DNA of 64,000 bases. Source: Candidatus Falkowbacteria bacterium S5_I03 (lineage in GTDB: Bacteria; Patescibacteriota; Patescibacteriia; Patescibacteriales; UBA12465). A program made the position numbers and the translations under genes. How positions within the stretch are numbered: the first letter of the stretch is position 1; each line of letters opens with the position of its first letter. Under the pieces are notes generated by a model. The model was not told the DNA's origin and made no database searches. It saw nothing but the letters and a program-made list of their open reading frames with translations. The DNA lies in contig JAEHGX010000001.1 in NCBI GenBank assembly GCA_019248265.1, positions 1 to 64,000 of the forward strand. The letters are read 5' to 3'. Below, one piece after another: positions 1-64,000 of the stretch.

Positions 1-1
1 A

Positions 2-487
2 TTAGAAATTGGAAAATCATTATTTGACGCCGGTTCAGTGCCGGTCGTTAAGAAATTATTAACTGGCAAGGCTCGCGATAAAAAAATTGTTTTGCCTTTA
101 GATGTGGTTGTTAAAACTAAAAACGGAAAAATATTGTCTAAGCAAGCTGATGCTGTTGCTAAAACCGATTGTATTTTTGATATCGGTCCGGAAACAGTCA
201 GTTTGTATGCTCAATATATTAAGGAGGCCAATACTATTATCTGGAATGGTCCGATGGGGAAGTTTGAAGACCCACATTTTAAAAACGGCACCATTTCTTT
301 GGCTATGATAATTGCCGCTCGTTCTCGGGGCCGCGCTTATGGCGTTACTGGCGGCGGTGAAACAGTATCTGCTTTGAAGATGACGGGGATGATGGAATAT
401 GTCGATTGGGTTTCAACAGCCGGCGGGGCCATGCTTTCTTATTTGGGTGGAGCGTCAATGCCGGGACTTAAAAAAATTGTAGTTTAA
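2..487 (+). CDS. pgk: Phosphoglycerate kinase, C-terminal part (5' end outside window)
   Basis: Glycolytic kinase that transfers phosphate from 1,3-bisphosphoglycerate to ADP in the cytosol. The frame is open from the left edge, so only the last ~161 residues are present; the GTG at 38 is internal. Visible family signatures are the WNGPMGKFE segment and the nucleotide-binding GGGET, followed by a STAGGAM segment close to the usual STGGGAS. It stops 12 nt before the enolase-like gene, so pgk, enolase-like and iPGM-like genes probably form one operon. Nothing suggests this enzyme is inactive, in contrast to the next two genes. Confidence 0.95.
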   Translation, partial: LEIGKSLFDAGSVPVVKKLLTGKARDKKIVLPLDVVVKTKNGKILSKQADAVAKTDCIFDIGPETVSLYAQYIKEANTIIWNGPMGKFEDPHFKNGTISLAMIIAARSRGRAYGVTGGGETVSALKMTGMMEYVDWVSTAGGAMLSYLGGASMPGLKKIVV

Positions 488-499
488 TTTTTTCTTTTT

Positions 500-1765
500 A
501 TGCCAAAAATAAAAAATCTAAGCGCTAGAGAAATTTTAGATTCTCGCGGCTGGCCGACGATTGAAGCTAGTATCTTGCTGGATAACGGCTTGCAGGCTAA
601 GGCTAGTGTTCCTGGAGGTTTGGCGCTCGGAACCTATGAAGCCTTTGAGCTGCGCGATGGCGATAAAAAACGTTATCAGGGCCGCGGCGTTTTACAGGCA
701 ATTACTAAAATAAAGGAAATTATTGCCCCCGCGCTTATTGGATTTGATATTTTGAAACAAGAGGCTATTGATAAAAAATTAATTGAACTCGACGGTACCG
801 GCGATAAGAGCCATTTGGGAGCCAATTCCACTCTGGCTGTTTCTTTAGTCTGTGCTCGCGCTGGCGCCTTAAGCCAGAAACAGGAATTATTTTCCTATTT
901 GCAAAAAACTTATTCCTTGGCGGCTCCTAAGATTCCGGTGCCGTTTTTTAATATTTTTAATGGGGCAACTCATGCCGATACTAATTTAGATTTTCAAGAA
1001 TTTTTGCTTATTCCAAAAAAAAATACTGCCGCCGAAATGATTCGCGAGGGTGCGGAGATTTTTTACGCTCTTAAAGAAGAATTGCAAGCCGCCGGCTATG
1101 ACACCGATACCGGTTCCGAGGGCGGGTATGCGCCTAATTTAGATTCCAGCATTGAAGCGATAGAATTTATGTTGGCGGCCGCAATTCGCGCCGGCTATAA
1201 CCCCGGTAAAGATTTATGGATAGGTATAGACATCGGTTCCAATATTTTATTTGAAGAAACAACCAAGCGCTATATCTTTCCTTTGGACAAAACTTATTTT
1301 AGCGCCGCTAATCTTGTCGGTTTGTATGATTCCTGGTTAAGAAAGTATCCGATTATTTATTTGGAAGATCCGCTGGCCGAAAATGATTGGGAAAATTGGC
1401 GTAATTTAACTTCCGAAATGGGAGATAAGTTGATGATTGCCGGCGACAGTTTATTTACTACCAAGATTGATCGTTTGCGTCTTGGTATCCAAGAAAAGGC
1501 CGCTAATTCCATTGTTATTGAACCTAACCAAGTCGGCACCTTGACGGAGGCTGTGGATTGTGTAAAATTGGCCAATAAGCATAATTTTAAAATTATTGTC
1601 TCTCAGCGCAGCGGGGAAACCACTGATGATTTCTTGGTGGACTTGGCGGTAGCTCTGGGGGCAGATTATCTTAAGGCCGGCTCTTTATCTCGGGGCGAAC
1701 GGGTAGTGAAGTATAATCGCTTAATGGAAATCGCTGATATTTTAGAAAATTATGGAAAAAAATGA
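500..1765 (+). CDS. eno: Enolase-family protein with altered catalytic residues
   Basis: Full-length (421 aa) enolase homologue. Recognisable are the N-terminal SAREILDSRG, the THAD and DFQEF segments, EGGYAPN, YLEDPLAE and the LKAGSLSRGER end. However, the catalytic lysine of the usual IKxNQ motif (yeast K345) is E341, the SHRSGE histidine (yeast H373) is Q369, and the mobile SGASTG loop that carries a Mg-binding serine reads GGLALG (39-44). Yeast K396 is kept as K392; the constant offset of 4 supports the alignment. Canonical 2-phosphoglycerate dehydration therefore seems unlikely. The ORF is intact, so this is a candidate pseudoenzyme or repurposed enzyme rather than a decaying gene. The iPGM-like gene starts inside its 3' end with a 14-nt overlap. 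Confidence 0.9.
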   Translation: MPKIKNLSAREILDSRGWPTIEASILLDNGLQAKASVPGGLALGTYEAFELRDGDKKRYQGRGVLQAITKIKEIIAPALIGFDILKQEAIDKKLIELDGTGDKSHLGANSTLAVSLVCARAGALSQKQELFSYLQKTYSLAAPKIPVPFFNIFNGATHADTNLDFQEFLLIPKKNTAAEMIREGAEIFYALKEELQAAGYDTDTGSEGGYAPNLDSSIEAIEFMLAAAIRAGYNPGKDLWIGIDIGSNILFEETTKRYIFPLDKTYFSAANLVGLYDSWLRKYPIIYLEDPLAENDWENWRNLTSEMGDKLMIAGDSLFTTKIDRLRLGIQEKAANSIVIEPNQVGTLTEAVDCVKLANKHNFKIIVSQRSGETTDDFLVDLAVALGADYLKAGSLSRGERVVKYNRLMEIADILENYGKK

Positions 1766-2654
1766 AGCGTCCGACAATCCTGATTTAAGTCCTAAATCCA
1801 ATTTAGTTTTTTTGTTGTTGCTTGATGGTTGGGGAATTACTGAAAAGAATGAAGCTAACGCTATTAGTAGCGCTCGTATTCCCAATTTTTCTAAAATGGC
1901 TAAAGAATATCCGGCCGCTATTTTAGAGGCCAACGCGCTTAATATTAATGCGCGTTATTTAATTTTAGGCAGCGGACTCGCTGTTAGCGATGAAACGCAG
2001 GCTGTCGGCAATGATTTAAGCTCAATAATTTCCGGGATTGGTTTGAAGCAGTTGAAAATTTTTGATAGCGAGCGTTTGGCGGCTTTAAGCAGTTTTTTTA
2101 ACGGTCGTCGCGAAGAACGCCTGATGGGCGAAGATTGGCTGTCTATTTCTTTAGAAGACGATAAACAAGAAATTAATATCCCCCTGGCTTTAAAAAGAAT
2201 TTTTCGAGAATCAGTAAAGGCTGTTAAGAGCGGAAAATATAATTTTATTGTTGCCGCTTGTTCGGCTTTAGATATTACGGTTGCCAGCGGAGATTTTGCC
2301 GAAACCGTTAAAACCGTTGAAGCTTTGGATAGAGCCCTTAAATCATTAGCGGCGGAAGTTCTAGATCATCAGGGCATCTTAGTTATCTCTTCTAGCGCCG
2401 GTAACGCCGAGCGCTTGAAAGATATGGTGACTGATTTGCCGGATAAGAATATTACCGATAATCCGGTCCCCTTGATTATTATTGGTCATGATTTTAAAGG
2501 TAAGACTATCGGCTTGAAAGATGCTCCGGATGGTGATTTGAGCTTGTTGGCTCCGGCTGGTAGTTTGTCGGATGTAGCGCCAACCATTTTAAATTTAATG
2601 GGCATAAAAAAAGATGCCGGTATGTCAGGTATTAGTTTAGTAGATGGAAAATAG
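1752..2654 (+). CDS. Shortened iPGM-like protein (alkaline-phosphatase fold), catalytic residues lost
   Basis: Resembles cofactor-independent phosphoglycerate mutase at both ends: LLDGWG near residue 25, a GLKQLKI...GRREER segment, a VKTVEALDRAL helix, NPVPLIII, and a C-terminal DVAPTILNLMG. It is only 300 aa against ~510 for the family. The whole inserted phosphotransferase domain and the GNSEVGH serine region are missing. Metal ligands are also replaced: the TADHGN motif reads SSSAGN (D to S215, H to A216), the DMVGH histidine is A178, and the AHT histidine is I234. Only D25 of the metal site remains. It overlaps the enolase-like gene by 14 nt and the next small ORF by 11 nt, implying translational coupling. 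Mutase activity is not expected. Confidence 0.8.
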   Translation: MEKNEASDNPDLSPKSNLVFLLLLDGWGITEKNEANAISSARIPNFSKMAKEYPAAILEANALNINARYLILGSGLAVSDETQAVGNDLSSIISGIGLKQLKIFDSERLAALSSFFNGRREERLMGEDWLSISLEDDKQEINIPLALKRIFRESVKAVKSGKYNFIVAACSALDITVASGDFAETVKTVEALDRALKSLAAEVLDHQGILVISSSAGNAERLKDMVTDLPDKNITDNPVPLIIIGHDFKGKTIGLKDAPDGDLSLLAPAGSLSDVAPTILNLMGIKKDAGMSGISLVDGK

Positions 2655-2901
2655 AAACATAAAAATCGGCTTTGGTGTTCCTCAAGGAGGAATCCTGGTC
2701 GGCGGTGGTGGAACCATCGTAGATTTTGAAATTTTTATGAGAGGCGGCCTCGGTTCGTTTATAGATAACGGCAAAAATGGCCACCAAATCGATCTTTTTA
2801 AACCGTTAGATTTTATTCGCTCGCAACCAAAGATGAAAGATAGAGGTTGTGTGCTTGAAAGAAGACTGGGACTTGGTTTTACCGAGGGCTGGTTTACCTG
2901 A
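2644..2901 (+). CDS. Small Gly-rich hypothetical ORF (85 aa), uncertain
   Basis: An open frame of 85 codons whose ATG overlaps the end of the iPGM-like gene by 11 nt, continuing the overlap pattern of this operon. The product is Gly-rich near the N-terminus and basic near the C-terminus; no domain is recognised and no signal peptide or membrane segment is seen. The opposite strand here reads as Pro/Ser-rich and lacks a good start, as expected of a shadow frame, which mildly favours the plus-strand ORF. It could also be non-coding 3' UTR. If it is not a gene, 2655-2924 holds nothing else I recognise. Confidence 0.3.
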   Translation: MENRNIKIGFGVPQGGILVGGGGTIVDFEIFMRGGLGSFIDNGKNGHQIDLFKPLDFIRSQPKMKDRGCVLERRLGLGFTEGWFT

Positions 2902-2924
2902 AATCTAATAGTGAGATGGCTAAC

Positions 2925-2959
2925 AAAAAAACCGTTTCTTTTTCAGAAACGGCTTTTTT
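2925..2959 (+). terminator. Intrinsic terminator of the pgk operon, probably bidirectional
   Basis: Eight-base-pair stem CCGTTTCT/AGAAACGG (2932-2939 with 2945-2952), a short loop and a T run; an A run on the left side gives a T run on the minus strand too. It lies between convergent genes. Confidence 0.85.
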
Positions 2960-2976
2960 ATATTTATTTTTTTAAT

Positions 2977-3408
2977 TTAAAATAATAACCAAGCAAGCAA
3001 GCTGGTCAAGAAGCCAATCGTGCCACCGACCAAAACTTGTAGAGGCGTATGGCCGATTTTTTCCAATTGCTTTGGATAGCTGTTATCCAGAAAATCATCT
3101 TCCTTTAAATCTTTAACCAAAACGTTAAGAGTTTTGCCGTGTTGGCCCAAATAATTGCGCAAGCCGATAGCATCAACGATAACAATGGTGGCAAAAACAA
3201 AAGCGACCGCAAAAATCGGGGAATCAATTCCTAACTTAAAACCGATAATGGAAGCCACCCCGACTACTACCGAAGTGTGTCCGGAGGGCATATCAGAATA
3301 AGCAAAAACATCGTGCAAAGTAACTTTTCTTTTGAATGAGCGCAATAATACTTTTGTACCCTGAGCGATTATAAAGGCGATAATCGGCGCCAGAATGTAA
3401 ATATACAT
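2977..3408 (-). CDS. Divergent PAP2 family protein (DUF212/YuiD-like)
   Basis: Integral membrane protein of 143 aa belonging to the divergent PAP2/vanadium-haloperoxidase-related family. It has the hallmark MPSGHT segment near residue 41, a conserved D/R/G-H region (DAIGLRNYLGQHG) and the C-terminal GHTPLQVLVGG. About four hydrophobic segments are visible. The family may dephosphorylate lipid-linked substrates but no reaction is established. The start is supported by an AGGAGG sequence a few bases upstream, one of the few clear Shine-Dalgarno sites outside the island. It lies 23 nt downstream of gyrB on the same strand. Confidence 0.85.
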   Translation of the reverse strand: MYIYILAPIIAFIIAQGTKVLLRSFKRKVTLHDVFAYSDMPSGHTSVVVGVASIIGFKLGIDSPIFAVAFVFATIVIVDAIGLRNYLGQHGKTLNVLVKDLKEDDFLDNSYPKQLEKIGHTPLQVLVGGTIGFLTSLLAWLLF

Positions 3409-3431
3409 AAATTTAATCCTCCTAAGAGGTT

Positions 3432-5480
3432 TTAGATATCAAGATTTTTAACTTTTTTGGCGTGGGTTTGGATAAAGTTTTTGCGCGGAGCAACGTTGTC
3501 GCCCATTAACATATCAAACATTTGATCGGCCTGCGCGGCGTCTTCCACAGTTACTTGCTTGACGATGCGTTTTTCCGGATCCATGGTTGTATCCCAAAGC
3601 TGTTCCGGGTTCATTTCACCCAAACCTTTATAGCGCTGAATAATAATGCGCGCATTTCTTTTCTTGTCGTCATCGTCTTTTTTCTTTTTATTTTTTTCTT
3701 CTTCACCCGGCATTTCTATTTCATTTTCTTCGCCCTCGTCATTTTCTTCGCCTATTTCGACAGCCTCTTCAACGCTGCCGCCGAATTCTAGAATTGCCTT
3801 TTCTTTCTCGGCATCGCTATAAGCATAACGAACAGCCGTTCCTTTTTTAACTTGATAGAGAGGCGGTTGGGCGATATAAACATGTCCTTGGCTGATGAGT
3901 TGAGTGAAGTGGCGGAAAAATAAAGTTAAGAGCAGGGTTCTGATATGGGCGCCGTCAACATCGGCATCGGTCATGATAATAATACGGTGGTATCTTAATT
4001 TATCTAAATCAAATTGCTCGTCAATATTGGTGCCCATGGCAATTACCAAATTTTTAATTTCGTTGTTAGCTAACATTTTATCCAGGCGCGCTCTTTCAAC
4101 GTTTAAAATTTTACCGCGTAAAGGCAGAATCGCTTGAAAGCGGCGATTGCGTCCTTGTTTGGCGCTGCCACCGGCAGAATCTCCCTCAACGATGTAAAGT
4201 TCGCATTCTTCGGGATGACGGCTGGAACAATCAGCTAACTTTCCCGGCAAGGTCATGCCTTCCAGAGCTCCTTTTCTTAAAATCGAGGCGCGCGCCGATC
4301 GGGCTGCTAAACGAGCCTGAGAAGATAAAATACATTTACCGATTATTGCTTCCGCCTCCTTAGGATGTTCTTCTAAAAAAGTATTGAAAGCTTCGCCGAA
4401 CAATTGTTCAACATAACCTTTCATTTCGGCGTTTCCCAGTTTACCTTTAGTCTGGCCTTCAAATTGCGGGTCAGGGAGCTTAACACTAATAATTGCCGTT
4501 AAGCCTTCACGGACATCCTCACCGGTTAGATTTTCTTGTTTTTCTTTGACTAGATTTTTGCTGCGGCCGTAGTTGTTAAGAGTTCTGGTCAAAGCGGTTT
4601 TAAAGCCGACCAAATGAGTTCCGCCTTCCGGATTATGAATATTATTAGCGAAGGTCAAAACAGTTTCATTATATTCATCGTTATATTGCAGAGCAACCTC
4701 TACCTTGCAGCCGTTTATATCTTTATCAATGTAAAAAATAGTATCATTCTTAACTGATTTATTACGGTGTAAAGATTTGATATATGATTTGATGCCGCCT
4801 TCAAAATGGAATTTATATCTTTTGGCTCGATGTCCTTCGCGCTTGTCGAAAACATTAATTGTGATTGCTTTAGTTAAATATGACTGTTGGCGCAAGCGAT
4901 CAAGAATTTTACCCCAATTAAATTCTAGCTCGGTAAAAATACTGGCGTCCGGTTTGAAAGTAATAGTTGTTCCGGTCCTGTCAGTTTTACCGACGGATTT
5001 TATAGCTTTGAGCGGTTTGCCGATTTTATACTCTTGTTCCCAGACATAGCCGTCGCGATAGATTTCCGCTTTTAAATATTCGCTTAAAGCATTGACCACG
5101 GAAACGCCAACGCCATGAAGACCGCCGGAAACTTTATAGCCACCGTCGCCGAATTTGCCACCGGCATGCAGTTTGGTTAAAACTGTTTCCAGGGCGGAGA
5201 CGCCGGTAACTTTATGTTTTTCTACCGGGATACCGCGGCCATTATCGGTGACACTGACTATTCTATCCGGGAGCAGGGAAACTGAAATTTCGTTGGCGTA
5301 GCCGGCCATGGCTTCATCGATACAATTATCAACCACCTCCCAAATTAAATGGTGTAAACCGGCAGCGGAAGTTGAGCCAATGTACATGCCCGGTCTTTTT
5401 CGAACTGGATCTAAACCTTCTAAAACGGTAATTTGGTCAGCGCCGTAATTACTGTGTTTTTTGTTATCTTCTTTTGTCAT
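3432..5480 (-). CDS. gyrB: DNA gyrase subunit B
   Basis: ATPase and strand-passage subunit of type IIA topoisomerase. Seen in order: GHKL ATPase motifs (EVVDNCIDEAMAG, TDNGRGIPV, GGLHGVGVSVVNALS), transducer domain, TOPRIM motifs (YIVEGDSAGGSAKQ, TDADVDGAHIRTLLL) and the C-terminal QRYKGLGEM block. At 682 aa it is longer than a typical ~640-aa GyrB. The extra length is mostly a low-complexity stretch rich in Glu, Asp and Lys at about residues 577-608, between TOPRIM and the terminal block. The start has no Shine-Dalgarno; a TTGCTA/TAATAA promoter-like pair lies upstream on the minus strand. gyrA is not in the window. Confidence 0.96.
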   Translation of the reverse strand: MTKEDNKKHSNYGADQITVLEGLDPVRKRPGMYIGSTSAAGLHHLIWEVVDNCIDEAMAGYANEISVSLLPDRIVSVTDNGRGIPVEKHKVTGVSALETVLTKLHAGGKFGDGGYKVSGGLHGVGVSVVNALSEYLKAEIYRDGYVWEQEYKIGKPLKAIKSVGKTDRTGTTITFKPDASIFTELEFNWGKILDRLRQQSYLTKAITINVFDKREGHRAKRYKFHFEGGIKSYIKSLHRNKSVKNDTIFYIDKDINGCKVEVALQYNDEYNETVLTFANNIHNPEGGTHLVGFKTALTRTLNNYGRSKNLVKEKQENLTGEDVREGLTAIISVKLPDPQFEGQTKGKLGNAEMKGYVEQLFGEAFNTFLEEHPKEAEAIIGKCILSSQARLAARSARASILRKGALEGMTLPGKLADCSSRHPEECELYIVEGDSAGGSAKQGRNRRFQAILPLRGKILNVERARLDKMLANNEIKNLVIAMGTNIDEQFDLDKLRYHRIIIMTDADVDGAHIRTLLLTLFFRHFTQLISQGHVYIAQPPLYQVKKGTAVRYAYSDAEKEKAILEFGGSVEEAVEIGEENDEGEENEIEMPGEEEKNKKKKDDDDKKRNARIIIQRYKGLGEMNPEQLWDTTMDPEKRIVKQVTVEDAAQADQMFDMLMGDNVAPRKNFIQTHAKKVKNLDI

Positions 5481-5651
5481 ATTAAAACAAAAATTCCCGG
5501 TTAATAGGGGGTTTTTATAGTTAGATTAGCCTAATTAATTTAGACTAAGTTTATTAATTATCTACTATTAGTTTAGCAAAAAGATAAAGCAAAAGCAAGT
5601 CTTTAGCGGGGTGGTGAAGAGTCCATTTTTGCTTTAAAATAAGGCAATAAT

Positions 5652-5680
5652 TTGACTAAAAAAGACTTTTATACTAATAT
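5652..5680 (+). promoter_or_regulatory. Sigma70-type promoter for the small membrane protein
   Basis: TTGACT and TAATAT separated by 17 nt, about 60 nt before the ATG at 5740. Confidence 0.55.
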
Positions 5681-5739
5681 ATTTAGAAACTAAAAAGTAA
5701 TTTAACAATTTTAAATATTAACCAAAAAATCTGTTTGCT

Positions 5740-6156
5740 ATGATTAAAAAAATGATTTGGATGTTTTCCTGGATTCTTTTTGCATTCGGGATTTTTTTTG
5801 CTGTGGTGGTGTTTGTAGAAAACGGTAGCCATAGGCAAGAGGACTTACTGGCCTGTTTAGCGACTATGTCGCCGCGCTTCTTATTTTCCGCTTTTAATTT
5901 AGCGGAAGATGTTTGGATTTTTTCGATTTTTGGCCTGATAGCGCCAACCGTCGTGGTTGCCGTAGTTTTCTGGACTGCTAATTCGACGTTTCCCGGTCAA
6001 CCGTCGCTTATTGCTATTATTGAGGCCGCCATATTTGTTGTCGTGTTTTTTATTGGCTTGATCAAGCATCGGCGCTGGCTTAAATCTTGGATGAAAAACG
6101 CTCAGAACGTTTTAGAAGAAACAAAATCTACTAAACGAGTAATTAAAGAGGGTTAA
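5740..6156 (+). CDS. Hypothetical three-TM membrane protein
   Basis: No family recognised. The 138-aa product has hydrophobic helices at about 4-26, 58-79 and 89-108, an extracytoplasmic or cytoplasmic loop of ~30 residues after the first, and a basic, charged C-terminal tail (KHRRWLKSWMK). It is a single-gene unit: a promoter-like pair lies upstream and a strong terminator downstream. The start is the only ATG before the first membrane segment; no Shine-Dalgarno is present. Confidence 0.7.
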   Translation: MIKKMIWMFSWILFAFGIFFAVVVFVENGSHRQEDLLACLATMSPRFLFSAFNLAEDVWIFSIFGLIAPTVVVAVVFWTANSTFPGQPSLIAIIEAAIFVVVFFIGLIKHRRWLKSWMKNAQNVLEETKSTKRVIKEG

Positions 6157-6183
6157 ATCCAGAGACTGAAAAATAAAATAGCT

Positions 6184-6222
6184 GTCCAGTTTTCGTAATT
6201 TGCGGAAACTGGACTTTTTTTT
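6184..6222 (+). terminator. Intrinsic terminator
   Basis: GTCCAGTTT-type stem pairing with AAACTGGAC, followed by eight T residues. Confidence 0.9.
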
Positions 6223-6251
6223 ATCAAAAAATCGTGTTATGATGTTTTTAT

Positions 6252-7181
6252 ATGGCTAAAATTCTTGTGACCGGTGGCGCCGGCTTTATCGGTTCTAATT
6301 TAGTTGATAAACTCATTTCCGAAGGACATGAGCTGGTTGTGCTTGATAATTTATCTTCCGGACGCAAAGACTATGTCAATAATAAAGCAAAACTGTATAA
6401 AATAGATATTCGTTCCGCAAAAATTGCCAAAATTTTTAAGCGCGAGCAGTTTGATTTTGTTTATCATCTGGCGGCGCAGATTGATGTACGCGTTTCCGTG
6501 GCAAATCCCCAACTGGATAATGATATTAACGTTGTCGGCGCTTTGAATATTTTAGAAAATTGCCGTCTACAAAAAGTCAAAAAAATTATTTTTTCTTCGA
6601 CCGGCGGCGCAATTTATGGCGAAGCCGAAGAAATCCCGACCACCGAATACGCACCGACCTATCCGCTTTCGCCTTACGGAATCAATAAATTAACTTTTGA
6701 AAAATATTTAAATTATTATTATCAGGTTTACGGTTTAAATTATACAATTTTGCGTTTTGCCAATGTCTATGGCCCACGTCAATTTAAGGGCGGGGAAGCC
6801 GGGGTAATCGCCATTTTTATTGATAACGCGGTTAAAGGATTGGAAAGTAAAATGTTCGGCGACGGCCAACAAACCCGCGATTTTGTTTGTGTTCCTGATG
6901 TTGTTGAAGCTTTAAGCGCGGCTAAGGAAATTGATTGCCGAGGCGAAATGAATATTAGTACCGGCCAAGAATCAAGTTTGTTGGATATCATCTCCGGAAT
7001 TGAAGCGGCTTTGGGCGAGAAAATTAAAGTCAAAGAGGAGCCCGCTAAGGCCGGCGAGCAGAGAAGGAGCTGTTTGAGCCATCAGCGAGCTAAGGATGTT
7101 TTGAATTGGGAACCGAAAATTGATTTAAAAACCGGAATTAAGTTAACAATTGATTGGGCTAAAAATAATAAGCGCAAATAA
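6252..7181 (+). CDS. NAD-dependent epimerase/dehydratase (UDP-glucose 4-epimerase type)
   Basis: Extended short-chain dehydrogenase of 309 aa acting on nucleotide sugars, probably interconverting UDP-hexoses. The Rossmann TGGAGFIGSN is at the N-terminus, followed by a DNLSSG segment, the HLAAQ motif, and the catalytic YGINK (Y-x3-K) near residue 138 after a SSTGGAIYG segment. RFANVYGPRQ is also typical. The exact substrate cannot be read from sequence. tpiA follows after one base, so the two are cotranscribed; an AU-rich leader (TATATATGG) replaces a Shine-Dalgarno. Confidence 0.88.
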   Translation: MAKILVTGGAGFIGSNLVDKLISEGHELVVLDNLSSGRKDYVNNKAKLYKIDIRSAKIAKIFKREQFDFVYHLAAQIDVRVSVANPQLDNDINVVGALNILENCRLQKVKKIIFSSTGGAIYGEAEEIPTTEYAPTYPLSPYGINKLTFEKYLNYYYQVYGLNYTILRFANVYGPRQFKGGEAGVIAIFIDNAVKGLESKMFGDGQQTRDFVCVPDVVEALSAAKEIDCRGEMNISTGQESSLLDIISGIEAALGEKIKVKEEPAKAGEQRRSCLSHQRAKDVLNWEPKIDLKTGIKLTIDWAKNNKRK

Positions 7182-7182
7182 T

Positions 7183-7914
7183 ATGAAAAAAATTATTATT
7201 GCCAACTGGAAGATGCAATTAAGCTTTAAAGATAGCTTGATTTTAGCTAAAGAATTGAAGAAAAAAATTAAAAATCCTAAAAACGATACCGTTATTTGCC
7301 CGGGATTTTTAGCGATTGCGCCGATTGTCGATATTTTGCAGGGCGGAGATTTATTGTTAGGCGCTCAAAATTGCGCCCTTAAGAACCGCGGCGCTCTAAC
7401 TGGCGAGACTTCGCCGGCGACTTTAAATGAACTGGGTGTTAAATATGTGATTATCGGGCATAGTGAACGGCGTTTAATTTTGAAAGAAGACCCTGATTTG
7501 ATAAATGCCAAGACAAAAGCGGCGCTGGCGGCTAAATTGATTCCCATCATCTGCGTAGGCGAGACTTTAAATGAAAGAGAGCTCGGGCAAACTAAAAAAG
7601 TTTTACTGGCTCAAGTTAAGAGCGCTTTAAAAGAGGTAAATATTAAAAATTCTTCTGGAATTATTATTGCCTATGAACCGTTATGGGCGATTGGTACCGG
7701 CGAGCCGATAATTCCGTTTGAAGCAGAAGCAATCCATATTTTTTTGAAAGCCGAAGCTGCTAAAATTTTAGGAAAGAAAATCAGAGTCGTTTATGGGGGC
7801 AGCGTCAATGGCAGCAATGCCGCGCAGTTTTTGCAAGAAAAAAATATTGACGGCTTATTGATTGGCAGCGCCAGTCTTAATGTTCAAGAATTTGCTTCAA
7901 TCGTTAAACTCTAA
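7183..7914 (+). CDS. tpiA: Triosephosphate isomerase
   Basis: Interconverts dihydroxyacetone phosphate and glyceraldehyde 3-phosphate. The catalytic set is complete: lysine in IANWKM, histidine in IIGHSERR, glutamate in AYEPLWAIGTGEP, plus the phosphate-binding YGGSV near the end. Length is 243 aa, normal for the family. I chose the ATG at 7183 because the family begins right there; an upstream TTG at 7150 would overlap the epimerase and add 11 unrelated residues. Its intact active site contrasts with the degenerate enolase and iPGM homologues upstream. Confidence 0.95.
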   Translation: MKKIIIANWKMQLSFKDSLILAKELKKKIKNPKNDTVICPGFLAIAPIVDILQGGDLLLGAQNCALKNRGALTGETSPATLNELGVKYVIIGHSERRLILKEDPDLINAKTKAALAAKLIPIICVGETLNERELGQTKKVLLAQVKSALKEVNIKNSSGIIIAYEPLWAIGTGEPIIPFEAEAIHIFLKAEAAKILGKKIRVVYGGSVNGSNAAQFLQEKNIDGLLIGSASLNVQEFASIVKL

Positions 7915-7918
7915 ATCC

Positions 7919-8725
7919 ATGCTTACTATTATTTCTATTATTTTAGTTTTGATTTCGGTGGCGGTCATTCTCGCCATCATTATTAAAAAGTTTCCGGCCC
8001 TCGCGATTTTGGATGTTAATAATTTACCCGGAGAAAAAGAAGCTAAATTTAAAAATACCATTATTAAGGCGCGCGTGGAAAGAGACCTGGCAAAATGGGG
8101 CGGATTTTTTGGTCGGATTTTTTTGTTTATTAATTCTAATCTATCAAAAGCTTTAAAAGCGGCCCATATTAATTTGAAAAAGATGAAGCTTAGCTATAAA
8201 GTTAGCTCTAAAATTCCTTGGCCGGAAAAACAGAAACAAATCAAAGAATTATTAACAGCGGCCGAAGATTTAATTAAGAAAGAAAAATTTAATGAAGCGG
8301 AAGAGAAGTTAGTGGAAGTTATCAGTTTGGATCAGAAAAATTTAGGCGCTTTCTTTAAGCTTGGCGGGATTTACGAAGAATTGAAGAAATTCCCGGAAGC
8401 GCGCCAGACCTATGAGTATGCCCTGAAGCTTGCCAAACAGTTTAAAGATGATTTGAAAATGTTAGGCGATTTAAGTTTGCCGGAAATCTATTTTTCCTTG
8501 GCTTGGCTGGAAAAATTAGCCGGACATTACGATGCCGCCTTTGATAATGTTTTAGAAGCTTTGGAATTTGAGGCGAACAGTCCGCGTTATCTTGATTTAA
8601 TTTTGGATTTAAGTATAATAAGGAAAGATAAGGAATCGGCACTCCGATATTTTGAAAAATTAGCCGCCGCCAATCCAGAGAATCAAAAATTGGAGGAAAT
8701 TAAGGAAGAAATAGAAAATTTATAA
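7919..8725 (+). CDS. Membrane-anchored TPR protein
   Basis: The 268-aa product starts with one hydrophobic helix (residues 2-24), then a Lys-rich linker. From about residue 105 onward it has helical repeats of tetratricopeptide type (for example FKLGGIYEELKKFPEARQTYEYALKLA and SLAWLEKLAGHYDAAFDNVLEALEFE). It probably acts as a protein-protein scaffold at the inner face of the membrane. The ATG at 7919, four bases after tpiA, is preferred over an in-frame start inside tpiA because it places the TM segment at the N-terminus. No enzymatic motif is seen. Confidence 0.8.
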   Translation: MLTIISIILVLISVAVILAIIIKKFPALAILDVNNLPGEKEAKFKNTIIKARVERDLAKWGGFFGRIFLFINSNLSKALKAAHINLKKMKLSYKVSSKIPWPEKQKQIKELLTAAEDLIKKEKFNEAEEKLVEVISLDQKNLGAFFKLGGIYEELKKFPEARQTYEYALKLAKQFKDDLKMLGDLSLPEIYFSLAWLEKLAGHYDAAFDNVLEALEFEANSPRYLDLILDLSIIRKDKESALRYFEKLAAANPENQKLEEIKEEIENL

Positions 8726-8727
8726 AA

Positions 8728-8830
8728 GGTAGGAATATATTTGAGAGCGCCTGTTATTTCGTAAAGTAAAAATGAGCTTTAGCTCATTTTTACCACAGAA
8801 ATAACCGAAGCGAAAAAATGTATTCCTACC
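8728..8830. repeat. 103-bp nested imperfect palindrome
   Basis: Three nested inverted repeats share one axis: GGTAGGAATA/TATTCCTACC (10 bp, outer ends), GTTATTTC/GAAATAAC (8 bp, middle) and GTAAAAATGAGCT/AGCTCATTTTTAC (13 bp, centre, 2-nt spacer). It fills the whole gap between the TPR gene stop and tRNA-Thr and has no terminal T run. It could be a MITE/REP-like element, an RNA processing structure or a cruciform. No second copy was noticed in the window. Confidence 0.8.
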
Positions 8831-8834
8831 GTCT

Positions 8835-8907
8835 GCCGTTGTAGCTCAGCTGGTAGAGCATCTCCATGGTAAGGAGAAGGTCACCGGTTCAATCCCGGTC
8901 AACGGCT
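8835..8907 (+). tRNA. tRNA-Thr (anticodon GGU)
   Basis: Cloverleaf with acceptor GCCGTTG/CAACGGC, D arm, anticodon stem TCTCC/GGAGA with loop ATGGTAA (anticodon GGT in DNA), T arm with GGTTCAATCC, and discriminator T. The 3' CCA is not encoded. Length 73 nt. Confidence 0.95.
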
Positions 8908-8916
8908 CACAAGAAA

Positions 8917-8943
8917 AACAACCCCGAAAGGGGTTGTTTTTTT
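8917..8943 (+). terminator. Terminator after tRNA-Thr
   Basis: AACAACCCC/GGGGTTGTT stem with a GAAA loop and a T run. Confidence 0.92.
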
Positions 8944-8968
8944 GTTTAGACTGGGGTTTTAATAGCTA

Positions 8969-8997
8969 TTGACAAATTACTAACAATAAGTTATATT
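8969..8997 (+). promoter_or_regulatory. Promoter of the island's secretin operon
   Basis: Consensus TTGACA, 17-nt spacer, TATATT. About 80 nt of A-rich leader follows before the ATG at 9078. The 8726-9077 gap is thus filled by the palindrome, tRNA-Thr, its terminator and this promoter. Confidence 0.75.
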
Positions 8998-9077
8998 TCT
9001 CTAGGTTAGTTTTAAAAGAAGAAAACTATAGTTATTTAACATAAAAAATAAAAAAACACACACAAAAAACGAGAAAA

Positions 9078-9575
9078 ATGAAAAGAATCAGATTATTACT
9101 TTTTTTAGTTTTATTAGCGCCAATTATCAGTTTTTCCCAAAACATGATGTTGCCAAATATTAGCGTTCCTGGAGGAATTAGTACTGGCGTTATTAGTGGA
9201 GCAATCTTAAGTGAGAACTTGATTGGCCCCAGAAAAGTACTATTTTTTGGAGACCAGTCGGTTTTACAGAAAGAAGAATCTGGCAAAAAATCTTTAGAAT
9301 TTGGGTTTGGCATACCGGGTATTGATCGGTTAGCTACTCGCTATTCAGGAAAGATTTTTTCACCGGGGATTATTGAACCCTTTGTTTTTGAAAACAAAAC
9401 TTCTGAAGAGCTGTCTTTAATGGAAATTACGGTTTTCCCAAAAATTTTGGAGCAGCCGTACACCCTATTTATTGATTTAGCAGTTCAAGTATCCTCTAAA
9501 CTCGTTCAGGACAATCAGTCCGATGACGCTGGAATTTATACTGCCAAAATAAACATTCGTTTAATCAAAATTTAA
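9078..9575 (+). CDS. Secreted pilin-like subunit with terminal DAG-x-YT strand
   Basis: Unrecognised 165-aa secreted protein. A signal peptide (basic MKRIR, hydrophobic core, cleavage after ISFS near residue 20) leads to a beta-rich body with no cysteines. It ends in DDAGIYTAKINIRLIKI, an alternating hydrophobic strand. The same ending pattern (DAG-x-YT-x-K) closes the separate 210-aa protein at 12340 and resembles the last strand of spore-coat-U/alpha-fimbrial subunits. First gene of a promoter-driven unit with the chaperone-like and secretin genes; a minor or tip subunit is plausible but inferred. Confidence 0.65.
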   Translation: MKRIRLLLFLVLLAPIISFSQNMMLPNISVPGGISTGVISGAILSENLIGPRKVLFFGDQSVLQKEESGKKSLEFGFGIPGIDRLATRYSGKIFSPGIIEPFVFENKTSEELSLMEITVFPKILEQPYTLFIDLAVQVSSKLVQDNQSDDAGIYTAKINIRLIKI

Positions 9576-9594
9576 ATCTCAAAAAAATTAAGAA

Positions 9595-10767
9595 ATGAAA
9601 AGAAAAATTTTGCTTTGTTTAGCACTAAGCCTATTTTTGAGTTGCGCTTATGCAGTTAAAGTTTCGCCGGTGCGTTATGACGTATCAGTCGCGCGTGGTT
9701 CGAGCCAGGAGTTTACTTTAAAAGTTTTTGGTTCCAAGGGCGCAAAAAGTCAAGACTTAGTGCTGTATCCCTCTGATCTTTCTATGAACAGAGGAGGCGC
9801 TTTTTCTTTTGACTCCGTGCCCGGAAAAAATTCTGCGGTTCAGTTTATAGAGATGGGGCAAAAGGATTTAGCCTTGTTTGAAGATCAGGCTAAGGAAGTT
9901 AAATTTAAGATTTCCGTTCCCTTAAACGCTCAGCCCGGAGAATATTATGCCGTGATTTTAGTGGAGCCCAGTAAATACACTGTCGTTGATGATAAAAGCC
10001 GTAAGCTTAAATTTTTAATGATGGTTAGGCCGGCAGTGGTTGTGATTTTGGAAGTTCCAGGGCGTACCTATGAAAAAAAAGGCGAAGCTTTGGATTTGCA
10101 AGTTCTAAAAACCGACAGTTTAGTTGGTATTACAGCCTCTTTTAAGAACACCAGTTTTATTCATTTGGATGTTTCTGGCGACGCAGTCGTAAGAAGTGTT
10201 GATGGCAAAATAAATTATGGCACTTTCGGTCTTAATGCTTTAAGTAGTCCGACTAAAGCCGCTTTTATTTTTCCTGGAAACATACGTGATTTTACCGGAG
10301 CTCTTAATCGGCAATTGCCGGCTGGCGACTATATCGTTGAAGCTTCGTTTAGTTATGGTAGTAGTTTCAAGAAAGAACGAGTTGTTCAGAAATTTTCTGT
10401 TGTCAGAAAGAAACCTCTTAATGATAGTAAATCCGAATGTTTGCGCTTGAAAAGCAATAATTTAGATTTATTTATCCCTGATGGTGGGCGTCTGACTAAA
10501 ACTATCACTTTGACTAATATTGATTATCGACCTTTGAGTGTCAAAATTAACTCCAGTGATTGGGTTAAAATTATTCCGGATAGCCTGACTTTAAAACCGG
10601 GTGAAGTTCGCAATATTATGGCGACCGTTTTAGTCGCTAAGTACGACGCCTCGCAAAAACAAGAAAGTTTGGTTTATTTTAAACCGGAGAGAGGCAAGAG
10701 CGCCGAGCTTAAAGTGTTTGCCACTTGTTCTAAAGATAATTTAATTAATAAAACAACAAAAAAGTAA
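9595..10767 (+). CDS. Exported chaperone/DUF916-like two-domain protein
   Basis: 390-aa exported protein with an N-terminal signal (MKRKILLCLALSLFLSC...); cleavage after AYA or lipidation at C17 are both possible. Residues ~24-120 (VSPVRYDVSVARGSS...QPGEYYAVILVEP) have the immunoglobulin-like pattern of fimbrial chaperones and DUF916 proteins. A further Ig-like domain lies near residues 285-375 (DGGRLTKTITLTN...LKPGEVRNIMATV). This suggests binding or folding exported subunits outside the membrane. It sits between a pilin-like gene and a secretin gene, each preceded by nearly the same A-rich leader. Assignment is from pattern, not from a specific signature. Confidence 0.6.
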   Translation: MKRKILLCLALSLFLSCAYAVKVSPVRYDVSVARGSSQEFTLKVFGSKGAKSQDLVLYPSDLSMNRGGAFSFDSVPGKNSAVQFIEMGQKDLALFEDQAKEVKFKISVPLNAQPGEYYAVILVEPSKYTVVDDKSRKLKFLMMVRPAVVVILEVPGRTYEKKGEALDLQVLKTDSLVGITASFKNTSFIHLDVSGDAVVRSVDGKINYGTFGLNALSSPTKAAFIFPGNIRDFTGALNRQLPAGDYIVEASFSYGSSFKKERVVQKFSVVRKKPLNDSKSECLRLKSNNLDLFIPDGGRLTKTITLTNIDYRPLSVKINSSDWVKIIPDSLTLKPGEVRNIMATVLVAKYDASQKQESLVYFKPERGKSAELKVFATCSKDNLINKTTKK

Positions 10768-10785
10768 TCACCAAAAAATTAAGAA

Positions 10786-12105
10786 ATGAAAACATCAGTA
10801 AAATTATTTTTCGCGATTTTTATCAGCACATTGATTATTAGCTGTGCTACAGTTAGGCAACCGATTGCCGTTAACAAGAAGCCGACTTTAACTCCGGCCG
10901 AAATTAAATCTCTGGAGCAATCTGAAGATTCAATCGCCGAAGCCAAGTATCAGTCTATCCTGAGCGAACAAGAAAATAATAACGTTCGCCAGCCGCTGAT
11001 TACCGGCAATTATGTAGAAGCCGATATTAGGTCGCTGCTTACCTTGGACTTCTTTTCGGCCACCGGTATCAACATTATTCCGGATAACACCGTTGAGGGT
11101 TCAATTACTGTTTCTCTTAAGGATACGCCGCTGGAAAAAGCTTTAGAAATGATTTTGTATCCTGGTGGTTATAAGTATCGCTATGTAGCTGACGGTAATT
11201 ATTATATCGTGGGCAAGGCGTTACCGGAAAATGATAGCTTTGGAACCTTAACGGCCACTAAAACTATTAAGACCAACCGTGGGGCGGAAAAAATCCTTTC
11301 TCAACTGTCTCCTTACTATCAAACATTTGTTAGGGCGGATGGGCAGACTATAACTATTACAGCCACGCCGGACATTATTAATCGTTTGGAACGAGACATC
11401 TCCTTGATAGATAAATCTAAACGGTTGGTGGAGATTTCTGCACAGTTTGTAATGGTGGAATGGGAGAAGGGAACTAATTTGGGTGTTCAATGGAGCGATA
11501 TAAATTTATCCGCTCTGGGGATTGGAGATTTTATTAAAGGTGGGGCTAATGCTATGTCTTTAAATTTAACTTCCAGCCTGACATCCTTTTTGTCATCCAA
11601 TGGTTATGACACTAAAATCAAAACTATTGCTGAACCTAAAATTGTGGTGGAAGATGGCGAGAAAGCTGAGATTAATATCACTGAAGAGCATTTATTTTTA
11701 ATTCTCTCCGGTGGTGGCGCTGCCTATAATTATTTCACGACTAAAGATGTTTCGGTGGGTACAAAATTAAGGGTTCAGCCCTTTGTTTCTCGCGACGGGC
11801 AGATTCGTCTGGTTGTTAAACCAGAAGTCGCTGACATCGTTGGGGAAAGGGAGTTTAAGTCTAATGGTGGGCCGACACAAAAGTTGCCAATTATTGCTCG
11901 TCGTTCTACCGAAACCACCCTTAAAGTCCAAAATGGCGAGACAGTTGCTATCGGTGGTCTGATTACGAAAAACGAAAAAACCAAAAAAAGCGGCATTCCT
12001 TTTTTCAGGAAGATTCCATTAATTGGTTTTGTTTTCGGCTCTAAGGATGAAAGCAAAAAAGAAACCGAGTTAGTTATTTTCTTGAGTCCGAAAATTGTCG
12101 GATAA
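10786..12105 (+). CDS. Lipoprotein-type outer-membrane secretin
   Basis: Secretins form gated multimeric channels in outer membranes for type II/III secretion, type IV pili and filamentous phage. The 439-aa product has a signal with lipobox-like IISC (C20). It then has an STN/N0-like domain (~68-145, including ADIRSLLTLDFFSATGINI), an N1-like domain (~155-215), and the secretin domain from ~270. The C-terminus is diagnostic: VQNGETVAIGGLI, then GIPFFRKIPLIGFVFG and ETELVIFLSPKIV. Lipidated secretins are known in type IVb pilus systems (BfpB, TcpC). No ATPase, type IV prepilin or platform protein is nearby. Its presence in a presumed monoderm genome is the main oddity. Confidence 0.9.
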   Translation: MKTSVKLFFAIFISTLIISCATVRQPIAVNKKPTLTPAEIKSLEQSEDSIAEAKYQSILSEQENNNVRQPLITGNYVEADIRSLLTLDFFSATGINIIPDNTVEGSITVSLKDTPLEKALEMILYPGGYKYRYVADGNYYIVGKALPENDSFGTLTATKTIKTNRGAEKILSQLSPYYQTFVRADGQTITITATPDIINRLERDISLIDKSKRLVEISAQFVMVEWEKGTNLGVQWSDINLSALGIGDFIKGGANAMSLNLTSSLTSFLSSNGYDTKIKTIAEPKIVVEDGEKAEINITEEHLFLILSGGGAAYNYFTTKDVSVGTKLRVQPFVSRDGQIRLVVKPEVADIVGEREFKSNGGPTQKLPIIARRSTETTLKVQNGETVAIGGLITKNEKTKKSGIPFFRKIPLIGFVFGSKDESKKETELVIFLSPKIVG

Positions 12106-12123
12106 CAAGTAAAACAACACAAA

Positions 12124-12158
12124 AAAGGGAGGCTATGCATATTGCCTAGTCTCCCTTT
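12124..12158 (+). terminator. Hairpin after the secretin gene
   Basis: AAAGGGAG...CTA pairs with TAG...CTCCCTTT. The T tract is interrupted, so termination is probable rather than certain. Confidence 0.6.
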
Positions 12159-12178
12159 ACTCTATTTTTAATAGGGGC

Positions 12179-12207
12179 TTGACAAGAAATGATTCGTTTG
12201 TTATATT
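12179..12207 (+). promoter_or_regulatory. Strong promoter of the major pilin-like gene
   Basis: TTGACA, 17-nt spacer, TATATT, directly after the secretin hairpin. It gives the 12340 gene its own transcript with a ~125-nt leader. Confidence 0.8.
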
Positions 12208-12252
12208 CTCATTTGTGTTTGCACCTTCAAATAAGTTATCAAGCGAGTTTGT

Positions 12253-12301
12253 TTGGATTATTTTAGCTTTCATTAGCTAGATGGAAGCTAAAATAATCCA
12301 A
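12253..12301 (+). promoter_or_regulatory. 17-bp perfect hairpin in the 5' leader of the pilin-like gene
   Basis: Seventeen-base arms 12253-12269 and 12285-12301 are exact reverse complements around a 15-nt loop, with no T run after them. It lies between promoter and start codon, so it probably stabilises or regulates the mRNA. Confidence 0.75.
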
Positions 12302-12339
12302 GCAATAGTGCGCGGATGTAACAACAAAAACTTATCAAA

Positions 12340-12972
12340 ATGAAAAAGTTAATGATTTTTTCGGTGCTCTTAGTAGCAACAATGATGTTCGTGACTAACC
12401 AGTCAAAAGCGCAGACAACTGATGACGTAACGTTTAACCTTTCAATGACGGTGGACAAATACATCGAATGTATGCCGTCTCCGGTATCCTGGGACTTCGG
12501 AACAACCAGTCATCAGGTAAATTATGGTGGGCCGATGGAATCGCTTTACGGTACTATGGGAGAGTGGAATGTTGGATATGCAAACTGTCCTTTCAGTATT
12601 ACAATCAGCGGAAATAATGACGCTAATCAGGGAGTTCCAAGATTTGCCCGTCAGGAAACCGGGGCACACGGTGGCGCTTATGACATCTTACCTACGTTGT
12701 ACCAAATTCACTTTACCACTAATGGTGTGCAGGACCTTTTCTACGGCACATGGTTGCAGGGCGCTAACCAGTTCCCCTATACTAAATCTTATCCGGAGGC
12801 TCCGCACAATGGTCAAATTAAAATGGACATGAAAGCGTACATCAACTCTTCAATCGCATCCGAAGCTGTGCCAATCCGCAAAACCCTTATCGATCCGACG
12901 TTTACGAATATTCAGTCAGCCGATGCCGGTGAATATACCTGTAAGATGTTGGTTACTATTACCGCGCTTTAG
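12340..12972 (+). CDS. Secreted major pilin-like/surface protein
   Basis: 210-aa exported protein with a classic signal peptide (MKKLMIF...cleavage after SKA near residue 24), a mature chain starting QTTDDVTFNLSMTVDK, three cysteines and a predicted all-beta body. It ends in ADAGEYTCKMLVTITAL, the same terminal strand pattern as the 9078 protein. The C-ending codons (GAC, AAC, ATC, TTC) are more frequent than in neighbours, consistent with high expression or foreign origin. It has its own strong promoter, leader hairpin and terminator. It is best read as the abundant subunit of a fibre or coat, but no family could be named with certainty. Confidence 0.7.
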   Translation: MKKLMIFSVLLVATMMFVTNQSKAQTTDDVTFNLSMTVDKYIECMPSPVSWDFGTTSHQVNYGGPMESLYGTMGEWNVGYANCPFSITISGNNDANQGVPRFARQETGAHGGAYDILPTLYQIHFTTNGVQDLFYGTWLQGANQFPYTKSYPEAPHNGQIKMDMKAYINSSIASEAVPIRKTLIDPTFTNIQSADAGEYTCKMLVTITAL

Positions 12973-13017
12973 TTCAGCTTTGATCGAAAAAAAACAAAAA
13001 CAAAAAACAAAATCCAG

Positions 13018-13048
13018 GAGGCGTCTCAATCGAGATGCCTCTTTTTTT
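13018..13048 (+). terminator. Terminator of the pilin-like gene
   Basis: GAGGCGTCTC / GAGATGCCTC stem (one wobble), AATC loop, seven T. Confidence 0.92.
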
Positions 13049-13052
13049 ATAT

Positions 13053-13081
13053 AAAAAAAGCCGGAAAATTTTTCCCGGCTT
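13053..13081 (-). terminator. Terminator of the Cys-rich membrane protein gene
   Basis: AAGCCGG/CCGGCTT stem followed on the minus strand by a T run; back to back with the plus-strand terminator. Confidence 0.8.
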
Positions 13082-13090
13082 AAACTTGGT

Positions 13091-13474
13091 TTAATCATCG
13101 CAGATGGAGCAGCATCCATAACAATTAGTACAATGCCCACAGTAACAACGACTTGGTTCAATTGCGTAGCAATTCATACAAACATCCTTGCCCTCCAATA
13201 AAGCCGCCTCTGCTAATTTACGTCTGTTGGTTTCTTCGAGTATGCGCCATCTTTCTTTATCCCTTTCCTGTTTTTCTTCTAGCTGTCTTTTTTCTTCTGC
13301 CAGGCGTTTTTCCTCTTCTCGTTTACGTATTTGTTCGCGTGCCAATAGGGTCGCCTGGTTATCAACTTTTAGAATATTGATAGGCCTGATGGGTTTAGAA
13401 AATATGATTGAAATTAGAAAGGGAACGACGCAGATAGCAGCTATACATATCAATAAAATTTCATAATCTTTCAT
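13091..13474 (-). CDS. Membrane-anchored coiled-coil protein with Cys-rich tail
   Basis: 127-aa protein of unknown function. An N-terminal membrane helix (~5-25) is followed by a highly charged Glu/Arg/Lys coiled coil (~40-90). The last ~31 residues contain nine cysteines (CxxC, then CxC-x2-C-x2-C-x2-CC-x2-C), so they probably bind zinc or an iron-sulfur cluster, or form disulfides if outside. A perfect GGAGG lies nine bases before the ATG. It is the only minus-strand gene in the island, placed between the pilin-like gene and the 13755 unit. Confidence 0.7.
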   Translation of the reverse strand: MKDYEILLICIAAICVVPFLISIIFSKPIRPINILKVDNQATLLAREQIRKREEEKRLAEEKRQLEEKQERDKERWRILEETNRRKLAEAALLEGKDVCMNCYAIEPSRCYCGHCTNCYGCCSICDD

Positions 13475-13623
13475 TGCTAATCCTCCTTTTTGTTAAGTTA
13501 CATTATTATAGCTAAGCTCATATAATATAATCATAATAAGAGATATTTGTAAATATTTGGCTATTATTTTATAAATAAATTGTTTAATATTAGCCTATTT
13601 ATTTTAGTATTAGCTAACAATAA

Positions 13624-13652
13624 TTGACAAACTTGTAAAAATATGCTATAAT
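13624..13652 (+). promoter_or_regulatory. Perfect-consensus sigma70 promoter
   Basis: TTGACA, 17-nt spacer, TATAAT. A leader of ~95 nt with AAGGAG before ATG 13755 follows. The rest of 13475-13754 is AT-rich with nothing else recognised. Confidence 0.88.
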
Positions 13653-13754
13653 TCTTTTAACAATGAGAGCTAGGAGTGTATGGCAATTATTGTTCGTTGA
13701 CAATAAAATATTAAATAAAAACAGTATAAACTAAAGTAAAAAGGAGATTAAAAC

Positions 13755-15116
13755 ATGGCAACTGCAGGTACAGGTGCTGGCGGTGGTCCTGGAACAGGAA
13801 CCCCTAAACCAGTAAAGTCATCGACGCCTAAATTTGGGTTAGATGTAACATCTTTTGTTGATGCTTCAAACATCAACTTAAGAATCAGGACTAGTAAGGA
13901 CGGCACACCGTGCACTCTGAACGTTATAATCCATAGCAACTATAAACAAGTTGCGCAAACTGACACTGACATTATTGGGTTCTTGGAATATAAAATTCCA
14001 TATACCCAGACGGACAAAAAACAGGTTTTCACGCTTGAAGTCTTTATGAAAGATTCTAACGAGAAATCCCTACTTACGGTAGAAATACCAGAAAAAGAAA
14101 AAACTACTGCTTCAAAAAACGATCCTCAAAAAATTGTTTTGATTCGTACTCATGACGGAGCGGGGCATTTCCGCATTTTTATTAGAGTCATTAAGGCCCA
14201 GGGTTATGGTTTACCGGTTAATGTTGATATCATTTTCGATGGTCAACGTTATTTGAGAAAAACCAATGATCGGGGTATAGCCGTATTTGATGTTCCTAGA
14301 GTGATTGCTGCCGGGGAAGAATTTCCTCTGCAAGCCATCGTCAGTGGAATTGAAGATCATGCGCGCTTAAAAATTCATCGACGTTCACCACGTACTGGTG
14401 GACCTGCTTTATGGACGCCAGCTTGGTTTTTTGGGACCAATAACGGTCGTGCTTTTCTTTTGATGTGTACGGTAGCTTTCTTCTGGGCTTGGTCAATTGC
14501 CATTGGTATTGGCCAACCACTATTTAACCAAAGTTGGTTTCGAAATGATGATGGATTTTCTAAGCAAGAGCTTCTCTATAATCATGTGATGACCGATGCT
14601 TATGCCAGTATTAATGCGGCTGAACCAGTTAATAAAACTAAGTCTGCCGAAACTCCCAAGCCTTGGTATAAAAGGGCCTGGAAAAGTGTTTTTGGTGATA
14701 AAACTATCGCCAATAATAAAATTCCGACCCCGCAAATTATGCCGACCGAAGTTCCTGGCCATTGGCATCATTTAATCTGGAAGATTGCCGTTATTTTAAC
14801 TTTAGTCCTCCTGATTTATGGCCCGTTATCTTTACGCGAGGAAATCGCCGAAGAATTTGGTATTGTTGTTGAACGTTTAATGGACAGAGAATATGCTCAA
14901 GCAGGTGATCCTTGGTTTGAGCGCTTAGTTGCTTGGTCGGGGGCTTACTCAGTAGCTCGAAACAAAGCAAACATTTCTTCATCCACTTCCTCTGACTCAA
15001 CTCAGGCGTCTAACAGCGTATACAAAGAAACTATGTGGAGTGATTTCCCGGTTCATTTGGCTAGTGATGCTCTTGTTGAATTTGTGCCCGCAATTTTTAG
15101 GGCAATGATGCGTTAG
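13755..15116 (+). CDS. Large unknown membrane protein with Ig-like N-terminal domains
   Basis: 453 aa, no family recognised. The N-terminus is Gly/Thr/Pro-rich, followed by beta-rich segments (~27-110 and ~125-220, the latter like a carboxypeptidase-regulatory/Ig fold with DRGIAVFDVP). Membrane helices lie near 231-258 and 337-362, with ~80 charged residues between, and a soluble tail of ~90 residues. There is no cleavable signal, so the N-domain topology is unclear. A perfect-consensus promoter and AAGGAG site imply strong expression. It is cotranscribed with the 15170 gene. Confidence 0.75.
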   Translation: MATAGTGAGGGPGTGTPKPVKSSTPKFGLDVTSFVDASNINLRIRTSKDGTPCTLNVIIHSNYKQVAQTDTDIIGFLEYKIPYTQTDKKQVFTLEVFMKDSNEKSLLTVEIPEKEKTTASKNDPQKIVLIRTHDGAGHFRIFIRVIKAQGYGLPVNVDIIFDGQRYLRKTNDRGIAVFDVPRVIAAGEEFPLQAIVSGIEDHARLKIHRRSPRTGGPALWTPAWFFGTNNGRAFLLMCTVAFFWAWSIAIGIGQPLFNQSWFRNDDGFSKQELLYNHVMTDAYASINAAEPVNKTKSAETPKPWYKRAWKSVFGDKTIANNKIPTPQIMPTEVPGHWHHLIWKIAVILTLVLLIYGPLSLREEIAEEFGIVVERLMDREYAQAGDPWFERLVAWSGAYSVARNKANISSSTSSDSTQASNSVYKETMWSDFPVHLASDALVEFVPAIFRAMMR

Positions 15117-15135
15117 TTAAAAACAAAAAAAGAGA

Positions 15136-15162
15136 CCCCGTCCGAGTAAAGTAAGGACGGGG
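15136..15162 (+). promoter_or_regulatory. Intercistronic hairpin just before the 15170 start codon
   Basis: CCCCGTCC/GGACGGGG (8 bp) with an 11-nt loop and no T run. It ends seven bases before the ATG, where a ribosome-binding site would lie, so it may tune translation or processing. Confidence 0.7.
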
Positions 15163-15169
15163 ATAAAAA

Positions 15170-15925
15170 ATGAAAGCAATAATAAAATTATCTTTTTGGA
15201 AACTGGTTATCGCTTCCGTGGTTATCGGTATCCTCTGTCACTTAGTTTTCAATTGGAGCGTCTGGGCGACAGCTCTAGTCATCAATTTTATTTGGTTTGC
15301 GGAAAAGTACAGTCGTTTATTGTACATTCCCGCAATAGCGATTATTGGTTGGACGGTGTTCACCAGCTATTTGCCGATTACGGCCAGCAAAAGTCCTTGG
15401 GCAACCTTAAAAACTGATCTATTTATTAGTAAAACAGTTGACTCTGTACAGGTCAAAGCTGATTTAATTTTGGAAGCCGAGAAAAATCGGCAGAAAAATA
15501 ATTTGCTTGGCAAATACGCAGTTCTCCTTAAACAGGGAAAGGTTGAAGAGGCCAAAGCAATGATGGATAGTATTGATAATCTTTTTTATCCTCAAAAGGT
15601 TAAAGAAGAACCAATTGCTATTCAGCCTCCAGCTAGCCCAGAACCAGCTAAACCAATTAGCATGGCAAAAGACTCCGTTTTTACTAAAGGCACCTATTAC
15701 ATTAATGTAAAAGGAGAAACCCCTTTTAATATCGTTGTTGTTTCTAGCCAGGGCGTAGAATGTCACCGCTACAGCTTGCAGTCTCCAACTTGGAATTATC
15801 AAATTTTAATTCCTGGGATGCGGCCGATTCAAGCGGGTGCTAGCGCTCAACTTCCTTATCTACAAAATCCAGTCTTTAGACTGGCGTCTCAGACCGGCGA
15901 CACGGTCACTCTAACAGTTGCTTAA
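15170..15925 (+). CDS. Unknown membrane protein with C-terminal beta domain
   Basis: 251 aa, no family recognised. The N-terminal ~65 residues form two or three hydrophobic helices (about 7-25, 28-44, 48-66). A Lys/Glu-rich helical segment (~95-140), a Pro/Ala linker and a beta-rich C-terminal domain (~170-251; GTYYINVKGETPFNIVV) follow. The last gene of the 13755 unit; a strong terminator lies just after. Its pairing with the 453-aa protein suggests a common envelope complex, an inference from context only. Confidence 0.72.
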   Translation: MKAIIKLSFWKLVIASVVIGILCHLVFNWSVWATALVINFIWFAEKYSRLLYIPAIAIIGWTVFTSYLPITASKSPWATLKTDLFISKTVDSVQVKADLILEAEKNRQKNNLLGKYAVLLKQGKVEEAKAMMDSIDNLFYPQKVKEEPIAIQPPASPEPAKPISMAKDSVFTKGTYYINVKGETPFNIVVVSSQGVECHRYSLQSPTWNYQILIPGMRPIQAGASAQLPYLQNPVFRLASQTGDTVTLTVA

Positions 15926-15944
15926 AACTAAGCAATATAATTCC

Positions 15945-15979
15945 GAGGGCAATCTGATCAACAGGTTGCCCTCTTTTTT
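15945..15979 (+). terminator. Terminator at the right end of the island
   Basis: GAGGGCAA/TTGCCCTC stem extended by CTG/CAG, then six T. Confidence 0.92.
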
Positions 15980-16029
15980 ATTTTCTTAAAGATTGGTATA
16001 ATAAATTTAGAAATAAAAACATTATTTTT

Positions 16030-16395
16030 ATGAAAAAAAATATTTTTGGATTTATCCTATCCTTGATTTTAATGAGTTTTGTCGCCATTCCTCAAGTTAT
16101 CGCGCAAACAGACCCTTGTCCCGGCGGTTCCGGCACATGTTTAACCAACCCCCTCGGTTCCATTGATACCCCTCAAGCCTTAATTGGTAAGATTATTAAC
16201 ACGGTTCTGGGCGTGGTTGGCTCCATTGCTTTATTAATGTTTGTCTATGGTGGCATAACCTGGATGACATCTTCCGGTAGTGCCGATAAAGTTAAGAAAG
16301 GCCGGGATACAATTGTCTGGTCGGCTATAGGTTTAGCCATTATTTTTTCCGCTTACGGTTTGGTCCGCGTCCTCATTGAGGGCATTAAAAAGTAG
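16030..16395 (+). CDS. VirB2/TrbC-like small membrane protein
   Basis: 121 aa with a signal peptide (cleavage after VIAQ near residue 25), a short extracytoplasmic Cys/Gly segment, and two hydrophobic helices (about 52-75 and 92-115) joined by a basic loop KVKKGRDT. This layout is common in Patescibacteria and resembles VirB2/TrbC pilins of type IV systems. No type IV secretion ATPase is nearby, so a conjugation role is not claimed. It lies just outside the island terminator and before tRNA-Tyr. Confidence 0.7.
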   Translation: MKKNIFGFILSLILMSFVAIPQVIAQTDPCPGGSGTCLTNPLGSIDTPQALIGKIINTVLGVVGSIALLMFVYGGITWMTSSGSADKVKKGRDTIVWSAIGLAIIFSAYGLVRVLIEGIKK

Positions 16396-16409
16396 TTGTT
16401 TCTTATGGT

Positions 16410-16438
16410 TTGACAGAAAGAAATATTTTATTTATCAT
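16410..16438 (+). promoter_or_regulatory. Promoter for tRNA-Tyr
   Basis: TTGACA, 17-nt spacer, TATCAT, about 16 nt before the mature tRNA. Confidence 0.7.
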
Positions 16439-16454
16439 AAGAACAAATATAAAC

Positions 16455-16538
16455 GGGTCGATACCAAAGCGGTCAACTGGGGCAGACTGTAAATCTGCTG
16501 GCCTTGTGCCTTCGTAGGTTCGAATCCTACTCGGCCCA
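16455..16538 (+). tRNA. tRNA-Tyr (anticodon GUA)
   Basis: Class II tRNA of 84 nt with a long variable arm. Acceptor GGGTCGA/TCGGCCC, anticodon stem GCAGA/TCTGC with loop CTGTAAA (GTA), T arm GTAGGTTCGAATCCTAC, discriminator A. CCA is not encoded. Confidence 0.95.
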
Positions 16539-16545
16539 CACTTAT

Positions 16546-16650
16546 ATGGCAATCATTAATCCTGATAAAATCGGAATCGGTTTAGCTAAGATGTTCGCTA
16601 TCGGACTCCTGTCTTTAACGATTGTCATCATTCTCTTGCTTGCTTTTTAA
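16546..16650 (+). CDS. 34-aa single-TM peptide
   Basis: Short ORF between tRNA-Tyr and mutM starting MAIINPDKIGIGLAKMF and ending in a hydrophobic helix (about residues 12-34, LLSLTIVIILLLAF). The ATG has the TATATGG leader context shared by many genes here, and the ORF ends 11 nt before mutM. Too short for homology; the helix and context support translation. Confidence 0.5.
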   Translation: MAIINPDKIGIGLAKMFAIGLLSLTIVIILLLAF

Positions 16651-16661
16651 AATTTATTTTT

Positions 16662-17558
16662 ATGCCAGAACTTCCGGAAGTGGAAACTATCCGCCGTGAT
16701 TTGGCCGCGAGTATTGTCGGACCGGAAATTACGGCTGTTCAATTATTATTTGCAAAGACCGCTAAGAATGAGGCGGCTTTTTTTGTTGGGGCCTTGAAGG
16801 GGCATAAAATTTTGGAGATATCTCGGACCGGCAAATTATTGATTTTAAAAATTAAATCAAAGGCATCTGAAAAAATGCAAAATTATCTTTTGGTTCATCT
16901 CAAAATGACCGGCCAACTGATTCTAGTTAAAGGTGCTAAAAAAATTGGCGGCGGACATAGTTTGGGTGGTAATTCTTTTGCTGATTCTGTGGGTGGGGAA
17001 CTGCCCAATAAATATACGCGGGCGATTATTGAATTTAAGGGCGGGACAAAATTGTTTTTCAATGACTTGCGCAAATTTGGTTATTTAAAAATTGTAAACG
17101 AAGAGGAGCTAGCCAGAATTTTAGCTGCCGGCTACGGTCCGGAACCGCTCACTCCAGGATTCTCGGCTACTTATTTGGCGCAAAAAATAAAAAATAAAAA
17201 GAAGAATATTAAAGCCTTTTTGCTGGATCAAAAAATAATTGCCGGTTTGGGAAATATTTATGTGGATGAATCTTTATTTTTAGCCGGCATTAAGCCGATG
17301 CGTATTGCCACCAGCTTAAAACTAACAGAGATAAAAAAGCTCTATCAAGAAATCAACAAAGTTATTAAAAAAGCGATTGCGAATCGGGGAACTACCTTTA
17401 ATAATTATGTGGATTCCGCCGGGAAGAAGGGAAATTTTTCCCACCTGCTCAAAGTCTATGGACGCGGTAAATTACCCTGTCTGAAATGCCGACGGCCGCT
17501 TATTAAGACCAAATTGGCCGGTCGGGGCACTCATTATTGCGATTATTGCCAGAAATAG
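16662..17558 (+). CDS. mutM: Formamidopyrimidine-DNA glycosylase
   Basis: Base-excision repair enzyme that removes oxidised purines and cuts the abasic site. It starts MPELPEVET, with the catalytic proline at residue 2 after Met removal and glutamate next. It has the TGKLLIL lysine segment, the central H2TH region (LLDQKIIAGLGNIYVDE) and a C-terminal zinc finger CLKC...CDYC. At 298 aa it carries a ~20-residue Gly/Ser-rich insertion near residues 95-113. Start choice is fixed by the invariant N-terminus. Confidence 0.96.
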   Translation: MPELPEVETIRRDLAASIVGPEITAVQLLFAKTAKNEAAFFVGALKGHKILEISRTGKLLILKIKSKASEKMQNYLLVHLKMTGQLILVKGAKKIGGGHSLGGNSFADSVGGELPNKYTRAIIEFKGGTKLFFNDLRKFGYLKIVNEEELARILAAGYGPEPLTPGFSATYLAQKIKNKKKNIKAFLLDQKIIAGLGNIYVDESLFLAGIKPMRIATSLKLTEIKKLYQEINKVIKKAIANRGTTFNNYVDSAGKKGNFSHLLKVYGRGKLPCLKCRRPLIKTKLAGRGTHYCDYCQK

Positions 17559-17578
17559 CCTAATTTAAGGAGCAATAG

Positions 17579-17607
17579 TTGACTTTTAACGAGTTTTTAT
17601 ATATTGT
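17579..17607 (+). promoter_or_regulatory. Possible promoter for rpmG
   Basis: TTGACT followed after 15-17 nt by overlapping TATATT/TATTGT. Confidence 0.4.
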
Positions 17608-17636
17608 TAGGGGGTAAGAATAATGAACTAATAAAT

Positions 17637-17792
17637 ATGTCACAAGACAACATGATCAAGTTGGAATGTACCGTTTGTAAGACTACTAACTACCATTCTC
17701 ACAAAAACAAAAAAACCTTGAAAGAGCGCTTAGAAATGAAAAAGTACTGCAATAAGTGCAAAGCGCATACTATTCATAAAGAGACTAAATAA
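17637..17792 (+). CDS. rpmG: 50S ribosomal protein bL33
   Basis: Small zinc-ribbon ribosomal protein of 51 aa. The [20 protein letters not shown] start and the second CNKC pair give the Cys4 zinc-binding form. I take the ATG at 17637; the upstream in-frame start at 17604 would add 11 residues atypical of the family. A two-codon ATG-AAC-stop lies just before the start. It is followed by the AI-2E-type permease gene. Confidence 0.92.
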
Positions 17793-17855
17793 TAATTTTT
17801 TGTCCGTTTCTTGTCACTCCGATTTTACGGAGCGCGGCCAAAAATTAACATCAAT

Positions 17856-18971
17856 ATGTCAAAAAGTTTAACCAAACCGTTTCTGCTGATTTTGGTGTTT
17901 TTGGTTTTAATCGGTTGCTATTTCGTGTTTCGGCCATTTTTAACGGAGATTTTTGTGGCGGTAATCTTAGTCTCCATATTTTATCGTCCCTACGAACTCC
18001 TGGTTAAGGGCTTGAAAGGGCGCCGTAATTTAGCAGCGCTTTTGATGTGTTTGTTTTTAACAATGGTGATTGTTGTCCCGGTGGTCAAGGCTTTCATTTA
18101 TGCCGGCGAGAAATCGGTGATTGCTTATTCACAGACAATGGAATTTTTTAACAATCATGATATTAACGATATTTTTAAGACTGAGGCTTTTAAATATAGT
18201 TTCTTAGATAATTTTGATATCATCAGTTTTGCTCAAAATCATGAAACTTTTAAAAATACCGTTCTTAACATTGTACAGAGTTCTAGCAATTGGCTGATTT
18301 CCGGAGCGACCATCGCGGTCAAAGAAACCACCAACTTCATCATTTCCTTGTTAATGATAATTTTGACGATGTTCTTCTTTTTTGTGGACGGCAAAAAGAT
18401 GTTGGAGAAACTAATGCTGTTATCGCCGCTTCCGGATAAATATGATATCGAGATTTTTCAAAAATTCCGAGCGGTCAGCTATACCACTTTTATTTCTACT
18501 TTTGTTACAGCTATTGCCCAAGGAGCGGTTGGAGCTATCGGGTTTGCCATTGTCGGATTTCCGCCGTTTTTAGCCGGTGTTTTAATCGCTATTTTATCCT
18601 TGATTCCTTATCTTGGTTCAATGATATTTTATATTCCCGTCGGCATCTATTATTTATTGGTAGGTGATGTTTGGCAGGGGGTCTTTATTCTACTTTGGGG
18701 ATTTTTAGTAATTGGCACAATTGATAATATCATCCGCGCTTACATGATTAAAGGGAAGGCAGAGGTTAATCCAATTTTTGTTTTGCTTTCTATTTTGGGT
18801 GGAATTACGCTATTCGGTTTTTGGGGAGTAGTTTTGGGTCCGCTCATTATTGCGATTGCCGCTTCGGTATTTCATATCTATCAATTAGAGTTTTGTGAGG
18901 TGCCAGCTACGTCTGAAAATATTGAGCTTAAAGATAACCACGATAAAATTAAAAAAAATAAAAATAAATAA
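17856..18971 (+). CDS. AI-2E family (PerM-type) transporter
   Basis: 371-aa polytopic membrane protein of the AI-2 exporter/PerM family. Seen are paired N-terminal helices, a hydrophilic extracellular region (~95-150), and later helices with PFFLAGVLIAILSLIPYLGS-like and GIYYLLVGDVWQGVF segments typical of the family C-terminal half. Substrate is unknown. The ATG at 17856 is preferred because it directly precedes the first helix; upstream codons from 17811 look like leader. Ends in a Lys/Asn-rich tail just before rubrerythrin. Confidence 0.88.
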   Translation: MSKSLTKPFLLILVFLVLIGCYFVFRPFLTEIFVAVILVSIFYRPYELLVKGLKGRRNLAALLMCLFLTMVIVVPVVKAFIYAGEKSVIAYSQTMEFFNNHDINDIFKTEAFKYSFLDNFDIISFAQNHETFKNTVLNIVQSSSNWLISGATIAVKETTNFIISLLMIILTMFFFFVDGKKMLEKLMLLSPLPDKYDIEIFQKFRAVSYTTFISTFVTAIAQGAVGAIGFAIVGFPPFLAGVLIAILSLIPYLGSMIFYIPVGIYYLLVGDVWQGVFILLWGFLVIGTIDNIIRAYMIKGKAEVNPIFVLLSILGGITLFGFWGVVLGPLIIAIAASVFHIYQLEFCEVPATSENIELKDNHDKIKKNKNK

Positions 18972-18976
18972 AAAAT

Positions 18977-19504
18977 ATGTTAGGACCAAAGACTAAGAAA
19001 AATTTAGAAGACGCTTTTGCCGGTGAATCAATGGCGCGCAATAAATATGATTATTTCGCCTCTATCGCCCGCAAGGCCGGTTATGTGCAGATTGCTAATA
19101 TTTTTGAAGAAACAGCGCTCAACGAAAAAGAGCATGCCAAACTCTGGGCTAAACAATTGGAGCTGATTGGCGATTTGCCAGCCGATTTAAAGGCAGCGAT
19201 TGAAGGCGAGCTCTATGAAAACTCGGAAATGTATCCACGCATGGCAGCCGAAGCGCGCGAAGAGGGCCATGAGGCGATTGCTAAATTATTTGATAACGTT
19301 GCTAAAGCGGAAAAAGCTCATGAAACTCGCTATCGCAAATTATTAGAAAATATTGAGAACGGGGAAGTCTTTAAGAAAAAGACGGTTAAGCGCTGGAAGT
19401 GCGCTAACTGCGGCTTTATTCATGAAGGCGAAGAGGCTCCGGAAGTTTGCCCGGCCTGCCTGCACCCGCAAGCGCATTTTGAGGTCTTTGAGGAAACTTA
19501 CTAA
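18977..19504 (+). CDS. Rubrerythrin
   Basis: Non-heme iron peroxidase for detoxifying hydrogen peroxide in low-oxygen cells. Residues 1-~135 form the ferritin-like diiron four-helix domain (GESMARNKYDYFA, NEKEHAKLW, AEKAHETRY carry the E/H ligands). Residues ~138-175 are a rubredoxin-like domain with CANC and CPAC. Length 175 aa, normal for the family. Eight bases downstream is a desulforedoxin-like gene, a plausible electron-transfer partner. Confidence 0.95.
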   Translation: MLGPKTKKNLEDAFAGESMARNKYDYFASIARKAGYVQIANIFEETALNEKEHAKLWAKQLELIGDLPADLKAAIEGELYENSEMYPRMAAEAREEGHEAIAKLFDNVAKAEKAHETRYRKLLENIENGEVFKKKTVKRWKCANCGFIHEGEEAPEVCPACLHPQAHFEVFEETY

Positions 19505-19511
19505 TAAATAT

Positions 19512-19652
19512 ATGAGTAGCCGAGTAGACCGAATTTATTTTTGCCGCATCTGCGGCAACGAAGTCAAATTTACCAAAGACGGCGGCGGCAAATTAGTTTG
19601 CTGCGATGAAGAGATGCGGATAAAGAAAGAAGGATTTGACGGGGAAGAGTAA
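19512..19652 (+). CDS. Desulforedoxin-like Fe(Cys)4 protein
   Basis: 46-aa protein with YFCRICGNEV followed by LVCCDEEM. The CxxC plus CC spacing is that of desulforedoxin and the N-domain of desulfoferrodoxin. No superoxide-reductase domain follows, so it is a free small iron protein. It is cotranscribed with rubrerythrin. The ATG at 19512 is chosen; the longer upstream frame runs inside rubrerythrin. Confidence 0.85.
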   Translation: MSSRVDRIYFCRICGNEVKFTKDGGGKLVCCDEEMRIKKEGFDGEE

Positions 19653-19686
19653 AAAGTAGACAAGAGTATTTAAATTGTTATAATAC

Positions 19687-19711
19687 AAATACTCCAGTTC
19701 GGAGTATTTTT
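19687..19711 (+). terminator. Terminator of the rubrerythrin operon
   Basis: AAATACTCC/GGAGTATTT stem and T run, ending one base before tRNA-Trp. Confidence 0.85.
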
Positions 19712-19782
19712 GCGGGATTCGTATAGTGGTAGTATAACGGTCTCCAAAACCGCTGGCGGGGGTTCGATTCCCTCATCCCGTG
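19712..19782 (+). tRNA. tRNA-Trp (anticodon CCA)
   Basis: Acceptor GCGGGAT/ATCCCGT (first pair G-U), anticodon loop CTCCAAA (CCA), T arm GGGGGTTCGATTCCCTC, discriminator G as expected for tRNA-Trp. CCA tail not encoded. Length 71 nt. Confidence 0.93.
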
Positions 19783-19789
19783 CAAATAC

Positions 19790-19817
19790 AAAAAAGATGT
19801 CTGAAGACATCTTTTTT
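19790..19817 (+). terminator. Terminator after tRNA-Trp
   Basis: AAAAAAGATGTC/GACATCTTTTTT stem with TGAA loop. Confidence 0.92.
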
Positions 19818-19895
19818 GGTGCTTCGGTTATCCTTTTACAATTTGCAGAATAAGGAGTATTATAGATTGTACTAATTAATTAATTTATACAATAT

Positions 19896-20531
19896 ATGAA
19901 GGAGCAAATTGTGGAAGCGCTGAAATGGCGTTATGCGGTACAGGTTTTTGATTCTGCCAAAAAAGTTAGTGAAAAAGACTTAAATACTATTCTAGAGAGT
20001 GGTCGCCTCGCCCCTAGTAGTTATGGCTTTGAACCCTGGAAATTCATCGTGGTAGAAAATCCTGAATTGCGGTTGAAATTGCGCGAAGCCGCCTATGGGC
20101 AAGCTAAGGTGAGCGAAGCTGCGCAGTTGATTGTTTTAGCGTGGCGCACCGATGGTCGCCAAAATATTATTCGCGAGCGCATTGAACGGACGACTAAAAC
20201 TTATGGAGTCGGCGCGGAAGCACTTAAGGATTTTCAAGATATGATGCAAGGTTCAATTGATAGGCAGACGGATGACGCTCTAGCGGCTGATATGAAGGCT
20301 CAAACCTATATCGCCTTAGGAATCATGATGGAAACTGCCTCTTTATTGGGGATTGATAATGCGCCGATGGGCGGATTTGATGCCGCTCGTGTTGATGAGA
20401 TTCTGGGGCTTAAAGAAAAAAATCTTAGCGCCGCTGTTTTTCTGACTTTAGGATATCATGGTCAAGACATGGCCGCTGAACGTCCAAAAGTTAGACGTCC
20501 ATTTTCCGAGGTTGTGGAATTTATCAAGTAA
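19896..20531 (+). CDS. Nitroreductase family protein (FMN-dependent, NfsB-type)
   Basis: 211-aa oxidoreductase of the nitroreductase fold that binds FMN and uses NAD(P)H. Typical segments are RYAVQVFD near the N-terminus (Arg contacts FMN phosphate), GRLAPSSYGFEPWKFIVV, and MGGFDAARVDEILGL near the C-terminus. Natural substrate unknown (quinones or flavins are likely). A single-gene unit between tRNA-Trp and a bidirectional terminator. Confidence 0.9.
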   Translation: MKEQIVEALKWRYAVQVFDSAKKVSEKDLNTILESGRLAPSSYGFEPWKFIVVENPELRLKLREAAYGQAKVSEAAQLIVLAWRTDGRQNIIRERIERTTKTYGVGAEALKDFQDMMQGSIDRQTDDALAADMKAQTYIALGIMMETASLLGIDNAPMGGFDAARVDEILGLKEKNLSAAVFLTLGYHGQDMAAERPKVRRPFSEVVEFIK

Positions 20532-20549
20532 TTACAAGTTATCGAAATT

Positions 20550-20580
20550 AAAAATACAGAGCTCTAAGCTCTGTATTTTT
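20550..20580. terminator. Bidirectional terminator between convergent genes
   Basis: AAAAATACAGAGCT/AGCTCTGTATTTTT stem with a 3-nt loop. Confidence 0.92.
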
Positions 20581-22357
20581 ATTGGTCTTTATTTTCTTCG
20601 TTCAGCATCAGCCACAAATCTTCTTTGTCGGCGATACGGCGCTTTAGTTCTTCTAGTTCAGCCACTTTCTCTGGTCGGTAGTTTTCATAATGTTCCAAAA
20701 AATATTCCAACAGTTCATTTTTATAAGCTTGCATTTTAGCTAAGTCTTTTTCTAAAGTTTGAATTTCTTTTTGGCGAGCTCGATTAGCTAAATATTTTTC
20801 TCGGTCGCTAGTTTTTAGTTCGGCCTTTATTTCCGGTGCCGTAGTCTTTTCCAGAATACGTTTCTGGGCCAGCTCTTTCTCTAGGGCAATGACGTAATCT
20901 TCATAATCTTCATGTTTTCTTTTAGCCAGACCATTTTTTATTTCCACAATCCCAGTGGCTATTAAACTGGCAAAAGTCCGATCATGGCTAGCGAAGAGCA
21001 CTGTGCCATTAAATTTATGTAAGCCGCCGGCGAGAGCCTCGGTCGTTTCAAAATCCAGATGGCAAGTTGGTTCGTCTAAAACTAGAATATCCGGTTTAGA
21101 CAAGAGTAGTCCTGCGAGCAATAAGCGCGAACGTTCGCCACCGGAAAGGACGGAAATCGGTTTTTTTAAGTCTTCTTCAAAAAATAAAAAATCACCGGCC
21201 ATTTTTAGAACCGCCTCCGTCTTTAAATCGCTAGCGGCAATTCGGCGCAAGAAGTCACCGGCTTGCTCCTGACCGTTCATTTGACTAATTTCTTCTTCAC
21301 CATGATAAGCTAAGCGGCTATTAGCAGCTAAACGAAAAGAACCGGCCAAAGGACTTAATTTTCCGGTCAGGGTTTTTATTAAAGTGGTTTTACCGCTGCC
21401 ATTGAGACCCAAAATTGCTAATTTTTCTCCGGAACGGCAGTCAAAATCAATATTAGAAACAACATTATGATTACCGTAACCGATACTGAGGTCGTTTATT
21501 TTTAAGGCAAAATTATTTTTACGCGCGATTGGCGGGATAATAATGCGGGTGATGCCGGCCTCATGCTCAATGGTTATGCGCTTAGCTTCCAGCTTAGTGA
21601 TTTTGCGGATTACTGCTTGCGCCTGTTTAGCTTTAGACGCTTTGTAGCGAAAGCGATCGACAAATTCTTGCCAATGTTGTTGTTGTTTTTCTAAGCTTTC
21701 ATTAGCTTTAATAAGGGTGCTTAATTTTTGTTCTTTAAAAGCCAGATAAGCCTCAATATTACCGGGGTAGTGATAACAGCCGGTTTTAGAAATTTCAATA
21801 GTCTCCTTACAAGTTCGTTTTAAGAATTCGCGGTCATGGGAAATTATTAAAAAACTGCCGCGATAAGAGTTTAAATAATCTTCCAAAAGAATGAGCGTGT
21901 TTAAATCCAAATAGTTGCTTGGTTCATCGAGCAAGAAGAGGTTCGGCTCCTTCAGGAGCATGGCTGTCAGGCGCAGACGCATGCGCCAGCCACCGGAGAG
22001 CCCACTAGCGGCTTGCGCTAATCTATCGGCATCTAGCTCAAATTTACTGGCTAATTGGCGGGCTCGCCATTCCGGTCTGCCACTTTGTCTAATCAGATAA
22101 TCTAAAGCACTTTCCGTATCTAACCAATCCGGATTTTGCTTCAAATAGCCAATACTGGCATCCTCGTGGATGATAATCTCGCCATTATCTGCCTGTTCTT
22201 CGCCGCTAATTATTTTAAATAAAGTTGATTTACCGGCGCCATTGCGACCAATAACGCCAATTTTCTGTTTTTCCGAAACAGCAAAAGATAGGCCGGAAAA
22301 TATTTTTTGGCCGCTATATTCTTTACTTAAGTTATTCACCTGCAAGAGGATGGGCAT
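20579..22357 (-). CDS. ABC-F family ATPase
   Basis: 592-aa soluble protein with two ABC ATPase domains and no membrane segments, the layout of translation-associated ABC-F factors (EttA/Uup class). Each domain has a Walker A (GRNGAGKST, GLNGSGKTT), a signature (LSGGWRMRL, LSGGERSRL) and a Walker B (LLDEPSNYLDL, VLDEPTCHLDF). The interdomain P-site-tRNA linker is at ~240-265 and a coiled coil at ~500-590 resembles Uup. It probably acts on stalled ribosomes or ribosome assembly. It diverges from the DUF1294 gene with only 41 nt between. Confidence 0.93.
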   Translation of the reverse strand: MPILLQVNNLSKEYSGQKIFSGLSFAVSEKQKIGVIGRNGAGKSTLFKIISGEEQADNGEIIIHEDASIGYLKQNPDWLDTESALDYLIRQSGRPEWRARQLASKFELDADRLAQAASGLSGGWRMRLRLTAMLLKEPNLFLLDEPSNYLDLNTLILLEDYLNSYRGSFLIISHDREFLKRTCKETIEISKTGCYHYPGNIEAYLAFKEQKLSTLIKANESLEKQQQHWQEFVDRFRYKASKAKQAQAVIRKITKLEAKRITIEHEAGITRIIIPPIARKNNFALKINDLSIGYGNHNVVSNIDFDCRSGEKLAILGLNGSGKTTLIKTLTGKLSPLAGSFRLAANSRLAYHGEEEISQMNGQEQAGDFLRRIAASDLKTEAVLKMAGDFLFFEEDLKKPISVLSGGERSRLLLAGLLLSKPDILVLDEPTCHLDFETTEALAGGLHKFNGTVLFASHDRTFASLIATGIVEIKNGLAKRKHEDYEDYVIALEKELAQKRILEKTTAPEIKAELKTSDREKYLANRARQKEIQTLEKDLAKMQAYKNELLEYFLEHYENYRPEKVAELEELKRRIADKEDLWLMLNEENKDQ

Positions 22358-22398
22358 ATATGGTAATTATGCTATAATTATAAAGCAATATTAAAAAA

Positions 22399-22692
22399 AT
22401 GAACAATACTTTGCTTCTAATCTTAGCCTTTTTGACAGCGCTTAATCTAATCGCCTTTTTCTTGATGTTTTTGGACAAACTGAAATCCGCTAATCCCGGC
22501 TCTTCCCGAATTTCCGAAGGTCTGTTATTCTTTTTAGCAACCGCTTTCGGCAGTTTGGGGGTTTATCTGGGAATGTTCATTTTTCGGCATAAAACCCGAA
22601 AATGGTATTTTTTAGTTGGCATTCCGTTATTATTTTTGCAAAATTTGGCAACCGCTTGGTTAATATATCTATACTTAATAAGTAACAGTTAA
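22399..22692 (+). CDS. DUF1294 family membrane protein
   Basis: 97 aa with three hydrophobic helices and the DUF1294 pattern: LNLIAFFLMFLDKLKS at the start, RISEGLLFFLATAFGSLGVYLGMFIFRHKTRKWYF-like centre with conserved H-K-T. Function unknown. A TATAAT-like element lies ~25 nt upstream in the short divergent gap with the ABC-F gene. Four bases separate it from the transporter-flavokinase gene, so they are cotranscribed. Confidence 0.85.
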   Translation: MNNTLLLILAFLTALNLIAFFLMFLDKLKSANPGSSRISEGLLFFLATAFGSLGVYLGMFIFRHKTRKWYFLVGIPLLFLQNLATAWLIYLYLISNS

Positions 22693-22696
22693 ACAC

Positions 22697-23992
22697 ATGT
22701 CTGTAAATAATTTAAAGTTAAGGTTTAGGCCTGGGCAAATAGCTGGCTCTTTGGCGATTATGCTCGCGGCTTTGTTTTGGAGTATTGATGGTTTGTTCAT
22801 TAGGCCACAGTTTTATGTTTTACCGGCCGAACTGGTAGTGATGTTGGAGCATCTTTTAGGGTTTATAGTGCTTTCGCCTTTTGTTTTTATTTTTTGGCCA
22901 AAGATAAAAACCTTGAGCCGTAAAAGTTGGCTAGCTCTTGGCTGGGTTAGTTTATTCGGCGGTTTGATTGGGACGGTTTTTATTACTAAAGCTTTTTTTG
23001 CGGCGATGGACGGGGAAGTTAGTTTCGCCACTGTCGTCATCTTGCAAAAACTACAACCAATCTTTGCTCTATTGCTGGCGCGTTTAATTCTAGGCGAGAA
23101 ACTTCCTAAAAAATTCTATGGCTGGGCGATTGCCGCCATTGCCGCTTCTTATTTTATTGCTTTTGCTAATTTAGGCGCTGACTTTTGGGAAATAAACTGG
23201 CTACATAACGGCGCTTTATTTGCCTTTATTGCCGCTTTTGCCTTTGGTTCATCAACGGTTTTTGGCAAACGGATTTCTAATCATCTAGACTACAAGGCGG
23301 TCGCCGCTCTGCGTTTTGGCTTAACTTCAATTTTAGCGATTATTTTAGTTTTAATTAGCGGTTCTTTTGGCTCCTTATCGTTGATAAGTATTAAGCAATG
23401 GAGCCTGTTAGGTTTAATTGTCTTAACTAGCGGCGCCGGTTCCATGTTTATTTATTATTTCGGCTTGCGGCGCGTTCCGGCTTCTGCGGCTACTATTTTG
23501 GAATTATTTTGGCCATTTTCCGCTTTAGTTTTAGATTATGTTTTTAATCATAACTATTTAAACTGGATGCAACTGACAGCGCTGGCGGTTTTGTTGCTGG
23601 CTTTTTATAAAATTTCCATTTTGGGCCGGACCAAAAAAATAATTTTTTCCGGTAAAGTAATCCATGGCCAGGGGAGGGGAAAGTTGTTGGGATACCCGAC
23701 GGCCAATTTAGATAAAACTGATTTGGATATTGTTCATGGCGTTTATGCTGTAAAGATAATTTTTGATAACAAACAATATTCCGGTTTGATGCATTTCGGC
23801 TTTAAGGACGTTTTTAAAGAAGAAGTTTCTCTAGAAATTTTAATAGTTGATTTTGCAAGCGATATTTATGGTGAGATTCTTCAAGTCGAAGTTTTGGGTA
23901 AAATAAGGGAACTGGAAAAGTTCGCGAGCCCGGAATTGTTGATTGAAGCCATTAAAAAAGACTTGGACAGTTTAAAGCGGCTTGCTTATTAA
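22697..23992 (+). CDS. EamA/DMT transporter fused to a riboflavin-kinase domain
   Basis: 431-aa fusion. Residues ~10-305 form ten hydrophobic helices in two EamA-type halves of the drug/metabolite transporter superfamily. Residues ~313-431 match the flavokinase domain of RibF/RFK: GKVIHGQGRGK, GYPTANLD (the PTAN motif that binds Mg-ATP), GVYAVKI, and the SLEILIVDF...DIYG block with the conserved glutamate. No FMN adenylyltransferase domain is attached. Known riboflavin importers of the RibN type are EamA proteins, so uptake coupled to phosphorylation is the obvious hypothesis. An HI0933-type flavoprotein follows 20 nt downstream. Confidence 0.9.
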   Translation: MSVNNLKLRFRPGQIAGSLAIMLAALFWSIDGLFIRPQFYVLPAELVVMLEHLLGFIVLSPFVFIFWPKIKTLSRKSWLALGWVSLFGGLIGTVFITKAFFAAMDGEVSFATVVILQKLQPIFALLLARLILGEKLPKKFYGWAIAAIAASYFIAFANLGADFWEINWLHNGALFAFIAAFAFGSSTVFGKRISNHLDYKAVAALRFGLTSILAIILVLISGSFGSLSLISIKQWSLLGLIVLTSGAGSMFIYYFGLRRVPASAATILELFWPFSALVLDYVFNHNYLNWMQLTALAVLLLAFYKISILGRTKKIIFSGKVIHGQGRGKLLGYPTANLDKTDLDIVHGVYAVKIIFDNKQYSGLMHFGFKDVFKEEVSLEILIVDFASDIYGEILQVEVLGKIRELEKFASPELLIEAIKKDLDSLKRLAY

Positions 23993-24012
23993 AAGCACTT
24001 GTTTAGATAAAT

Positions 24013-25236
24013 ATGAAATATGATTTAGTGGTTATCGGTGGCGGGCCGGCGGGACTCATGGCCACCTTGCAAGCGGCTGAAAAGGGGCGCCAGGTCTTAC
24101 TGTTGGAAAAAAATAAGCGGCTAGGAGTTAAATTATTGATTAGTGGCGGCGGACGCTGCAATATAACTAATGATATCCCTGATTACCGGGTGCTGGCTAA
24201 AAGTTATGGCCCGGCCGCTAAATTTTTGCTTCCGATATTCAGCCGTTTTGGGGTTTCCGAAATAAAGGAATTTTTTGAAAACAGGAAGCTAGCTCTAAAG
24301 ACGGAGCCGGATAATAAAGTTTTTCCGGAAAGTAATTTAGCGACTGATATTTTAGCGGTTTTTGTTAAAGGAATAACAACCGCCGGCGGAACGATTAGAA
24401 CCGAGTGTGAGGTTAAAGATTTTATTATTCAGAATAATTTAATTGAGAAAATTATTTTGCATAGCGGGGAAGAAATAAGTGCCACCCGTTTCTTAATTGC
24501 TACTGGTGGCAAGTCTTATTCGGCCACTGGCTCAAGCGGGGATGCTTATCGGTGGCTCAAACAGCTTGGTCATACAATAACGCCCTTATATCCCGGCTTA
24601 GCTCCAATTCTAGCCAATAATCAGGGCCTTAAAGAGCTAGAAGGCTTGAGTTTAAGTGCTGTCAGGCTTAAATTGGCTAGCGGTCAAAAAGAAATCGCGA
24701 TAGAAGATGGTCCAATAATTTTTACCGCCTCCGGTCTTAGTGGTCCGGCAGCTTTAAATATCAGCCGCTTTTTAGATTTTAACCAATATCAAAGTTTTGT
24801 CTTGCGCCTAGATTTTCAGCCGGAACTTACTTTAGAAGATTTGGATAAATTATTAATCAACCTTTTTGCTAAGGATAATAAATTTGTTAAAAATAGCCTG
24901 GAAGAAATTGTTCCCGCCCGCTTAGCGGTTTTTATATTAAAGATTTTAGGCATCAATGAAAATATAAAAGCCAAGATAATTACTCGAGTTGAGCGCAAAA
25001 AAATCCTTGAAAGCATCAAGGATTTTAAAGTGACAATTAATAATTTTTCCGATTATGATAAGGCGATGATTACTGTCGGCGGTCTAAGCCTGAAAGAAGT
25101 TGACGCTAAGACAATGCGTTCTAAAATAATTTCCAATCTGTATTTAGCTGGGGAGGTGCTGGATATTGCCGGTCCAACTGGTGGCTTTAATCTACAAATT
25201 GCTTGGAGTACCGGGTTTATCGCTGGTAATGATTAA
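24013..25236 (+). CDS. HI0933/YhiN-family FAD-dependent oxidoreductase
   Basis: 407-aa flavoprotein of the HI0933/BaiN family. It has the FAD-binding GGGPAGLMA near the start, the family segment LLISGGGRCNITN, IATGGKSYSATGSSGD, and the C-terminal GPTGGFNLQIAWSTG that closes the FAD site. Substrate is not established for most members. Its position behind a riboflavin transporter-kinase fits a flavin-centred operon. It ends two bases before the convergent 25238 gene, without a visible terminator. Confidence 0.93.
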   Translation: MKYDLVVIGGGPAGLMATLQAAEKGRQVLLLEKNKRLGVKLLISGGGRCNITNDIPDYRVLAKSYGPAAKFLLPIFSRFGVSEIKEFFENRKLALKTEPDNKVFPESNLATDILAVFVKGITTAGGTIRTECEVKDFIIQNNLIEKIILHSGEEISATRFLIATGGKSYSATGSSGDAYRWLKQLGHTITPLYPGLAPILANNQGLKELEGLSLSAVRLKLASGQKEIAIEDGPIIFTASGLSGPAALNISRFLDFNQYQSFVLRLDFQPELTLEDLDKLLINLFAKDNKFVKNSLEEIVPARLAVFILKILGINENIKAKIITRVERKKILESIKDFKVTINNFSDYDKAMITVGGLSLKEVDAKTMRSKIISNLYLAGEVLDIAGPTGGFNLQIAWSTGFIAGND

Positions 25237-25237
25237 T

Positions 25238-26671
25238 TTAATCGACCTGCAAGTAGTAGTCTAAGTAGTTGATATTATCAAACCAAGGAGAATATTGGTT
25301 GCTGCCGCCTTTTGGAAAATCAGCTCTCCAGAACAAATCGCGGCCGTGCAGAGTAAATTCAACTTCCTCCTTTTCTTTAGTTTCAACAAATATTTTATCG
25401 GAATTAGATAAGAATAACTTTACTTCGCCAGTTACCCCGATCTCGTTTATTTTGGCTTTAGTAACATTTCCTTGCGCCTCGTTGAGATTTACTGAAACCA
25501 CGGAGCGGTCAATGGTGTTATCAAAACCCTTGTCCGAGAATAATTTTAGTTCATAAGGCGACAAAGAAGCCGGCATTTGTACTTCTGTCTGCGATGAAGC
25601 GCCGGGGATTAAAATTTGCGCGGGGGCATTGACATTGGTGCTGCCGTCTTTTTTAAAAATGAATTTAATTTCTTGTGCCTTGTCTCCGGTGGTGAAGGCC
25701 GCCAAAGCGCCTTCGCTAGTATCAAAAATATTACTTAAATCAACGGCGCCAACTATTTCCGACGTATTATTTTGCCAGAGTTTTATAAGCTTAGGCTTAT
25801 TGCTGTTTAAGCTTAAAACATACCAAACGGCGTTATTATCCTTACCCTCCTTAATTATATAAGGTTTGAAGCCATTATCGGCTACTCTTAAACCAAAGAA
25901 ATCGGAGATATTTTTTAATTGACCATTTTTATAGTGGAATCCCAAGCCTTCATAACCGATATAGAGAATAATAAAATCTTTATCGTCACCGCCGGCTACG
26001 ATGGCGCCACCACCACGACTGTATTTAGTAATTATTTGGTTTTCGGTATCTTCAGTAATAATCGGGGTAAATTTTTTGCCGTCGAAAAAATATACATAAG
26101 CTCTTTCTTCCTGGCCGTCAGCCACAATAAACGAGGCTACTTGTAGGGAATTTAATTTATTGAGCTTGGAGAAAATAATTTTTTTATCCTTTAATTCCGT
26201 CGGCACCTTGCTTATTTGTTGGCCGCCATCCTGATCGGTTGTGACTAGGGAAGAGGACTTTAAATCACAATCAGCATCTTCGCATCCAGAAAGAGAATCA
26301 AAACTATAGATTGGTGGAAAGCTGAAAGCGGTAACCCTTTCATCAAAAAACATATCGGTTTCTTCCTTGGATATATAGGCGTACGAGGAAAAGTTATCGC
26401 CGAAACTACGCCAGCTGGAAACTATGGTTGATCTTTTGGAAATAGTCTTTAGTTCATTTTCCAGGTTAGCGGTGATGGCGGAATAATTTTGCAGTTCCTG
26501 ACGAGTTTTCATGAGTGAAAAGTAATTCACAAATATGAGGGCAATTAGGAAAATTAAAACCACTCCTACTGAGGCCAAAACCCCTTTTGATTTTACAGGA
26601 GCCAGGAAGACGCTTTTTGTTTTTTTAATTACCCCTGCTTGAGAGTCCGGGGTTTCTTGGATGTTAGGCAT
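25238..26671 (-). CDS. Hypothetical single-pass exported protein
   Basis: 477 aa, no family recognised. After a ~25-residue cytoplasmic segment there is one membrane helix (about 30-52), a short helical stretch, and a long extracytoplasmic beta-rich region. That region has repeated FYVYFFDGK/FIILYIGYEG-like strands suggesting a propeller or beta-sandwich. Two cysteines in GCEDADC could form a disulfide. It lies 55 nt downstream of the large surface protein gene on the same strand and may be cotranscribed with it. Confidence 0.7.
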   Translation of the reverse strand: MPNIQETPDSQAGVIKKTKSVFLAPVKSKGVLASVGVVLIFLIALIFVNYFSLMKTRQELQNYSAITANLENELKTISKRSTIVSSWRSFGDNFSSYAYISKEETDMFFDERVTAFSFPPIYSFDSLSGCEDADCDLKSSSLVTTDQDGGQQISKVPTELKDKKIIFSKLNKLNSLQVASFIVADGQEERAYVYFFDGKKFTPIITEDTENQIITKYSRGGGAIVAGGDDKDFIILYIGYEGLGFHYKNGQLKNISDFFGLRVADNGFKPYIIKEGKDNNAVWYVLSLNSNKPKLIKLWQNNTSEIVGAVDLSNIFDTSEGALAAFTTGDKAQEIKFIFKKDGSTNVNAPAQILIPGASSQTEVQMPASLSPYELKLFSDKGFDNTIDRSVVSVNLNEAQGNVTKAKINEIGVTGEVKLFLSNSDKIFVETKEKEEVEFTLHGRDLFWRADFPKGGSNQYSPWFDNINYLDYYLQVD

Positions 26672-26726
26672 AATATAGCTTTATTGATATTTGATTTATT
26701 ATTATTTTACTTTGCTTTTATATTAA

Positions 26727-29700
26727 TTAAAGCTGTGTCCACATACAAGCCCAGGTCATCGCTGTCGTATTGGCGGCTGAAGTATTGCAGGCGACTTGAT
26801 TGGCTGTACCGGTAGCACGGCAATATAAAGTTCCGGAACCGCTCTGATCGGCAGCACCGCTACAATTAACTGCCACTGAGGTTGAAGCAGGGACGCCAGT
26901 GCAAGTGTAGTTAGTTTTAGTGGTCGAAATAGCAGTGGAGGCAATTGTACAGGTTCCCATAGCGGTAAAGGCGTTGCCAGCTGTTCCCAGTTTAGTTGTT
27001 CCGGCGACATCTAATTTAGCCGCGGGAGCCGTTGTCCCAATCCCAACATTGCCGCCACGTTTAACAAAAAGATTCGGGTTAGTTAAGGATTTATCCGTAC
27101 CTTCTGAGCCGCCCCAAATACCGACTCCTTCCGTGCCTGAACCACCAGCGATGCCAATTCCGTAGTAATAGTTTAAATTATCTCCAAAGGAAATTGCGTG
27201 CGCATTATCTAAAAAGGTAGAAGTGGTCACTGATAATCTGGAAACTGGGGCAGTAGTACCGATAGCGACGCTGCCAGTAGCGGTTATCCTCATGAAGTTA
27301 GTGGCCGCTTTGTTCTGAAAAGCAAAATAACCATCCGCCGTTCCATCATTATCGGTTCTAAAAATCATATTACCAAAACCAGCGGTATTTTCATCTTGAA
27401 CTGATTCTAAAAGAACGCCAGTGTCTTCAACATAAACGGAGAGATGTTCTGATGCGCTTCGGCCCATTAACATGGTATTAGAGCTGGTGGCGGATAAAAA
27501 AGAAACATTCTGACCGGAAACATATAATTTTGCGTTCGGGGCGGTGGTGCCAATACCAACGTTTCCAGTACGTAGGATATTTAGATGTTTTCCTTGGCTG
27601 GTTCCATTACCAAACCCTTCAAAAAATAGATAATTATTCCCACCATCATAAGCAACTTTAAATCCATAAAGACCACCATCCCATTGAGTGGCGCCATTAC
27701 CTTCATTAAATAGAATGGCTGCACCTTTATCAGACGAATCTGTTGGTCCTTCAAGATTTATAGTGGCGTAGCTGGATACTTTATCAAGGATATGTAATTT
27801 TGCGGTCGGGTTGGTTGTTCCAATGCCGATGTTTCCGCCTAAAGGATTTAAGGATAAAGGATAAGCAATATCTCCGCTTCCTTCGGGCACGTCCCTAACT
27901 TGTAGAGAGGCGGTCCAAGGCGAAGAAGTTGCGGTAGTAAAAGCAAACTCTACGCCATCAGCCGAGGCAACGCTAAATATTGATGCCGCTCCTCTGACTA
28001 TTGAGGGGGCACTGGTGACACCTCTAACCGTGAGATTGCTCCAAGGGGTTGTTGTTCCAATTCCAACGTTTCCACCAAAATAATTTCTTCCTCCTTCAGA
28101 ATATATTGCGTAGTCGTTAGTGCCAGCGGTTTGGGTTTCAACAAATAAACCATAATTGTTAGTTATGGTAGCGCCAGCAGCCTTGTAGGCATCGTCAATA
28201 AAGACTCCATAGCTGTTTGTTATTTTTGATGTCTCATCGGCAAAGTTTTTAAAAATTCCCCCGTAAGCGTATCCAAGAGTGCTGGTTCCATAATAGTACG
28301 TGCCTCCGTATAAGCCCATTATTCTAGCGCCTGAAACATATGGAGAGTTAGAATTAGGAACGAAATTAAGACCGATGTAAGTTTGAGTTGAAGCTGACGG
28401 CGGATTAACCCAGGGGCTAGAAACTAGGCCTGATTGTTGTCGGCTAGTCGAGTCCATAATACCATCAATGAGCATCATTGAATTATTATTCCCAGCGGCT
28501 ACTAAGTCAGTAGAACTAGCGCCTATATGTAATGGTCTACTTGGATTGGTTTCCCCAATTCCTAAATAGCCCTCGGTAGTAAGTCTCATTTTTTCTAAAT
28601 CATGAATGGCAATAATAAAAGGAGTGTCGTCAGAGGTGCTAAAATGGGCTAAGCCGGCAACTGTTGGGGCGTTAGGATTAGCATAGCCGAAACTCGCTTT
28701 GTGGACACCGGCGTAATCAAACATTTCATAAGATGACCAAGAGGCGATGTTGGTATTTTGTACTTTTATGACCCCGCCGCCGCTTTGATCAGTAACGACT
28801 ACTAATTTATTTTGAGGAGCAGTGGTTGTTCCAATGCCGATATTACCGCCGGCCGGGTTTAAGCTTCTTAAATTTAAATCTCGATAATCGGCGATAGTTC
28901 CGGGGGTGGTGCCGGTGCCATCGAAAATTTCTAAAGTGCCGGTGGCAGCTCTTCTCAGGCCCACATCATTGACGCTGCTGCTGTAAGAAGTTGACCCTGA
29001 CCATTTTATTGGGAAGTCTTTATCCAAATAAAGAATTGAAGAGGGGAGGTAATAGTTGTTAGTGGAGTCTAACAAAGCCGGAATATAAGTATTAGTATCG
29101 CCTGAGCGCTTTCTAATTGCCATGCTGCCAGTTTCTGAATAGGTTGAAATTGAGCCGTCACTAGCTATTTCTACCGCCCGACTATAGACCCCCCAAAGAG
29201 TGTCAGCAATGCCACTATAATTTGTGCTGTAAGCTGAGTCAACGGTGACGACCGAAGTTGAGGTGTAGGCAGTAATAACGCGACTTTCGCCATTGATAGT
29301 TAGTCTGGAACCAACCATACTGGAAGAAAATTGATAACTGGAGACCGGATTTAACATGGTGACAGTTGTGCCACTAGAACTGATGGTTTGTCCAGCTTGG
29401 GGAGTAAACCATTTTTTTATATGGTATAAAGTGCTGACGCTAATAGAGGAAGCAAAAACCGTTGGCGTAGCTGAGAACAGTGAACCAGCGTTATCAGCCA
29501 TAATAATTACATTGCCAGCTCCACCAAGCAAGGTATGAGTAGTCGCCAGGGAATTACGAAAGGCACCAGAGACATCTAATTTTATTGTCGGGTTAGTTAA
29601 TCCGATTCCCACATTGGCGTTGGCTCTAGTCATAGTAATTCCTGGAACATCGGTGGAGGTTTGAATCGTATTTATTCTTAGCTGATCGGCTGCTTCCGAA

Positions 29701-29975
29701 TAATATATCCCGGCGCCATACATCGTGCCATCCGCCTCTTTAAAAGTTATGCCTTTAGTAGTTCCGGCTGGGATATTAATACTAAGCGCGTCTGATGGCG
29801 CTGTCGTTCCAATGCCTAAAAGATTACCCATACTGACAGTATCGGTATCGGTTCCGACCGTAATCAATTTAGCTTCCGCTATTCCTGGAGCGATAATTAA
29901 TAAAAAACCAATCAAAAAGATAGCCATCTTCAATTGATTGGTTGTAAGCGTTCTATAAAGAGAGGAGTTTTTCAT
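26727..29975 (-). CDS. Large surface/fibre protein with GIGTT repeats
   Basis: 1082-aa exported protein. A signal peptide (hydrophobic core near 17-34, cleavage after AEA) is followed by about nine spaced copies of the motif G-N-V-G-I-G-T-T-x-P-x-x-K-L-x-V, at the start of the mature chain, in the middle and near the end. Such repeats occur in phage tail fibres and in Patescibacteria surface proteins. The C-terminal ~75 residues form a separate Thr/Ala-rich domain with seven or so cysteines. A role in attachment is likely but inferred. No sortase or S-layer anchor was seen. Confidence 0.85.
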   Translation of the reverse strand: MKNSSLYRTLTTNQLKMAIFLIGFLLIIAPGIAEAKLITVGTDTDTVSMGNLLGIGTTAPSDALSINIPAGTTKGITFKEADGTMYGAGIYYSEAADQLRINTIQTSTDVPGITMTRANANVGIGLTNPTIKLDVSGAFRNSLATTHTLLGGAGNVIIMADNAGSLFSATPTVFASSISVSTLYHIKKWFTPQAGQTISSSGTTVTMLNPVSSYQFSSSMVGSRLTINGESRVITAYTSTSVVTVDSAYSTNYSGIADTLWGVYSRAVEIASDGSISTYSETGSMAIRKRSGDTNTYIPALLDSTNNYYLPSSILYLDKDFPIKWSGSTSYSSSVNDVGLRRAATGTLEIFDGTGTTPGTIADYRDLNLRSLNPAGGNIGIGTTTAPQNKLVVVTDQSGGGVIKVQNTNIASWSSYEMFDYAGVHKASFGYANPNAPTVAGLAHFSTSDDTPFIIAIHDLEKMRLTTEGYLGIGETNPSRPLHIGASSTDLVAAGNNNSMMLIDGIMDSTSRQQSGLVSSPWVNPPSASTQTYIGLNFVPNSNSPYVSGARIMGLYGGTYYYGTSTLGYAYGGIFKNFADETSKITNSYGVFIDDAYKAAGATITNNYGLFVETQTAGTNDYAIYSEGGRNYFGGNVGIGTTTPWSNLTVRGVTSAPSIVRGAASIFSVASADGVEFAFTTATSSPWTASLQVRDVPEGSGDIAYPLSLNPLGGNIGIGTTNPTAKLHILDKVSSYATINLEGPTDSSDKGAAILFNEGNGATQWDGGLYGFKVAYDGGNNYLFFEGFGNGTSQGKHLNILRTGNVGIGTTAPNAKLYVSGQNVSFLSATSSNTMLMGRSASEHLSVYVEDTGVLLESVQDENTAGFGNMIFRTDNDGTADGYFAFQNKAATNFMRITATGSVAIGTTAPVSRLSVTTSTFLDNAHAISFGDNLNYYYGIGIAGGSGTEGVGIWGGSEGTDKSLTNPNLFVKRGGNVGIGTTAPAAKLDVAGTTKLGTAGNAFTAMGTCTIASTAISTTKTNYTCTGVPASTSVAVNCSGAADQSGSGTLYCRATGTANQVACNTSAANTTAMTWACMWTQL

Positions 29976-30087
29976 AAGTTACTCTCGGATTATTTTTATT
30001 TTTAAGCCAGTTTATTTTTACTATACTGACTTTAAAATTATAACATTTTTTGATTTATCACGCAATAAATTTTCTCATAGATTATTA

Positions 30088-30117
30088 AAAAAGGGCTGCT
30101 GTTAGGCAACCCTTTTA
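30088..30117 (-). terminator. Terminator of the purC-purE operon
   Basis: On the minus strand AAAAGGGTTGCC...GCAGCCCTTTTTT: GGG-TGC/GCA-CCC stem with one mismatch and a T run. Confidence 0.75.
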
Positions 30118-30135
30118 TTTATCGCTTTTTCGCGA

Positions 30136-30666
30136 TTAGTTTTTTGAGATTTCGAGAGCTTCTTCCAGATCCAAATCCATAATTGGACGCGGTTCGGGAA
30201 GTTTTAATTTTGGGAGTTCGCCAGTAATTGCGAACAGGCATGCTTTGACAAAACCAACTGCGCCAAAATATACATGCTTGTTTTCTTCGAAAACAACTTG
30301 AGTCCCAGGGACCTGTGTTATCGAAAGTACAGCCGCTTTGTTGCGATCCTCGTTTCCGCCATCAAAAGCAACTCCAATAACAACCAAGCGATCATTTTTG
30401 AGAGTGTATCTCAAGAAAGCGTCGGAACATCCAGTTAGATGGTTAGCCCAGCCGGCGCCGATAACGACGACGTCAACTTCCATGGCGACCAACTCGCGTA
30501 ATAATTCCTGAACATCAAGAGTATTGCGATGTTGACTGCGGACGTAAACGCCGACAATTTCAATTTCGCCGGGGTGGTTTTCCATGTATTCTTTGATTAA
30601 CTCAAAGCCGCCGCGACACTGTGACAAGTCGCTTTTTGATCCAGTGATAAAAGCAATTTTTCTCAT
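30136..30666 (-). CDS. purE: PurE-like N5-CAIR mutase/AIR carboxylase
   Basis: Purine biosynthesis enzyme of 176 aa that makes CAIR. The N-terminal GSKSD matches the usual GSxSD, and SQHRNT corresponds to SAHRTP with the catalytic histidine kept. The GAGGAAHLPG loop is GAGWANHLTG, an unusual replacement of a glycine by Trp and of Pro by Thr. Twelve bases downstream of purC on the same strand, consistent with an operon; no PurK is present in the window. Confidence 0.85.
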   Translation of the reverse strand: MRKIAFITGSKSDLSQCRGGFELIKEYMENHPGEIEIVGVYVRSQHRNTLDVQELLRELVAMEVDVVVIGAGWANHLTGCSDAFLRYTLKNDRLVVIGVAFDGGNEDRNKAAVLSITQVPGTQVVFEENKHVYFGAVGFVKACLFAITGELPKLKLPEPRPIMDLDLEEALEISKN

Positions 30667-30678
30667 TCCTGTAAGTTT

Positions 30679-31758
30679 TTATTTTAATGAAGCACCCATT
30701 TCTTCAACCTGATAGTATTCCAGAGTTTTTCCGGTTATCATTTCAAAAATAGCCAAGTATCTTTTACTGGCTGCAGAAATTACCGTTTCCGGGACTTCTA
30801 CTTTTTGGGCAAATTCAATGTAGTCCAGGTATTCCGGACTTTCTGATTTCAGTTTATTTAAACCGGTAATTAAGCCGCCTTTTCCGTCAGAGAAAGGAGT
30901 GGGAACAGTCGCTCCCCAGTCTCTAATTGGTTGTTTGTCATAAAAAGACGGGTCACGACCTTCTTCCATAGACTTCTCCCAGTCTTCTATGATGGTAAAA
31001 CGAGAGGAGTCGGGAGTCAAAATTTCATCAGCCAGAATTTTTCCGGCTACTTCAAATTTTGAATCCAAGATTAAAATTCCGCGGTCTTCGGCGTATTTGT
31101 AAACTATGCCGTAGATTTCTTTGAGCATCAACACCACTTCTTCAGCCTCGGCTTTCAGTCCCAGAGAGTTCATGACGCCGTAAAAATAATCAACATCTTT
31201 GTTGATATCATTACCAAACTCTTCTTTAGTTGATGGCGTGAAAATTGGCTCTTCCAACTTTGACCATTTTGGTAAACCGATTGGCAGTTGTTGACCAGCG
31301 ACAATTCCTGTTTTTTGGTATTCAGGATATACGGAGCCGCCAACATGTGCTCGAAAAATCATTTCCGCCGGATACATTTTCCCGGTCAGATTTTTTACCA
31401 CAAGGCAACGTTCAACTGGAAGGTCAAAAAGAAAATCCTCTGCCAAATCATAGGCGAAGTTATAACCGCTTTCTAATTCTGAGGGAATCAAGTGATTCTC
31501 AAATCCGCTCAACATGTTGAGCCAGAAATGGGTTAAAGCAGTCAAAACTTCTCCCTTTTTCGGGATAAGGGCATTCAGCACATAGTCAAAGATGCTAATA
31601 CGATCAGTGGCAACGACCAGTAAATAGTCGTTATGCCCCAGAAGTTTTTCCAGCGACCAGGTGTCGCGTACTTTTCCCTGAGAGACTCTTACAAGGCCCA
31701 TTTTTGATAAATAGCGCGAGAGATCATCATCTTGTAGATTAATTGGAACTTTTTTCAT
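30679..31758 (-). CDS. purC: SAICAR synthetase
   Basis: Condenses CAIR with aspartate. 359 aa, the longer form of the family. Signatures: GKVRDTWSL near residue 28 (G-K-V-R-D), ATDRISIFDYVL, LTHFW, RAHVGGSVYPEY and ILDSKFEVAG with a C-terminal tail. First gene of the minus-strand purine operon; a TATAAT-like sequence lies on the minus strand at about 31781, with a weak -35. purM is divergent 200 bp away. Confidence 0.94.
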   Translation of the reverse strand: MKKVPINLQDDDLSRYLSKMGLVRVSQGKVRDTWSLEKLLGHNDYLLVVATDRISIFDYVLNALIPKKGEVLTALTHFWLNMLSGFENHLIPSELESGYNFAYDLAEDFLFDLPVERCLVVKNLTGKMYPAEMIFRAHVGGSVYPEYQKTGIVAGQQLPIGLPKWSKLEEPIFTPSTKEEFGNDINKDVDYFYGVMNSLGLKAEAEEVVLMLKEIYGIVYKYAEDRGILILDSKFEVAGKILADEILTPDSSRFTIIEDWEKSMEEGRDPSFYDKQPIRDWGATVPTPFSDGKGGLITGLNKLKSESPEYLDYIEFAQKVEVPETVISAASKRYLAIFEMITGKTLEYYQVEEMGASLK

Positions 31759-31878
31759 AAATTAATAATTTTTAATGAACGATTATAGGGTTATTGGCCC
31801 CGAAAATTAACTCTAATACTGTTTTAAGTATCAGGACATATTAATATAAAAACAAATAAACGTCAAATTTTTATTAAT

Positions 31879-31908
31879 TTGACAGTTATTAGATTATTAT
31901 GTTAATAT
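31879..31908 (+). promoter_or_regulatory. Promoter for purM
   Basis: TTGACA, 18-nt spacer, TAATAT. The -35 is embedded in a GTCAAATT/AATTTGAC inverted repeat (about 31862-31883), which might be an operator shared with divergent purC. Confidence 0.6.
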
Positions 31909-31960
31909 CAGCGGAAGTTATTTAAAAATTAAATTATTGTTTAACCATAAAAAGGAAAAA

Positions 31961-33148
31961 ATGGAATCAAAAAAAGATTTGTATCAAGAATTGGGTGTTG
32001 CTTCCGATAAAAGCGGCATCAAGGCCAACTTTGATGAAATAATTGCTAAGGAATATCCTTACGCTTTTGTTAATATCGTCACTGACCCCTATGAAGACAG
32101 CCGAGCAGTAACCCTACATCTTGACGGCGACGGCAGCAAGTTTATTCAGCGTTTACTGGATTATTATGAGCATGGAGATGAAAATGTCTTTGCCGGGATG
32201 GTGGATGATGCTTTGACCATGAATTTGGGCGATGTTGCCGCGAGCGGTTTTGTTTTCGGGCCAATGCTGATTGCCGATGTTATTGACCAGGGTTTAAATC
32301 CGGAGATCAAAGCGATTGTCTTGCGTCAGGTTAAGAAGCGTTTTCAGGAGCTCCTTCAGCTTTATGCCAAATTTGGATTTAATGTCAAAATTAAGTTCAT
32401 GGGCGGAGAAACGGCCGACCTTCCTTATCAGGTAAAATCGTTGGTTTTTAACGTCGCGGTTAATGCTTGGGAGGAAAAGGTAAATATTGTTACTGGCGAA
32501 ACCAAGCCTGGCGATATTATTATCGGCGTTCAAAGCGACGGACAAGCTGCTTGGGAAGACAAACCCAATTCTGGGGGTATGTCTAATGGCCAAACTTTGC
32601 TCAGAAGCGGCGCCATGGATCTTTCGTTTAACGAGAAATATCCTGATTTAGGCGATGGCCATTTTTATAAAGGCCATTATCGTCCGCATGATAAGCCAGA
32701 AATTTTAGAAGGTATGTCAGTCGGTGAAGCCTTGCTTTCTCCTACTCGCCAATGGGCGATTGTTATTCGTGAGATAATCAAAGAGCTTAAAAATCGCGGC
32801 ATCTTCCATATGCTACACGGCATAACAATGAATACCGGCGGCGGTGCTACCAAAATCAAGAATATTGGTAAAGCCGTTATTTATTCTAAAACAATGCCGG
32901 AGCCGCCTGCGTTGTTCCGTTTTATTCAAACGGAAACCGGTCAACCCTGGAGGCATATGTACACCTCTTGTAATTGCGGGATTGGAATTGACATTGTTGG
33001 AGAAGATAACGAAGAATTCAAAAATGCTGTTAAGGGTGTAGCCTTTGGTTGTTGCTTAAAACCGTACGAACTCGGCTTTGTATTTGAAAGTACGGATGAT
33101 GAAAATCACGTCACTCTTTACACTCCCTATGGGAGATTTGAATATTGA
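31961..33148 (+). CDS. purM: Phosphoribosylaminoimidazole synthetase (AIR synthase)
   Basis: ATP-dependent ring closure of FGAM in purine synthesis. 395 aa. Recognisable PurM-fold motifs are DDALTMNLGDVAASG, FMGGETADLPY (family GGETAEMPG) and MSVGEALLSPTRQW (LLxPT). AAGGA precedes the ATG at 31961, so this start is preferred to an in-frame TTG at 31937. Longer and more divergent than the common ~345-aa type, but the core is complete. Divergent from purC-purE. Confidence 0.88.
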   Translation: MESKKDLYQELGVASDKSGIKANFDEIIAKEYPYAFVNIVTDPYEDSRAVTLHLDGDGSKFIQRLLDYYEHGDENVFAGMVDDALTMNLGDVAASGFVFGPMLIADVIDQGLNPEIKAIVLRQVKKRFQELLQLYAKFGFNVKIKFMGGETADLPYQVKSLVFNVAVNAWEEKVNIVTGETKPGDIIIGVQSDGQAAWEDKPNSGGMSNGQTLLRSGAMDLSFNEKYPDLGDGHFYKGHYRPHDKPEILEGMSVGEALLSPTRQWAIVIREIIKELKNRGIFHMLHGITMNTGGGATKIKNIGKAVIYSKTMPEPPALFRFIQTETGQPWRHMYTSCNCGIGIDIVGEDNEEFKNAVKGVAFGCCLKPYELGFVFESTDDENHVTLYTPYGRFEY

Positions 33149-33174
33149 AATTTTTTTAACCTTAAAATTGCGAG

Positions 33175-33205
33175 AAGCTCTTCATATATATGGAGAGCTT
33201 TTTTT
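33175..33205 (+). terminator. Terminator of purM
   Basis: AAGCTCT/AGAGCTT stem with a run of T. Confidence 0.85.
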
Positions 33206-33244
33206 CATGCTATAATATAATCATTAATTATTAATGATTTATAT

Positions 33245-34267
33245 ATGGCTAATAAAACCAAAGTCGCTTTTTTTGAGCTTGAAAAGTGGGAAGAGCAATA
33301 TATTTCCACGCGTCTAGCTAAAGAAAAAGCGTTAACATTAGAATTTCATAATACCCAAGTTAAGAAAAAGGATATTAAAAGTTTGGGAGAAATAGATATT
33401 TTGGCGGCTTTTATTTATTCCTCTTTAGACAAAGACACTTTAGAAAAGCTGGGTAAATTAAAAATGATTGCCACGATGTCGACCGGCTTTGACCACATTG
33501 ACTTGGATGTTTGCGCTAAGCGCCAGATAAAAGTCAGTAATGTTCCTTTCTACGGGGAGAATACTGTTGCTGAGCATACTCTGGCTTTGTTACTGGCTTT
33601 GTCTAGAAAGTTAGTTCCTTCAGTGGAAAGGGCGCGAACCGGAAATTTTTCTTTGGACGGTCTGCGCGGTTTTGATTTGCAAGGCAAAACTATCGGCTTG
33701 GTCGGTTTGGGCCATATTGGCTCTAAATTTGCCGAGATGGTTTCTAGTTTAGGGATGAATATTTTGGTTTATGATTTGAAGCCCAACAAACTTCTGGCTA
33801 AAAAATTAAAATTGAAATATGTGGCACTAGATTATTTATTGGCTAACTCCGATATTATTAGTCTCCATGTTCCATATAATAAAGCGACACATCATTTGAT
33901 AAACAGTAAAAATATTAAATTGATTAAGCGCGGCGCTTATTTGCTTAATACTTCGCGCGGTGGGCTGGTTAGTTCTTCGGCGCTCCTTAAGGCCTTGGAT
34001 ACTGGTATTTTAGCCGGCGTCGGTTTAGATGTTTTGGAAGAAGAGGGCTTTATTAAAGAAGAAAAAGAACTTTTGTCTAAAGAGTTTAATAAAAAATTTG
34101 ATTTAAAAACAGTCTTGCGTAATCATTTATTATTGCAAAATCCCAAAGTAATCATCACTCCGCATAATGCCTTTAATTCTCAAGAAGCTTTGCTTAGGAT
34201 TTTGGATACCACGATTGAAAATATTCTGGCATATCAAAAAAAGAAGCCGATTAATTTGGTGCAATAG
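33245..34267 (+). CDS. D-2-hydroxyacid dehydrogenase (D-lactate dehydrogenase-like)
   Basis: 340-aa NAD-dependent dehydrogenase. Catalytic and cofactor motifs are GLVGLGHIGSKFAEM (Rossmann), TSRGGLVSSSAL (Arg of the R-E-H triad), GVGLDVLEEEG (Glu) and TPHNAFNS (His). STGFDHIDLD and ENTVAEHTLALLL are also typical. In fermentative Patescibacteria a D-lactate or related 2-oxoacid reduction is likely. Monocistronic; TATAAT lies ~30 nt upstream of the TATATATGG start. Confidence 0.9.
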   Translation: MANKTKVAFFELEKWEEQYISTRLAKEKALTLEFHNTQVKKKDIKSLGEIDILAAFIYSSLDKDTLEKLGKLKMIATMSTGFDHIDLDVCAKRQIKVSNVPFYGENTVAEHTLALLLALSRKLVPSVERARTGNFSLDGLRGFDLQGKTIGLVGLGHIGSKFAEMVSSLGMNILVYDLKPNKLLAKKLKLKYVALDYLLANSDIISLHVPYNKATHHLINSKNIKLIKRGAYLLNTSRGGLVSSSALLKALDTGILAGVGLDVLEEEGFIKEEKELLSKEFNKKFDLKTVLRNHLLLQNPKVIITPHNAFNSQEALLRILDTTIENILAYQKKKPINLVQ

Positions 34268-34347
34268 AGATTATTGCTCTAATATTGAAAAAATATCAGC
34301 TTTGTATTAATATAGTTCTGTTAGTCTAATTAGTAATTAGCATATAT

Positions 34348-35742
34348 ATGGCTTATATCGATATTAAGTCGCTTCATCGCGAACCTAAAAAATACTTCGG
34401 CCAGGAAATTAAAATTGGCGCTTGGGTCAGAACGCTTCGCAGTTCCAAGGATTTCGGGTTTATCGAGGTTAATGATGGCAGTTTTTTTAAGGGCTTGCAG
34501 GTCGTTTTTGATGCTAATATCAGCAATTTTGAAGCAATAGAGAAGACTACTATCGGCTCCTCTTTGGAAATTGAAGGCACCTTGGTAGAATCTCCCGCTG
34601 CCGGTCAGGAATTTGAACTTAAGGCCAAAAAAATTACCGTTATTGGTTTAGCGGAAGCCGACTATCCACTCCAAAAGAAAAAACATAGCTTTGAATTTTT
34701 ACGCGAAATTGCTCATTTGCGTGGCCGCAGTAATACTTTTGCGGCAGTTTTTAGATTGCGCTCAACGCTTAGTTTTGCTATTCATAAATTTTTTCAAGAA
34801 CAAGGTTTTTCCTATGTCCATACGCCGATTATTTCCGGTAGCGATTGTGAAGGTGCCGGCGAAATGTTTAACATCACCACTTTAGATTTACAGAAAGGCG
34901 CGCCTAAATTACCTAATGGCGAAGTTGATTATTCTCAAGATTTTTTTGGTAAAAAAGTTGGGTTGACAGTTAGCGGCCAGTTAGAGGCTGAAGCTTTAGT
35001 TATGGGCTTAAACCGAGTTTATACTTTTGGACCGACCTTTAGAGCGGAAAATTCTAATACTACGCGGCATGCTAGCGAGTTTTGGATGATGGAACCAGAA
35101 ATGGCTTTTGCTGATTTAAATGACGATATGAATTTAGCTGAAAAAATGATTAAGTATTTGATTAGCTACGTCTTAAAGGAATTGCCGGAAGAAATGGAAT
35201 TTTTCAATAAATTTATTGATACCGGACTTTTAGAAAGATTGAATAACATTTTAAATTCTGATTTTGTCCGCTTGCCTTATACCGAGGCGATTGATTTGCT
35301 AATTAAGAGTGGCGAGAAGTTCAATTATCCGGTTAAGTGGGGGATTGATTTGCAGACTGAACACGAAAGATATATTACGGAAAAGATTTTTGGTAAACCA
35401 GTATTTTTAACCGATTATCCTAAAGAAATTAAGGCTTTTTATATGCGCCAGAACGATGACGGGAAAACCGTGGCTGCTATGGATTTATTAGTCCCGGGAA
35501 TCGGAGAAATTATCGGTGGCAGTCAGAGAGAAGAGCGCTATGAAGTTTTGAAAAATAGAATTGAAGAACTGGGGATGGATCCTAAGGATTATAATTGGTA
35601 TTTAGACACTCGCCGTTATGGCGGCGTGAAGCACGCCGGTTTTGGCCTGGGCTTCGAGCGGGCGATTATGTATTTTTCCGGCATGGCCAATATTCGCGAC
35701 GTGATTCCGTTTCCGCGTACGCCAAAGAATGCTGAATTTTAA
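34348..35742 (+). CDS. asnS: Asparaginyl-tRNA synthetase
   Basis: Class IIb aminoacyl-tRNA synthetase of 464 aa, the normal AsnRS length. N-terminal OB fold ([25 protein letters not shown]) binds the anticodon. Motif 2 [24 protein letters not shown] and motif 3 [15 protein letters not shown]...[10 protein letters not shown] close the active site. The asparagine-type sequences ([24 protein letters not shown]) favour AsnRS over AspRS. The TATATATGG start context is shared with the upstream gene. Confidence 0.95.
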
Positions 35743-35790
35743 TTAGAAATTAATATATTGTTGAACATTTAAAATAAAGGAGGATTAGTC

Positions 35791-36129
35791 ATGGGAAATC
35801 AGAAAGAACCGAAAGAAAAAAATATGAATTGGTTCGTGGAGCCGGAAGATGCTCACAGTAATGAGGTGATTGCCAAGAGTTTGTTGGCGCTAAGTCAATT
35901 AGATGAAAGCGTGGCCCTATTGGACTCTGAAGGCGTGGAGCATTCCGTTTTTCAAGTTGAAAATTATGCGTTTGTTACTCGTCTTTATAAAGATCGGACA
36001 AAATTCCAGCTTCATTTTAAGGTTTTTAACCGTTCCGGTAAGAATGGGCCGCTAAGGCTATGGACTTTAGGGGCGGACAAATCTAAAAAGATTAAGGTAA
36101 AGCTAAAAGACAAAAATCTCAAATCGTAA
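35791..36129 (+). CDS. Hypothetical small soluble protein
   Basis: 112 aa, no family recognised. No signal or membrane segment. The central part (about 40-90) alternates hydrophobic and polar residues suggesting a small beta sheet, and the C-terminus is strongly basic (KSKKIKVKLKDKN). It has a textbook AAGGAGG seven bases before the ATG, unlike most chromosomal genes here, and its own terminator, so it is a real single-gene unit. Confidence 0.7.
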   Translation: MGNQKEPKEKNMNWFVEPEDAHSNEVIAKSLLALSQLDESVALLDSEGVEHSVFQVENYAFVTRLYKDRTKFQLHFKVFNRSGKNGPLRLWTLGADKSKKIKVKLKDKNLKS

Positions 36130-36135
36130 AATTGG

Positions 36136-36165
36136 AAGGAGGCTTAATTGACAGCCTCCTTTTGT
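36136..36165 (+). terminator. Intrinsic terminator
   Basis: AAGGAGGCT/AGCCTCCTT stem with an 8-nt loop and short T tract. Confidence 0.85.
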
Positions 36166-36199
36166 TATTTTTAAGCTTTTTTGTTAAACTTTAAATAAG

Positions 36200-36964
36200 A
36201 TGTTAAACAAGAAAAAAAGACAACGCTTAATATTTTTGTTTGCCTATGTGGTTTTAGCCTGTGTTTTGGTTTATTTTTGGCGTCCGGTTTATTTGGTTTC
36301 CATTATTTTAGTTTTGGTGCCGCCGGCGGTTCTTAATTTTCTGTGGCTGAAAAAATCACGTTTTAAAATTTTATTATTTTCCGGTTTAACCACTCTATTA
36401 TTTGCGCCGCCGGTAGAAATGGCCGCTCGTTTAGCAGATGCTTGGGACGTTCAATCTATCTTACCGCGTTTATTTGGAATTGCGCCGCTTGAAAATATTC
36501 TTTTTGCCTTTTTAAATTTTTTCTGGGTGCTGGCTTTTTATGAATATTTTGTTGATCGAGATTTAAAGCGCCGGATTTCCAAGCGTTTTCGGTTTATAAT
36601 CTTAGGGTATATTCTTCTGTTTTTGTCGGTATTTTCTATTTTTTTCATCGCCCCCAACTTACTGGCGGTAAATTATGCTTTGCTGGCCCTGATAATTTTA
36701 TTGGTTCCCGGGGTGATTATGTTTTATTTTAATCCTAAGTTATTAAAAAAGACCTGGCTGCCAACCGTTTTTTTCGCTCTAGTCTTTTTTATTTATGAAG
36801 TCGTTTCTTTAATCATCGGTTCCTGGTGGTGGCCGGGCGAGTATATTTTGCCAATCAATTTAGCAGGTAATGTTTTTCCGCTTGATGATGTGATAATTTG
36901 GTATTTCTTATCAACGCCGATTTTAATCGGCGGTTATGAATTCTTTGTTGATGATAATAAATAA
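36200..36964 (+). CDS. Polytopic membrane protein, lycopene-cyclase-domain-like
   Basis: 254 aa with about seven hydrophobic helices. Two similar blocks, APLENILFAFLNFFWVLAFYEYF near residue 93 and FPLDDVIIWYFLSTPILIGGYEFF near 226, resemble the duplicated P-L-E-[EN]-x-x-F pattern of heterodimeric lycopene cyclases (CrtYc/CrtYd). No phytoene synthase or desaturase gene is in the window, so carotenoid cyclisation is only a possibility. The alpha/beta hydrolase starts four bases after its stop. Confidence 0.6.
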   Translation: MLNKKKRQRLIFLFAYVVLACVLVYFWRPVYLVSIILVLVPPAVLNFLWLKKSRFKILLFSGLTTLLFAPPVEMAARLADAWDVQSILPRLFGIAPLENILFAFLNFFWVLAFYEYFVDRDLKRRISKRFRFIILGYILLFLSVFSIFFIAPNLLAVNYALLALIILLVPGVIMFYFNPKLLKKTWLPTVFFALVFFIYEVVSLIIGSWWWPGEYILPINLAGNVFPLDDVIIWYFLSTPILIGGYEFFVDDNK

Positions 36965-36968
36965 AAAT

Positions 36969-37847
36969 ATGGAAGCTAAAAATATTAAAATTATTACACC
37001 GAAAAAAATAGTGCTCCGAGGATTTATTTTTGGCCCGCGGCGTAATCAGGTTATTTATATCCTGTTGCATGGTTTAAGCGGCAATCTTTTTTCCCGATTG
37101 GAAATAGTGGAGAAGATGGTAGGCGAAGGGGCGACCGTCATGGTTTTTAATAATCGCGGTTATGGTTTAATAAGCCAATTTCGAAAAATAAATCCGCGGC
37201 GGCCGGAGGCTTATGATTCGGTCGTGATCGGAAAGGCGCATGAAGTATTTACTGACTGTTTGGATGATATCGACGGGGCAATTAATCTTGCCTTGGAGAG
37301 TGGTTATAAGAAAATAATTCTTATCGGCCATTCTACTGGCTGTAATAAAATCGCTTATTATTTATCAAAAAAAAATCCGGCCAGCGTCAAAGCCGCGGTT
37401 TTATTAGCGCCGATGAGTGATTACGCTGATTTTAAAAAATTTACCAATCCTAAAATTATTAAGTCTGCGACTAAAAAAGCTCAGCAGCTAGTAGCTGCCG
37501 GCAAGTCCCATGAATTATTATCCGCTGATATTTGGCCGTATTATACAGATGCGCAGAGATTCTTGAGCCTCTTTACTCCCGATAGCCTGGAAGAAATATT
37601 TAGTTATGCCGTCCCTGAGAAGAAGCCGTTAATTTTAAAAAAGATTAAAAAGCCGGTGCTAGTGGTTTTAGCCGGCGATGATCAATTCAAAGATCGGCCA
37701 ATGATTGAGATTTATGATTGGTTTAAAAAGGCGCTTAGTGGTCAGAAGGCTGAGTTGGCTATGATAAAAAAAGCGCTCCATGGCTTTGGTGGCCAGGAAA
37801 CGAAAGTTAAGAATCTTATTTTTAAGTTTGTGAAAAGACTAAAATGA
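36969..37847 (+). CDS. Alpha/beta hydrolase
   Basis: 292-aa serine hydrolase. The oxyanion segment LLHGLSGN, nucleophile elbow GHSTGCNK, an aspartate in LAGDDQFKD and a histidine in HGFGGQ form a complete triad arrangement. The region KIIIGHSTGCNKIAYYL resembles DUF1749-type hydrolases. Substrate unknown. ATG at 36969 is preferred; upstream in-frame codons overlap the preceding gene. Confidence 0.85.
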   Translation: MEAKNIKIITPKKIVLRGFIFGPRRNQVIYILLHGLSGNLFSRLEIVEKMVGEGATVMVFNNRGYGLISQFRKINPRRPEAYDSVVIGKAHEVFTDCLDDIDGAINLALESGYKKIILIGHSTGCNKIAYYLSKKNPASVKAAVLLAPMSDYADFKKFTNPKIIKSATKKAQQLVAAGKSHELLSADIWPYYTDAQRFLSLFTPDSLEEIFSYAVPEKKPLILKKIKKPVLVVLAGDDQFKDRPMIEIYDWFKKALSGQKAELAMIKKALHGFGGQETKVKNLIFKFVKRLK

Positions 37848-37886
37848 TTTTATTACCGGCTTTGGTGGATTTCTAGTTTTAGCCGC

Positions 37887-38384
37887 CTATTCTATTTTTA
37901 AAATCTTATAATAAGCCTCTTTATTCAAGAGGTTTATTTTTATAGTGTCGCCAACACTTTTATTTATGAGAGCCGCGCCGAGCGGGGAGGAATAGGAGAT
38001 GGTGCCGCTTGTCGGGTCAGTTTCCGTGGCTCCGAGAATTTGATAAGTTTTAGTTTTGCCATCTTTTTCAATCGTCACCTTGTTTCCTAGTTGGACGGTG
38101 CCGTTGTTTTGAATTTTAATGATTTCTGCGCGTCCTAATAATTTTTCTAAATCCAGAATGCGCTCGTTTAGTCCGCGCAGGCGTCCTTTGGCTACTTGAT
38201 AACCGACGTTTTCCGAGAAATCACCCATCAGCGCCAGACGCTTAACTTCCTCGGCTTCGCGCGGGCGTTTAACGCGTTTCCAAAAATCAAGCTTTTTTAC
38301 AAGTTCGTAGTATTTATCGGCGGTCATCGCCGGGTCGATTTTTTTGTCTAAGCGAGGATCGCCTTTTCTGATTGGAACGCGCAT
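37887..38384 (-). CDS. greA: Transcription elongation factor GreA/GreB
   Basis: 165-aa factor that stimulates transcript cleavage in backtracked RNA polymerase. The coiled-coil tip with acidic residues is MGDFSENVGYQVAKGRLRGLNERI (family GD-x-SENA-x-Y), and the C-terminal FKBP-like domain has GATETDPTSGTISYSSPLGAALI. The N-terminal ~25 residues (RKGDPRLDKKIDPAM) are an extension relative to common GreA. Isolated, convergent to the hydrolase. Confidence 0.92.
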   Translation of the reverse strand: MRVPIRKGDPRLDKKIDPAMTADKYYELVKKLDFWKRVKRPREAEEVKRLALMGDFSENVGYQVAKGRLRGLNERILDLEKLLGRAEIIKIQNNGTVQLGNKVTIEKDGKTKTYQILGATETDPTSGTISYSSPLGAALINKSVGDTIKINLLNKEAYYKILKIE

Positions 38385-38555
38385 ATTTCTCTTAATTTAC
38401 AATTTTCTTTAAAAAAAGTCAAATATTAGCCCGGAATTAAGACGGATGTTGGAAAGAGATTTTTCTTGGTATAATGAAATTAAGGCCGATTTCTTTATTA
38501 TTTGAAGAAAAATAGTTTTTTTCCGTATTAATAACAAAGGCTCGTTTAGAGATTT

Positions 38556-39137
38556 ATGATAGAAAACATTGAATTTGAGCAAAAAACTGACGAAGAATTA
38601 GTTGTTATTGTTCTGGAAAATCAGAGCGTTTTTTCCTATTTAGTTAATCGTTATAAAGATAAGTTGCTTCGATATATCAGGCGCATATCCAATGTCGGTT
38701 TAGAGGAGGCGGAGGACATGTTGCAAAATATTTTTATTAAGGTCTATCTTAACCTTAATGATTTTGATGACAGTTTAAAATTCTCCTCCTGGATTTATCG
38801 AATTGCTCATAATGAAGTTATCGATAACTATCGCAAGCGGAAAGCTCGACCGCAACTTTTAGATATTGATATTAAAGATAGTCAAATTAAAGAGTTGGCC
38901 GGAGATACTAATTTATTGGAAGAGTTGGCGCGGCAAGAATTGAAACAAGAAATTAGTCAGGCTCTTTCTCGAATTGACGTTAAATATCAAGAAATGATTA
39001 TTTTGAAATATTTGGAAGAAAAAGATTATCAAGAAATATCCGATATTATTAAAAAGCCTTTAGGCACCGTGGCCTCTAGAATGAATAAAGCGAAAGCAGA
39101 ACTAAAGAAGGTTTTAAATACCAATCATAAACTTTAA
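38556..39137 (+). CDS. ECF-type RNA polymerase sigma factor
   Basis: 193-aa sigma70-family factor with only regions 2 and 4. Region 2: FSYLVNRYKDKLLRYIRRI...EEAEDMLQNIFIKVYLNL...FSSWIYRIAHNEVIDNYRKRK. Region 4 HTH: KYQEMIILKYLEEKDYQEISDIIKKPLGTVASRMNKAKAELKK. Four bases later comes a three-TM protein that could be its anti-sigma, then a secreted Met/His-rich protein. This suggests a membrane-signal-responsive regulon. Confidence 0.93.
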   Translation: MIENIEFEQKTDEELVVIVLENQSVFSYLVNRYKDKLLRYIRRISNVGLEEAEDMLQNIFIKVYLNLNDFDDSLKFSSWIYRIAHNEVIDNYRKRKARPQLLDIDIKDSQIKELAGDTNLLEELARQELKQEISQALSRIDVKYQEMIILKYLEEKDYQEISDIIKKPLGTVASRMNKAKAELKKVLNTNHKL

Positions 39138-39141
39138 ATAT

Positions 39142-39924
39142 ATGGAGAACGAAACATTTAATAAAGAAATCCTGGAAAAATTGCAGGAATTAAAAATTAA
39201 ACCGCGGGCGCGTTGGCACTTTTTGTTGAAAAATTATGCCATCTGGATTTCCGGCATCTTGGCGCTTTTGATTGGCGCCGCTTCAGTCTCGGTAATTATT
39301 TATCTTTCCAGTTATAATGATTTCAGTATTCGACAAGATATCAATAAAAGCCTAGGAGAAATACTATTGCTAACTTTGCCTTACTTTTGGTTGATATTTT
39401 TAAGCCTCTTTGTTTTTATTGTTTATTACAATTTAAAACATACAAAAACCGGTTACCGTTATTCTATCGGTTTTATAGTAGCATTTGCCGTCATTGCCAG
39501 TATTTTTTTGGGCGGTATTTTTTATGCCACCGGTCTAGGGAAGGAACTGGATGAAATCTTGGGACAAAAAGCGCCTTTATATGGCGAAATGATTAATCCT
39601 CGAGTCGATTTTTGGTCTAATCCGGAAGAGGGGCGTTTAATCGGAATAATCATCTCTCAGACTAACGATGAAGATTTCGTGTTAATTGATAAAGATCAGC
39701 ATGAATGGCTTGTTAAAATTGAGAGTGATGATTTTGCCGCTTTGCATTTGACTGGCGGCCCGCTAAGGCTTATTGGTGAGAAAAAATCTGATGGCGTTTT
39801 TGAAGTGTTTAAAGTTTTGCCGATGATGCCGGGGCATGGATTTTTTAAGAGGATGAATGGCGGTCCCCATCCTCCGGTTCCAGGAGGTCCGCGCATGATG
39901 GAACAAATAGAAATTAATTTTTAG
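39142..39924 (+). CDS. Three-TM protein with Met/His/Gly-rich tail, candidate anti-sigma
   Basis: 260 aa, no family recognised. A ~30-residue N-terminal cytoplasmic segment precedes helices at about 32-55, 73-95 and 106-128, which places the ~130-residue C-terminal domain outside. That domain contains a small beta fold (FVLIDKDQHEWLVKI) and ends in a Met/His/Pro/Gly-rich stretch (MMPGHGFFKRM...GGPHPP...GGPRMM). Its gene lies four bases after the ECF sigma gene. A membrane anti-sigma that senses an extracytoplasmic ligand, perhaps a metal, is inferred; no zinc-type anti-sigma motif was found. Confidence 0.6.
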   Translation: MENETFNKEILEKLQELKIKPRARWHFLLKNYAIWISGILALLIGAASVSVIIYLSSYNDFSIRQDINKSLGEILLLTLPYFWLIFLSLFVFIVYYNLKHTKTGYRYSIGFIVAFAVIASIFLGGIFYATGLGKELDEILGQKAPLYGEMINPRVDFWSNPEEGRLIGIIISQTNDEDFVLIDKDQHEWLVKIESDDFAALHLTGGPLRLIGEKKSDGVFEVFKVLPMMPGHGFFKRMNGGPHPPVPGGPRMMEQIEINF

Positions 39925-40057
39925 AATGAAGAAATTTATTTTATAGGCGTATTAACTAGCAGAGGCTAAAGTTAAGATCTTAACGCCCGGCTAATTAATA
40001 ATTTAAACGTTTCCAGTTTTCTGTAGGGGAAAGCGGAACGTTAATCAATTTAAAAAT

Positions 40058-40561
40058 ATGAAAAAAGATAGTTTATTAAAAGGAGCGGCCGTATTTGGTG
40101 CCTTAGCACTTATGGCTGGCGGTATGCTGGCGGCGGACGCGGCTGTTAATAACTCAGTTACTAGTTCTAGTAGCAGTAATGCCAATTCTAACTCCAATTG
40201 GGAAGGCCGAGGTAACCGTGGCGGCGGCAATATGGCTGGTTTAACTGATGAGGAAAAAGCGGCTAAGATTGCCGAAAGAGAAGCCAACAGAACCGCTAAT
40301 CAAGCTGCCATGGAAACCAGACGCACCGCTGTTGAGGCGGCTCTTAGCGCCGGTGACTATGACGCTTGGGTGGCGGCTGAGGGAAGTGATAGTCCAATAG
40401 TAACCAAGGTTACTAAAGATAATTTCGCTCAGTTTGTTCAAGCTCATAATTTAATGGAACAGGCGCGGACGATTCTAAGCGGTATTGGTTTGGATGCGAG
40501 TGCTGGCCACGGAATGGGAATGGGCATGGGTTTAGGTGGCGGACACATGATGAATAAATAA
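40058..40561 (+). CDS. Secreted Ala-rich protein with Gly/Met/His C-terminus
   Basis: 167 aa, unknown function. Signal peptide (KGAAVFGALALMAGGMLAADAA) and a Ser/Asn-rich linker lead to an Ala/Glu-rich helical region (~65-135) and a tail GHGMGMGMGLGGGHMM with six Met and three His. Upstream, AACGTTTCC (40006) and GGAACGTT (40035) form an imperfect inverted repeat that might be a control site. As third gene after the ECF sigma it may be a regulon target; metal binding by the tail is plausible but unproven. Confidence 0.65.
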   Translation: MKKDSLLKGAAVFGALALMAGGMLAADAAVNNSVTSSSSSNANSNSNWEGRGNRGGGNMAGLTDEEKAAKIAEREANRTANQAAMETRRTAVEAALSAGDYDAWVAAEGSDSPIVTKVTKDNFAQFVQAHNLMEQARTILSGIGLDASAGHGMGMGMGLGGGHMMNK

Positions 40562-40600
40562 AAGTTTAATTAAGTTTTGGAAATAGAGGGGATAAGCGGC

Positions 40601-40637
40601 AAAACACTCGCTCCGGCATAGGGAGCGGGTGTTTTAT
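40601..40637 (+). terminator. Intrinsic terminator of the ECF block
   Basis: AAAACACTCGCTCC/GGAGCGGGTGTTTT stem with one mismatch and T tract. Confidence 0.88.
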
Positions 40638-40725
40638 TTTTAAAAAAGAAGCGCCTATGTTAAAATTAAAAGACAGTTTAGGCAAGTGTAATATGCCTAG
40701 CTGATAATTTTTAAATTTTGTAATA

Positions 40726-43362
40726 ATGGATAACTCTTTATTTTATCAATTAAGTGTAGCCGCTGCTTTTAAAAAACTAGCGACTAAACAATCCGGTCTA
40801 GAAGCGTTAGAGGTTGAGAGTCGCTTAAAGACTCATGGCTTGAATAAATTGCCGCGTAAAAAAGCTTTAACTGGTTTAAGTCTATTTTTGGGGCAATTTA
40901 AAAATCCTCTAGTTTTTATTCTATTTGCCGCTTTAGCGATTAGTTTTTTTGCGGGCCATAAAAGCGATTCTTTGATTATTTTTATTGTGATAATGGTTAC
41001 CAATACGGTGGGGTTTTTGCAAGAGTGGAAGGCTAATAATGCCTTGGAGAAGCTGGGGCAAGCCGTAACGCATAAAGTAAGGGTGTGGCGCGATAATCAG
41101 TTATCGATTATTAAAAGAGAATTTTTGGTTCCCGGAGATATTATTGAAATTACGGCCGGCGATGTTATTCCGGCCGATGCTCGAATTTTTGAAGCTAAAG
41201 ACCTTAAGGTTAATGAAGCTGCTTTAACTGGGGAATCACTGGCGGTTGATAAATCAATTAAAGAATTGAAGACGGAAATCAGTTTGGCTGATAGAAAAAA
41301 TATGATTTATCAGGGGACAATTGTGGCTGATGGTTTTGGTAAAGCGCTCGTTACCGCTACCGGCCAAAATACTGAGATTGGACAAATTGCCAAGCTGATT
41401 AAAGAAACTAGCGAGGGGCTGACGCCACTCCAAAAACAAATAAATAATTTTGGCATTAAATTAGGCCTATTTTTAATTGCGGCCAATGTCGTTATTTTTT
41501 TAATAGGCATTATTAGCGGTCGTGATATTTTTGAAATGTTTATGGTTTCGGTGGTAATTGTGGTCTCGGCTGTTCCTGAAGGGCTGATTCCGGCAATGGC
41601 CATTATTCTAGCGATTGGCATGCAGCATCTCGCCAAAAAACAAGGTTTAGTCAGGCGTGCAATTGCCGCTGAGACCTTAGGTTCAGTTTCGGTTATTTGC
41701 GCCGATAAAACCGGAACCCTGACTCAGGGGGAAATGCTGGTCGACCGATTTATTGGCGCTAGTGGTTTAGAAAAAATAAGCAAAGAAACTTTAGCTTTAA
41801 AAATTGCCGTTCTCTGTAACGACGGGTTGATAGAAAATCCCGGAGATGATTTGTCAAAATTGAAAATTTCCGGAAACCCAACCGATAAAGCTTTATTGCT
41901 CGCCGGAGCGGGTGTGGGGTTATATCGTCAAGAGCTAGAAAAGATAAACCCGCGTTTAGATGAAATATTATTTTCTTCAGCTTCTAAACTGATGGCCACT
42001 TTGAATAAATCAGCAGACGGCCAAGAAGTGATTTATATTAAAGGAGCTCCTGAAAAATTATTGGCGGCTGCTTCTAAAATTTACGTTGACGGCAAAGAAA
42101 AGAAACTATCCATTAAAGATAAAAAATTACAAGCTGATAAAATTGCCGAGTTTACCGACACTGGCGCGCGGGTAATCGCTTTGGCTTATAAAAATAAAAT
42201 GACCGGCACACCTGGTCATTTAGAAGCAGCTGATTTGGAGGATTTAACCTTAGTAGGTTTCTTTTCGCTTCGCGATCAAGTACGAACTGATGTTAAGCAG
42301 GCTATTCAATCTTGTCGCGAGGCGGGAATTAGAGTAGTAATAATTACCGGCGATAATGCGCGAACAGCGACTGCTATTGTCAAAGAAATTGGCTTGGAAA
42401 TTAATAGTCATAATGTGGTTGATGGCGATGAGCTTGATAAAATGACCGATGCCCAGCTAAAAAAACGCATTAGAGATATCCGGCTTTATGCCCGCGTTAG
42501 CCCGCATCATAAGCTGAGAATTGTTAACGCCTTTCAAGAAATCGGCAAGACAGTTGCTATGACCGGCGATGGCATCAATGATTCTCCGGCGCTCAAAAAA
42601 GCGGACATCGGTGTCGCCATCGGTAGTGGCACGGATGTCGCCAAAGAAGCTGCCGATTTAGTACTGCTGGATAATAGTTTTATGACAATCGTGGCTGCTG
42701 TTAAACAGGGGCGAATTACTTTTTTAAATATTAGAAAAGTTATTCTTTATTTATTTACCGATTGTTTCCAGGAAATGATTATTATCGGCGTTTCGGTAAT
42801 TTTAGGCTGGCCATTGCCAATCTTACCGGTTCAAGTTCTTTGGATTAAATTAATTGAAGATCCTTTACCGGCTGCTAGTTTAGCTTTTGATGTTTCCGAC
42901 GATAATGTGATGCACGAGCGGCCACGCCATCGCGAGCAGCCGCTGCTTACCCCTGCTTTACAAAAAATAATCGCCTTTTATGCTATTGTAATGGATTGTT
43001 TTGCGCTGGCAATTTTTTATTATTATTTTAAAGTTGTGGGAGATATTACCCTGGCTCGCAGCGTGATGTTTGCCACTCTCGGCCTAAGTACCATGTTCTA
43101 TATTTATGCGGTCCGCGGCTTAAATACTTCAATTTTTAAGACCAAACATTTCTCCAATAAATTTTTAGTGAGCGCTACTGTTTTAGGAATGGCGCTTATT
43201 GCCGTTTCTATTTATTTACCGGTTCTTAATCGTTTGTTAAGTACCGTGCCCTTAAGAATTAATGATTGGGCAGTCATCTTAACTTATGGCATTTTAACCA
43301 TGTTTGTTTTTGAGCTCGGCAAATATATTTCCGGTTATCGCCGGGAAGTTAAAAAATTGTAA
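40726..43362 (+). CDS. P-type cation ATPase (P2, Ca2+-type)
   Basis: 878-aa ion pump. N-terminal cation ATPase domain, actuator motif ALTGESLAVDK, M4 ion-site motif PEGL (P284), phosphorylation motif DKTGTLT (D327), nucleotide-binding KGAPEKL, hinge TGDGINDSPALKKADIG, and C-terminal membrane helices. PEGL marks the SERCA/PMCA-like P2 class and argues against copper (which needs CPC). Calcium efflux is the best guess. Its stop codon directly abuts the stop of the convergent copper-fusion gene, with no terminator between. Confidence 0.94.
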   Translation: MDNSLFYQLSVAAAFKKLATKQSGLEALEVESRLKTHGLNKLPRKKALTGLSLFLGQFKNPLVFILFAALAISFFAGHKSDSLIIFIVIMVTNTVGFLQEWKANNALEKLGQAVTHKVRVWRDNQLSIIKREFLVPGDIIEITAGDVIPADARIFEAKDLKVNEAALTGESLAVDKSIKELKTEISLADRKNMIYQGTIVADGFGKALVTATGQNTEIGQIAKLIKETSEGLTPLQKQINNFGIKLGLFLIAANVVIFLIGIISGRDIFEMFMVSVVIVVSAVPEGLIPAMAIILAIGMQHLAKKQGLVRRAIAAETLGSVSVICADKTGTLTQGEMLVDRFIGASGLEKISKETLALKIAVLCNDGLIENPGDDLSKLKISGNPTDKALLLAGAGVGLYRQELEKINPRLDEILFSSASKLMATLNKSADGQEVIYIKGAPEKLLAAASKIYVDGKEKKLSIKDKKLQADKIAEFTDTGARVIALAYKNKMTGTPGHLEAADLEDLTLVGFFSLRDQVRTDVKQAIQSCREAGIRVVIITGDNARTATAIVKEIGLEINSHNVVDGDELDKMTDAQLKKRIRDIRLYARVSPHHKLRIVNAFQEIGKTVAMTGDGINDSPALKKADIGVAIGSGTDVAKEAADLVLLDNSFMTIVAAVKQGRITFLNIRKVILYLFTDCFQEMIIIGVSVILGWPLPILPVQVLWIKLIEDPLPAASLAFDVSDDNVMHERPRHREQPLLTPALQKIIAFYAIVMDCFALAIFYYYFKVVGDITLARSVMFATLGLSTMFYIYAVRGLNTSIFKTKHFSNKFLVSATVLGMALIAVSIYLPVLNRLLSTVPLRINDWAVILTYGILTMFVFELGKYISGYRREVKKL

Positions 43363-44760
43363 TTAACGTAACTGACTTTTATCGCTAACCACTAAGAATT
43401 TTCCGGTGTACATTCCCATGGAGCAGGAGAAGGGGATTTCCCCGACTTTATCTGGCGTAAATTCAAGAATATTTTCCCCCGGTTTTAATTGGGTCTGAAT
43501 TTTTAAGGATGGAATCACCAGAGAACTGGCGCAAGAATAGGGGGCCTGCGCGTCTATGATAAATTTAACCGGCTGGCCCTTAAGAATTGTGAAATTATTA
43601 GGCGAATAACCACGGTTGGTTTCCGCCATTCTGATTATACGGACTCCGTCTTCCTCTTCAATATTGGAATTTGAATTTTTAGTTTCCGTTTCCGTTTTTG
43701 ATGTTATTTTATTAAAATCAAAACCTGAAGAAATTTTAAAGAGACGGTAGCCGTTAGCTAAATTGAAGATTCCGAAAGCGACTACAATTATTCCGGCGAT
43801 CACGAAGAAAGCGCTGGATTTTTTTTTGCCACCAAGAGTGCTAAGGCCGCCAATTCCTAAAAATCCCGGAGCTGTGCCCAGGGCAAATAGCGCCATAATT
43901 AATCCTCCCTGAAGAAAATTTCCGGTTCCCAAGGCGTATATCTGCATTGCTTGGGTAAAGCCGCAGGGCAGAAAAAAAGTTAACGCTCCTAAAACTAAGG
44001 GGTTATCGATTTTTATTATTTTGCCAAATTTTTTCGGCAACGAAAAATCAAACTTAGTGAAACTAGGGAAAATTTCTAGGAGTTTTAAGCCAAGTATTAA
44101 AACGACAAAACCGATAATAATAGTTATTAGCGAGTTAACTAACGGCGATAATTTAAAAGCTGAACCGATAAGGCCTAGAATGCCGCCGAGCAAGAAAAAT
44201 CCCCCCAAACGCCCGAGATTGAAAAGGATATGAGGTCGAAATTTTTCTCGTCTGGTCGCTTCGGGATGATTTTGTGCGTAGTTAGCGGCTAAGCTCAAAA
44301 CTAAACCGCCTACTAGCGCCAGACAGGTTGATACCCCGGCGACTAAACCGACAATAATAGCTAAGGGCCAAGAAAAATTCTGTTCCAATAATCCGCCGAA
44401 AGGCAGGGAAGTTGTACGATTGAGAAGCAAATAAATAATTGCCACTGAGGCGATTACAGTAATATAAAAGCTTAAATCTTTTGGCTTATGTTTAGTTTCT
44501 GCCAAATCGCAATTTAAATTTTGGTTGTTATCGGCGTCAGTTTGATTTTTTATTTTACCTAGTCCGTAACCGGTTGCCTCTAAGGCTTTTTTAATTTCTT
44601 CTATTTTTGGCTTTTCACCGCTATATTCTATTTCCGCAAATCCGGTTTTATGGTTCACGTTGACTTTAGATACTTCCTTGATTTCTCGAAGAGCGTCTTC
44701 GGTCAAAATTTCACAGGCTTTGCAATGCAAGCCGGAAACGGGCACGACAAACTTAGGCAT
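43363..44760 (-). CDS. HMA - TauE/SafE(DsbD-like) - cupredoxin fusion protein
   Basis: 465-aa copper-handling fusion. Residues 1-~70 are a heavy-metal-associated domain with GLHCKACE (C13, C16). Residues ~95-345 are six or more helices of the sulfite-exporter TauE/SafE/DsbD-like type (GVSTCLALVGG, LPCGFTQAMQIYALGTG). Residues ~365-465 form an extracytoplasmic cupredoxin-like domain with ILKGQPVKFIID, a cysteine in YSCASS and the copper-site CSMGMYTG. Copper export or delivery to envelope cupredoxins is likely. It lies 17 nt after csoR in the same operon. Confidence 0.9.
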   Translation of the reverse strand: MPKFVVPVSGLHCKACEILTEDALREIKEVSKVNVNHKTGFAEIEYSGEKPKIEEIKKALEATGYGLGKIKNQTDADNNQNLNCDLAETKHKPKDLSFYITVIASVAIIYLLLNRTTSLPFGGLLEQNFSWPLAIIVGLVAGVSTCLALVGGLVLSLAANYAQNHPEATRREKFRPHILFNLGRLGGFFLLGGILGLIGSAFKLSPLVNSLITIIIGFVVLILGLKLLEIFPSFTKFDFSLPKKFGKIIKIDNPLVLGALTFFLPCGFTQAMQIYALGTGNFLQGGLIMALFALGTAPGFLGIGGLSTLGGKKKSSAFFVIAGIIVVAFGIFNLANGYRLFKISSGFDFNKITSKTETETKNSNSNIEEEDGVRIIRMAETNRGYSPNNFTILKGQPVKFIIDAQAPYSCASSLVIPSLKIQTQLKPGENILEFTPDKVGEIPFSCSMGMYTGKFLVVSDKSQLR

Positions 44761-44777
44761 ATTTTTATTTTAGCGGC

Positions 44778-45050
44778 TTATTTAGCGGCTAATTTATTAA
44801 CTTTTAAAATTTCTTCAACCATCTTGGCTTTTAATTTTTCATTCTTAGAAGCCATGGCATTTTTAAAGCAAGTATTAAGATGTCCAGCCATCAGCATTTG
44901 ATGGGCGGATTTCAGGAGACCAATCGCCGCCAAATTTTGTTGCATAATATCGATGCAATATTCACCGTCGTCGGTCATGGAGATTAATTTATCCATTAAG
45001 CTTTTCGCTTTTTTAAAATTAATCATGATGTCTTTTTTGTTCTCGCTCAT
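44778..45050 (-). CDS. csoR: Copper-sensing repressor CsoR
   Basis: 90-aa all-helical DUF156 repressor. The copper ligands are present with the exact spacing of M. tuberculosis CsoR (C36-H61-C65): C32, H57 and C61 here. This pattern distinguishes it from RcnR/FrmR. The ATG at 45050 is preferred over an in-frame upstream start at 45125 because the latter would run through its own operator and promoter. It should repress its own operon with the copper fusion gene and release DNA on Cu(I) binding. Confidence 0.93.
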   Translation of the reverse strand: MSENKKDIMINFKKAKSLMDKLISMTDDGEYCIDIMQQNLAAIGLLKSAHQMLMAGHLNTCFKNAMASKNEKLKAKMVEEILKVNKLAAK

Positions 45051-45066
45051 ATATTTATTTTGTATT

Positions 45067-45093
45067 AATACTAACACCTGGGGTGTAGGTATT
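45067..45093 (-). promoter_or_regulatory. CsoR operator
   Basis: Pseudo-palindrome AATAC-n2-ACACC-n3-GGTGT-n2-GTATT between the -10 element and csoR start. G/C-rich centre with A/T flanks, as in known CsoR sites. Binding would block the transcription start. Confidence 0.8.
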
Positions 45094-45096
45094 AAA

Positions 45097-45125
45097 ATTA
45101 TACACGCTTGCTTTTGCGCCGTCAA
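45097..45125 (-). promoter_or_regulatory. csoR promoter
   Basis: Minus strand TTGACG, 17-nt spacer, TATAAT; overlaps the presumed rarA promoter on the other strand. Confidence 0.85.
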
Positions 45126-45135
45126 ATGCTATATT
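45108..45135 (+). promoter_or_regulatory. Possible rarA promoter giving a leaderless mRNA
   Basis: TATATT at 45130-45135 puts a start site at or next to the ATG (45142). The -35 (TTGCTT) is weak and lies inside the csoR promoter. Confidence 0.4.
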
Positions 45136-45141
45136 TAAATT

Positions 45142-46317
45142 ATGTGGGAAAATATGCCTTTGGCCACTTATTTCCGTCCGCAAAAGTTGGCGGAATTTAT
45201 TGGCCAAGAAAAAATTATCGGGGCTAATACTTGGCTTTATCAGGCGATTAAAGAAGACCGAGTGCCTTCGCTTATTTTCTGGGGTCCGCCGGGAAGCGGT
45301 AAAACGACCTTGGCTTTTATTATTGCCAAGGAAACTAAGGCAGAGTTCGTGGAATTTAGCGCTACCGAAAGTGGGATTAAAGATTTAAAAATTGTTGTTG
45401 ATCGCGCTAAGAGCAGTCAGCGTTTGGGACAAAAAACCTTTCTGTTTATTGATGAAATTCATCGTTGGAACAAAGCCCAGCAAGACGCGCTTTTGCCGCA
45501 GGTAGAGAATGGTACGATTACGCTAATCGGTGCTACCACCGAAAACCCTAGTTTTGCCGTTAACGGAGCGCTCTTATCTCGCGTTAAGGTTGTAGTTCTA
45601 GAGGCTCTAGAGCCCTCCAGTTTGGAAAAAATAATTAAATTAGCCGCTAAGCGTTTAAATATTAAATTAGCCAAAGATATTGCCGGATTGATTGCGCAAA
45701 TGGCTAACGGTGATGCCCGTAAGGCGCTTGGTATTTTAGAAAGCGCTTATAAGCATGAAGGAGAAATTACCGCCCAATTAGTTAAGGATATTATTAATAA
45801 GCCGGGACTTTTATATGATAAAAAGGGCGAGGAACATTATAATTTAATTTCAGCGCTTCATAAATCAATGCGCGGCCACAATGCCGATGCCGCCATTTAT
45901 TATTTGGCGCGAATGCTGGAGGCCGGCGAAGATCCGCTTTATGTAGCGCGGCGCTTAATCAGATTTGCTTCGGAAGATATCGGCTTGGCCAATAATAGCG
46001 CTTTGATGCTAGCGACTGCCGCCTATGATGCTTGCCATAAAATTGGCTTGCCGGAGTGCGCTGTTAATTTGGCCCATTGCGTCGCTTACTTAGCCAAGTC
46101 TCCAAAAAGCGTCGCTGTCTATGAAGCTTATTTATCCGCCCAGGCTGAAGTTCAAAAAAGCGGCAATTTGCCGGTTCCGCTTTATTTGCGCAATGCGCCG
46201 ACCAAATTAATGAAAGAACTGGATTACGGTAAAAATTATAAATATACTCCGCATCAAGACGATTCCAATCAAGAATATCTGCCGGAAAAAATTAAAGGTA
46301 AAAAATTTCTTCCTTAA
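45142..46317 (+). CDS. rarA: Replication-associated recombination protein A (RarA/MgsA)
   Basis: 391-aa AAA+ ATPase that acts at stalled replication forks. N-terminal PLATYFRPQKLAEFIGQ, Walker A GPPGSGKTT, Walker B FIDEIHRW, sensor GATTENPSF, then the clamp-loader-like C-terminal region with LARMLEAGEDPLYVARRLIRFASEDIGLA. Length is a little below the usual ~440 because the tail is short. Its 3' end overlaps the convergent response-regulator gene by four bases. Confidence 0.95.
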   Translation: MWENMPLATYFRPQKLAEFIGQEKIIGANTWLYQAIKEDRVPSLIFWGPPGSGKTTLAFIIAKETKAEFVEFSATESGIKDLKIVVDRAKSSQRLGQKTFLFIDEIHRWNKAQQDALLPQVENGTITLIGATTENPSFAVNGALLSRVKVVVLEALEPSSLEKIIKLAAKRLNIKLAKDIAGLIAQMANGDARKALGILESAYKHEGEITAQLVKDIINKPGLLYDKKGEEHYNLISALHKSMRGHNADAAIYYLARMLEAGEDPLYVARRLIRFASEDIGLANNSALMLATAAYDACHKIGLPECAVNLAHCVAYLAKSPKSVAVYEAYLSAQAEVQKSGNLPVPLYLRNAPTKLMKELDYGKNYKYTPHQDDSNQEYLPEKIKGKKFLP

Positions 46318-46994
46318 TCCATTTTTTTTAACGCTAATTTATAGCCGCGTCCGGAAAAAGTATGAATGAGATTACGCTCGCCGCCGCGGTTTAATTTTCG
46401 TCTCAGGCTAGCAATATGCGTTTCGATGGAATTAGAGAAAGGGTCGGCATTATAATTCCAAACATTTTCCAGAATTTCACCGCGGGAAACGATTTCATTT
46501 TTGCGGCGTAAAAGATATTCTAATAAGCCATGTTCGCGCCTGGTTAAATAGAGCTCTTTGCCGGCTCGCCGAAAACAGCCAATCTTAGAATCAAATATTA
46601 GATTTCCTAGCTTGCTGATAACCTTTTCAATATGTCCCGGTCTTCTGAGCAGTGCCTCAATTCGCATTATTAATTCCTCCAATAAAAAGGGTTTGCTTAG
46701 ATAATCGTCCGCCCCTAAATCGAAGGCGGTTTTTTTATCGCTTAGCTCCGCTTTGACAGTCAGCATGATTATAGGCAAATATTTTTTTTCCTGGCGGATT
46801 TCTTTTAAAACTTCTAAGCCCGACATTTTTGGCAGGGAATTATCCAAAATAATTAAATCATAATTGCCGGTACGGGCCATAAAAGCGCCACGTTCGCCGT
46901 CGCCGGCATCTTCCACTAAGAATGATTTGGCGCTGAGGCTCTTTTTTAAGAATTGGACAATCCCCGGATTATCCTCAATGATTAAAATTTTCAT
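46314..46994 (-). CDS. OmpR/PhoB-family response regulator (orphan)
   Basis: 226 aa. Receiver domain (1-~115) with acidic IIEDN, phospho-acceptor aspartate in LIILDNSLPKMSG near residue 51, and LSKPF lysine. DNA-binding winged helix (~128-222) with LTRREHGLLEYLLRRKNEIVSRGEIL and RRKLNRG...IHTFSGRGYKL. No histidine kinase gene is adjacent, so the partner must be elsewhere. Tail-to-tail with rarA. Confidence 0.94.
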   Translation of the reverse strand: MKILIIEDNPGIVQFLKKSLSAKSFLVEDAGDGERGAFMARTGNYDLIILDNSLPKMSGLEVLKEIRQEKKYLPIIMLTVKAELSDKKTAFDLGADDYLSKPFLLEELIMRIEALLRRPGHIEKVISKLGNLIFDSKIGCFRRAGKELYLTRREHGLLEYLLRRKNEIVSRGEILENVWNYNADPFSNSIETHIASLRRKLNRGGERNLIHTFSGRGYKLALKKMD

Positions 46995-47091
46995 ATTTTT
47001 ATCTTTTATTATTAACTAATTATAACAAGCAGCCGCTAAAATAAACTTAATTTTTATATATTTTTAAAATAAAATCGGTCGGCTCTAAGAT

Positions 47092-47120
47092 TTGCTTAAA
47101 AATTGATAAAATAGTATATT
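47092..47120 (+). promoter_or_regulatory. Probable hisS promoter
   Basis: TTGCTT, 17-nt spacer, TATATT. A TTAAGGCGC/GCGCC-TTAA hairpin follows in the leader before ATG 47176. Confidence 0.5.
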
Positions 47121-47175
47121 TTAAGAAGATAATCTAAGTTAAGGCGCTTGAGGCGCCGTTAACGTTTCTAAATTT

Positions 47176-48462
47176 ATGGCTAAAGTTTTATCAAAACAAG
47201 AACCTAAGGGAACTCTGGATTGGACTCCGGAAGAATTTGCTATCCGCAAATATATTTTTGATTGTTGGCGCCGGGTTTGTCTGCGCTATGGTTTTGAGGA
47301 ATATTTAACGCCGATTGTGGAGAGCGCAGAAATTTATCGCGCTAAATCAGGAGAAGACGTCGGCGGCAAAGAATTGGTCACCTTTTCCGATTTGGGTGGA
47401 CGGGAATTATCCATTCGTCCGGAAATGACGCCTTCGGTGGTGCGCATGGTTTCTAAGGTTTATACCGCCAGTCCAAAACCGTTGAAATATTTTTCGATTG
47501 CCAACTTTATGCGCAATGAAAAACCGCAACGTGGCCGCAATCGAGAATTCTGGCAGCTCAATTGTGACATTTTCGGTAGCGCGAATGCGAGCGCTGATAT
47601 TGAAATTTTAACTTTGGCCCTGGATTTGGTTTTAGAATTTAAACCGCCAAAAAAATCTTTTTCTCTAAATTTAAATAGCCGCCAGTTGCTTGATGGCGTC
47701 TTAGATTTAGCCGGCGCTTCTAAATTAAAACCGGAAGCGAAAGCGGAAGTGGTTCGGACTTTGGATAAGTGGCATAAATTATCAGTTCCAGCTATCCAAG
47801 AACGCTTGCAAGTGGCGGGCTTAAAAAAAGAGGCGATTACGATTTTAGAAAAATTTATGTCCGTTGGTAATTTATTGGAATTATCCAAAAAATTGCCGGA
47901 ACTTAAAAATAATCTTGGTTTTATTCAAATTCAGGAAGCGATGTCGGCTTTGTCTGTTTTAGGCTACGACGCTTTGGTAGAATTTAATCCCTCGGTTATC
48001 CGTGGTTTTGATTATTATGATGGTTTGGTGTTTGAAGTTTTTGATAAGCATCCTGATAATAACCGGGCGATGTTTGGCGGCGGCCGCTATAACGGTTTGG
48101 CGGAGATTTTTGGCGAGAAAAATTTTCCGGCGATTGGTTTTGCCCCCGGGGATGAGCCGACTCGTTTATTTTTGGAAAGTTGGGGAATGCTTAAGGGTAA
48201 ACAGTCTGATGCTCAGGAAAAATATTACTTTCCGCTTTTGCACCGTGATTTATATTTAGAGTCGCAACAGCTTATTCAAAAATTACGTGGTGCTGGAAAA
48301 AATGTCTTTGCCGGTTTAGAGGAACAGAAAATAAGCAAGGCTTTAGAGTTTGCCAATAAAAAAGGTTTTGCTAAAGTAGTGATTTTTGGCGAAGATGAGC
48401 ATAAGAAGCATAAATATAAAATTAAGGATATGAAAACCGGAAAAGAAGAGGTCGCGTCTTGA
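47176..48462 (+). CDS. hisS: Histidyl-tRNA synthetase
   Basis: Class II synthetase of 428 aa. Motif 1 region EPKGTLDWTPEE...YGFEEYLTPIVE, motif 2 FMRNEKPQRGRNREFWQLNCDIFG, histidine-specific GFDYYDGLVFEVF, motif 3 GGGRYNGLAEIFG...AIGFAPGDEP, and a C-terminal anticodon-binding domain (~335-428). All signatures are present and the length is normal. Single-gene unit with a promoter and a weak terminator. Confidence 0.94.
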   Translation: MAKVLSKQEPKGTLDWTPEEFAIRKYIFDCWRRVCLRYGFEEYLTPIVESAEIYRAKSGEDVGGKELVTFSDLGGRELSIRPEMTPSVVRMVSKVYTASPKPLKYFSIANFMRNEKPQRGRNREFWQLNCDIFGSANASADIEILTLALDLVLEFKPPKKSFSLNLNSRQLLDGVLDLAGASKLKPEAKAEVVRTLDKWHKLSVPAIQERLQVAGLKKEAITILEKFMSVGNLLELSKKLPELKNNLGFIQIQEAMSALSVLGYDALVEFNPSVIRGFDYYDGLVFEVFDKHPDNNRAMFGGGRYNGLAEIFGEKNFPAIGFAPGDEPTRLFLESWGMLKGKQSDAQEKYYFPLLHRDLYLESQQLIQKLRGAGKNVFAGLEEQKISKALEFANKKGFAKVVIFGEDEHKKHKYKIKDMKTGKEEVAS

Positions 48463-48501
48463 CATAAAATGATTATCAATGTATTATAGAGACAAGTTTG
48501 T

Positions 48502-48533
48502 CAGAAAAGCGCGACTAACGGTCGCGTTTTCTG
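48502..48533 (+). terminator. Hairpin after hisS
   Basis: CAGAAAA-CGCGAC pairs with GTCGCG-TTTTCTG around a bulge; T tract is internal, so moderate confidence. Confidence 0.6.
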
Positions 48534-48577
48534 TTTGAAAAATTACGGTTAATATTGCTTAAAAAGCATCTAAAATT

Positions 48578-50362
48578 ATGGATATTAGAAATATCGCCAT
48601 TATTGCTCACGTTGATCACGGCAAAACAACTTTAACTGACTCGTTATTGCGCCAGACCGGAATGGTAACTGATAATAGCACCATGGACAGCAACTCTATC
48701 GAGCAGGAACGAGGCATCACTATTTACGCGAAAAATGCCAGTCTTTTTTATAAGGATTCTAAAATAAATATTGTTGATACTCCGGGGCACGCCGACTTCA
48801 GTTCCGAGGTGGAACGAGTTTTGCGTTCCATTGATTCCGTGTTGCTTGTAGTTGATGCCCAAGAGGGTCCGATGCCACAGACTAAATTCGTTTTGAAGAA
48901 ATCTTTGGAACTCGGTTTGAAGCCGATTGTCGTAATTAATAAAGTTGATAAGCCAGCCGCCCGTCCGGCAGAAGTTGCAGAAATGGTTTATGAATTATTT
49001 TTAGATTTAGGAGCTAATGATGAACAGCTCAATTTTCCGGTCGTTTATACTATTAGTAAAGGCGGTTTGGCCGGACTTAAGGCTGATGAATTGGTTGATA
49101 ACCTTAATCCGCTTTTAGATACTATTTTAGAACACGTTGTTCCGGCTTCTAGCGCCGAAGCTTTAACCGAGCCTTTACTCGCCCAGCCTTTTAATTTGGC
49201 TTATGATAATTTTTTAGGCCGTTGCGCAATCGCTAGAATTTATCAAGGAAAAATTCAGAGCGGCCAGCAAGTGGTGGTTAAAAATTTAGATAATAAAGAT
49301 CGGGCCGGAAAGGTTACCAAACTCTTTACCTTTAAGGGTTTGGCCAGGCAGGAATCCACGGAAGCTTCCGTGGGCGACATTGTTTTAATCGCCGGCTTGT
49401 CGGATATTTATATTGGTGAGACTATCTGTGCGACTGCCAGCCAAGAACCGTTACCGGCAATTAATATTGATGAACCGACTATTTGTTTAAGCTTCTTAGT
49501 TAATAATTCGCCGCTAGCCGGACGTGAAGGCAAGTTTGTCACAAATCGCCAAATCAAAGAACGTCTAGAAAAAGAATTGGAAGTTAATGTTGGTTTAAAA
49601 ATTGATTTTTCCGACATGAACTCTTATAAAGTTTATGGCCGTGGTGAACTTCATATCGCTGTTTTGCTGGAAAATATGCGCCGTGAAGGCTTTGAACTTC
49701 AGGTTTCCCAGCCACAAGTAATTATTAAGGAAGAAAACGGTGTCAAAATGGAGCCTTATGAAGAGGCCAGCATTGATATTCCTGAGAGCTCTTCCGGAGT
49801 AATTATTGAAAAAATGTCTAAACGCAAAGGCCAGTTAACCGACATGAAAACCCATAACGGCCAAACGAGAATTATTTTTGCCATTCCAACCCGCGGTCTA
49901 CTTGGCTATCGCGAAGAGTTTGTGGTTGATACGCGCGGCGAAGGAATTTTATGTACTCATTTTTTGGGATTCCGTCCTTGGGCGGGTGATATTGAAAGAA
50001 GCGCTCTTGGTTCCATGGTTTCTATGGTTACCGGAAAAGCACTGGCTTATTCCTTGTGGAATCTACAAGACAGAGGCGTTTTATATATTCAACCAAATAC
50101 TGAAGTTTATGAAGGAATGGTAATTGGTAATGTTGCCAAGGGAAATGATATGGCGGTTAATCCGATTAAGGGTAAGAAGCTGACCAACGTTCGCGCTTCC
50201 GGCTCTGACGAAGCCATTACTTTAACCCCGCCTTGGGAGTTAAGTTTGGAACGCGGGCTAAGTATTATTAATGATGATGAATATTTGGAAGTAACTCCGA
50301 AAAGCATTCGGATGCGCAAACAATTTTTAACTGAAGTGGAAAGATCGCGCGCTAAAAGATAA
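48578..50362 (+). CDS. typA: Translational GTPase TypA/BipA
   Basis: 594-aa ribosome-binding GTPase involved in stress adaptation and 50S assembly. G1 AHVDHGKTT, switch [11 protein letters not shown]3 DTPGHADF, G4 NKVDKP; then domain II, EF-G-like domains III and V ([25 protein letters not shown]) and the BipA-specific C-terminal domain ([37 protein letters not shown]). Full length. Confidence 0.97.
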
Positions 50363-50382
50363 TTATTGAAAAGTTGAAAAAT

Positions 50383-50409
50383 AAAAACACCGAGATTTCG
50401 GTGTTTTTT
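50383..50409. terminator. Bidirectional terminator between typA and rnhB
   Basis: AAAAACACCGA/TCGGTGTTTTTT stem between convergent genes. Confidence 0.88.
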
Positions 50410-50427
50410 GTTTTACTAAATTAAGAA

Positions 50428-51048
50428 TTAAAGAATATCTTTTAGCGGCGCAAAACTGCGACGATGAATGGGGCAGGGGCCGTATTTGGCAATCATCTCC
50501 AGATGTTCTTTGGTGCCGTAGCCTTTATGCTTAGCAAATAAATATTCCGGATATTCTTTGTCAGCCTCAGTCATTATCCAATCACGGCTGACCTTAGCAA
50601 TAATGGAAGCGGCGGCAATCACCCAAACTTGGGCGTCGCCTTTAATAATAGCCGTTTGCGGTTTTGTGAGCTTAGGTATTTTAAACCCGCCATCGAGCAG
50701 AATATAGTCCGGTTCAATTTTTAGTTTTTTAATTGCGCGGCGCATGGCTAAAAAACTGGCTTGCAAGATGTTTATTTTATCAATGTCTTCGTGGCTGACA
50801 ACACCAATCTCTACCGCCAGTACTTTTTCCCGGATAGCTCTAAAAATGGTTTCTCTTTTTTTGGCGGAAAGTTTTTTGGAGTCGGCAACTAATTCTAAAT
50901 CCCCCGGTTCTATTTTGAAATCCGGGCCAATAACCACACAGGCCGCTACTACCGGGCCAGCCAGAGGACCGCGTCCGGCCTCGTCCACCCCGCCAATTAG
51001 CTGATAGCCAAGTTTAAAAAATTTATTTTCTGTTTCTAGATTTAACAT
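50428..51048 (-). CDS. rnhB: Ribonuclease HII
   Basis: 206-aa endonuclease for RNA in DNA/RNA hybrids and misincorporated ribonucleotides. IGGVDEAGRGPLAGPVVAA carries the first Asp/Glu pair; later LLDGG and the AAASIIAKVSRDWIM aspartate complete the acidic site. HKGYGTKEHLEMI is a type HII signature. Monocistronic; its promoter lies near the divergent RNA gene at 51.1 kb. Confidence 0.95.
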   Translation of the reverse strand: MLNLETENKFFKLGYQLIGGVDEAGRGPLAGPVVAACVVIGPDFKIEPGDLELVADSKKLSAKKRETIFRAIREKVLAVEIGVVSHEDIDKINILQASFLAMRRAIKKLKIEPDYILLDGGFKIPKLTKPQTAIIKGDAQVWVIAAASIIAKVSRDWIMTEADKEYPEYLFAKHKGYGTKEHLEMIAKYGPCPIHRRSFAPLKDIL

Positions 51049-51128
51049 AAAGAAATTATAGCATATACCTAGTATTTTTGCTCATATTTGACAAAAAAGC
51101 CATTTATATTTATATACCACTTTTACTA

Positions 51129-51157
51129 TTGACATATATTTTTCTTTGTAGTATACT
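51129..51157 (+). promoter_or_regulatory. Promoter of the orphan structured RNA
   Basis: TTGACA, 17-nt spacer, TATACT; predicted start about 51164. Confidence 0.82.
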
Positions 51158-51163
51158 ATCCGC

Positions 51164-51363
51164 AGTGCTTTGTTCATAAGAATGCCGACGCCATCAGCCT
51201 TTCGGGACAAGAAAAGACAAAAAATATGCTTGAAATAAGGCTTCCTGGGTGGGCAAACAGCCCCATTTGGAACTCAGGTTCCGCGTCAAACGTTTAAGGT
51301 TTAGGAGATGAGCCTCCTCACCAAGAACTTTAGGGTAGAAGATTAAACTTCTGCCCTTTTTTT
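51164..51363 (+). ncRNA. Unclassified structured RNA (~200 nt)
   Basis: No good ORF lies between the promoter and the terminator. The transcript folds by eye into a multibranch: GACGC 51187-51191 pairs GCGTC 51283-51287. These enclose AGCCTT 51196/AAGGCT 51237, GGGC 51251/GCCC 51260, and GGAAC 51269/GTTCC 51278. An AGGAG/CTCCT hairpin near 51303 and the terminator stem follow. It lacks SRP (GGAAG...GCAGCC), tmRNA and RNase P signatures. A 6S-like RNA is possible by size and unit structure but not demonstrated; a riboswitch for the 51443 gene is the alternative. Confidence 0.7.
51333..51363 (+). terminator. Terminator of the orphan RNA
   Basis: GGGTAGAAG/CTTCTGCCC stem (one G-U), 6-nt loop, seven T. 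Confidence 0.92.
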
Positions 51364-51442
51364 ATTTGTCTTGTTTTTTTCTAATTTTCGTGTTAAAGAT
51401 AAAATAGTTCTAAAACAATATTTCTAACTAAAACTTTTAGTC

Positions 51443-51895
51443 ATGGCGCAAGAGCATCCTTATGTTTTTCAAAGCGGAAATTATGAAGGATTATCGGTGG
51501 AACAAGTTTTCTTGCTTGATCCGATTTACCTCGCTCGGCTTTACCAAAATTCCTTCAAGAACAAAAGCTCTATTAAGAACCCTAATCAATTGCAATTAGC
51601 GATTGAAAGCCTCCTGGAAAAAATTCACGGGATTGATACGACCAAAGATTGCCTTTATTGTAAGCAGGCAAAAGTGGTAAATTTCCTGTTGCCGGATTTT
51701 GGGCCAGTTACTAATGGCTTATTATGTTGCGATAATCCCATTTGTCGGGAAGAGCTAAAGTCGGCTCGTAGCGGCGAATTGCATGCCATTAGCGATTTTA
51801 TGCTGATGGTCAGCTATATGCCACGGCCACAGGCGCAAAAAATTGTGGGGATTTTCAAAGCAACCCACAAAAACTATCAGGAAGCCTTTGCCTAA
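51443..51895 (+). CDS. Hypothetical protein with ExoX-C-like start and Cys-rich centre
   Basis: 150 aa. The first ~45 residues (FQSGNYEGLSVEQVFLLDPIYLARLY) match the small G-x-x-x-G-x-S-x-x-x-V...DP-x-YL pattern seen at exonuclease-X C-termini and in small standalone proteins. The middle has CLYC and CCDNPIC, four or five cysteines that could bind zinc. No enzymatic motif. It follows the structured RNA by 80 nt and has its own terminator. Confidence 0.6.
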   Translation: MAQEHPYVFQSGNYEGLSVEQVFLLDPIYLARLYQNSFKNKSSIKNPNQLQLAIESLLEKIHGIDTTKDCLYCKQAKVVNFLLPDFGPVTNGLLCCDNPICREELKSARSGELHAISDFMLMVSYMPRPQAQKIVGIFKATHKNYQEAFA

Positions 51896-51923
51896 TACCT
51901 CCTAGGCGACTCATCTTCCATTG

Positions 51924-51955
51924 GTCCGCGTTTTCAAAAAATGCGGACTTTTTTT
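51924..51955 (+). terminator. Intrinsic terminator
   Basis: GTCCGC/GCGGAC stem extended by TTTT/AAAA, then seven T. Confidence 0.9.
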
Positions 51956-52011
51956 GCCCAATGTGTTAAAATTATAAAAGAGAATTAGCAATTTTGATAT
52001 TTTTTATTAAT

Positions 52012-52539
52012 ATGAAAAAAGAACAATTTTTATTAATTATCGTAGCTATAATTTTAGTTTCCGCCGTTTCTTTAAGAGTGCTTCAGCTTTTTGATAAAAA
52101 AGAAATTAAAGACGAAAACTTAACACCGATTGCTGTTTCCGAACAAGCGCCGGTTGTTAGCACGACTACCGACGATACTAATATGGTTGATATTGTGATT
52201 CCAGAACAAGTAGCTACTAGTGCCATGCCCGCGGTTTCTATTTTCCAACCTTTAGCGGCAACAGTAATTAGTTCTCCCTTAGAAGTTCTCGGTCAGGCCC
52301 CAGGGAATTGGTTTTTTGAAGCCACTTTACCAGTTAAATTGCTTGCAGCTGATGGTGAAATAATCGTCGCTCATTACGCTGAAGCGCAGAGTGATTGGAT
52401 GACTGAAGATTTAGTGCCCTTTAAAGCTACTTTAGAATTTACAACCACGGCTACTAGCGGCTATTTGGTGATTTCTAAAGATAATCCTTCAGGACTGCCG
52501 TCCAATGACGCCTCTTTCCAAATCCCGGTTAATTTTTAA
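52012..52539 (+). CDS. Membrane-anchored Gmad2-domain protein
   Basis: 175 aa. One N-terminal membrane helix (~5-24), a Thr/Val-rich extracytoplasmic linker, and a C-terminal Ig-like Gmad2 domain (~80-175). The domain has ISVFQPLAATVISSPLEVLGQAPGNWFFEATLPVKL and LVISKDNPSGLPSND, which fit the family found with spore-germination and wall proteins. Function unknown; probably envelope-associated. The ATG at 52012 is chosen because upstream in-frame codons only extend the leader. cysS starts three bases later. Confidence 0.8.
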   Translation: MKKEQFLLIIVAIILVSAVSLRVLQLFDKKEIKDENLTPIAVSEQAPVVSTTTDDTNMVDIVIPEQVATSAMPAVSIFQPLAATVISSPLEVLGQAPGNWFFEATLPVKLLAADGEIIVAHYAEAQSDWMTEDLVPFKATLEFTTTATSGYLVISKDNPSGLPSNDASFQIPVNF

Positions 52540-52542
52540 AAT

Positions 52543-53949
52543 ATGTCAAAAATTTATCTATACAACACTTTAACGCGTCAGAAAGAAATTTTTAAACCAA
52601 TAAAAAAGGGAGTTGTTGGTCTTTATACCTGTGGCCCGACTGTTTATAATTTTGCCCATATTGGAAATTTACGCACCTATTTATTTGAGGATTTTTTAAA
52701 GAGAACCCTGGAATATAATGATTATCGAGTCAAACATATAATGAACGTGACCGACGTCGGACATTTAACCGGCGATATGGATATGGGCGAAGACAAAATG
52801 GAGGCAGGGGCGAAACGGGAAGGCAAGACTGCTTGGGAAATTGCTGATTTTTATGAAGCCGCTTTTAAAAAAGATTTAGCCGCCTTAAATATTGCCAGTC
52901 CGAGCCAATATTGCCGAGTGACTGATAATATTCCGGAGCAGATTGCGCTGATTGCTCAATTGGAAAAGAAAGGTTTTACTTATAAAACCAGCGATGGTAT
53001 TTATTTTGATACCTCTAAAATTAAAAATTATAATAAACTAAGTCATCTGCCACTCGCGACCTTAAAAGAGGGCGCGCGGGTTGAAAAAAATCCTGAGAAG
53101 AAAAATCCGACTGATTTTGCACTCTGGAAATTTTCGTCTGCCGGCGCGAAGCGCCAAATGGAATGGAAATCGCCTTGGGGAATCGGTTTTCCTGGTTGGC
53201 ATATTGAATGCTCGGCTATTAGCTTGAAGTATTTAAATAAAAATTTAGACATTCATTGCGGCGGCGCTGATCATATCAATATTCATCATACGAACGAAAT
53301 TGCCCAGTCGGAAGCGGCAACCGGTAAGAAATTTTTTAATTATTGGATGCATGGCGCATTCTTGAATATTCCTGGCGGCAAAAAGATGGCCAAAAGCGCT
53401 GATAATTTTTTGACGATTAATAATGCTTTAACCAGAAAAGATTTAAGCCCGCTAGTTTATCGTTTTGCTGCTTGCCAAGTCCATTATCGCAAACCGATGG
53501 AATATAGCGAAGCTGGCCTAAAACAAGCTCAACAGGGCTTGCAGAAATTATGGGAGCAGGCGGCTGCCTTGGGAGCTAAAATTGGCAAAGTTGATTCTGA
53601 TTTTAAATCTAAATTTTTAGAAGCGATTAATAATGATTTAAATTTACCGAAAGCTTTAGCTGTTTTGGCCGCAGTTTTTAAATCAAAGCTTAAACTTGAA
53701 GATAAACTAGCGACTATTTTGGATTTTGATAAAGTCCTAGGTTTAGATTTGCGGGCAAAGAGGCTGGAGTTTCAAACCATTAACAAGGTTGAAGAATATC
53801 CGGCAGCCATCGCTCAAAAAGCGGGCTTACGCGATGAAGCGCGTCGTCAAAAAGATTGGGCGCAAGCCGATAAGTTGCGCCTGGAGATTGAAGCCGCTGG
53901 CTATTTAGTGGAAGATACCGGTAATGGGTCAACACTGAAAAAGAAATAA
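52543..53949 (+). CDS. cysS: Cysteinyl-tRNA synthetase
   Basis: Class I synthetase of 468 aa. YTCGPTVYNFAHIGNLRTYLFED contains the first zinc Cys and the HIGH-like HIGN; KMNVTDVGH-type segment, GWHIECSAISLKYL (zinc Cys), DIHCGGADHINIHHTNEIAQSEA, and KMAKSADNF (KMSKS loop) follow. The C-terminal helical anticodon domain is present. Overlap-free operon with the Gmad2 gene before and dus after (one base apart). Confidence 0.97.
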   Translation: MSKIYLYNTLTRQKEIFKPIKKGVVGLYTCGPTVYNFAHIGNLRTYLFEDFLKRTLEYNDYRVKHIMNVTDVGHLTGDMDMGEDKMEAGAKREGKTAWEIADFYEAAFKKDLAALNIASPSQYCRVTDNIPEQIALIAQLEKKGFTYKTSDGIYFDTSKIKNYNKLSHLPLATLKEGARVEKNPEKKNPTDFALWKFSSAGAKRQMEWKSPWGIGFPGWHIECSAISLKYLNKNLDIHCGGADHINIHHTNEIAQSEAATGKKFFNYWMHGAFLNIPGGKKMAKSADNFLTINNALTRKDLSPLVYRFAACQVHYRKPMEYSEAGLKQAQQGLQKLWEQAAALGAKIGKVDSDFKSKFLEAINNDLNLPKALAVLAAVFKSKLKLEDKLATILDFDKVLGLDLRAKRLEFQTINKVEEYPAAIAQKAGLRDEARRQKDWAQADKLRLEIEAAGYLVEDTGNGSTLKKK

Positions 53950-53950
53950 C

Positions 53951-54949
53951 ATGGATAAAAAAAATTTTTGGCTTACTCTTAAAAATAAAAAACAGCCGAT
54001 TTTAGCCTTGGCGCCGATGGCCGGTTTTACCGATTCCGCTTTCCGACAAATTTGTAAAAAATTTGGAGCCGATGTTTTATATAGCGAGATGGCGTCCGCA
54101 ACCGCCTTGTATTATAGCGATTACGCTAAAGATAAGGCTAGCCGTCAAAAGATTAAGAACGCAACGTTGGAACTCTTGAAATTTAATCGCCGACAAGAAA
54201 AATATTATGTGGTTCAACTTTTCGGTTCTAATCCGGAGCACTTCGCGGTTGCGGCTCGGATTATTACCAAGGAAATAAAGCCGGATGGAATTGATATTAA
54301 TTTTGGCTGTCCGGTTTCTAAGGTTATAAAGCAAGGCGCCGGTTCCGATTTAATGAAAAATTTGCCTCGAGCGCGCGCCGTAATTGAAGCCGTTTTAAAT
54401 AATACCGATTTGCCGGTATCTATTAAAATTAGAGCCAGGTCCGGAAATGTCGACGCTCGGCAATTTTTAAAAACACTTTCCGATTTGCCGCTGGCGGCTC
54501 TCATGATTCATGGGCGCAGCGTTAATCAGGGGTTTGCCGGTGAGCCGGATTGCGACCTAATCAAAGAAGCGCGCAAATATTTTTCCGGAATTATTATTGC
54601 TAACGGTGGCGTCAATGATTTGCGTAGCGCTCAAAAAATAATGAAAGCCAGCCAGGCTGACGGTTTAGGTTTAGCCCGGGGAATATTGGGGCGCCCTTGG
54701 CTGTTTCAAGAAATTAAACAGCATCAAGAAATTCAATTATCGGTGGCAGATACTTTAGGATTAATGTTAAAGCAGGCGCAGTTGCAAGAAAAAATAAAAG
54801 GCGCCGGCACTATCATTGAGCTGCGCAAGCACTTAGTCTGGTATGTTAAATCTTTACCGGGCGCTAGCCGCTTGCGCGAACAATTAGTTAAAGTAGAAAG
54901 CCTCGATGACTTAAAAAAAATTATTAAAGATTACCAAGCAACTATATGA
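53951..54949 (+). CDS. dus: tRNA-dihydrouridine synthase
   Basis: 332-aa FMN-dependent enzyme that reduces uridines in tRNA. TIM-barrel motifs: LAPMAGFTDSAFRQICKKFGADVLYSEMASA, QLFGSNPEHF, the catalytic cysteine in INFGCPVSKVIKQGAGSDLM, KIRAR, MIHGRSVNQGF (His for flavin/substrate) and ANGGVND...GLARGILGRPWLF. Subtype (DusA/B/C) cannot be fixed. Overlaps tsaB by four bases (ATGA). Confidence 0.94.
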   Translation: MDKKNFWLTLKNKKQPILALAPMAGFTDSAFRQICKKFGADVLYSEMASATALYYSDYAKDKASRQKIKNATLELLKFNRRQEKYYVVQLFGSNPEHFAVAARIITKEIKPDGIDINFGCPVSKVIKQGAGSDLMKNLPRARAVIEAVLNNTDLPVSIKIRARSGNVDARQFLKTLSDLPLAALMIHGRSVNQGFAGEPDCDLIKEARKYFSGIIIANGGVNDLRSAQKIMKASQADGLGLARGILGRPWLFQEIKQHQEIQLSVADTLGLMLKQAQLQEKIKGAGTIIELRKHLVWYVKSLPGASRLREQLVKVESLDDLKKIIKDYQATI

Positions 54950-55326
54950 TTCTTTATATAAATACTGCTTCGCAAGCGGAAACCATTATCGCTCTAATTG
55001 TTAATAATAAAAAAATCGTTTCCAAAAAATTTAAGTTTGCCCATCGCCAAGCGGAAAAACTACTGCCGGCAATTGATAAATTATTAAAGGCCAATAAATT
55101 TAAGTTGGCCGATATTGAAAAAATTATGGTTGCTAGTCACGGCGGCAGTTTTACTTCGCTGCGCATCGGCGTAGTTACCGCTAACGCTCTCGGGTATGCT
55201 TTAAAGGTTCCGGTTGTTTCGGAAGAGACAGGGAAGGCTGATAAAGTTTTTGCCGGGTATTCTTTGATTGAACCGGTTTATGGCGCCGAACCGAATATCG
55301 GCCAGCCAAAAAAATCTATTTTTTGA
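54946..55326 (+). CDS. tsaB: TsaB-like protein, short
   Basis: 126-aa homologue of the N-terminal ASKHA half of TsaB, partner of TsaD in t6A37 tRNA modification. ILYINTASQAETIIALI, HRQAEKLLPAIDKLL and the GGSFTSLRIGVVTANALGYAL signature are clear. The usual second half (~100 aa) is missing and the end (GAEPNIGQPKKSIF) is unrelated. The first-strand Asp-Thr of ASKHA proteins reads Asn-Thr. Minimal TsaB or truncated gene are both possible. Confidence 0.85.
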   Translation: MILYINTASQAETIIALIVNNKKIVSKKFKFAHRQAEKLLPAIDKLLKANKFKLADIEKIMVASHGGSFTSLRIGVVTANALGYALKVPVVSEETGKADKVFAGYSLIEPVYGAEPNIGQPKKSIF

Positions 55327-55397
55327 GTCTTGACGGCCTGTGCGTTACTTGTTGAAAACTAGGAGCCAAAATTAATATAAAATTTTTATGTTTCTTA

Positions 55398-55424
55398 GCC
55401 ACTTGTTGATAAGTGGCTTTTTTT
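55398..55424 (+). terminator. Terminator before the division cluster
   Basis: AGCCACTT/AAGTGGCT stem with a GTTGAT loop and T run. Confidence 0.92.
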
Positions 55425-55460
55425 ATTGGTTTTTCTCTTATTTTAAAGCAAATTAAAGTG

Positions 55461-55489
55461 TTGACCCTAGGGGGCTTGTGGTGTATAAT
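55461..55489 (+). promoter_or_regulatory. mraZ / division-cluster promoter
   Basis: TTGACC, 17-nt spacer, TATAAT. G-rich TGTGGTG and TGTGGGG segments overlap and follow it; these may be MraZ sites. A GGAGGTGAT lies at 55518-55526, too far from the ATG for ordinary initiation. Confidence 0.75.
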
Positions 55490-55555
55490 TAAACTTGTAA
55501 GGCAAATTGTGGGGAATGGAGGTGATTTAATTAAATTCCTTCACCCGATACAACC

Positions 55556-55987
55556 ATGTTTATTGGAGAATACAATCACAATTTAGATGACAAAGGCCGC
55601 TTAGCAATCCCTGCTAAGTTTCGTGCTATCTTAAAAAAAGGCGCAGTTGTAACCAAGGGCTTGGACAACTGTCTTTTTTTATATTCCAAAGAACAATTTG
55701 AAACTATCGCCAAGAAGTTTGCTGCCTTGCCGCTTAGTCAATCACGCGCGCGCGCTTTTGCTCGCCATATGTTAGCGGGAGCCATGGAGGTTGATTTTGA
55801 TAACCAGGGGCGTGTAACTTTACCAGAATATTTAAGGAAGTTTTCTGCTTTAAAAAAGAAAACGATTGTCGCCGGACTTTATAACCATCTAGAAATTTGG
55901 GATGAAGGTGCTTGGAATAAATATAAGTCTGAATCGGAAAAGAATAGCAACGCGATTGCCGAAGAGTTAGGAGATTTGGGAATTTAA
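55556..55987 (+). CDS. mraZ: Transcriptional regulator MraZ
   Basis: 143-aa double-domain AbrB/SpoVT-fold regulator that opens division clusters. Both repeats are visible: MFIGEYNHNLDDKGRLAIPAKFR and MEVDFDNQGRVTLPEYLRKF. It normally represses its own dcw operon via G-rich repeats; such G-rich sequence lies upstream. rsmH begins one base after its stop, so the cluster is cotranscribed. Confidence 0.95.
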   Translation: MFIGEYNHNLDDKGRLAIPAKFRAILKKGAVVTKGLDNCLFLYSKEQFETIAKKFAALPLSQSRARAFARHMLAGAMEVDFDNQGRVTLPEYLRKFSALKKKTIVAGLYNHLEIWDEGAWNKYKSESEKNSNAIAEELGDLGI

Positions 55988-55988
55988 T

Positions 55989-56876
55989 ATGCAGTATCAG
56001 CACATACCGGTCATGCTCACTGAAGTCCTGGAATTGCTTGAACTTAAACCGGGAGGAAGATATTTGGACGGAACTTTGGGCGGAGCCGGATATACGCTGG
56101 CGATTACTAAAGCCATCGGACCTAAAGGCCGAGTATTAAGCACTGATTTAGATGCTAATGCGATTAAGAATGCCGAACTTAAAATTAAGGAGCAAGGATT
56201 GAAAAATATTAGTTTAGTTCAGGGTAATTTTAAAAATTTACAGGCGATTGCCACTACAGTTTTCGGTGAAAAACTTAAGTTTGATGGGATTGTTTTTGAT
56301 TTAGGCCTTTCCAGTTTCCAACTGGAAGATATTGAACGCGGCTTTTCTTTTAAGGGTGAGCGTCCGCTGGATATGTCATTCGGCCCGGAAATAGATAATG
56401 AAACCGTAAGCATCGTAAATAAATATCCGCTTTTGGAACTAACCAGAATCTTTCGGGAGTATGGGGAAGAGAAAATGGCTTATCAAATTGCCCAAGCCAT
56501 TGTCGAAGCCCGCAAGCTTAAAAATATAAATACCACCGCTGAATTAGTTGCTATTATTGAAGCACGCATCCCGTTCCGTTTTAGGCGGCGCATCCATCCG
56601 GCGACCAGAATATTCCAAGCCTTGAGGATGGAAACCAATGAAGAGCTTAAAAATTTAGTTGAAGTTTTGCCACAAGCACTGGAACTTCTAGAAAAAAATG
56701 GTCGCCTGGTCGTTGTTTCCTTCCATAGTGGCGAAGATCGTATCGTTAAAAGATTTTTAAAAGATAATCCGGCAGTAACCGTTATTACCAAAAGGCCGCT
56801 AGTCCCTAGTGACCAAGAAATTGAAGATAACCAGCGAGCCCGGAGCGCCAAGTTGAGAGCGGCGTTCAAAAATTAG
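55989..56876 (+). CDS. rsmH: 16S rRNA (cytosine-1402 N4)-methyltransferase
   Basis: SAM-dependent methyltransferase (MraW) of 295 aa. IPVMLTEVLELLELKPGGRYLDGTLGGAGYT holds the SAM site; GIVFDLGLSSFQLEDIERGFSF, RIHPATRIFQALRMETNEEL and VVVSFHSGEDRIVKRFLK are family signatures. Its place after mraZ is the standard division-cluster order. Confidence 0.97.
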   Translation: MQYQHIPVMLTEVLELLELKPGGRYLDGTLGGAGYTLAITKAIGPKGRVLSTDLDANAIKNAELKIKEQGLKNISLVQGNFKNLQAIATTVFGEKLKFDGIVFDLGLSSFQLEDIERGFSFKGERPLDMSFGPEIDNETVSIVNKYPLLELTRIFREYGEEKMAYQIAQAIVEARKLKNINTTAELVAIIEARIPFRFRRRIHPATRIFQALRMETNEELKNLVEVLPQALELLEKNGRLVVVSFHSGEDRIVKRFLKDNPAVTVITKRPLVPSDQEIEDNQRARSAKLRAAFKN

Positions 56877-56912
56877 ATAATTTTTAAATTAAGATATAAA
56901 AAAATAAATCCT

Positions 56913-57254
56913 ATGACCAAAATGGTAAATTGCTATAGCGGACAATTAAAACCCCGGCCCGTTAAACATTCTTTGAATCTACGGATTTTCAATTTGTTTA
57001 TATTTACGTTGATTTTTTCTCTGGGGTTTTGTCATTTACTGAATATCAGCGATTTGACAGTTAAAGGATTCGTTTTACAAGAATTAAAAATGCAATCTGC
57101 CAGTTTAGCGGCGGAAAAAGTCGATAACGAACAGCAGGTTGATGCTTTACAATCATATTATGCTTTAAACTCTCGAGCTCAAAGTTTAAATATGGTTAAG
57201 ATTAGCGATATTGAATATTTATCAACCGGCAGTCATGTAGTCGCTAAAAAATAA
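56913..57254 (+). CDS. ftsL: FtsL-like division protein
   Basis: 113 aa with a cytoplasmic N-terminus, one membrane helix (~28-48) and an extracytoplasmic helical region (~60-105) of leucine-zipper character. FtsL is poorly conserved in sequence; the call rests on topology, size and its position between rsmH and the transpeptidase gene. It would link FtsI/PBP to the divisome. Confidence 0.7.
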   Translation: MTKMVNCYSGQLKPRPVKHSLNLRIFNLFIFTLIFSLGFCHLLNISDLTVKGFVLQELKMQSASLAAEKVDNEQQVDALQSYYALNSRAQSLNMVKISDIEYLSTGSHVVAKK

Positions 57255-57287
57255 GAAGTCGACGGTTAAGGCAGATAAGTTTCTTTT

Positions 57288-59243
57288 ATGTGGCGAGACA
57301 CAAAGCACAAAAACCGTTCGAGTATCGCGGTAAATAATAATCGTTTACGTCTTGTCGTGGCGGTTATTTTTTTATTGACTGGATCACTTGTCTATAAATT
57401 ATATAGCGTGCAAATCGGCCAGTTTGATATGTATACGGCGATGGCCTCATCGCAGCATCAGATTTATAGTAAGTTAGTTCCGGAAAGAGGCAAAATATTT
57501 TTTGGCGAGCGATCTCAGAACGGCAGCGAAAAACTTTACCCCCTGGCTACCAATAAGGAGTTTGCGGAGGTTTTTATCGTTCCATCAGCCGTTGTCAATC
57601 CGGCGGTGATGGCTGAAAAACTGTATAATTTTTTTGATAAACCAAAATTGGAAGCCGAACTTAAATCTCGACAGGCAACCGCTACGGAAATTATTATTGC
57701 CACTTCTACTAAAGAAGAAATTATTGCTAAATACTTAAAAAAGACCGATAAGCCGGGCGACCCTTACGAGCCTCTAGTCAGCAAGCTTGATGGCGAAGAA
57801 TTAATAAAATTATATTCTTATTTTTCTGGAGATGTTAACTCCACTTCTTCCGCGCCCACTGTTAAACCGGAGGAGCTAGAATTAAAACTTGGACAGTTAG
57901 TCTATAAGAATGATGAGACTAAGGAATTTGTTATTCCTGGCCTAGGTTTTGATTTGCAACCCTATCGCTTTTATCCGGAAAAAGAAATTGCTTCTCAGCT
58001 TCTGGGTTTTGTGACTTATAACGATGGTGAAGGGCAGGGTAAATATGGTTTGGAAGAGTTTTTTAATGAGGAATTATTCGGAAAATACGGTTCCCTGAAA
58101 ACTGAAAAGGGTGGTGCCGGCAGCGTGATGATTGTTAATGATCGAGAGTATATTAAACCGGAAGCGGGCAGCGATATTATTTTAACCATTGATCGCAATA
58201 TAGAATCGATGGCTTGCCAGAAATTGAAGGAGGCGGTAGAAAAGCATGGCGCCAGCGGCGGTTCAGTGATTGTGATGAATCCCAAGACCGGCGCAATTAT
58301 TGCGATGTGTTCCGCTCCCGATTTTAATCCTAATGATTATAAGAATGTTAAGGATATTTCCTATTATAATAATCCGGCCATTTTTTATCAGTATGAGCCG
58401 GGTTCGGTTTTTAAAACCGTGACGATGGCGATTGCTATTGATCAGGGGAAGGTTTCGCCGTCCACGACGTATAATGATAAAGGGCAAATAATGATTGACG
58501 GCTGGCCTAAACCGATTAAAAATTCTGATTTTTCTACTCATGGACCGCACGGAGTAGTTGACATGACTGCCGTTTTAGATAATTCTCTTAATACCGGAGC
58601 TATTTTTGCCATGAATCAGGTCGGTCCTAAAGTATTTGCTGATTATGTAAAAAAATTCGGTTTCGGCGAGAAAACGGGAGTCGAACTAGGTTCGGAAAGT
58701 CCAGGCAGTATCGCTAACTTGCTAACGAATAAGATTCGCAATATTGATGCCGCCACCGCCTCTTTCGGGCAAGGATTGGCCGTTACCCCTTTGCAGATGT
58801 TGATGCCTTATCAGGCCATTGCCAATAAGGGGATGATGATGAAGCCTTATATTGTGAAAAGCATTATTAAGACCAATGGAATTACTGAAAACACCACCCC
58901 TAAGCAATCTGGCCGGATAATTTCTGAAAAAACCGCGGCGACTGTTTCGGCGATGTTGGTTAATGTGGTTGAGCAGGGGCATTCGAAGAAAGCAGCTATC
59001 GAAGGCTACTATATTGGCGCTAAAACCGGAACTGCTCAAGTAGCGACGATTGGCGGCTATAGCGCTAACGATTATATCCATACTTTTATCGGAATTGCGC
59101 CGATTGAAGACCCGGTCTTTGTAATGTTAACTAAGATTGATCGGCCTAAGGATGTCCAATTTGCTGAAGGTTCCGCTGTGCCGTTGTGGCGAGATATTGC
59201 CGATTTTATTTTAAACTATTATGCCGTCCCTAAGACTAGGTAA
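57288..59243 (+). CDS. ftsI: Penicillin-binding protein, FtsI/class B transpeptidase
   Basis: 651-aa class B PBP that cross-links septal peptidoglycan. A membrane helix near 25-42, a long non-catalytic module with VPERGKIFF, then the transpeptidase: SVFK (S373 nucleophile, K376), SLNTG as the SxN region, and KTG at 579-581. A ~100-residue charged, Ser/Thr-rich stretch (~125-215) is longer than in common FtsI. It ends TAATG, overlapping murF by one base. Confidence 0.92.
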   Translation: MWRDTKHKNRSSIAVNNNRLRLVVAVIFLLTGSLVYKLYSVQIGQFDMYTAMASSQHQIYSKLVPERGKIFFGERSQNGSEKLYPLATNKEFAEVFIVPSAVVNPAVMAEKLYNFFDKPKLEAELKSRQATATEIIIATSTKEEIIAKYLKKTDKPGDPYEPLVSKLDGEELIKLYSYFSGDVNSTSSAPTVKPEELELKLGQLVYKNDETKEFVIPGLGFDLQPYRFYPEKEIASQLLGFVTYNDGEGQGKYGLEEFFNEELFGKYGSLKTEKGGAGSVMIVNDREYIKPEAGSDIILTIDRNIESMACQKLKEAVEKHGASGGSVIVMNPKTGAIIAMCSAPDFNPNDYKNVKDISYYNNPAIFYQYEPGSVFKTVTMAIAIDQGKVSPSTTYNDKGQIMIDGWPKPIKNSDFSTHGPHGVVDMTAVLDNSLNTGAIFAMNQVGPKVFADYVKKFGFGEKTGVELGSESPGSIANLLTNKIRNIDAATASFGQGLAVTPLQMLMPYQAIANKGMMMKPYIVKSIIKTNGITENTTPKQSGRIISEKTAATVSAMLVNVVEQGHSKKAAIEGYYIGAKTGTAQVATIGGYSANDYIHTFIGIAPIEDPVFVMLTKIDRPKDVQFAEGSAVPLWRDIADFILNYYAVPKTR

Positions 59244-60535
59244 TGATTATGAACAGGATTTTACGATTAAAATTGAAAATTGGTGCCAAACTTCTGCTTA
59301 AGAAATATCAGCCGAAGATTATTGGTATTACCGGTTCTATCGGTAAAAGCAGCGCCAAAGAAGCTGTTTATCATATTTTAAACAAGAAGTTTAAAGTCCG
59401 AGCCAGTCTTAAAAATTATAATAATGAAATCGGTGTCCCCTTAACTATTATTGGTGCTGAATCCCCGGGAACGAACTTTATCGGCTGGTTGTTAATTTTT
59501 CAAAAGATTCTGAAACTGCTTATTTTTAAAGATAAGGATTATCCCGAAGTTTTAATTTTAGAGATGGGAATTGATCGCCCCGGCGATATGGAATATTTAA
59601 CATCAATTGTTAAAGTTGATGTGGCGATGGTGACGGCGGTTAGCTATTCCCATTTGGAATACTTCGGTAATTTACAGAATATCAAAAAAGAAAAACAGGT
59701 GTTGATAGAAAAGCTTGATAAGCAGGGACTGGCAATTTTAAATTATGACAGCGAAGCGGTTAAAGAAATGGCTTCAGTTTCGCGGGCGAAGATTTTAAGT
59801 TACGGTCTTAAAAATAGCGCTAATCTGCAGGCACAAGATATTAATTATAATTTTACCCGCGGTTCCTATGAATTGTCGGGAATTCATTTTAAGCTTAATG
59901 ACGAGGGTTCAATCGTTCCGGTCTTTTTAAAGAATGTCATGTCGGAGCCGGCAATCTATGCCGTTTTGGCTGCCGCCGCCGTTGGTTTATATTTTAAAAT
60001 GAATTTAGTGGAAATTGCCTCCGCTCTGGGAGATTTTAGTTTGCCGCCAGGGAGAATGAATTTACTTCCGGGAATTAAGCATTCGTTTATAATTGATGAT
60101 ACTTATAATTCTTCTCCGGAGGCCGCTATTTCCGCTGTTAATATTTTAGGTAAAATTAATATTGATGCCTCCGCCCATAAATATGCAGTTTTAGGCGATA
60201 TGTTGGAAATCGGTTCTTATACCGAAGAGGGGCATCAATTAGTCGGCCAAAAGGTTTGTCAAGAAAAAATTGATTTTTTGGTGGCGGTTGGTGAACGGGC
60301 GCGTGATTTTATTAGGGGCGCAAAAGATGCTGGTTGTGGCGATGAACATCTTTTTTATTTTGATAAAGCGGAAGAAGCCGGTCATTTTTTACAAAATCGG
60401 GTCAGGGAAGGCGATGTCATGTTAATTAAAGGATCTCAAGGAATGCGAATGGAAAAAATTGTTAAAGAATTAATGGCTGAACCGGAAAAGGCAGACAAAC
60501 TAATAGTCCGCCAAGGGAAAGAATGGGATTTATAA
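59243..60535 (+). CDS. murF: MurF-like UDP-MurNAc-tripeptide D-Ala-D-Ala ligase, short N-terminus
   Basis: 430-aa Mur ligase. The ATP-binding loop GITGSIGKSSAKE (usually GKTT) starts already at residue ~33; NNEIGVPLTI, the EMGIDRPGDM region, an SAVKEMASV...NY segment, and the C-terminal DDTYNSSPEA...VLGDMLEIG...VLIKGSQGMRMEKIV block are MurF-like. The N-terminal UDP-binding domain (~80-95 aa in MurF) is almost absent. It is one base overlapped with ftsI, fitting cell-wall synthesis. Confidence 0.87.
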   Translation: MIMNRILRLKLKIGAKLLLKKYQPKIIGITGSIGKSSAKEAVYHILNKKFKVRASLKNYNNEIGVPLTIIGAESPGTNFIGWLLIFQKILKLLIFKDKDYPEVLILEMGIDRPGDMEYLTSIVKVDVAMVTAVSYSHLEYFGNLQNIKKEKQVLIEKLDKQGLAILNYDSEAVKEMASVSRAKILSYGLKNSANLQAQDINYNFTRGSYELSGIHFKLNDEGSIVPVFLKNVMSEPAIYAVLAAAAVGLYFKMNLVEIASALGDFSLPPGRMNLLPGIKHSFIIDDTYNSSPEAAISAVNILGKINIDASAHKYAVLGDMLEIGSYTEEGHQLVGQKVCQEKIDFLVAVGERARDFIRGAKDAGCGDEHLFYFDKAEEAGHFLQNRVREGDVMLIKGSQGMRMEKIVKELMAEPEKADKLIVRQGKEWDL

Positions 60536-60542
60536 AATAAAT

Positions 60543-61403
60543 ATGAAAATAATAATTTTGGGGGGCTTGGGTAATCTCGGTTCACAATTAGCGCAAACTT
60601 TAGAGCGTGATCACGAATTATTGGTATTCGATCGCGCTGATTTTGATGTTCTTGACGATTCCGCTCTTTTAAACGTTATTCAGAACGCGAGACCGGAAAT
60701 TTTGATAAACTGCGTGGCCTATAATGCGGTTGATAATTGCGAAGACAAAAAATTATATGAAACGGCGCTCGCGCTTAATTGTGAATTGCCGGCTCGATTG
60801 GCGCAATTAGCCTTACAATTTAATTTTCTCTTAATTCATTATTCTACCGATTATGTTTTTAGCGGCCTGGAAACTAAAAAAGAATTTTCAGAAAATGACA
60901 CGCCCAATCCTTTAAATAAATATGGTGAAAGTAAATTTTTAGGCGAGCAGGAGATTTTAAAGCAAGCCCCCAGCGGACTAAAATATTATTTAATTAGAAC
61001 TTCCAAGTTATTTGGACCTCAAGGTAGCAGTCCGCAAGCTAAACCTAGCTTTTTTGACATTATGTTCAAATTATCGCAAGATAAGAAGGAATTAACCGTG
61101 GTTAACGAAGAACTCAGCTGCTTTACTTATACGCCCGATTTGGCGGCCGCTACTGCCCGTTTAATCTCTTCTAAGGCTGTTTATGGTATTTATCATCTAG
61201 TTAACGAAGGCGCGGTGACTTGGTATGATGGCGCTTTGGAGCTATTTCAATTATTAAAACAAAAAGTCACTGTTAGGCCGATTAGGGGTGAGGATTTGAC
61301 TCGACCGGCTAGGCGTCCTAAATTTTCCGTTTTACAAAACAATAAGGTAAAAAAACTACGCCCCTATCAGGAGGCGCTTAGAGAATATCTAAATAATTTA
61401 TAA
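60543..61403 (+). CDS. rfbD: dTDP-4-dehydrorhamnose reductase
   Basis: 286-aa NAD(P)H-dependent SDR that finishes dTDP-L-rhamnose. Rossmann GGLGNLGSQL, NCVAYNAVDNCE (family N-x-A-A-x-T-x-V-D), YSTDYVFSG and the catalytic Y-x3-K in NKYGESKFLGE are clear. Next gene is the thymidylyltransferase that starts the pathway; rfbB and rfbC are not in the window. Confidence 0.92.
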   Translation: MKIIILGGLGNLGSQLAQTLERDHELLVFDRADFDVLDDSALLNVIQNARPEILINCVAYNAVDNCEDKKLYETALALNCELPARLAQLALQFNFLLIHYSTDYVFSGLETKKEFSENDTPNPLNKYGESKFLGEQEILKQAPSGLKYYLIRTSKLFGPQGSSPQAKPSFFDIMFKLSQDKKELTVVNEELSCFTYTPDLAAATARLISSKAVYGIYHLVNEGAVTWYDGALELFQLLKQKVTVRPIRGEDLTRPARRPKFSVLQNNKVKKLRPYQEALREYLNNL

Positions 61404-61407
61404 ATAT

Positions 61408-62133
61408 ATGAGAGGGATAATTTTATCAGGCGGCAGCGGTACCAGGCTGCGTCCGCTCACCAAAATAACTAGCAAGCAATTGTTGCCGATTTATAACCGG
61501 CCGATGATTTATTATCCGCTTAATACTTTAATCCAGGCTGGCATTAAAGAGATTTTAATTATTGTTTCTCCGGAACGAGCCGGTGATTATCTCAATCTGC
61601 TTGGTTCCGGCAAAGAGTTTGGTGTTAAGTTTACCTATGAAATTCAAGATAAACCGGAAGGCTTAGCTCAGGCTTTCATTATCGGTCAGAATTTTATTGA
61701 TGAAGAAAGCGTGGCGATGATCTTGGGCGATAATATTTTTGAAGATGATTTTTCTGAAGATATTAAGAATTTTAAAGGCGGGGCTAAAGTCTTTGCTAAA
61801 GAAGTTTCGGACCCAGAGCGGTTTGGCGTCGTTAAGTTTGGCGCGGACATGAAGGCGGAAAAAATTGTAGAAAAGCCGCAGGAGTTCCTAAGTAATTATG
61901 CAGTCACCGGGCTTTATGTCTATGATAACCGCGTGGTTGAAGTCGCTAAAAATATGAAACCATCGGCGCGCGGGGAACTGGAAATCACCGATGTTAATAA
62001 TTGGTATTTGGAAAAAGGCGAACTGGAAGTCGCCATGGTGAATGGCGAATGGCTGGACGCCGGAACTTTTGAGAGCCTTCTTAAAGCGCAAAATTTTGCT
62101 AAAGAAAAACTGGATGGCAAAATGTTGATATAA
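61408..62133 (+). CDS. rfbA: Glucose-1-phosphate thymidylyltransferase
   Basis: 241-aa nucleotidyltransferase forming dTDP-glucose. GIILSGGSGTRLRPLT signature, KQLLPIYNRPMIYYPL, ILGDNIFEDDF and NWYLEKGELEV / WLDAGTFESL are typical. The C-terminal ~50 residues of the ~290-aa RmlA form are lacking, matching the short type known from Archaea and Gram-positives. Cotranscribed with rfbD, four bases apart; supplies rhamnose for surface glycans. Confidence 0.93.
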   Translation: MRGIILSGGSGTRLRPLTKITSKQLLPIYNRPMIYYPLNTLIQAGIKEILIIVSPERAGDYLNLLGSGKEFGVKFTYEIQDKPEGLAQAFIIGQNFIDEESVAMILGDNIFEDDFSEDIKNFKGGAKVFAKEVSDPERFGVVKFGADMKAEKIVEKPQEFLSNYAVTGLYVYDNRVVEVAKNMKPSARGELEITDVNNWYLEKGELEVAMVNGEWLDAGTFESLLKAQNFAKEKLDGKMLI

Positions 62134-62138
62134 AAAAA

Positions 62139-62162
62139 GTGGGATTGAAGAGCCAATCCCAC
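62139..62162. terminator. Bidirectional terminator between rfbA and the 62197 gene
   Basis: GTGGGATTG/CAATCCCAC stem with T-rich flanks on both strands. Confidence 0.9.
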
Positions 62163-62196
62163 ATTTTCGTTGTTTTAAAAGTTTTTTCGTTTGGTT

Positions 62197-62523
62197 TTAG
62201 CCGAGGATGGCGGCAGCGATTTTTGTTTTTTGATGAATAATTTTACCCGGCGTTTCAGTAACTGAGTTGTCGATACTAAATGAAGGAAAAATCCTAAATT
62301 CGTTATCAAACTCGACCACATTAACGCTAACTTTCGTTAGCTTGAGATCATTCTCCAGGAAGTTTATGACTCCCTGCGCCACCTTTTCTTTATTTTGCCC
62401 ATTGAGCTTGGGCAATTGTACTCTGATGGCATTCATCACTTCGGCTGCTTTTTTAGCCGCTAATTCATCCGCGAAAACCTTTGGCACGCTATTGCTGCCA
62501 TTTAAACCTTTTGCTTCGTTCAT
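62197..62523 (-). CDS. Hypothetical small soluble protein
   Basis: 108 aa, no family recognised. The N-terminal half is Ala/Lys-rich and helical (VFADELAAKKAAEVMNAIR), the C-terminal half predicts strands (VSVNVVEFDNEFRIFPSF). No signal, membrane helix or cysteine. Monocistronic with a terminator; the AT-rich upstream region diverges from the glycosyltransferase gene. Confidence 0.65.
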   Translation of the reverse strand: MNEAKGLNGSNSVPKVFADELAAKKAAEVMNAIRVQLPKLNGQNKEKVAQGVINFLENDLKLTKVSVNVVEFDNEFRIFPSFSIDNSVTETPGKIIHQKTKIAAAILG

Positions 62524-62621
62524 GATAACTTTTTTTAAAAAAATTTTGGAAAAGAACTTAATTAATAAAGTAAAATACTTTATTAATCTATAATATACTA
62601 TTTCTTCATTTTTGTCAATAT

Positions 62622-63578
62622 ATGAAACTTGTGGTTGGATTTATTACTTATAACGATTCTAGCGCTAAATATTTAGGTGATTTTTTGCCTAGCTTAAGAG
62701 CAGCTTTGGCTTTTTTGCCGTTTGAAGAAAGAATGATTTTTGCTTTTGATAATAGCAGCCCGGATAATAATATTAACCGTTTATCGCTGGAATACTTTAT
62801 AAAAGACAACCCTGAGGAATTAATCAGGCTAACTAGAAATAAAAATCTTGGTTTTAGCCGTGCTTATAATTTTATGATTAGGCAAGCTAAAAAATTGCAC
62901 GCCGATTATTTTTTAGCCATCAATCCGGACACAATTATGGAGCCGGATGCTATTCAAAAATTATTGGTAAAAATCAGTAGCGACCCGAAAATAGGTTCAG
63001 TTAGCCCGAAAATTTTACGCTGGGATTTCGCTAAACAGACCAAAACCAAACAGCTTGATTCTTGCGGTTTAGTGCTAGCACCAGGCTTAAGATTTAGAGA
63101 TTTGGGGCAGGGAGAGCTAGACGAGGGCCAGTATGACACCACGTCCATTCTAGGGCCATCAGGCGCCGCCGCCCTATATCGCCTGAGCGCTTTGGAGAAA
63201 ATTAAGACCAATCACGACTATTTTGATTCCCGTTTCTTTATGTACAAAGAAGATTGTGATTTAGCTTATCGACTGGAGAAAGCCGGCTTTAAATCGCGTT
63301 TAGTGGCGGAAGCCTTAGTTTACCATGATCGCACAGTCGGGTCTTTCGGCCAGGGATTTTGGGGGCATCTCCAGGAAAGACGCCGGTTAAGCCGGCAAGC
63401 AAGAGCCTGGTCTTTTAAGAACCAACACCTTCTTTTTGTCAAACATTTTTGGCAAGAGAATCTCGTCAGTAAACTACTGATTATTGCCAGGATTCTTATT
63501 TTGTTTATTTTTTCGCTTATATTAGAACAATTTAACTTAAAAGAATATTTGGGAATTTGGCGGTCTTTTAAGGCTTGA
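62622..63578 (+). CDS. Family 2 glycosyltransferase (rhamnosyltransferase-like)
   Basis: 318 aa with the GT-A fold. VVGFITYNDS at the start, AFDNSSPDNN, NKNLGFSRAYNFMI, the metal-binding ANPDT-type motif INPDTIMEPDA, a PSGAAALYR segment and FFMYKEDCDLAYRLEKAGFK near 210-230. A hydrophobic C-terminal helix (~285-303) anchors it to the membrane. It lies close to dTDP-rhamnose genes, so rhamnose transfer to a surface polymer is a fair guess. Confidence 0.9.
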   Translation: MKLVVGFITYNDSSAKYLGDFLPSLRAALAFLPFEERMIFAFDNSSPDNNINRLSLEYFIKDNPEELIRLTRNKNLGFSRAYNFMIRQAKKLHADYFLAINPDTIMEPDAIQKLLVKISSDPKIGSVSPKILRWDFAKQTKTKQLDSCGLVLAPGLRFRDLGQGELDEGQYDTTSILGPSGAAALYRLSALEKIKTNHDYFDSRFFMYKEDCDLAYRLEKAGFKSRLVAEALVYHDRTVGSFGQGFWGHLQERRRLSRQARAWSFKNQHLLFVKHFWQENLVSKLLIIARILILFIFSLILEQFNLKEYLGIWRSFKA

Positions 63579-63603
63579 CTAATATAAAATAATATGATAA
63601 ATT

Positions 63604-63657
63604 AAATAAAGCTTTACTAAGCTGATACTTAAATAAATCTAAAAGCTTTATTTTTTT
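63604..63657 (+). terminator. Long-loop hairpin between the glycosyltransferase and the next gene
   Basis: Perfect 12-bp AAATAAAGCTTT/AAAGCTTTATTT with a 26-nt loop and T run, ending two bases before ATG 63660. It may terminate upstream transcripts or attenuate the next gene. Confidence 0.65.
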
Positions 63658-63659
63658 AT

Positions 63660-64000
63660 ATGGAAAATTTACTCGAAAAGATAATTAAAGAAGAGAAATC
63701 CGAAGAACTCGGACGTTTGGATGCGATTAATATCGTTAACTCTTTGTTTTCTGAATTACTAGAAAGAGAAAGAGACGTCCTAACCAGACGCTTTGGCCTT
63801 AAGGGTGATAAAAGCGAGACTTTGGAGAAAATTGGCGGCTTGCATAAACTAACTCGCGAAAGAGTTAGACAAATTGAAGCGGCTAGTATTCGAAAAATAA
63901 AGAAACTGGAGAGCTTAGAAGGCTATATTTCTGATCTTAAACAGGCTGTTCATAAGCTATTAGCTGAACATGGTGGCCTTATTAGACGCGATTATTTATT
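63660..64000 (+). CDS. Sigma region 4/HARE-type DNA-binding protein, 3' end outside window
   Basis: Open from the ATG at 63660 to the right edge (113 codons). Residues ~38-85 match sigma70 region 4: RERDVLTRRFGLKG...ETLEKIGGLHKLTRERVRQIEAASIRKIKKL. The sequence after residue ~95 (LKQAVHKLLAEHGGLIRRDYL) looks like the start of a HARE-HTH winged helix, as in Patescibacteria RNA-polymerase delta-like proteins. Regions 2 and 3 of a full sigma factor are absent before it. The full domain order cannot be seen. Confidence 0.8.
   Translation, partial: MENLLEKIIKEEKSEELGRLDAINIVNSLFSELLERERDVLTRRFGLKGDKSETLEKIGGLHKLTRERVRQIEAASIRKIKKLESLEGYISDLKQAVHKLLAEHGGLIRRDYL

What the first reader, a model, noticed from the sequence alone, without database searches (positions are those of the whole stretch)
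8969..15979. Secretin-centred secretion or fibre system in a presumed monoderm Patescibacteria genome
A bona fide lipoprotein-type secretin is encoded with an exported chaperone/DUF916-like protein, two pilin-like secreted proteins, a Cys-rich coiled-coil membrane protein and two unknown membrane proteins, each unit with strong promoters and terminators. There is no usher, type IV pilus ATPase, prepilin or type II/III machinery. Secretins need an outer membrane, which CPR cells are thought to lack. Options are an undescribed secretin-based fibre assembly system, a pore acting on the host cell, or a transferred island.
Basis: partly seen in the sequence, partly recalled or inferred. Interest (0 to 1): 0.88.

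Follow-up and report, generated by a model that had tools for sequence, protein, structure and literature searches.

The report
Secretin–chaperone–subunit system in ultrasmall bacteria
Two distantly related groups of ultrasmall Patescibacteria, thought to have only one membrane, carry the same three genes (an outer-membrane-type pore, a chaperone-like protein and a probably abundant secreted subunit), which looks like an unrecognised machine for exporting or building a surface structure.

Summary
The window is Candidatus Falkowbacteria DNA. ORF 10786-12105 is a full secretin (PF00263, 3e-41; N0-N1-secretin) with a lipobox. The island is not chimeric: it lies gene for gene at the same place in the complete chromosome CP066698.1, under purifying selection (secretin dN/dS 0.026). 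Genes 453 aa + 251 aa (13.7-15.9 kb) are a Patescibacteria pair that occurs without any secretin and should be dropped. The secretin unit is 9078-12972. Its core of three genes (210-aa subunit, 390-aa DUF916-like protein, secretin) recurs as one operon in a complete genome of another class (G171; 31%, 25% and 30% identity), and these three are the only genes the two regions share. Secretins are otherwise nearly absent: 4 of 380 genomes across the phylum. No Omp85 was found. Type IV pilus ATPases exist elsewhere in the genome, but secretin-less congeners have them too. Best reading: a chaperone-assisted, secretin-gated export or assembly system for an abundant β-rich surface subunit, working like chaperone-usher with a secretin in the usher's place. 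That the unit is real and conserved is well supported; the mechanism is inferred (0.45), and membrane location and function are untested.

The parts
8969..8997 (+). promoter of the chaperone-secretin operon (TTGACA-17-TATATT)
   Evidence: consensus scan; retained in CP066698.1
9078..9575 (+). 165-aa secreted protein, putative minor subunit (Falkowbacteria only)
   Evidence: signal peptide; 93% identical in CP066698.1; shares only the C-terminal S-x-D-A-G-x-Y stretch with the 210-aa protein (hhalign E 0.003, prob 9.6%)
9595..10767 (+). 390-aa secreted DUF916/Ig-like protein, putative chaperone or scaffold
   Evidence: 25% identity over 364 aa to the G171 protein next to its secretin; hhalign 96.6% to Deinococcus 272-aa protein; weak relatives in Patescibacteria
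10786..12105 (+). 439-aa lipoprotein secretin (N0-N1-secretin domain)
   Evidence: PF00263 3e-41, STN 1.7e-5, Secretin_N 0.019; PDB secretins E to 8e-20; dN/dS 0.026
12128..12165 (+). terminator-like hairpin after the secretin
   Evidence: stable stem-loop present in both genomes
12179..12207 (+). separate strong promoter of the subunit gene (TTGACA-17-TATATT, TG before the -10)
   Evidence: conserved in CP066698.1
12249..12305 (+). long 5'-UTR hairpin upstream of the subunit gene, possibly mRNA-stabilising
   Evidence: 25-nt arms, 92% complementary; stable in both genomes
12340..12972 (+). 210-aa secreted protein, probably beta-rich, putative major exported subunit
   Evidence: 31% identity over 210 aa to the G171 protein; 98% in CP066698.1; strongest C-ending codon bias of the window
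13091..13474 (-). 127-aa Cys-rich coiled-coil membrane protein; membership doubtful
   Evidence: in CP066698.1 at 80% identity, dN/dS 0.18; no homologue among ORFs of the G171 region
13755..15925 (+). 453-aa + 251-aa membrane-protein pair: NOT part of the secretin unit
   Evidence: occurs without a secretin in G015, G016, G032, G054, G057 (for G016)

Best explanation
A minimal secretin-gated export or assembly system. The abundant 210-aa subunit (and perhaps the 165-aa one) is exported by Sec (inferred from signal peptides), bound outside the cytoplasmic membrane by the DUF916/Ig-like 390-aa protein acting as chaperone or scaffold (inferred), and passed through or assembled on the secretin ring to form a surface fibre or coat (inferred). 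Energy would come from subunit folding or polymerisation, as in chaperone-usher pili, since the unit encodes no motor. In a cell with one membrane the secretin would sit, lipid-tethered in Falkowbacteria, as a ring across the wall or S-layer rather than in an outer membrane. Shown: the genes, their conservation, purifying selection, linkage in two classes and expression signatures. Inferred: every mechanistic step.
For: Secretin HMM and PDB matches. Same locus in a complete chromosome with dN/dS 0.03-0.11 for the four genes. The same subunit-chaperone-secretin triple, and nothing else, shared with complete genome G171 of another class; the secretins group together (89/91). Subunit gene: own strong promoter, stable 5' hairpin, and the highest C-ending codon bias in the window and in the G171 region (0.52 against a median of 0.22; 0.58 against 0.33), as expected of an abundant structural protein. 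All three proteins begin with signal peptides, and no ATPase, prepilin or peptidase is in the unit.
Against: No fold evidence: AlphaFold models were poor (pLDDT 41 and 34) and the Foldseek search gave nothing. No Pfam pilin, PapD or usher domain is hit. The DUF916-like relatives in other Patescibacteria occur without secretins, so the protein may be a wall-bound scaffold rather than a chaperone. In G171 the secretin has no lipobox. A secretin without an outer membrane has no precedent known to me.
Confidence: 0.45

Rival explanations
1. The secretin is a PilQ-type gate for the genome's type IV pili (or pseudopilus), and the chaperone-like and subunit proteins form an associated surface collar or adhesin.
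For: TIGR02515 PilQ is the best NCBIfam match by E-value, though below its cut-off (149.5 against 284 bits). PilB/PilT ATPases and a PilM-PilB-PilC-prepilin operon are present.
Against: The three congeners tested have the same kinds of ATPase without a secretin. No PilP was found in the G029 operon. No AMIN domain. The unit is unlinked to T4P genes in both lineages and linked to the other two genes in both.
Confidence: 0.2
2. Surface scaffold without export: the DUF916-like protein binds peptidoglycan like a WxL-interacting protein and displays the subunits, while the secretin ring is a passive wall or S-layer pore for uptake or release (for example of DNA).
For: Weak WxLIP_PGBD match (E 0.078) and a better WxLIP match in a neighbouring paralogue of a relative (6.8e-6, just below the Pfam cut-off). 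DUF916-like genes sit next to secreted proteins in Patescibacteria lacking a secretin. No Omp85.
Against: Co-conservation of subunit and DUF916-like protein with a secretin in two classes argues for joint function in export.
Confidence: 0.2
3. The secretin is delivered to, or acts on, the membrane of the prey or host cell.
For: Patescibacteria are mostly thought to be episymbionts (established knowledge); no outer membrane machinery found.
Against: No delivery apparatus in the unit; a signal peptide and lipobox point to the cell's own envelope; nothing here tests it.
Confidence: 0.06
4. Chimeric assembly or contamination from a diderm.
For: A secretin is unexpected; other secretins in this phylum's MAGs look foreign (G041:C60, G044:C4, G207:C54).
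Against: Same genes in the same order at the same locus in the complete chromosome CP066698.1, diverged along with the flanks; complete genome G171.
Confidence: 0.01

Closest known systems
Chaperone-usher pili (including archaic and alternative CU)
   Same: secreted subunits, a dedicated chaperone-like secreted protein and one outer channel; no motor in the unit
   Different: channel is a secretin, not a beta-barrel usher; no PF00345/PF00577 match; found in presumed monoderms
Type IV pilus / T2SS secretins (PilQ, GspD)
   Same: C-terminal secretin domain and N0/N1 domains
   Different: no AMIN domain, no linked pilins, ATPase, platform protein or PilP; linked instead to DUF916-like and subunit genes
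Inovirus pIV export secretin (PHROG 1012)
   Same: short N0-N1-secretin architecture, near full-length match 2.7e-35
   Different: no Zot-type ATPase, coat protein or replication gene; not grouped with pIV in the tree
WxL-interacting proteins (DUF916/DUF3324) of monoderm Firmicutes
   Same: weak domain similarity of the 390-aa protein; surface protein clusters
   Different: no WxL protein, no C-terminal TM anchor, linked to a secretin
Deinococcus plasmid cluster (NZ_CP140100.1, 10-23 kb)
   Same: 272-aa secreted protein homologous to the 390-aa protein, beside other secreted proteins
   Different: next to a 1090-aa protein with a CarboxypepD_reg domain instead of a secretin; the other proteins show no detectable homology

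Membership tests
Secretin superfamily | C-terminal secretin domain above the Pfam cut-off | tested here: met
   141.3 bits against a cut-off of 27.5
Secretin superfamily | N-terminal ring domains (N0/STN, N1) | tested here: met
   STN 1.7e-5, Secretin_N 0.019; Secretin_N 1.5e-5 in G171; significant or in the right place, but each below the Pfam cut-off
Type IV pilus PilQ | TIGR02515 above its cut-off | tested here: not met
   149.5 against 284.35 bits
Type IV pilus PilQ | linked pilMNOP/pilus assembly genes | tested here: not met
   none in the island or the G171 locus; the T4P operon is elsewhere
Type II secretion system | TIGR02517 GspD above its cut-off; gsp operon | tested here: not met
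   127.7 against 351.35 bits; no gsp genes at the locus
Chaperone-usher pathway | PapD-type chaperone (PF00345) and usher (PF00577) | tested here: not met
   no match at E<=1 for any island protein
Chaperone-usher pathway | donor-strand-complemented incomplete Ig subunits | not testable with these tools
   models too poor
Inovirus | Zot/pI ATPase, coat protein, replication protein | tested here: not met
   only the secretin matches PHROGs convincingly; no relative found in IMG/VR
Diderm envelope | Omp85/BamA | tested here: not met
   none in G000 or G029 at E<=0.1, while 7 of 14 control genomes ring
Diderm envelope | Lpt/Lol systems; outer membrane visible by cryo-ET | not tested

The most novel reading that the evidence does not exclude
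A categorically new assembly pathway, 'chaperone-secretin', in which a secretin ring takes the place of the usher and works in a single-membrane bacterium, embedded in the wall or S-layer or serving an outer barrier nobody has described in these cells.
Probability: 0.3. Interest if true: 0.92.

Novelty: new variant of a known kind. Interest (0 to 1): 0.75.

Why it matters
Absence of a secretin has been used as evidence that a Patescibacteria member is not Gram-negative (PMC7143001) and to question whether their T2SS-like genes work (PMC9166423); a Falkowbacteria relative is described as single-membraned (PMC11809585). A conserved, selected secretin unit in two classes of the phylum, both in complete genomes, means either that secretins can work without an outer membrane or that some members have an extra barrier. 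It also names a testable candidate surface structure for attachment to host cells, a central open question about these episymbionts.

Tried and rejected
Chimera or contamination: rejected through CP066698.1 and G171. Whole-island unity: rejected, since the 453/251-aa pair occurs alone. Phage or plasmid origin: no relatives found in IMG/VR for the secretin, chaperone or subunit; plasmid secretins are only about 25-28% identical and in T2SS-like or unrelated contexts. Deinococcus gobiensis Ig-protein/S8-peptidase/secretin operon: its Ig protein is not homologous. Other Patescibacteria secretins: G041 and G044 lie among foreign-looking genes, G207 is a 3-kb fragment, and the G477 ORF ends at a stop inside the secretin domain and is only 22% identical. 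tRNA-Thr attachment-site repeats: none found. AlphaFold and Foldseek: too poor to use. Homology of the 165-aa protein to a Deinococcus 181-aa protein: not supported.

Full report
WHAT WAS CHECKED. The window is the start of contig C1 of a 1.11-Mb, 75-contig genome. ORF 10786-12105 is a genuine secretin: PF00263 at 3e-41 (141.3 bits against a cut-off of 27.5), STN 1.7e-5, Secretin_N 0.019, near full-length match to the inovirus pIV family (2.7e-35), and PDB secretins down to 8e-20. It starts with a lipoprotein signal peptide (..STLIISC). It is the only secretin found in the genome.

NOT AN ARTEFACT. Candidatus Falkowbacteria CP066698.1, a complete 0.977-Mb chromosome, holds the same genes in the same order between the same neighbours (tpiA/TPR/tRNA-Thr on the left, T4SS-pilin/tRNA-Tyr/mutM on the right). 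Synonymous divergence is 0.33-0.85 for the four genes from 9078 to 12972 and 0.76-1.35 for the eleven flanking genes tested; dN/dS is 0.026 for the secretin, 0.044 for the 390-aa and 0.031 for the 210-aa protein. The genes were therefore present in the common ancestor (or exchanged by recombination not long after) and have been kept under purifying selection. The lower dS of the first three genes (0.33-0.56) is unexplained and could mean recombination.

TWO UNITS, NOT ONE. The 453-aa and 251-aa membrane proteins (13755-15925) occur together in G015, G016, G032, G054 and G057, none of which has a secretin, and in G016 next to the same T4SS pilin and mutM. They belong to a separate Patescibacteria pair and should be left out. 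The 210-aa subunit was found in only two of 111 genomes of the order, the same two that have this secretin.

THE CORE IS CONSERVED ACROSS CLASSES. In 380 genomes spread over the phylum only four had a secretin. One, G171, is a complete 915-kb genome of another class. There the secretin lies in one operon with a 393-aa and a 247-aa secreted protein. These match the window's 390-aa protein (25% over 364 aa, 115 bits), 210-aa protein (31% over 210 aa, 107 bits) and secretin (30% over 378 aa, 173 bits; the best of 72,556 plasmid records reached 105 bits). When all ORFs of the window were compared with all ORFs of the G171 region, only these three pairs appeared. In a 15-sequence tree the Patescibacteria secretins form one group, support 89/91. 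Neighbours in G171 (secY, adk, map, infA, rpsM, rpsK) are ordinary chromosomal genes. Neither its order (4 genomes) nor its class (55) has another secretin, so the distribution is patchy: old transfer or many losses.

ANATOMY AND EXPRESSION. Genes 1-3 (165 aa, 390 aa, secretin) follow a TTGACA-17-TATATT promoter at 8969; the 210-aa gene has its own at 12179 and a hairpin with 25-nt arms in its leader, both kept in CP066698.1. The 210-aa gene has the strongest bias to C-ending codons in the window (0.52 against a median of 0.22), and its G171 homologue likewise in its region (0.58 against 0.33); in CP066698.1 it is fourth (0.35 against 0.21). High expression explains this best, and fits a structural subunit; foreign origin is the alternative. 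The 390-aa, 165-aa and secretin genes are typical of the window in codon usage.

WHAT THE 390-aa PROTEIN IS. It has weak Ig/ASH-like (0.003) and WxLIP (0.078) matches. Profile comparison links it to a 272-aa secreted protein of a Deinococcus plasmid (prob 96.6%, E 5e-10) that sits among other secreted proteins and a 1090-aa protein. Relatives in another Patescibacteria genome have a C-terminal membrane anchor, one neighbouring paralogue has a WxLIP match, and secreted proteins lie alongside, but there is no secretin. Chaperone is therefore an inference from gene company; wall-bound scaffold is the rival.

ENVELOPE. No Omp85 was found in either Falkowbacteria genome, while the same search rings in 7 of 14 control genomes. 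PilB/PilT-type ATPases are present, but also in three congeners without a secretin. In CP066698.1 one operon carries PilM, PilB, PilC and prepilins, with no PilP or PilQ recognised. Published surveys state that none of the outer-membrane T2SS proteins such as GspD were identified in freshwater CPR (PMC9166423), that a Microgenomates genome lacks pilQ and so is not Gram-negative (PMC7143001), and that Patescibacterium has a single membrane (PMC11809585). I found no paper describing this unit in the library; that library lacks most subscription journals.

MECHANISM. Shown: presence, linkage, selection, cross-class conservation, expression signatures. Inferred: Sec export, capture of the subunit by the 390-aa protein, passage through or assembly on the secretin ring, display as fibre or coat. 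The absence of a motor in the unit, the chaperone-like partner and the probably abundant subunit make it work most like chaperone-usher; it fails that family's membership test (no PF00345 or PF00577), and fails the PilQ and GspD cut-offs too. It is filed as an unrecognised secretin-based system.

VERDICT. A real, selected, cross-class gene unit in a lineage where secretins are not expected. The existence claim is strong; the function claim is moderate.

Noticed in passing
window 13755-15925; L070 10808-12829; L071: A conserved two-gene pair (453-aa with two TM segments; 251-aa with two TM segments) in several Patescibacteria families, next to a T4SS-type pilin gene and mutM; unknown function.
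   Followed up: partly
L072 6741-13348: Three tandem DUF916-like membrane-anchored proteins (one with LytR_C) beside secreted proteins that end in an aromatic residue after a G-D-Y/F-type motif: a possible secretin-free surface-protein system in Patescibacteria.
   Followed up: no
L069 8124-9950: G477: a truncated secretin-like ORF with odd codon usage in an otherwise normal Patescibacteria contig between a TrmB-like regulator and rpsL/fusA; a separate acquisition or a mis-join.
   Followed up: partly
window 9078-12105 against L008: The first three genes have clearly lower synonymous divergence (0.33-0.56) than the flanks (0.76-1.35), hinting at recombination between the two lineages after they split.
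   Followed up: partly
L008 15847-16578: CP066698.1 carries an extra 243-aa minus-strand gene between the T4SS pilin and mutM that the window lacks.
   Followed up: no
L080 5654-10170: Deinococcus gobiensis plasmid P6 encodes an Ig-domain protein, an S8 protease and a short secretin in a row with no secretion ATPase nearby: another orphan secretin unit.
   Followed up: partly
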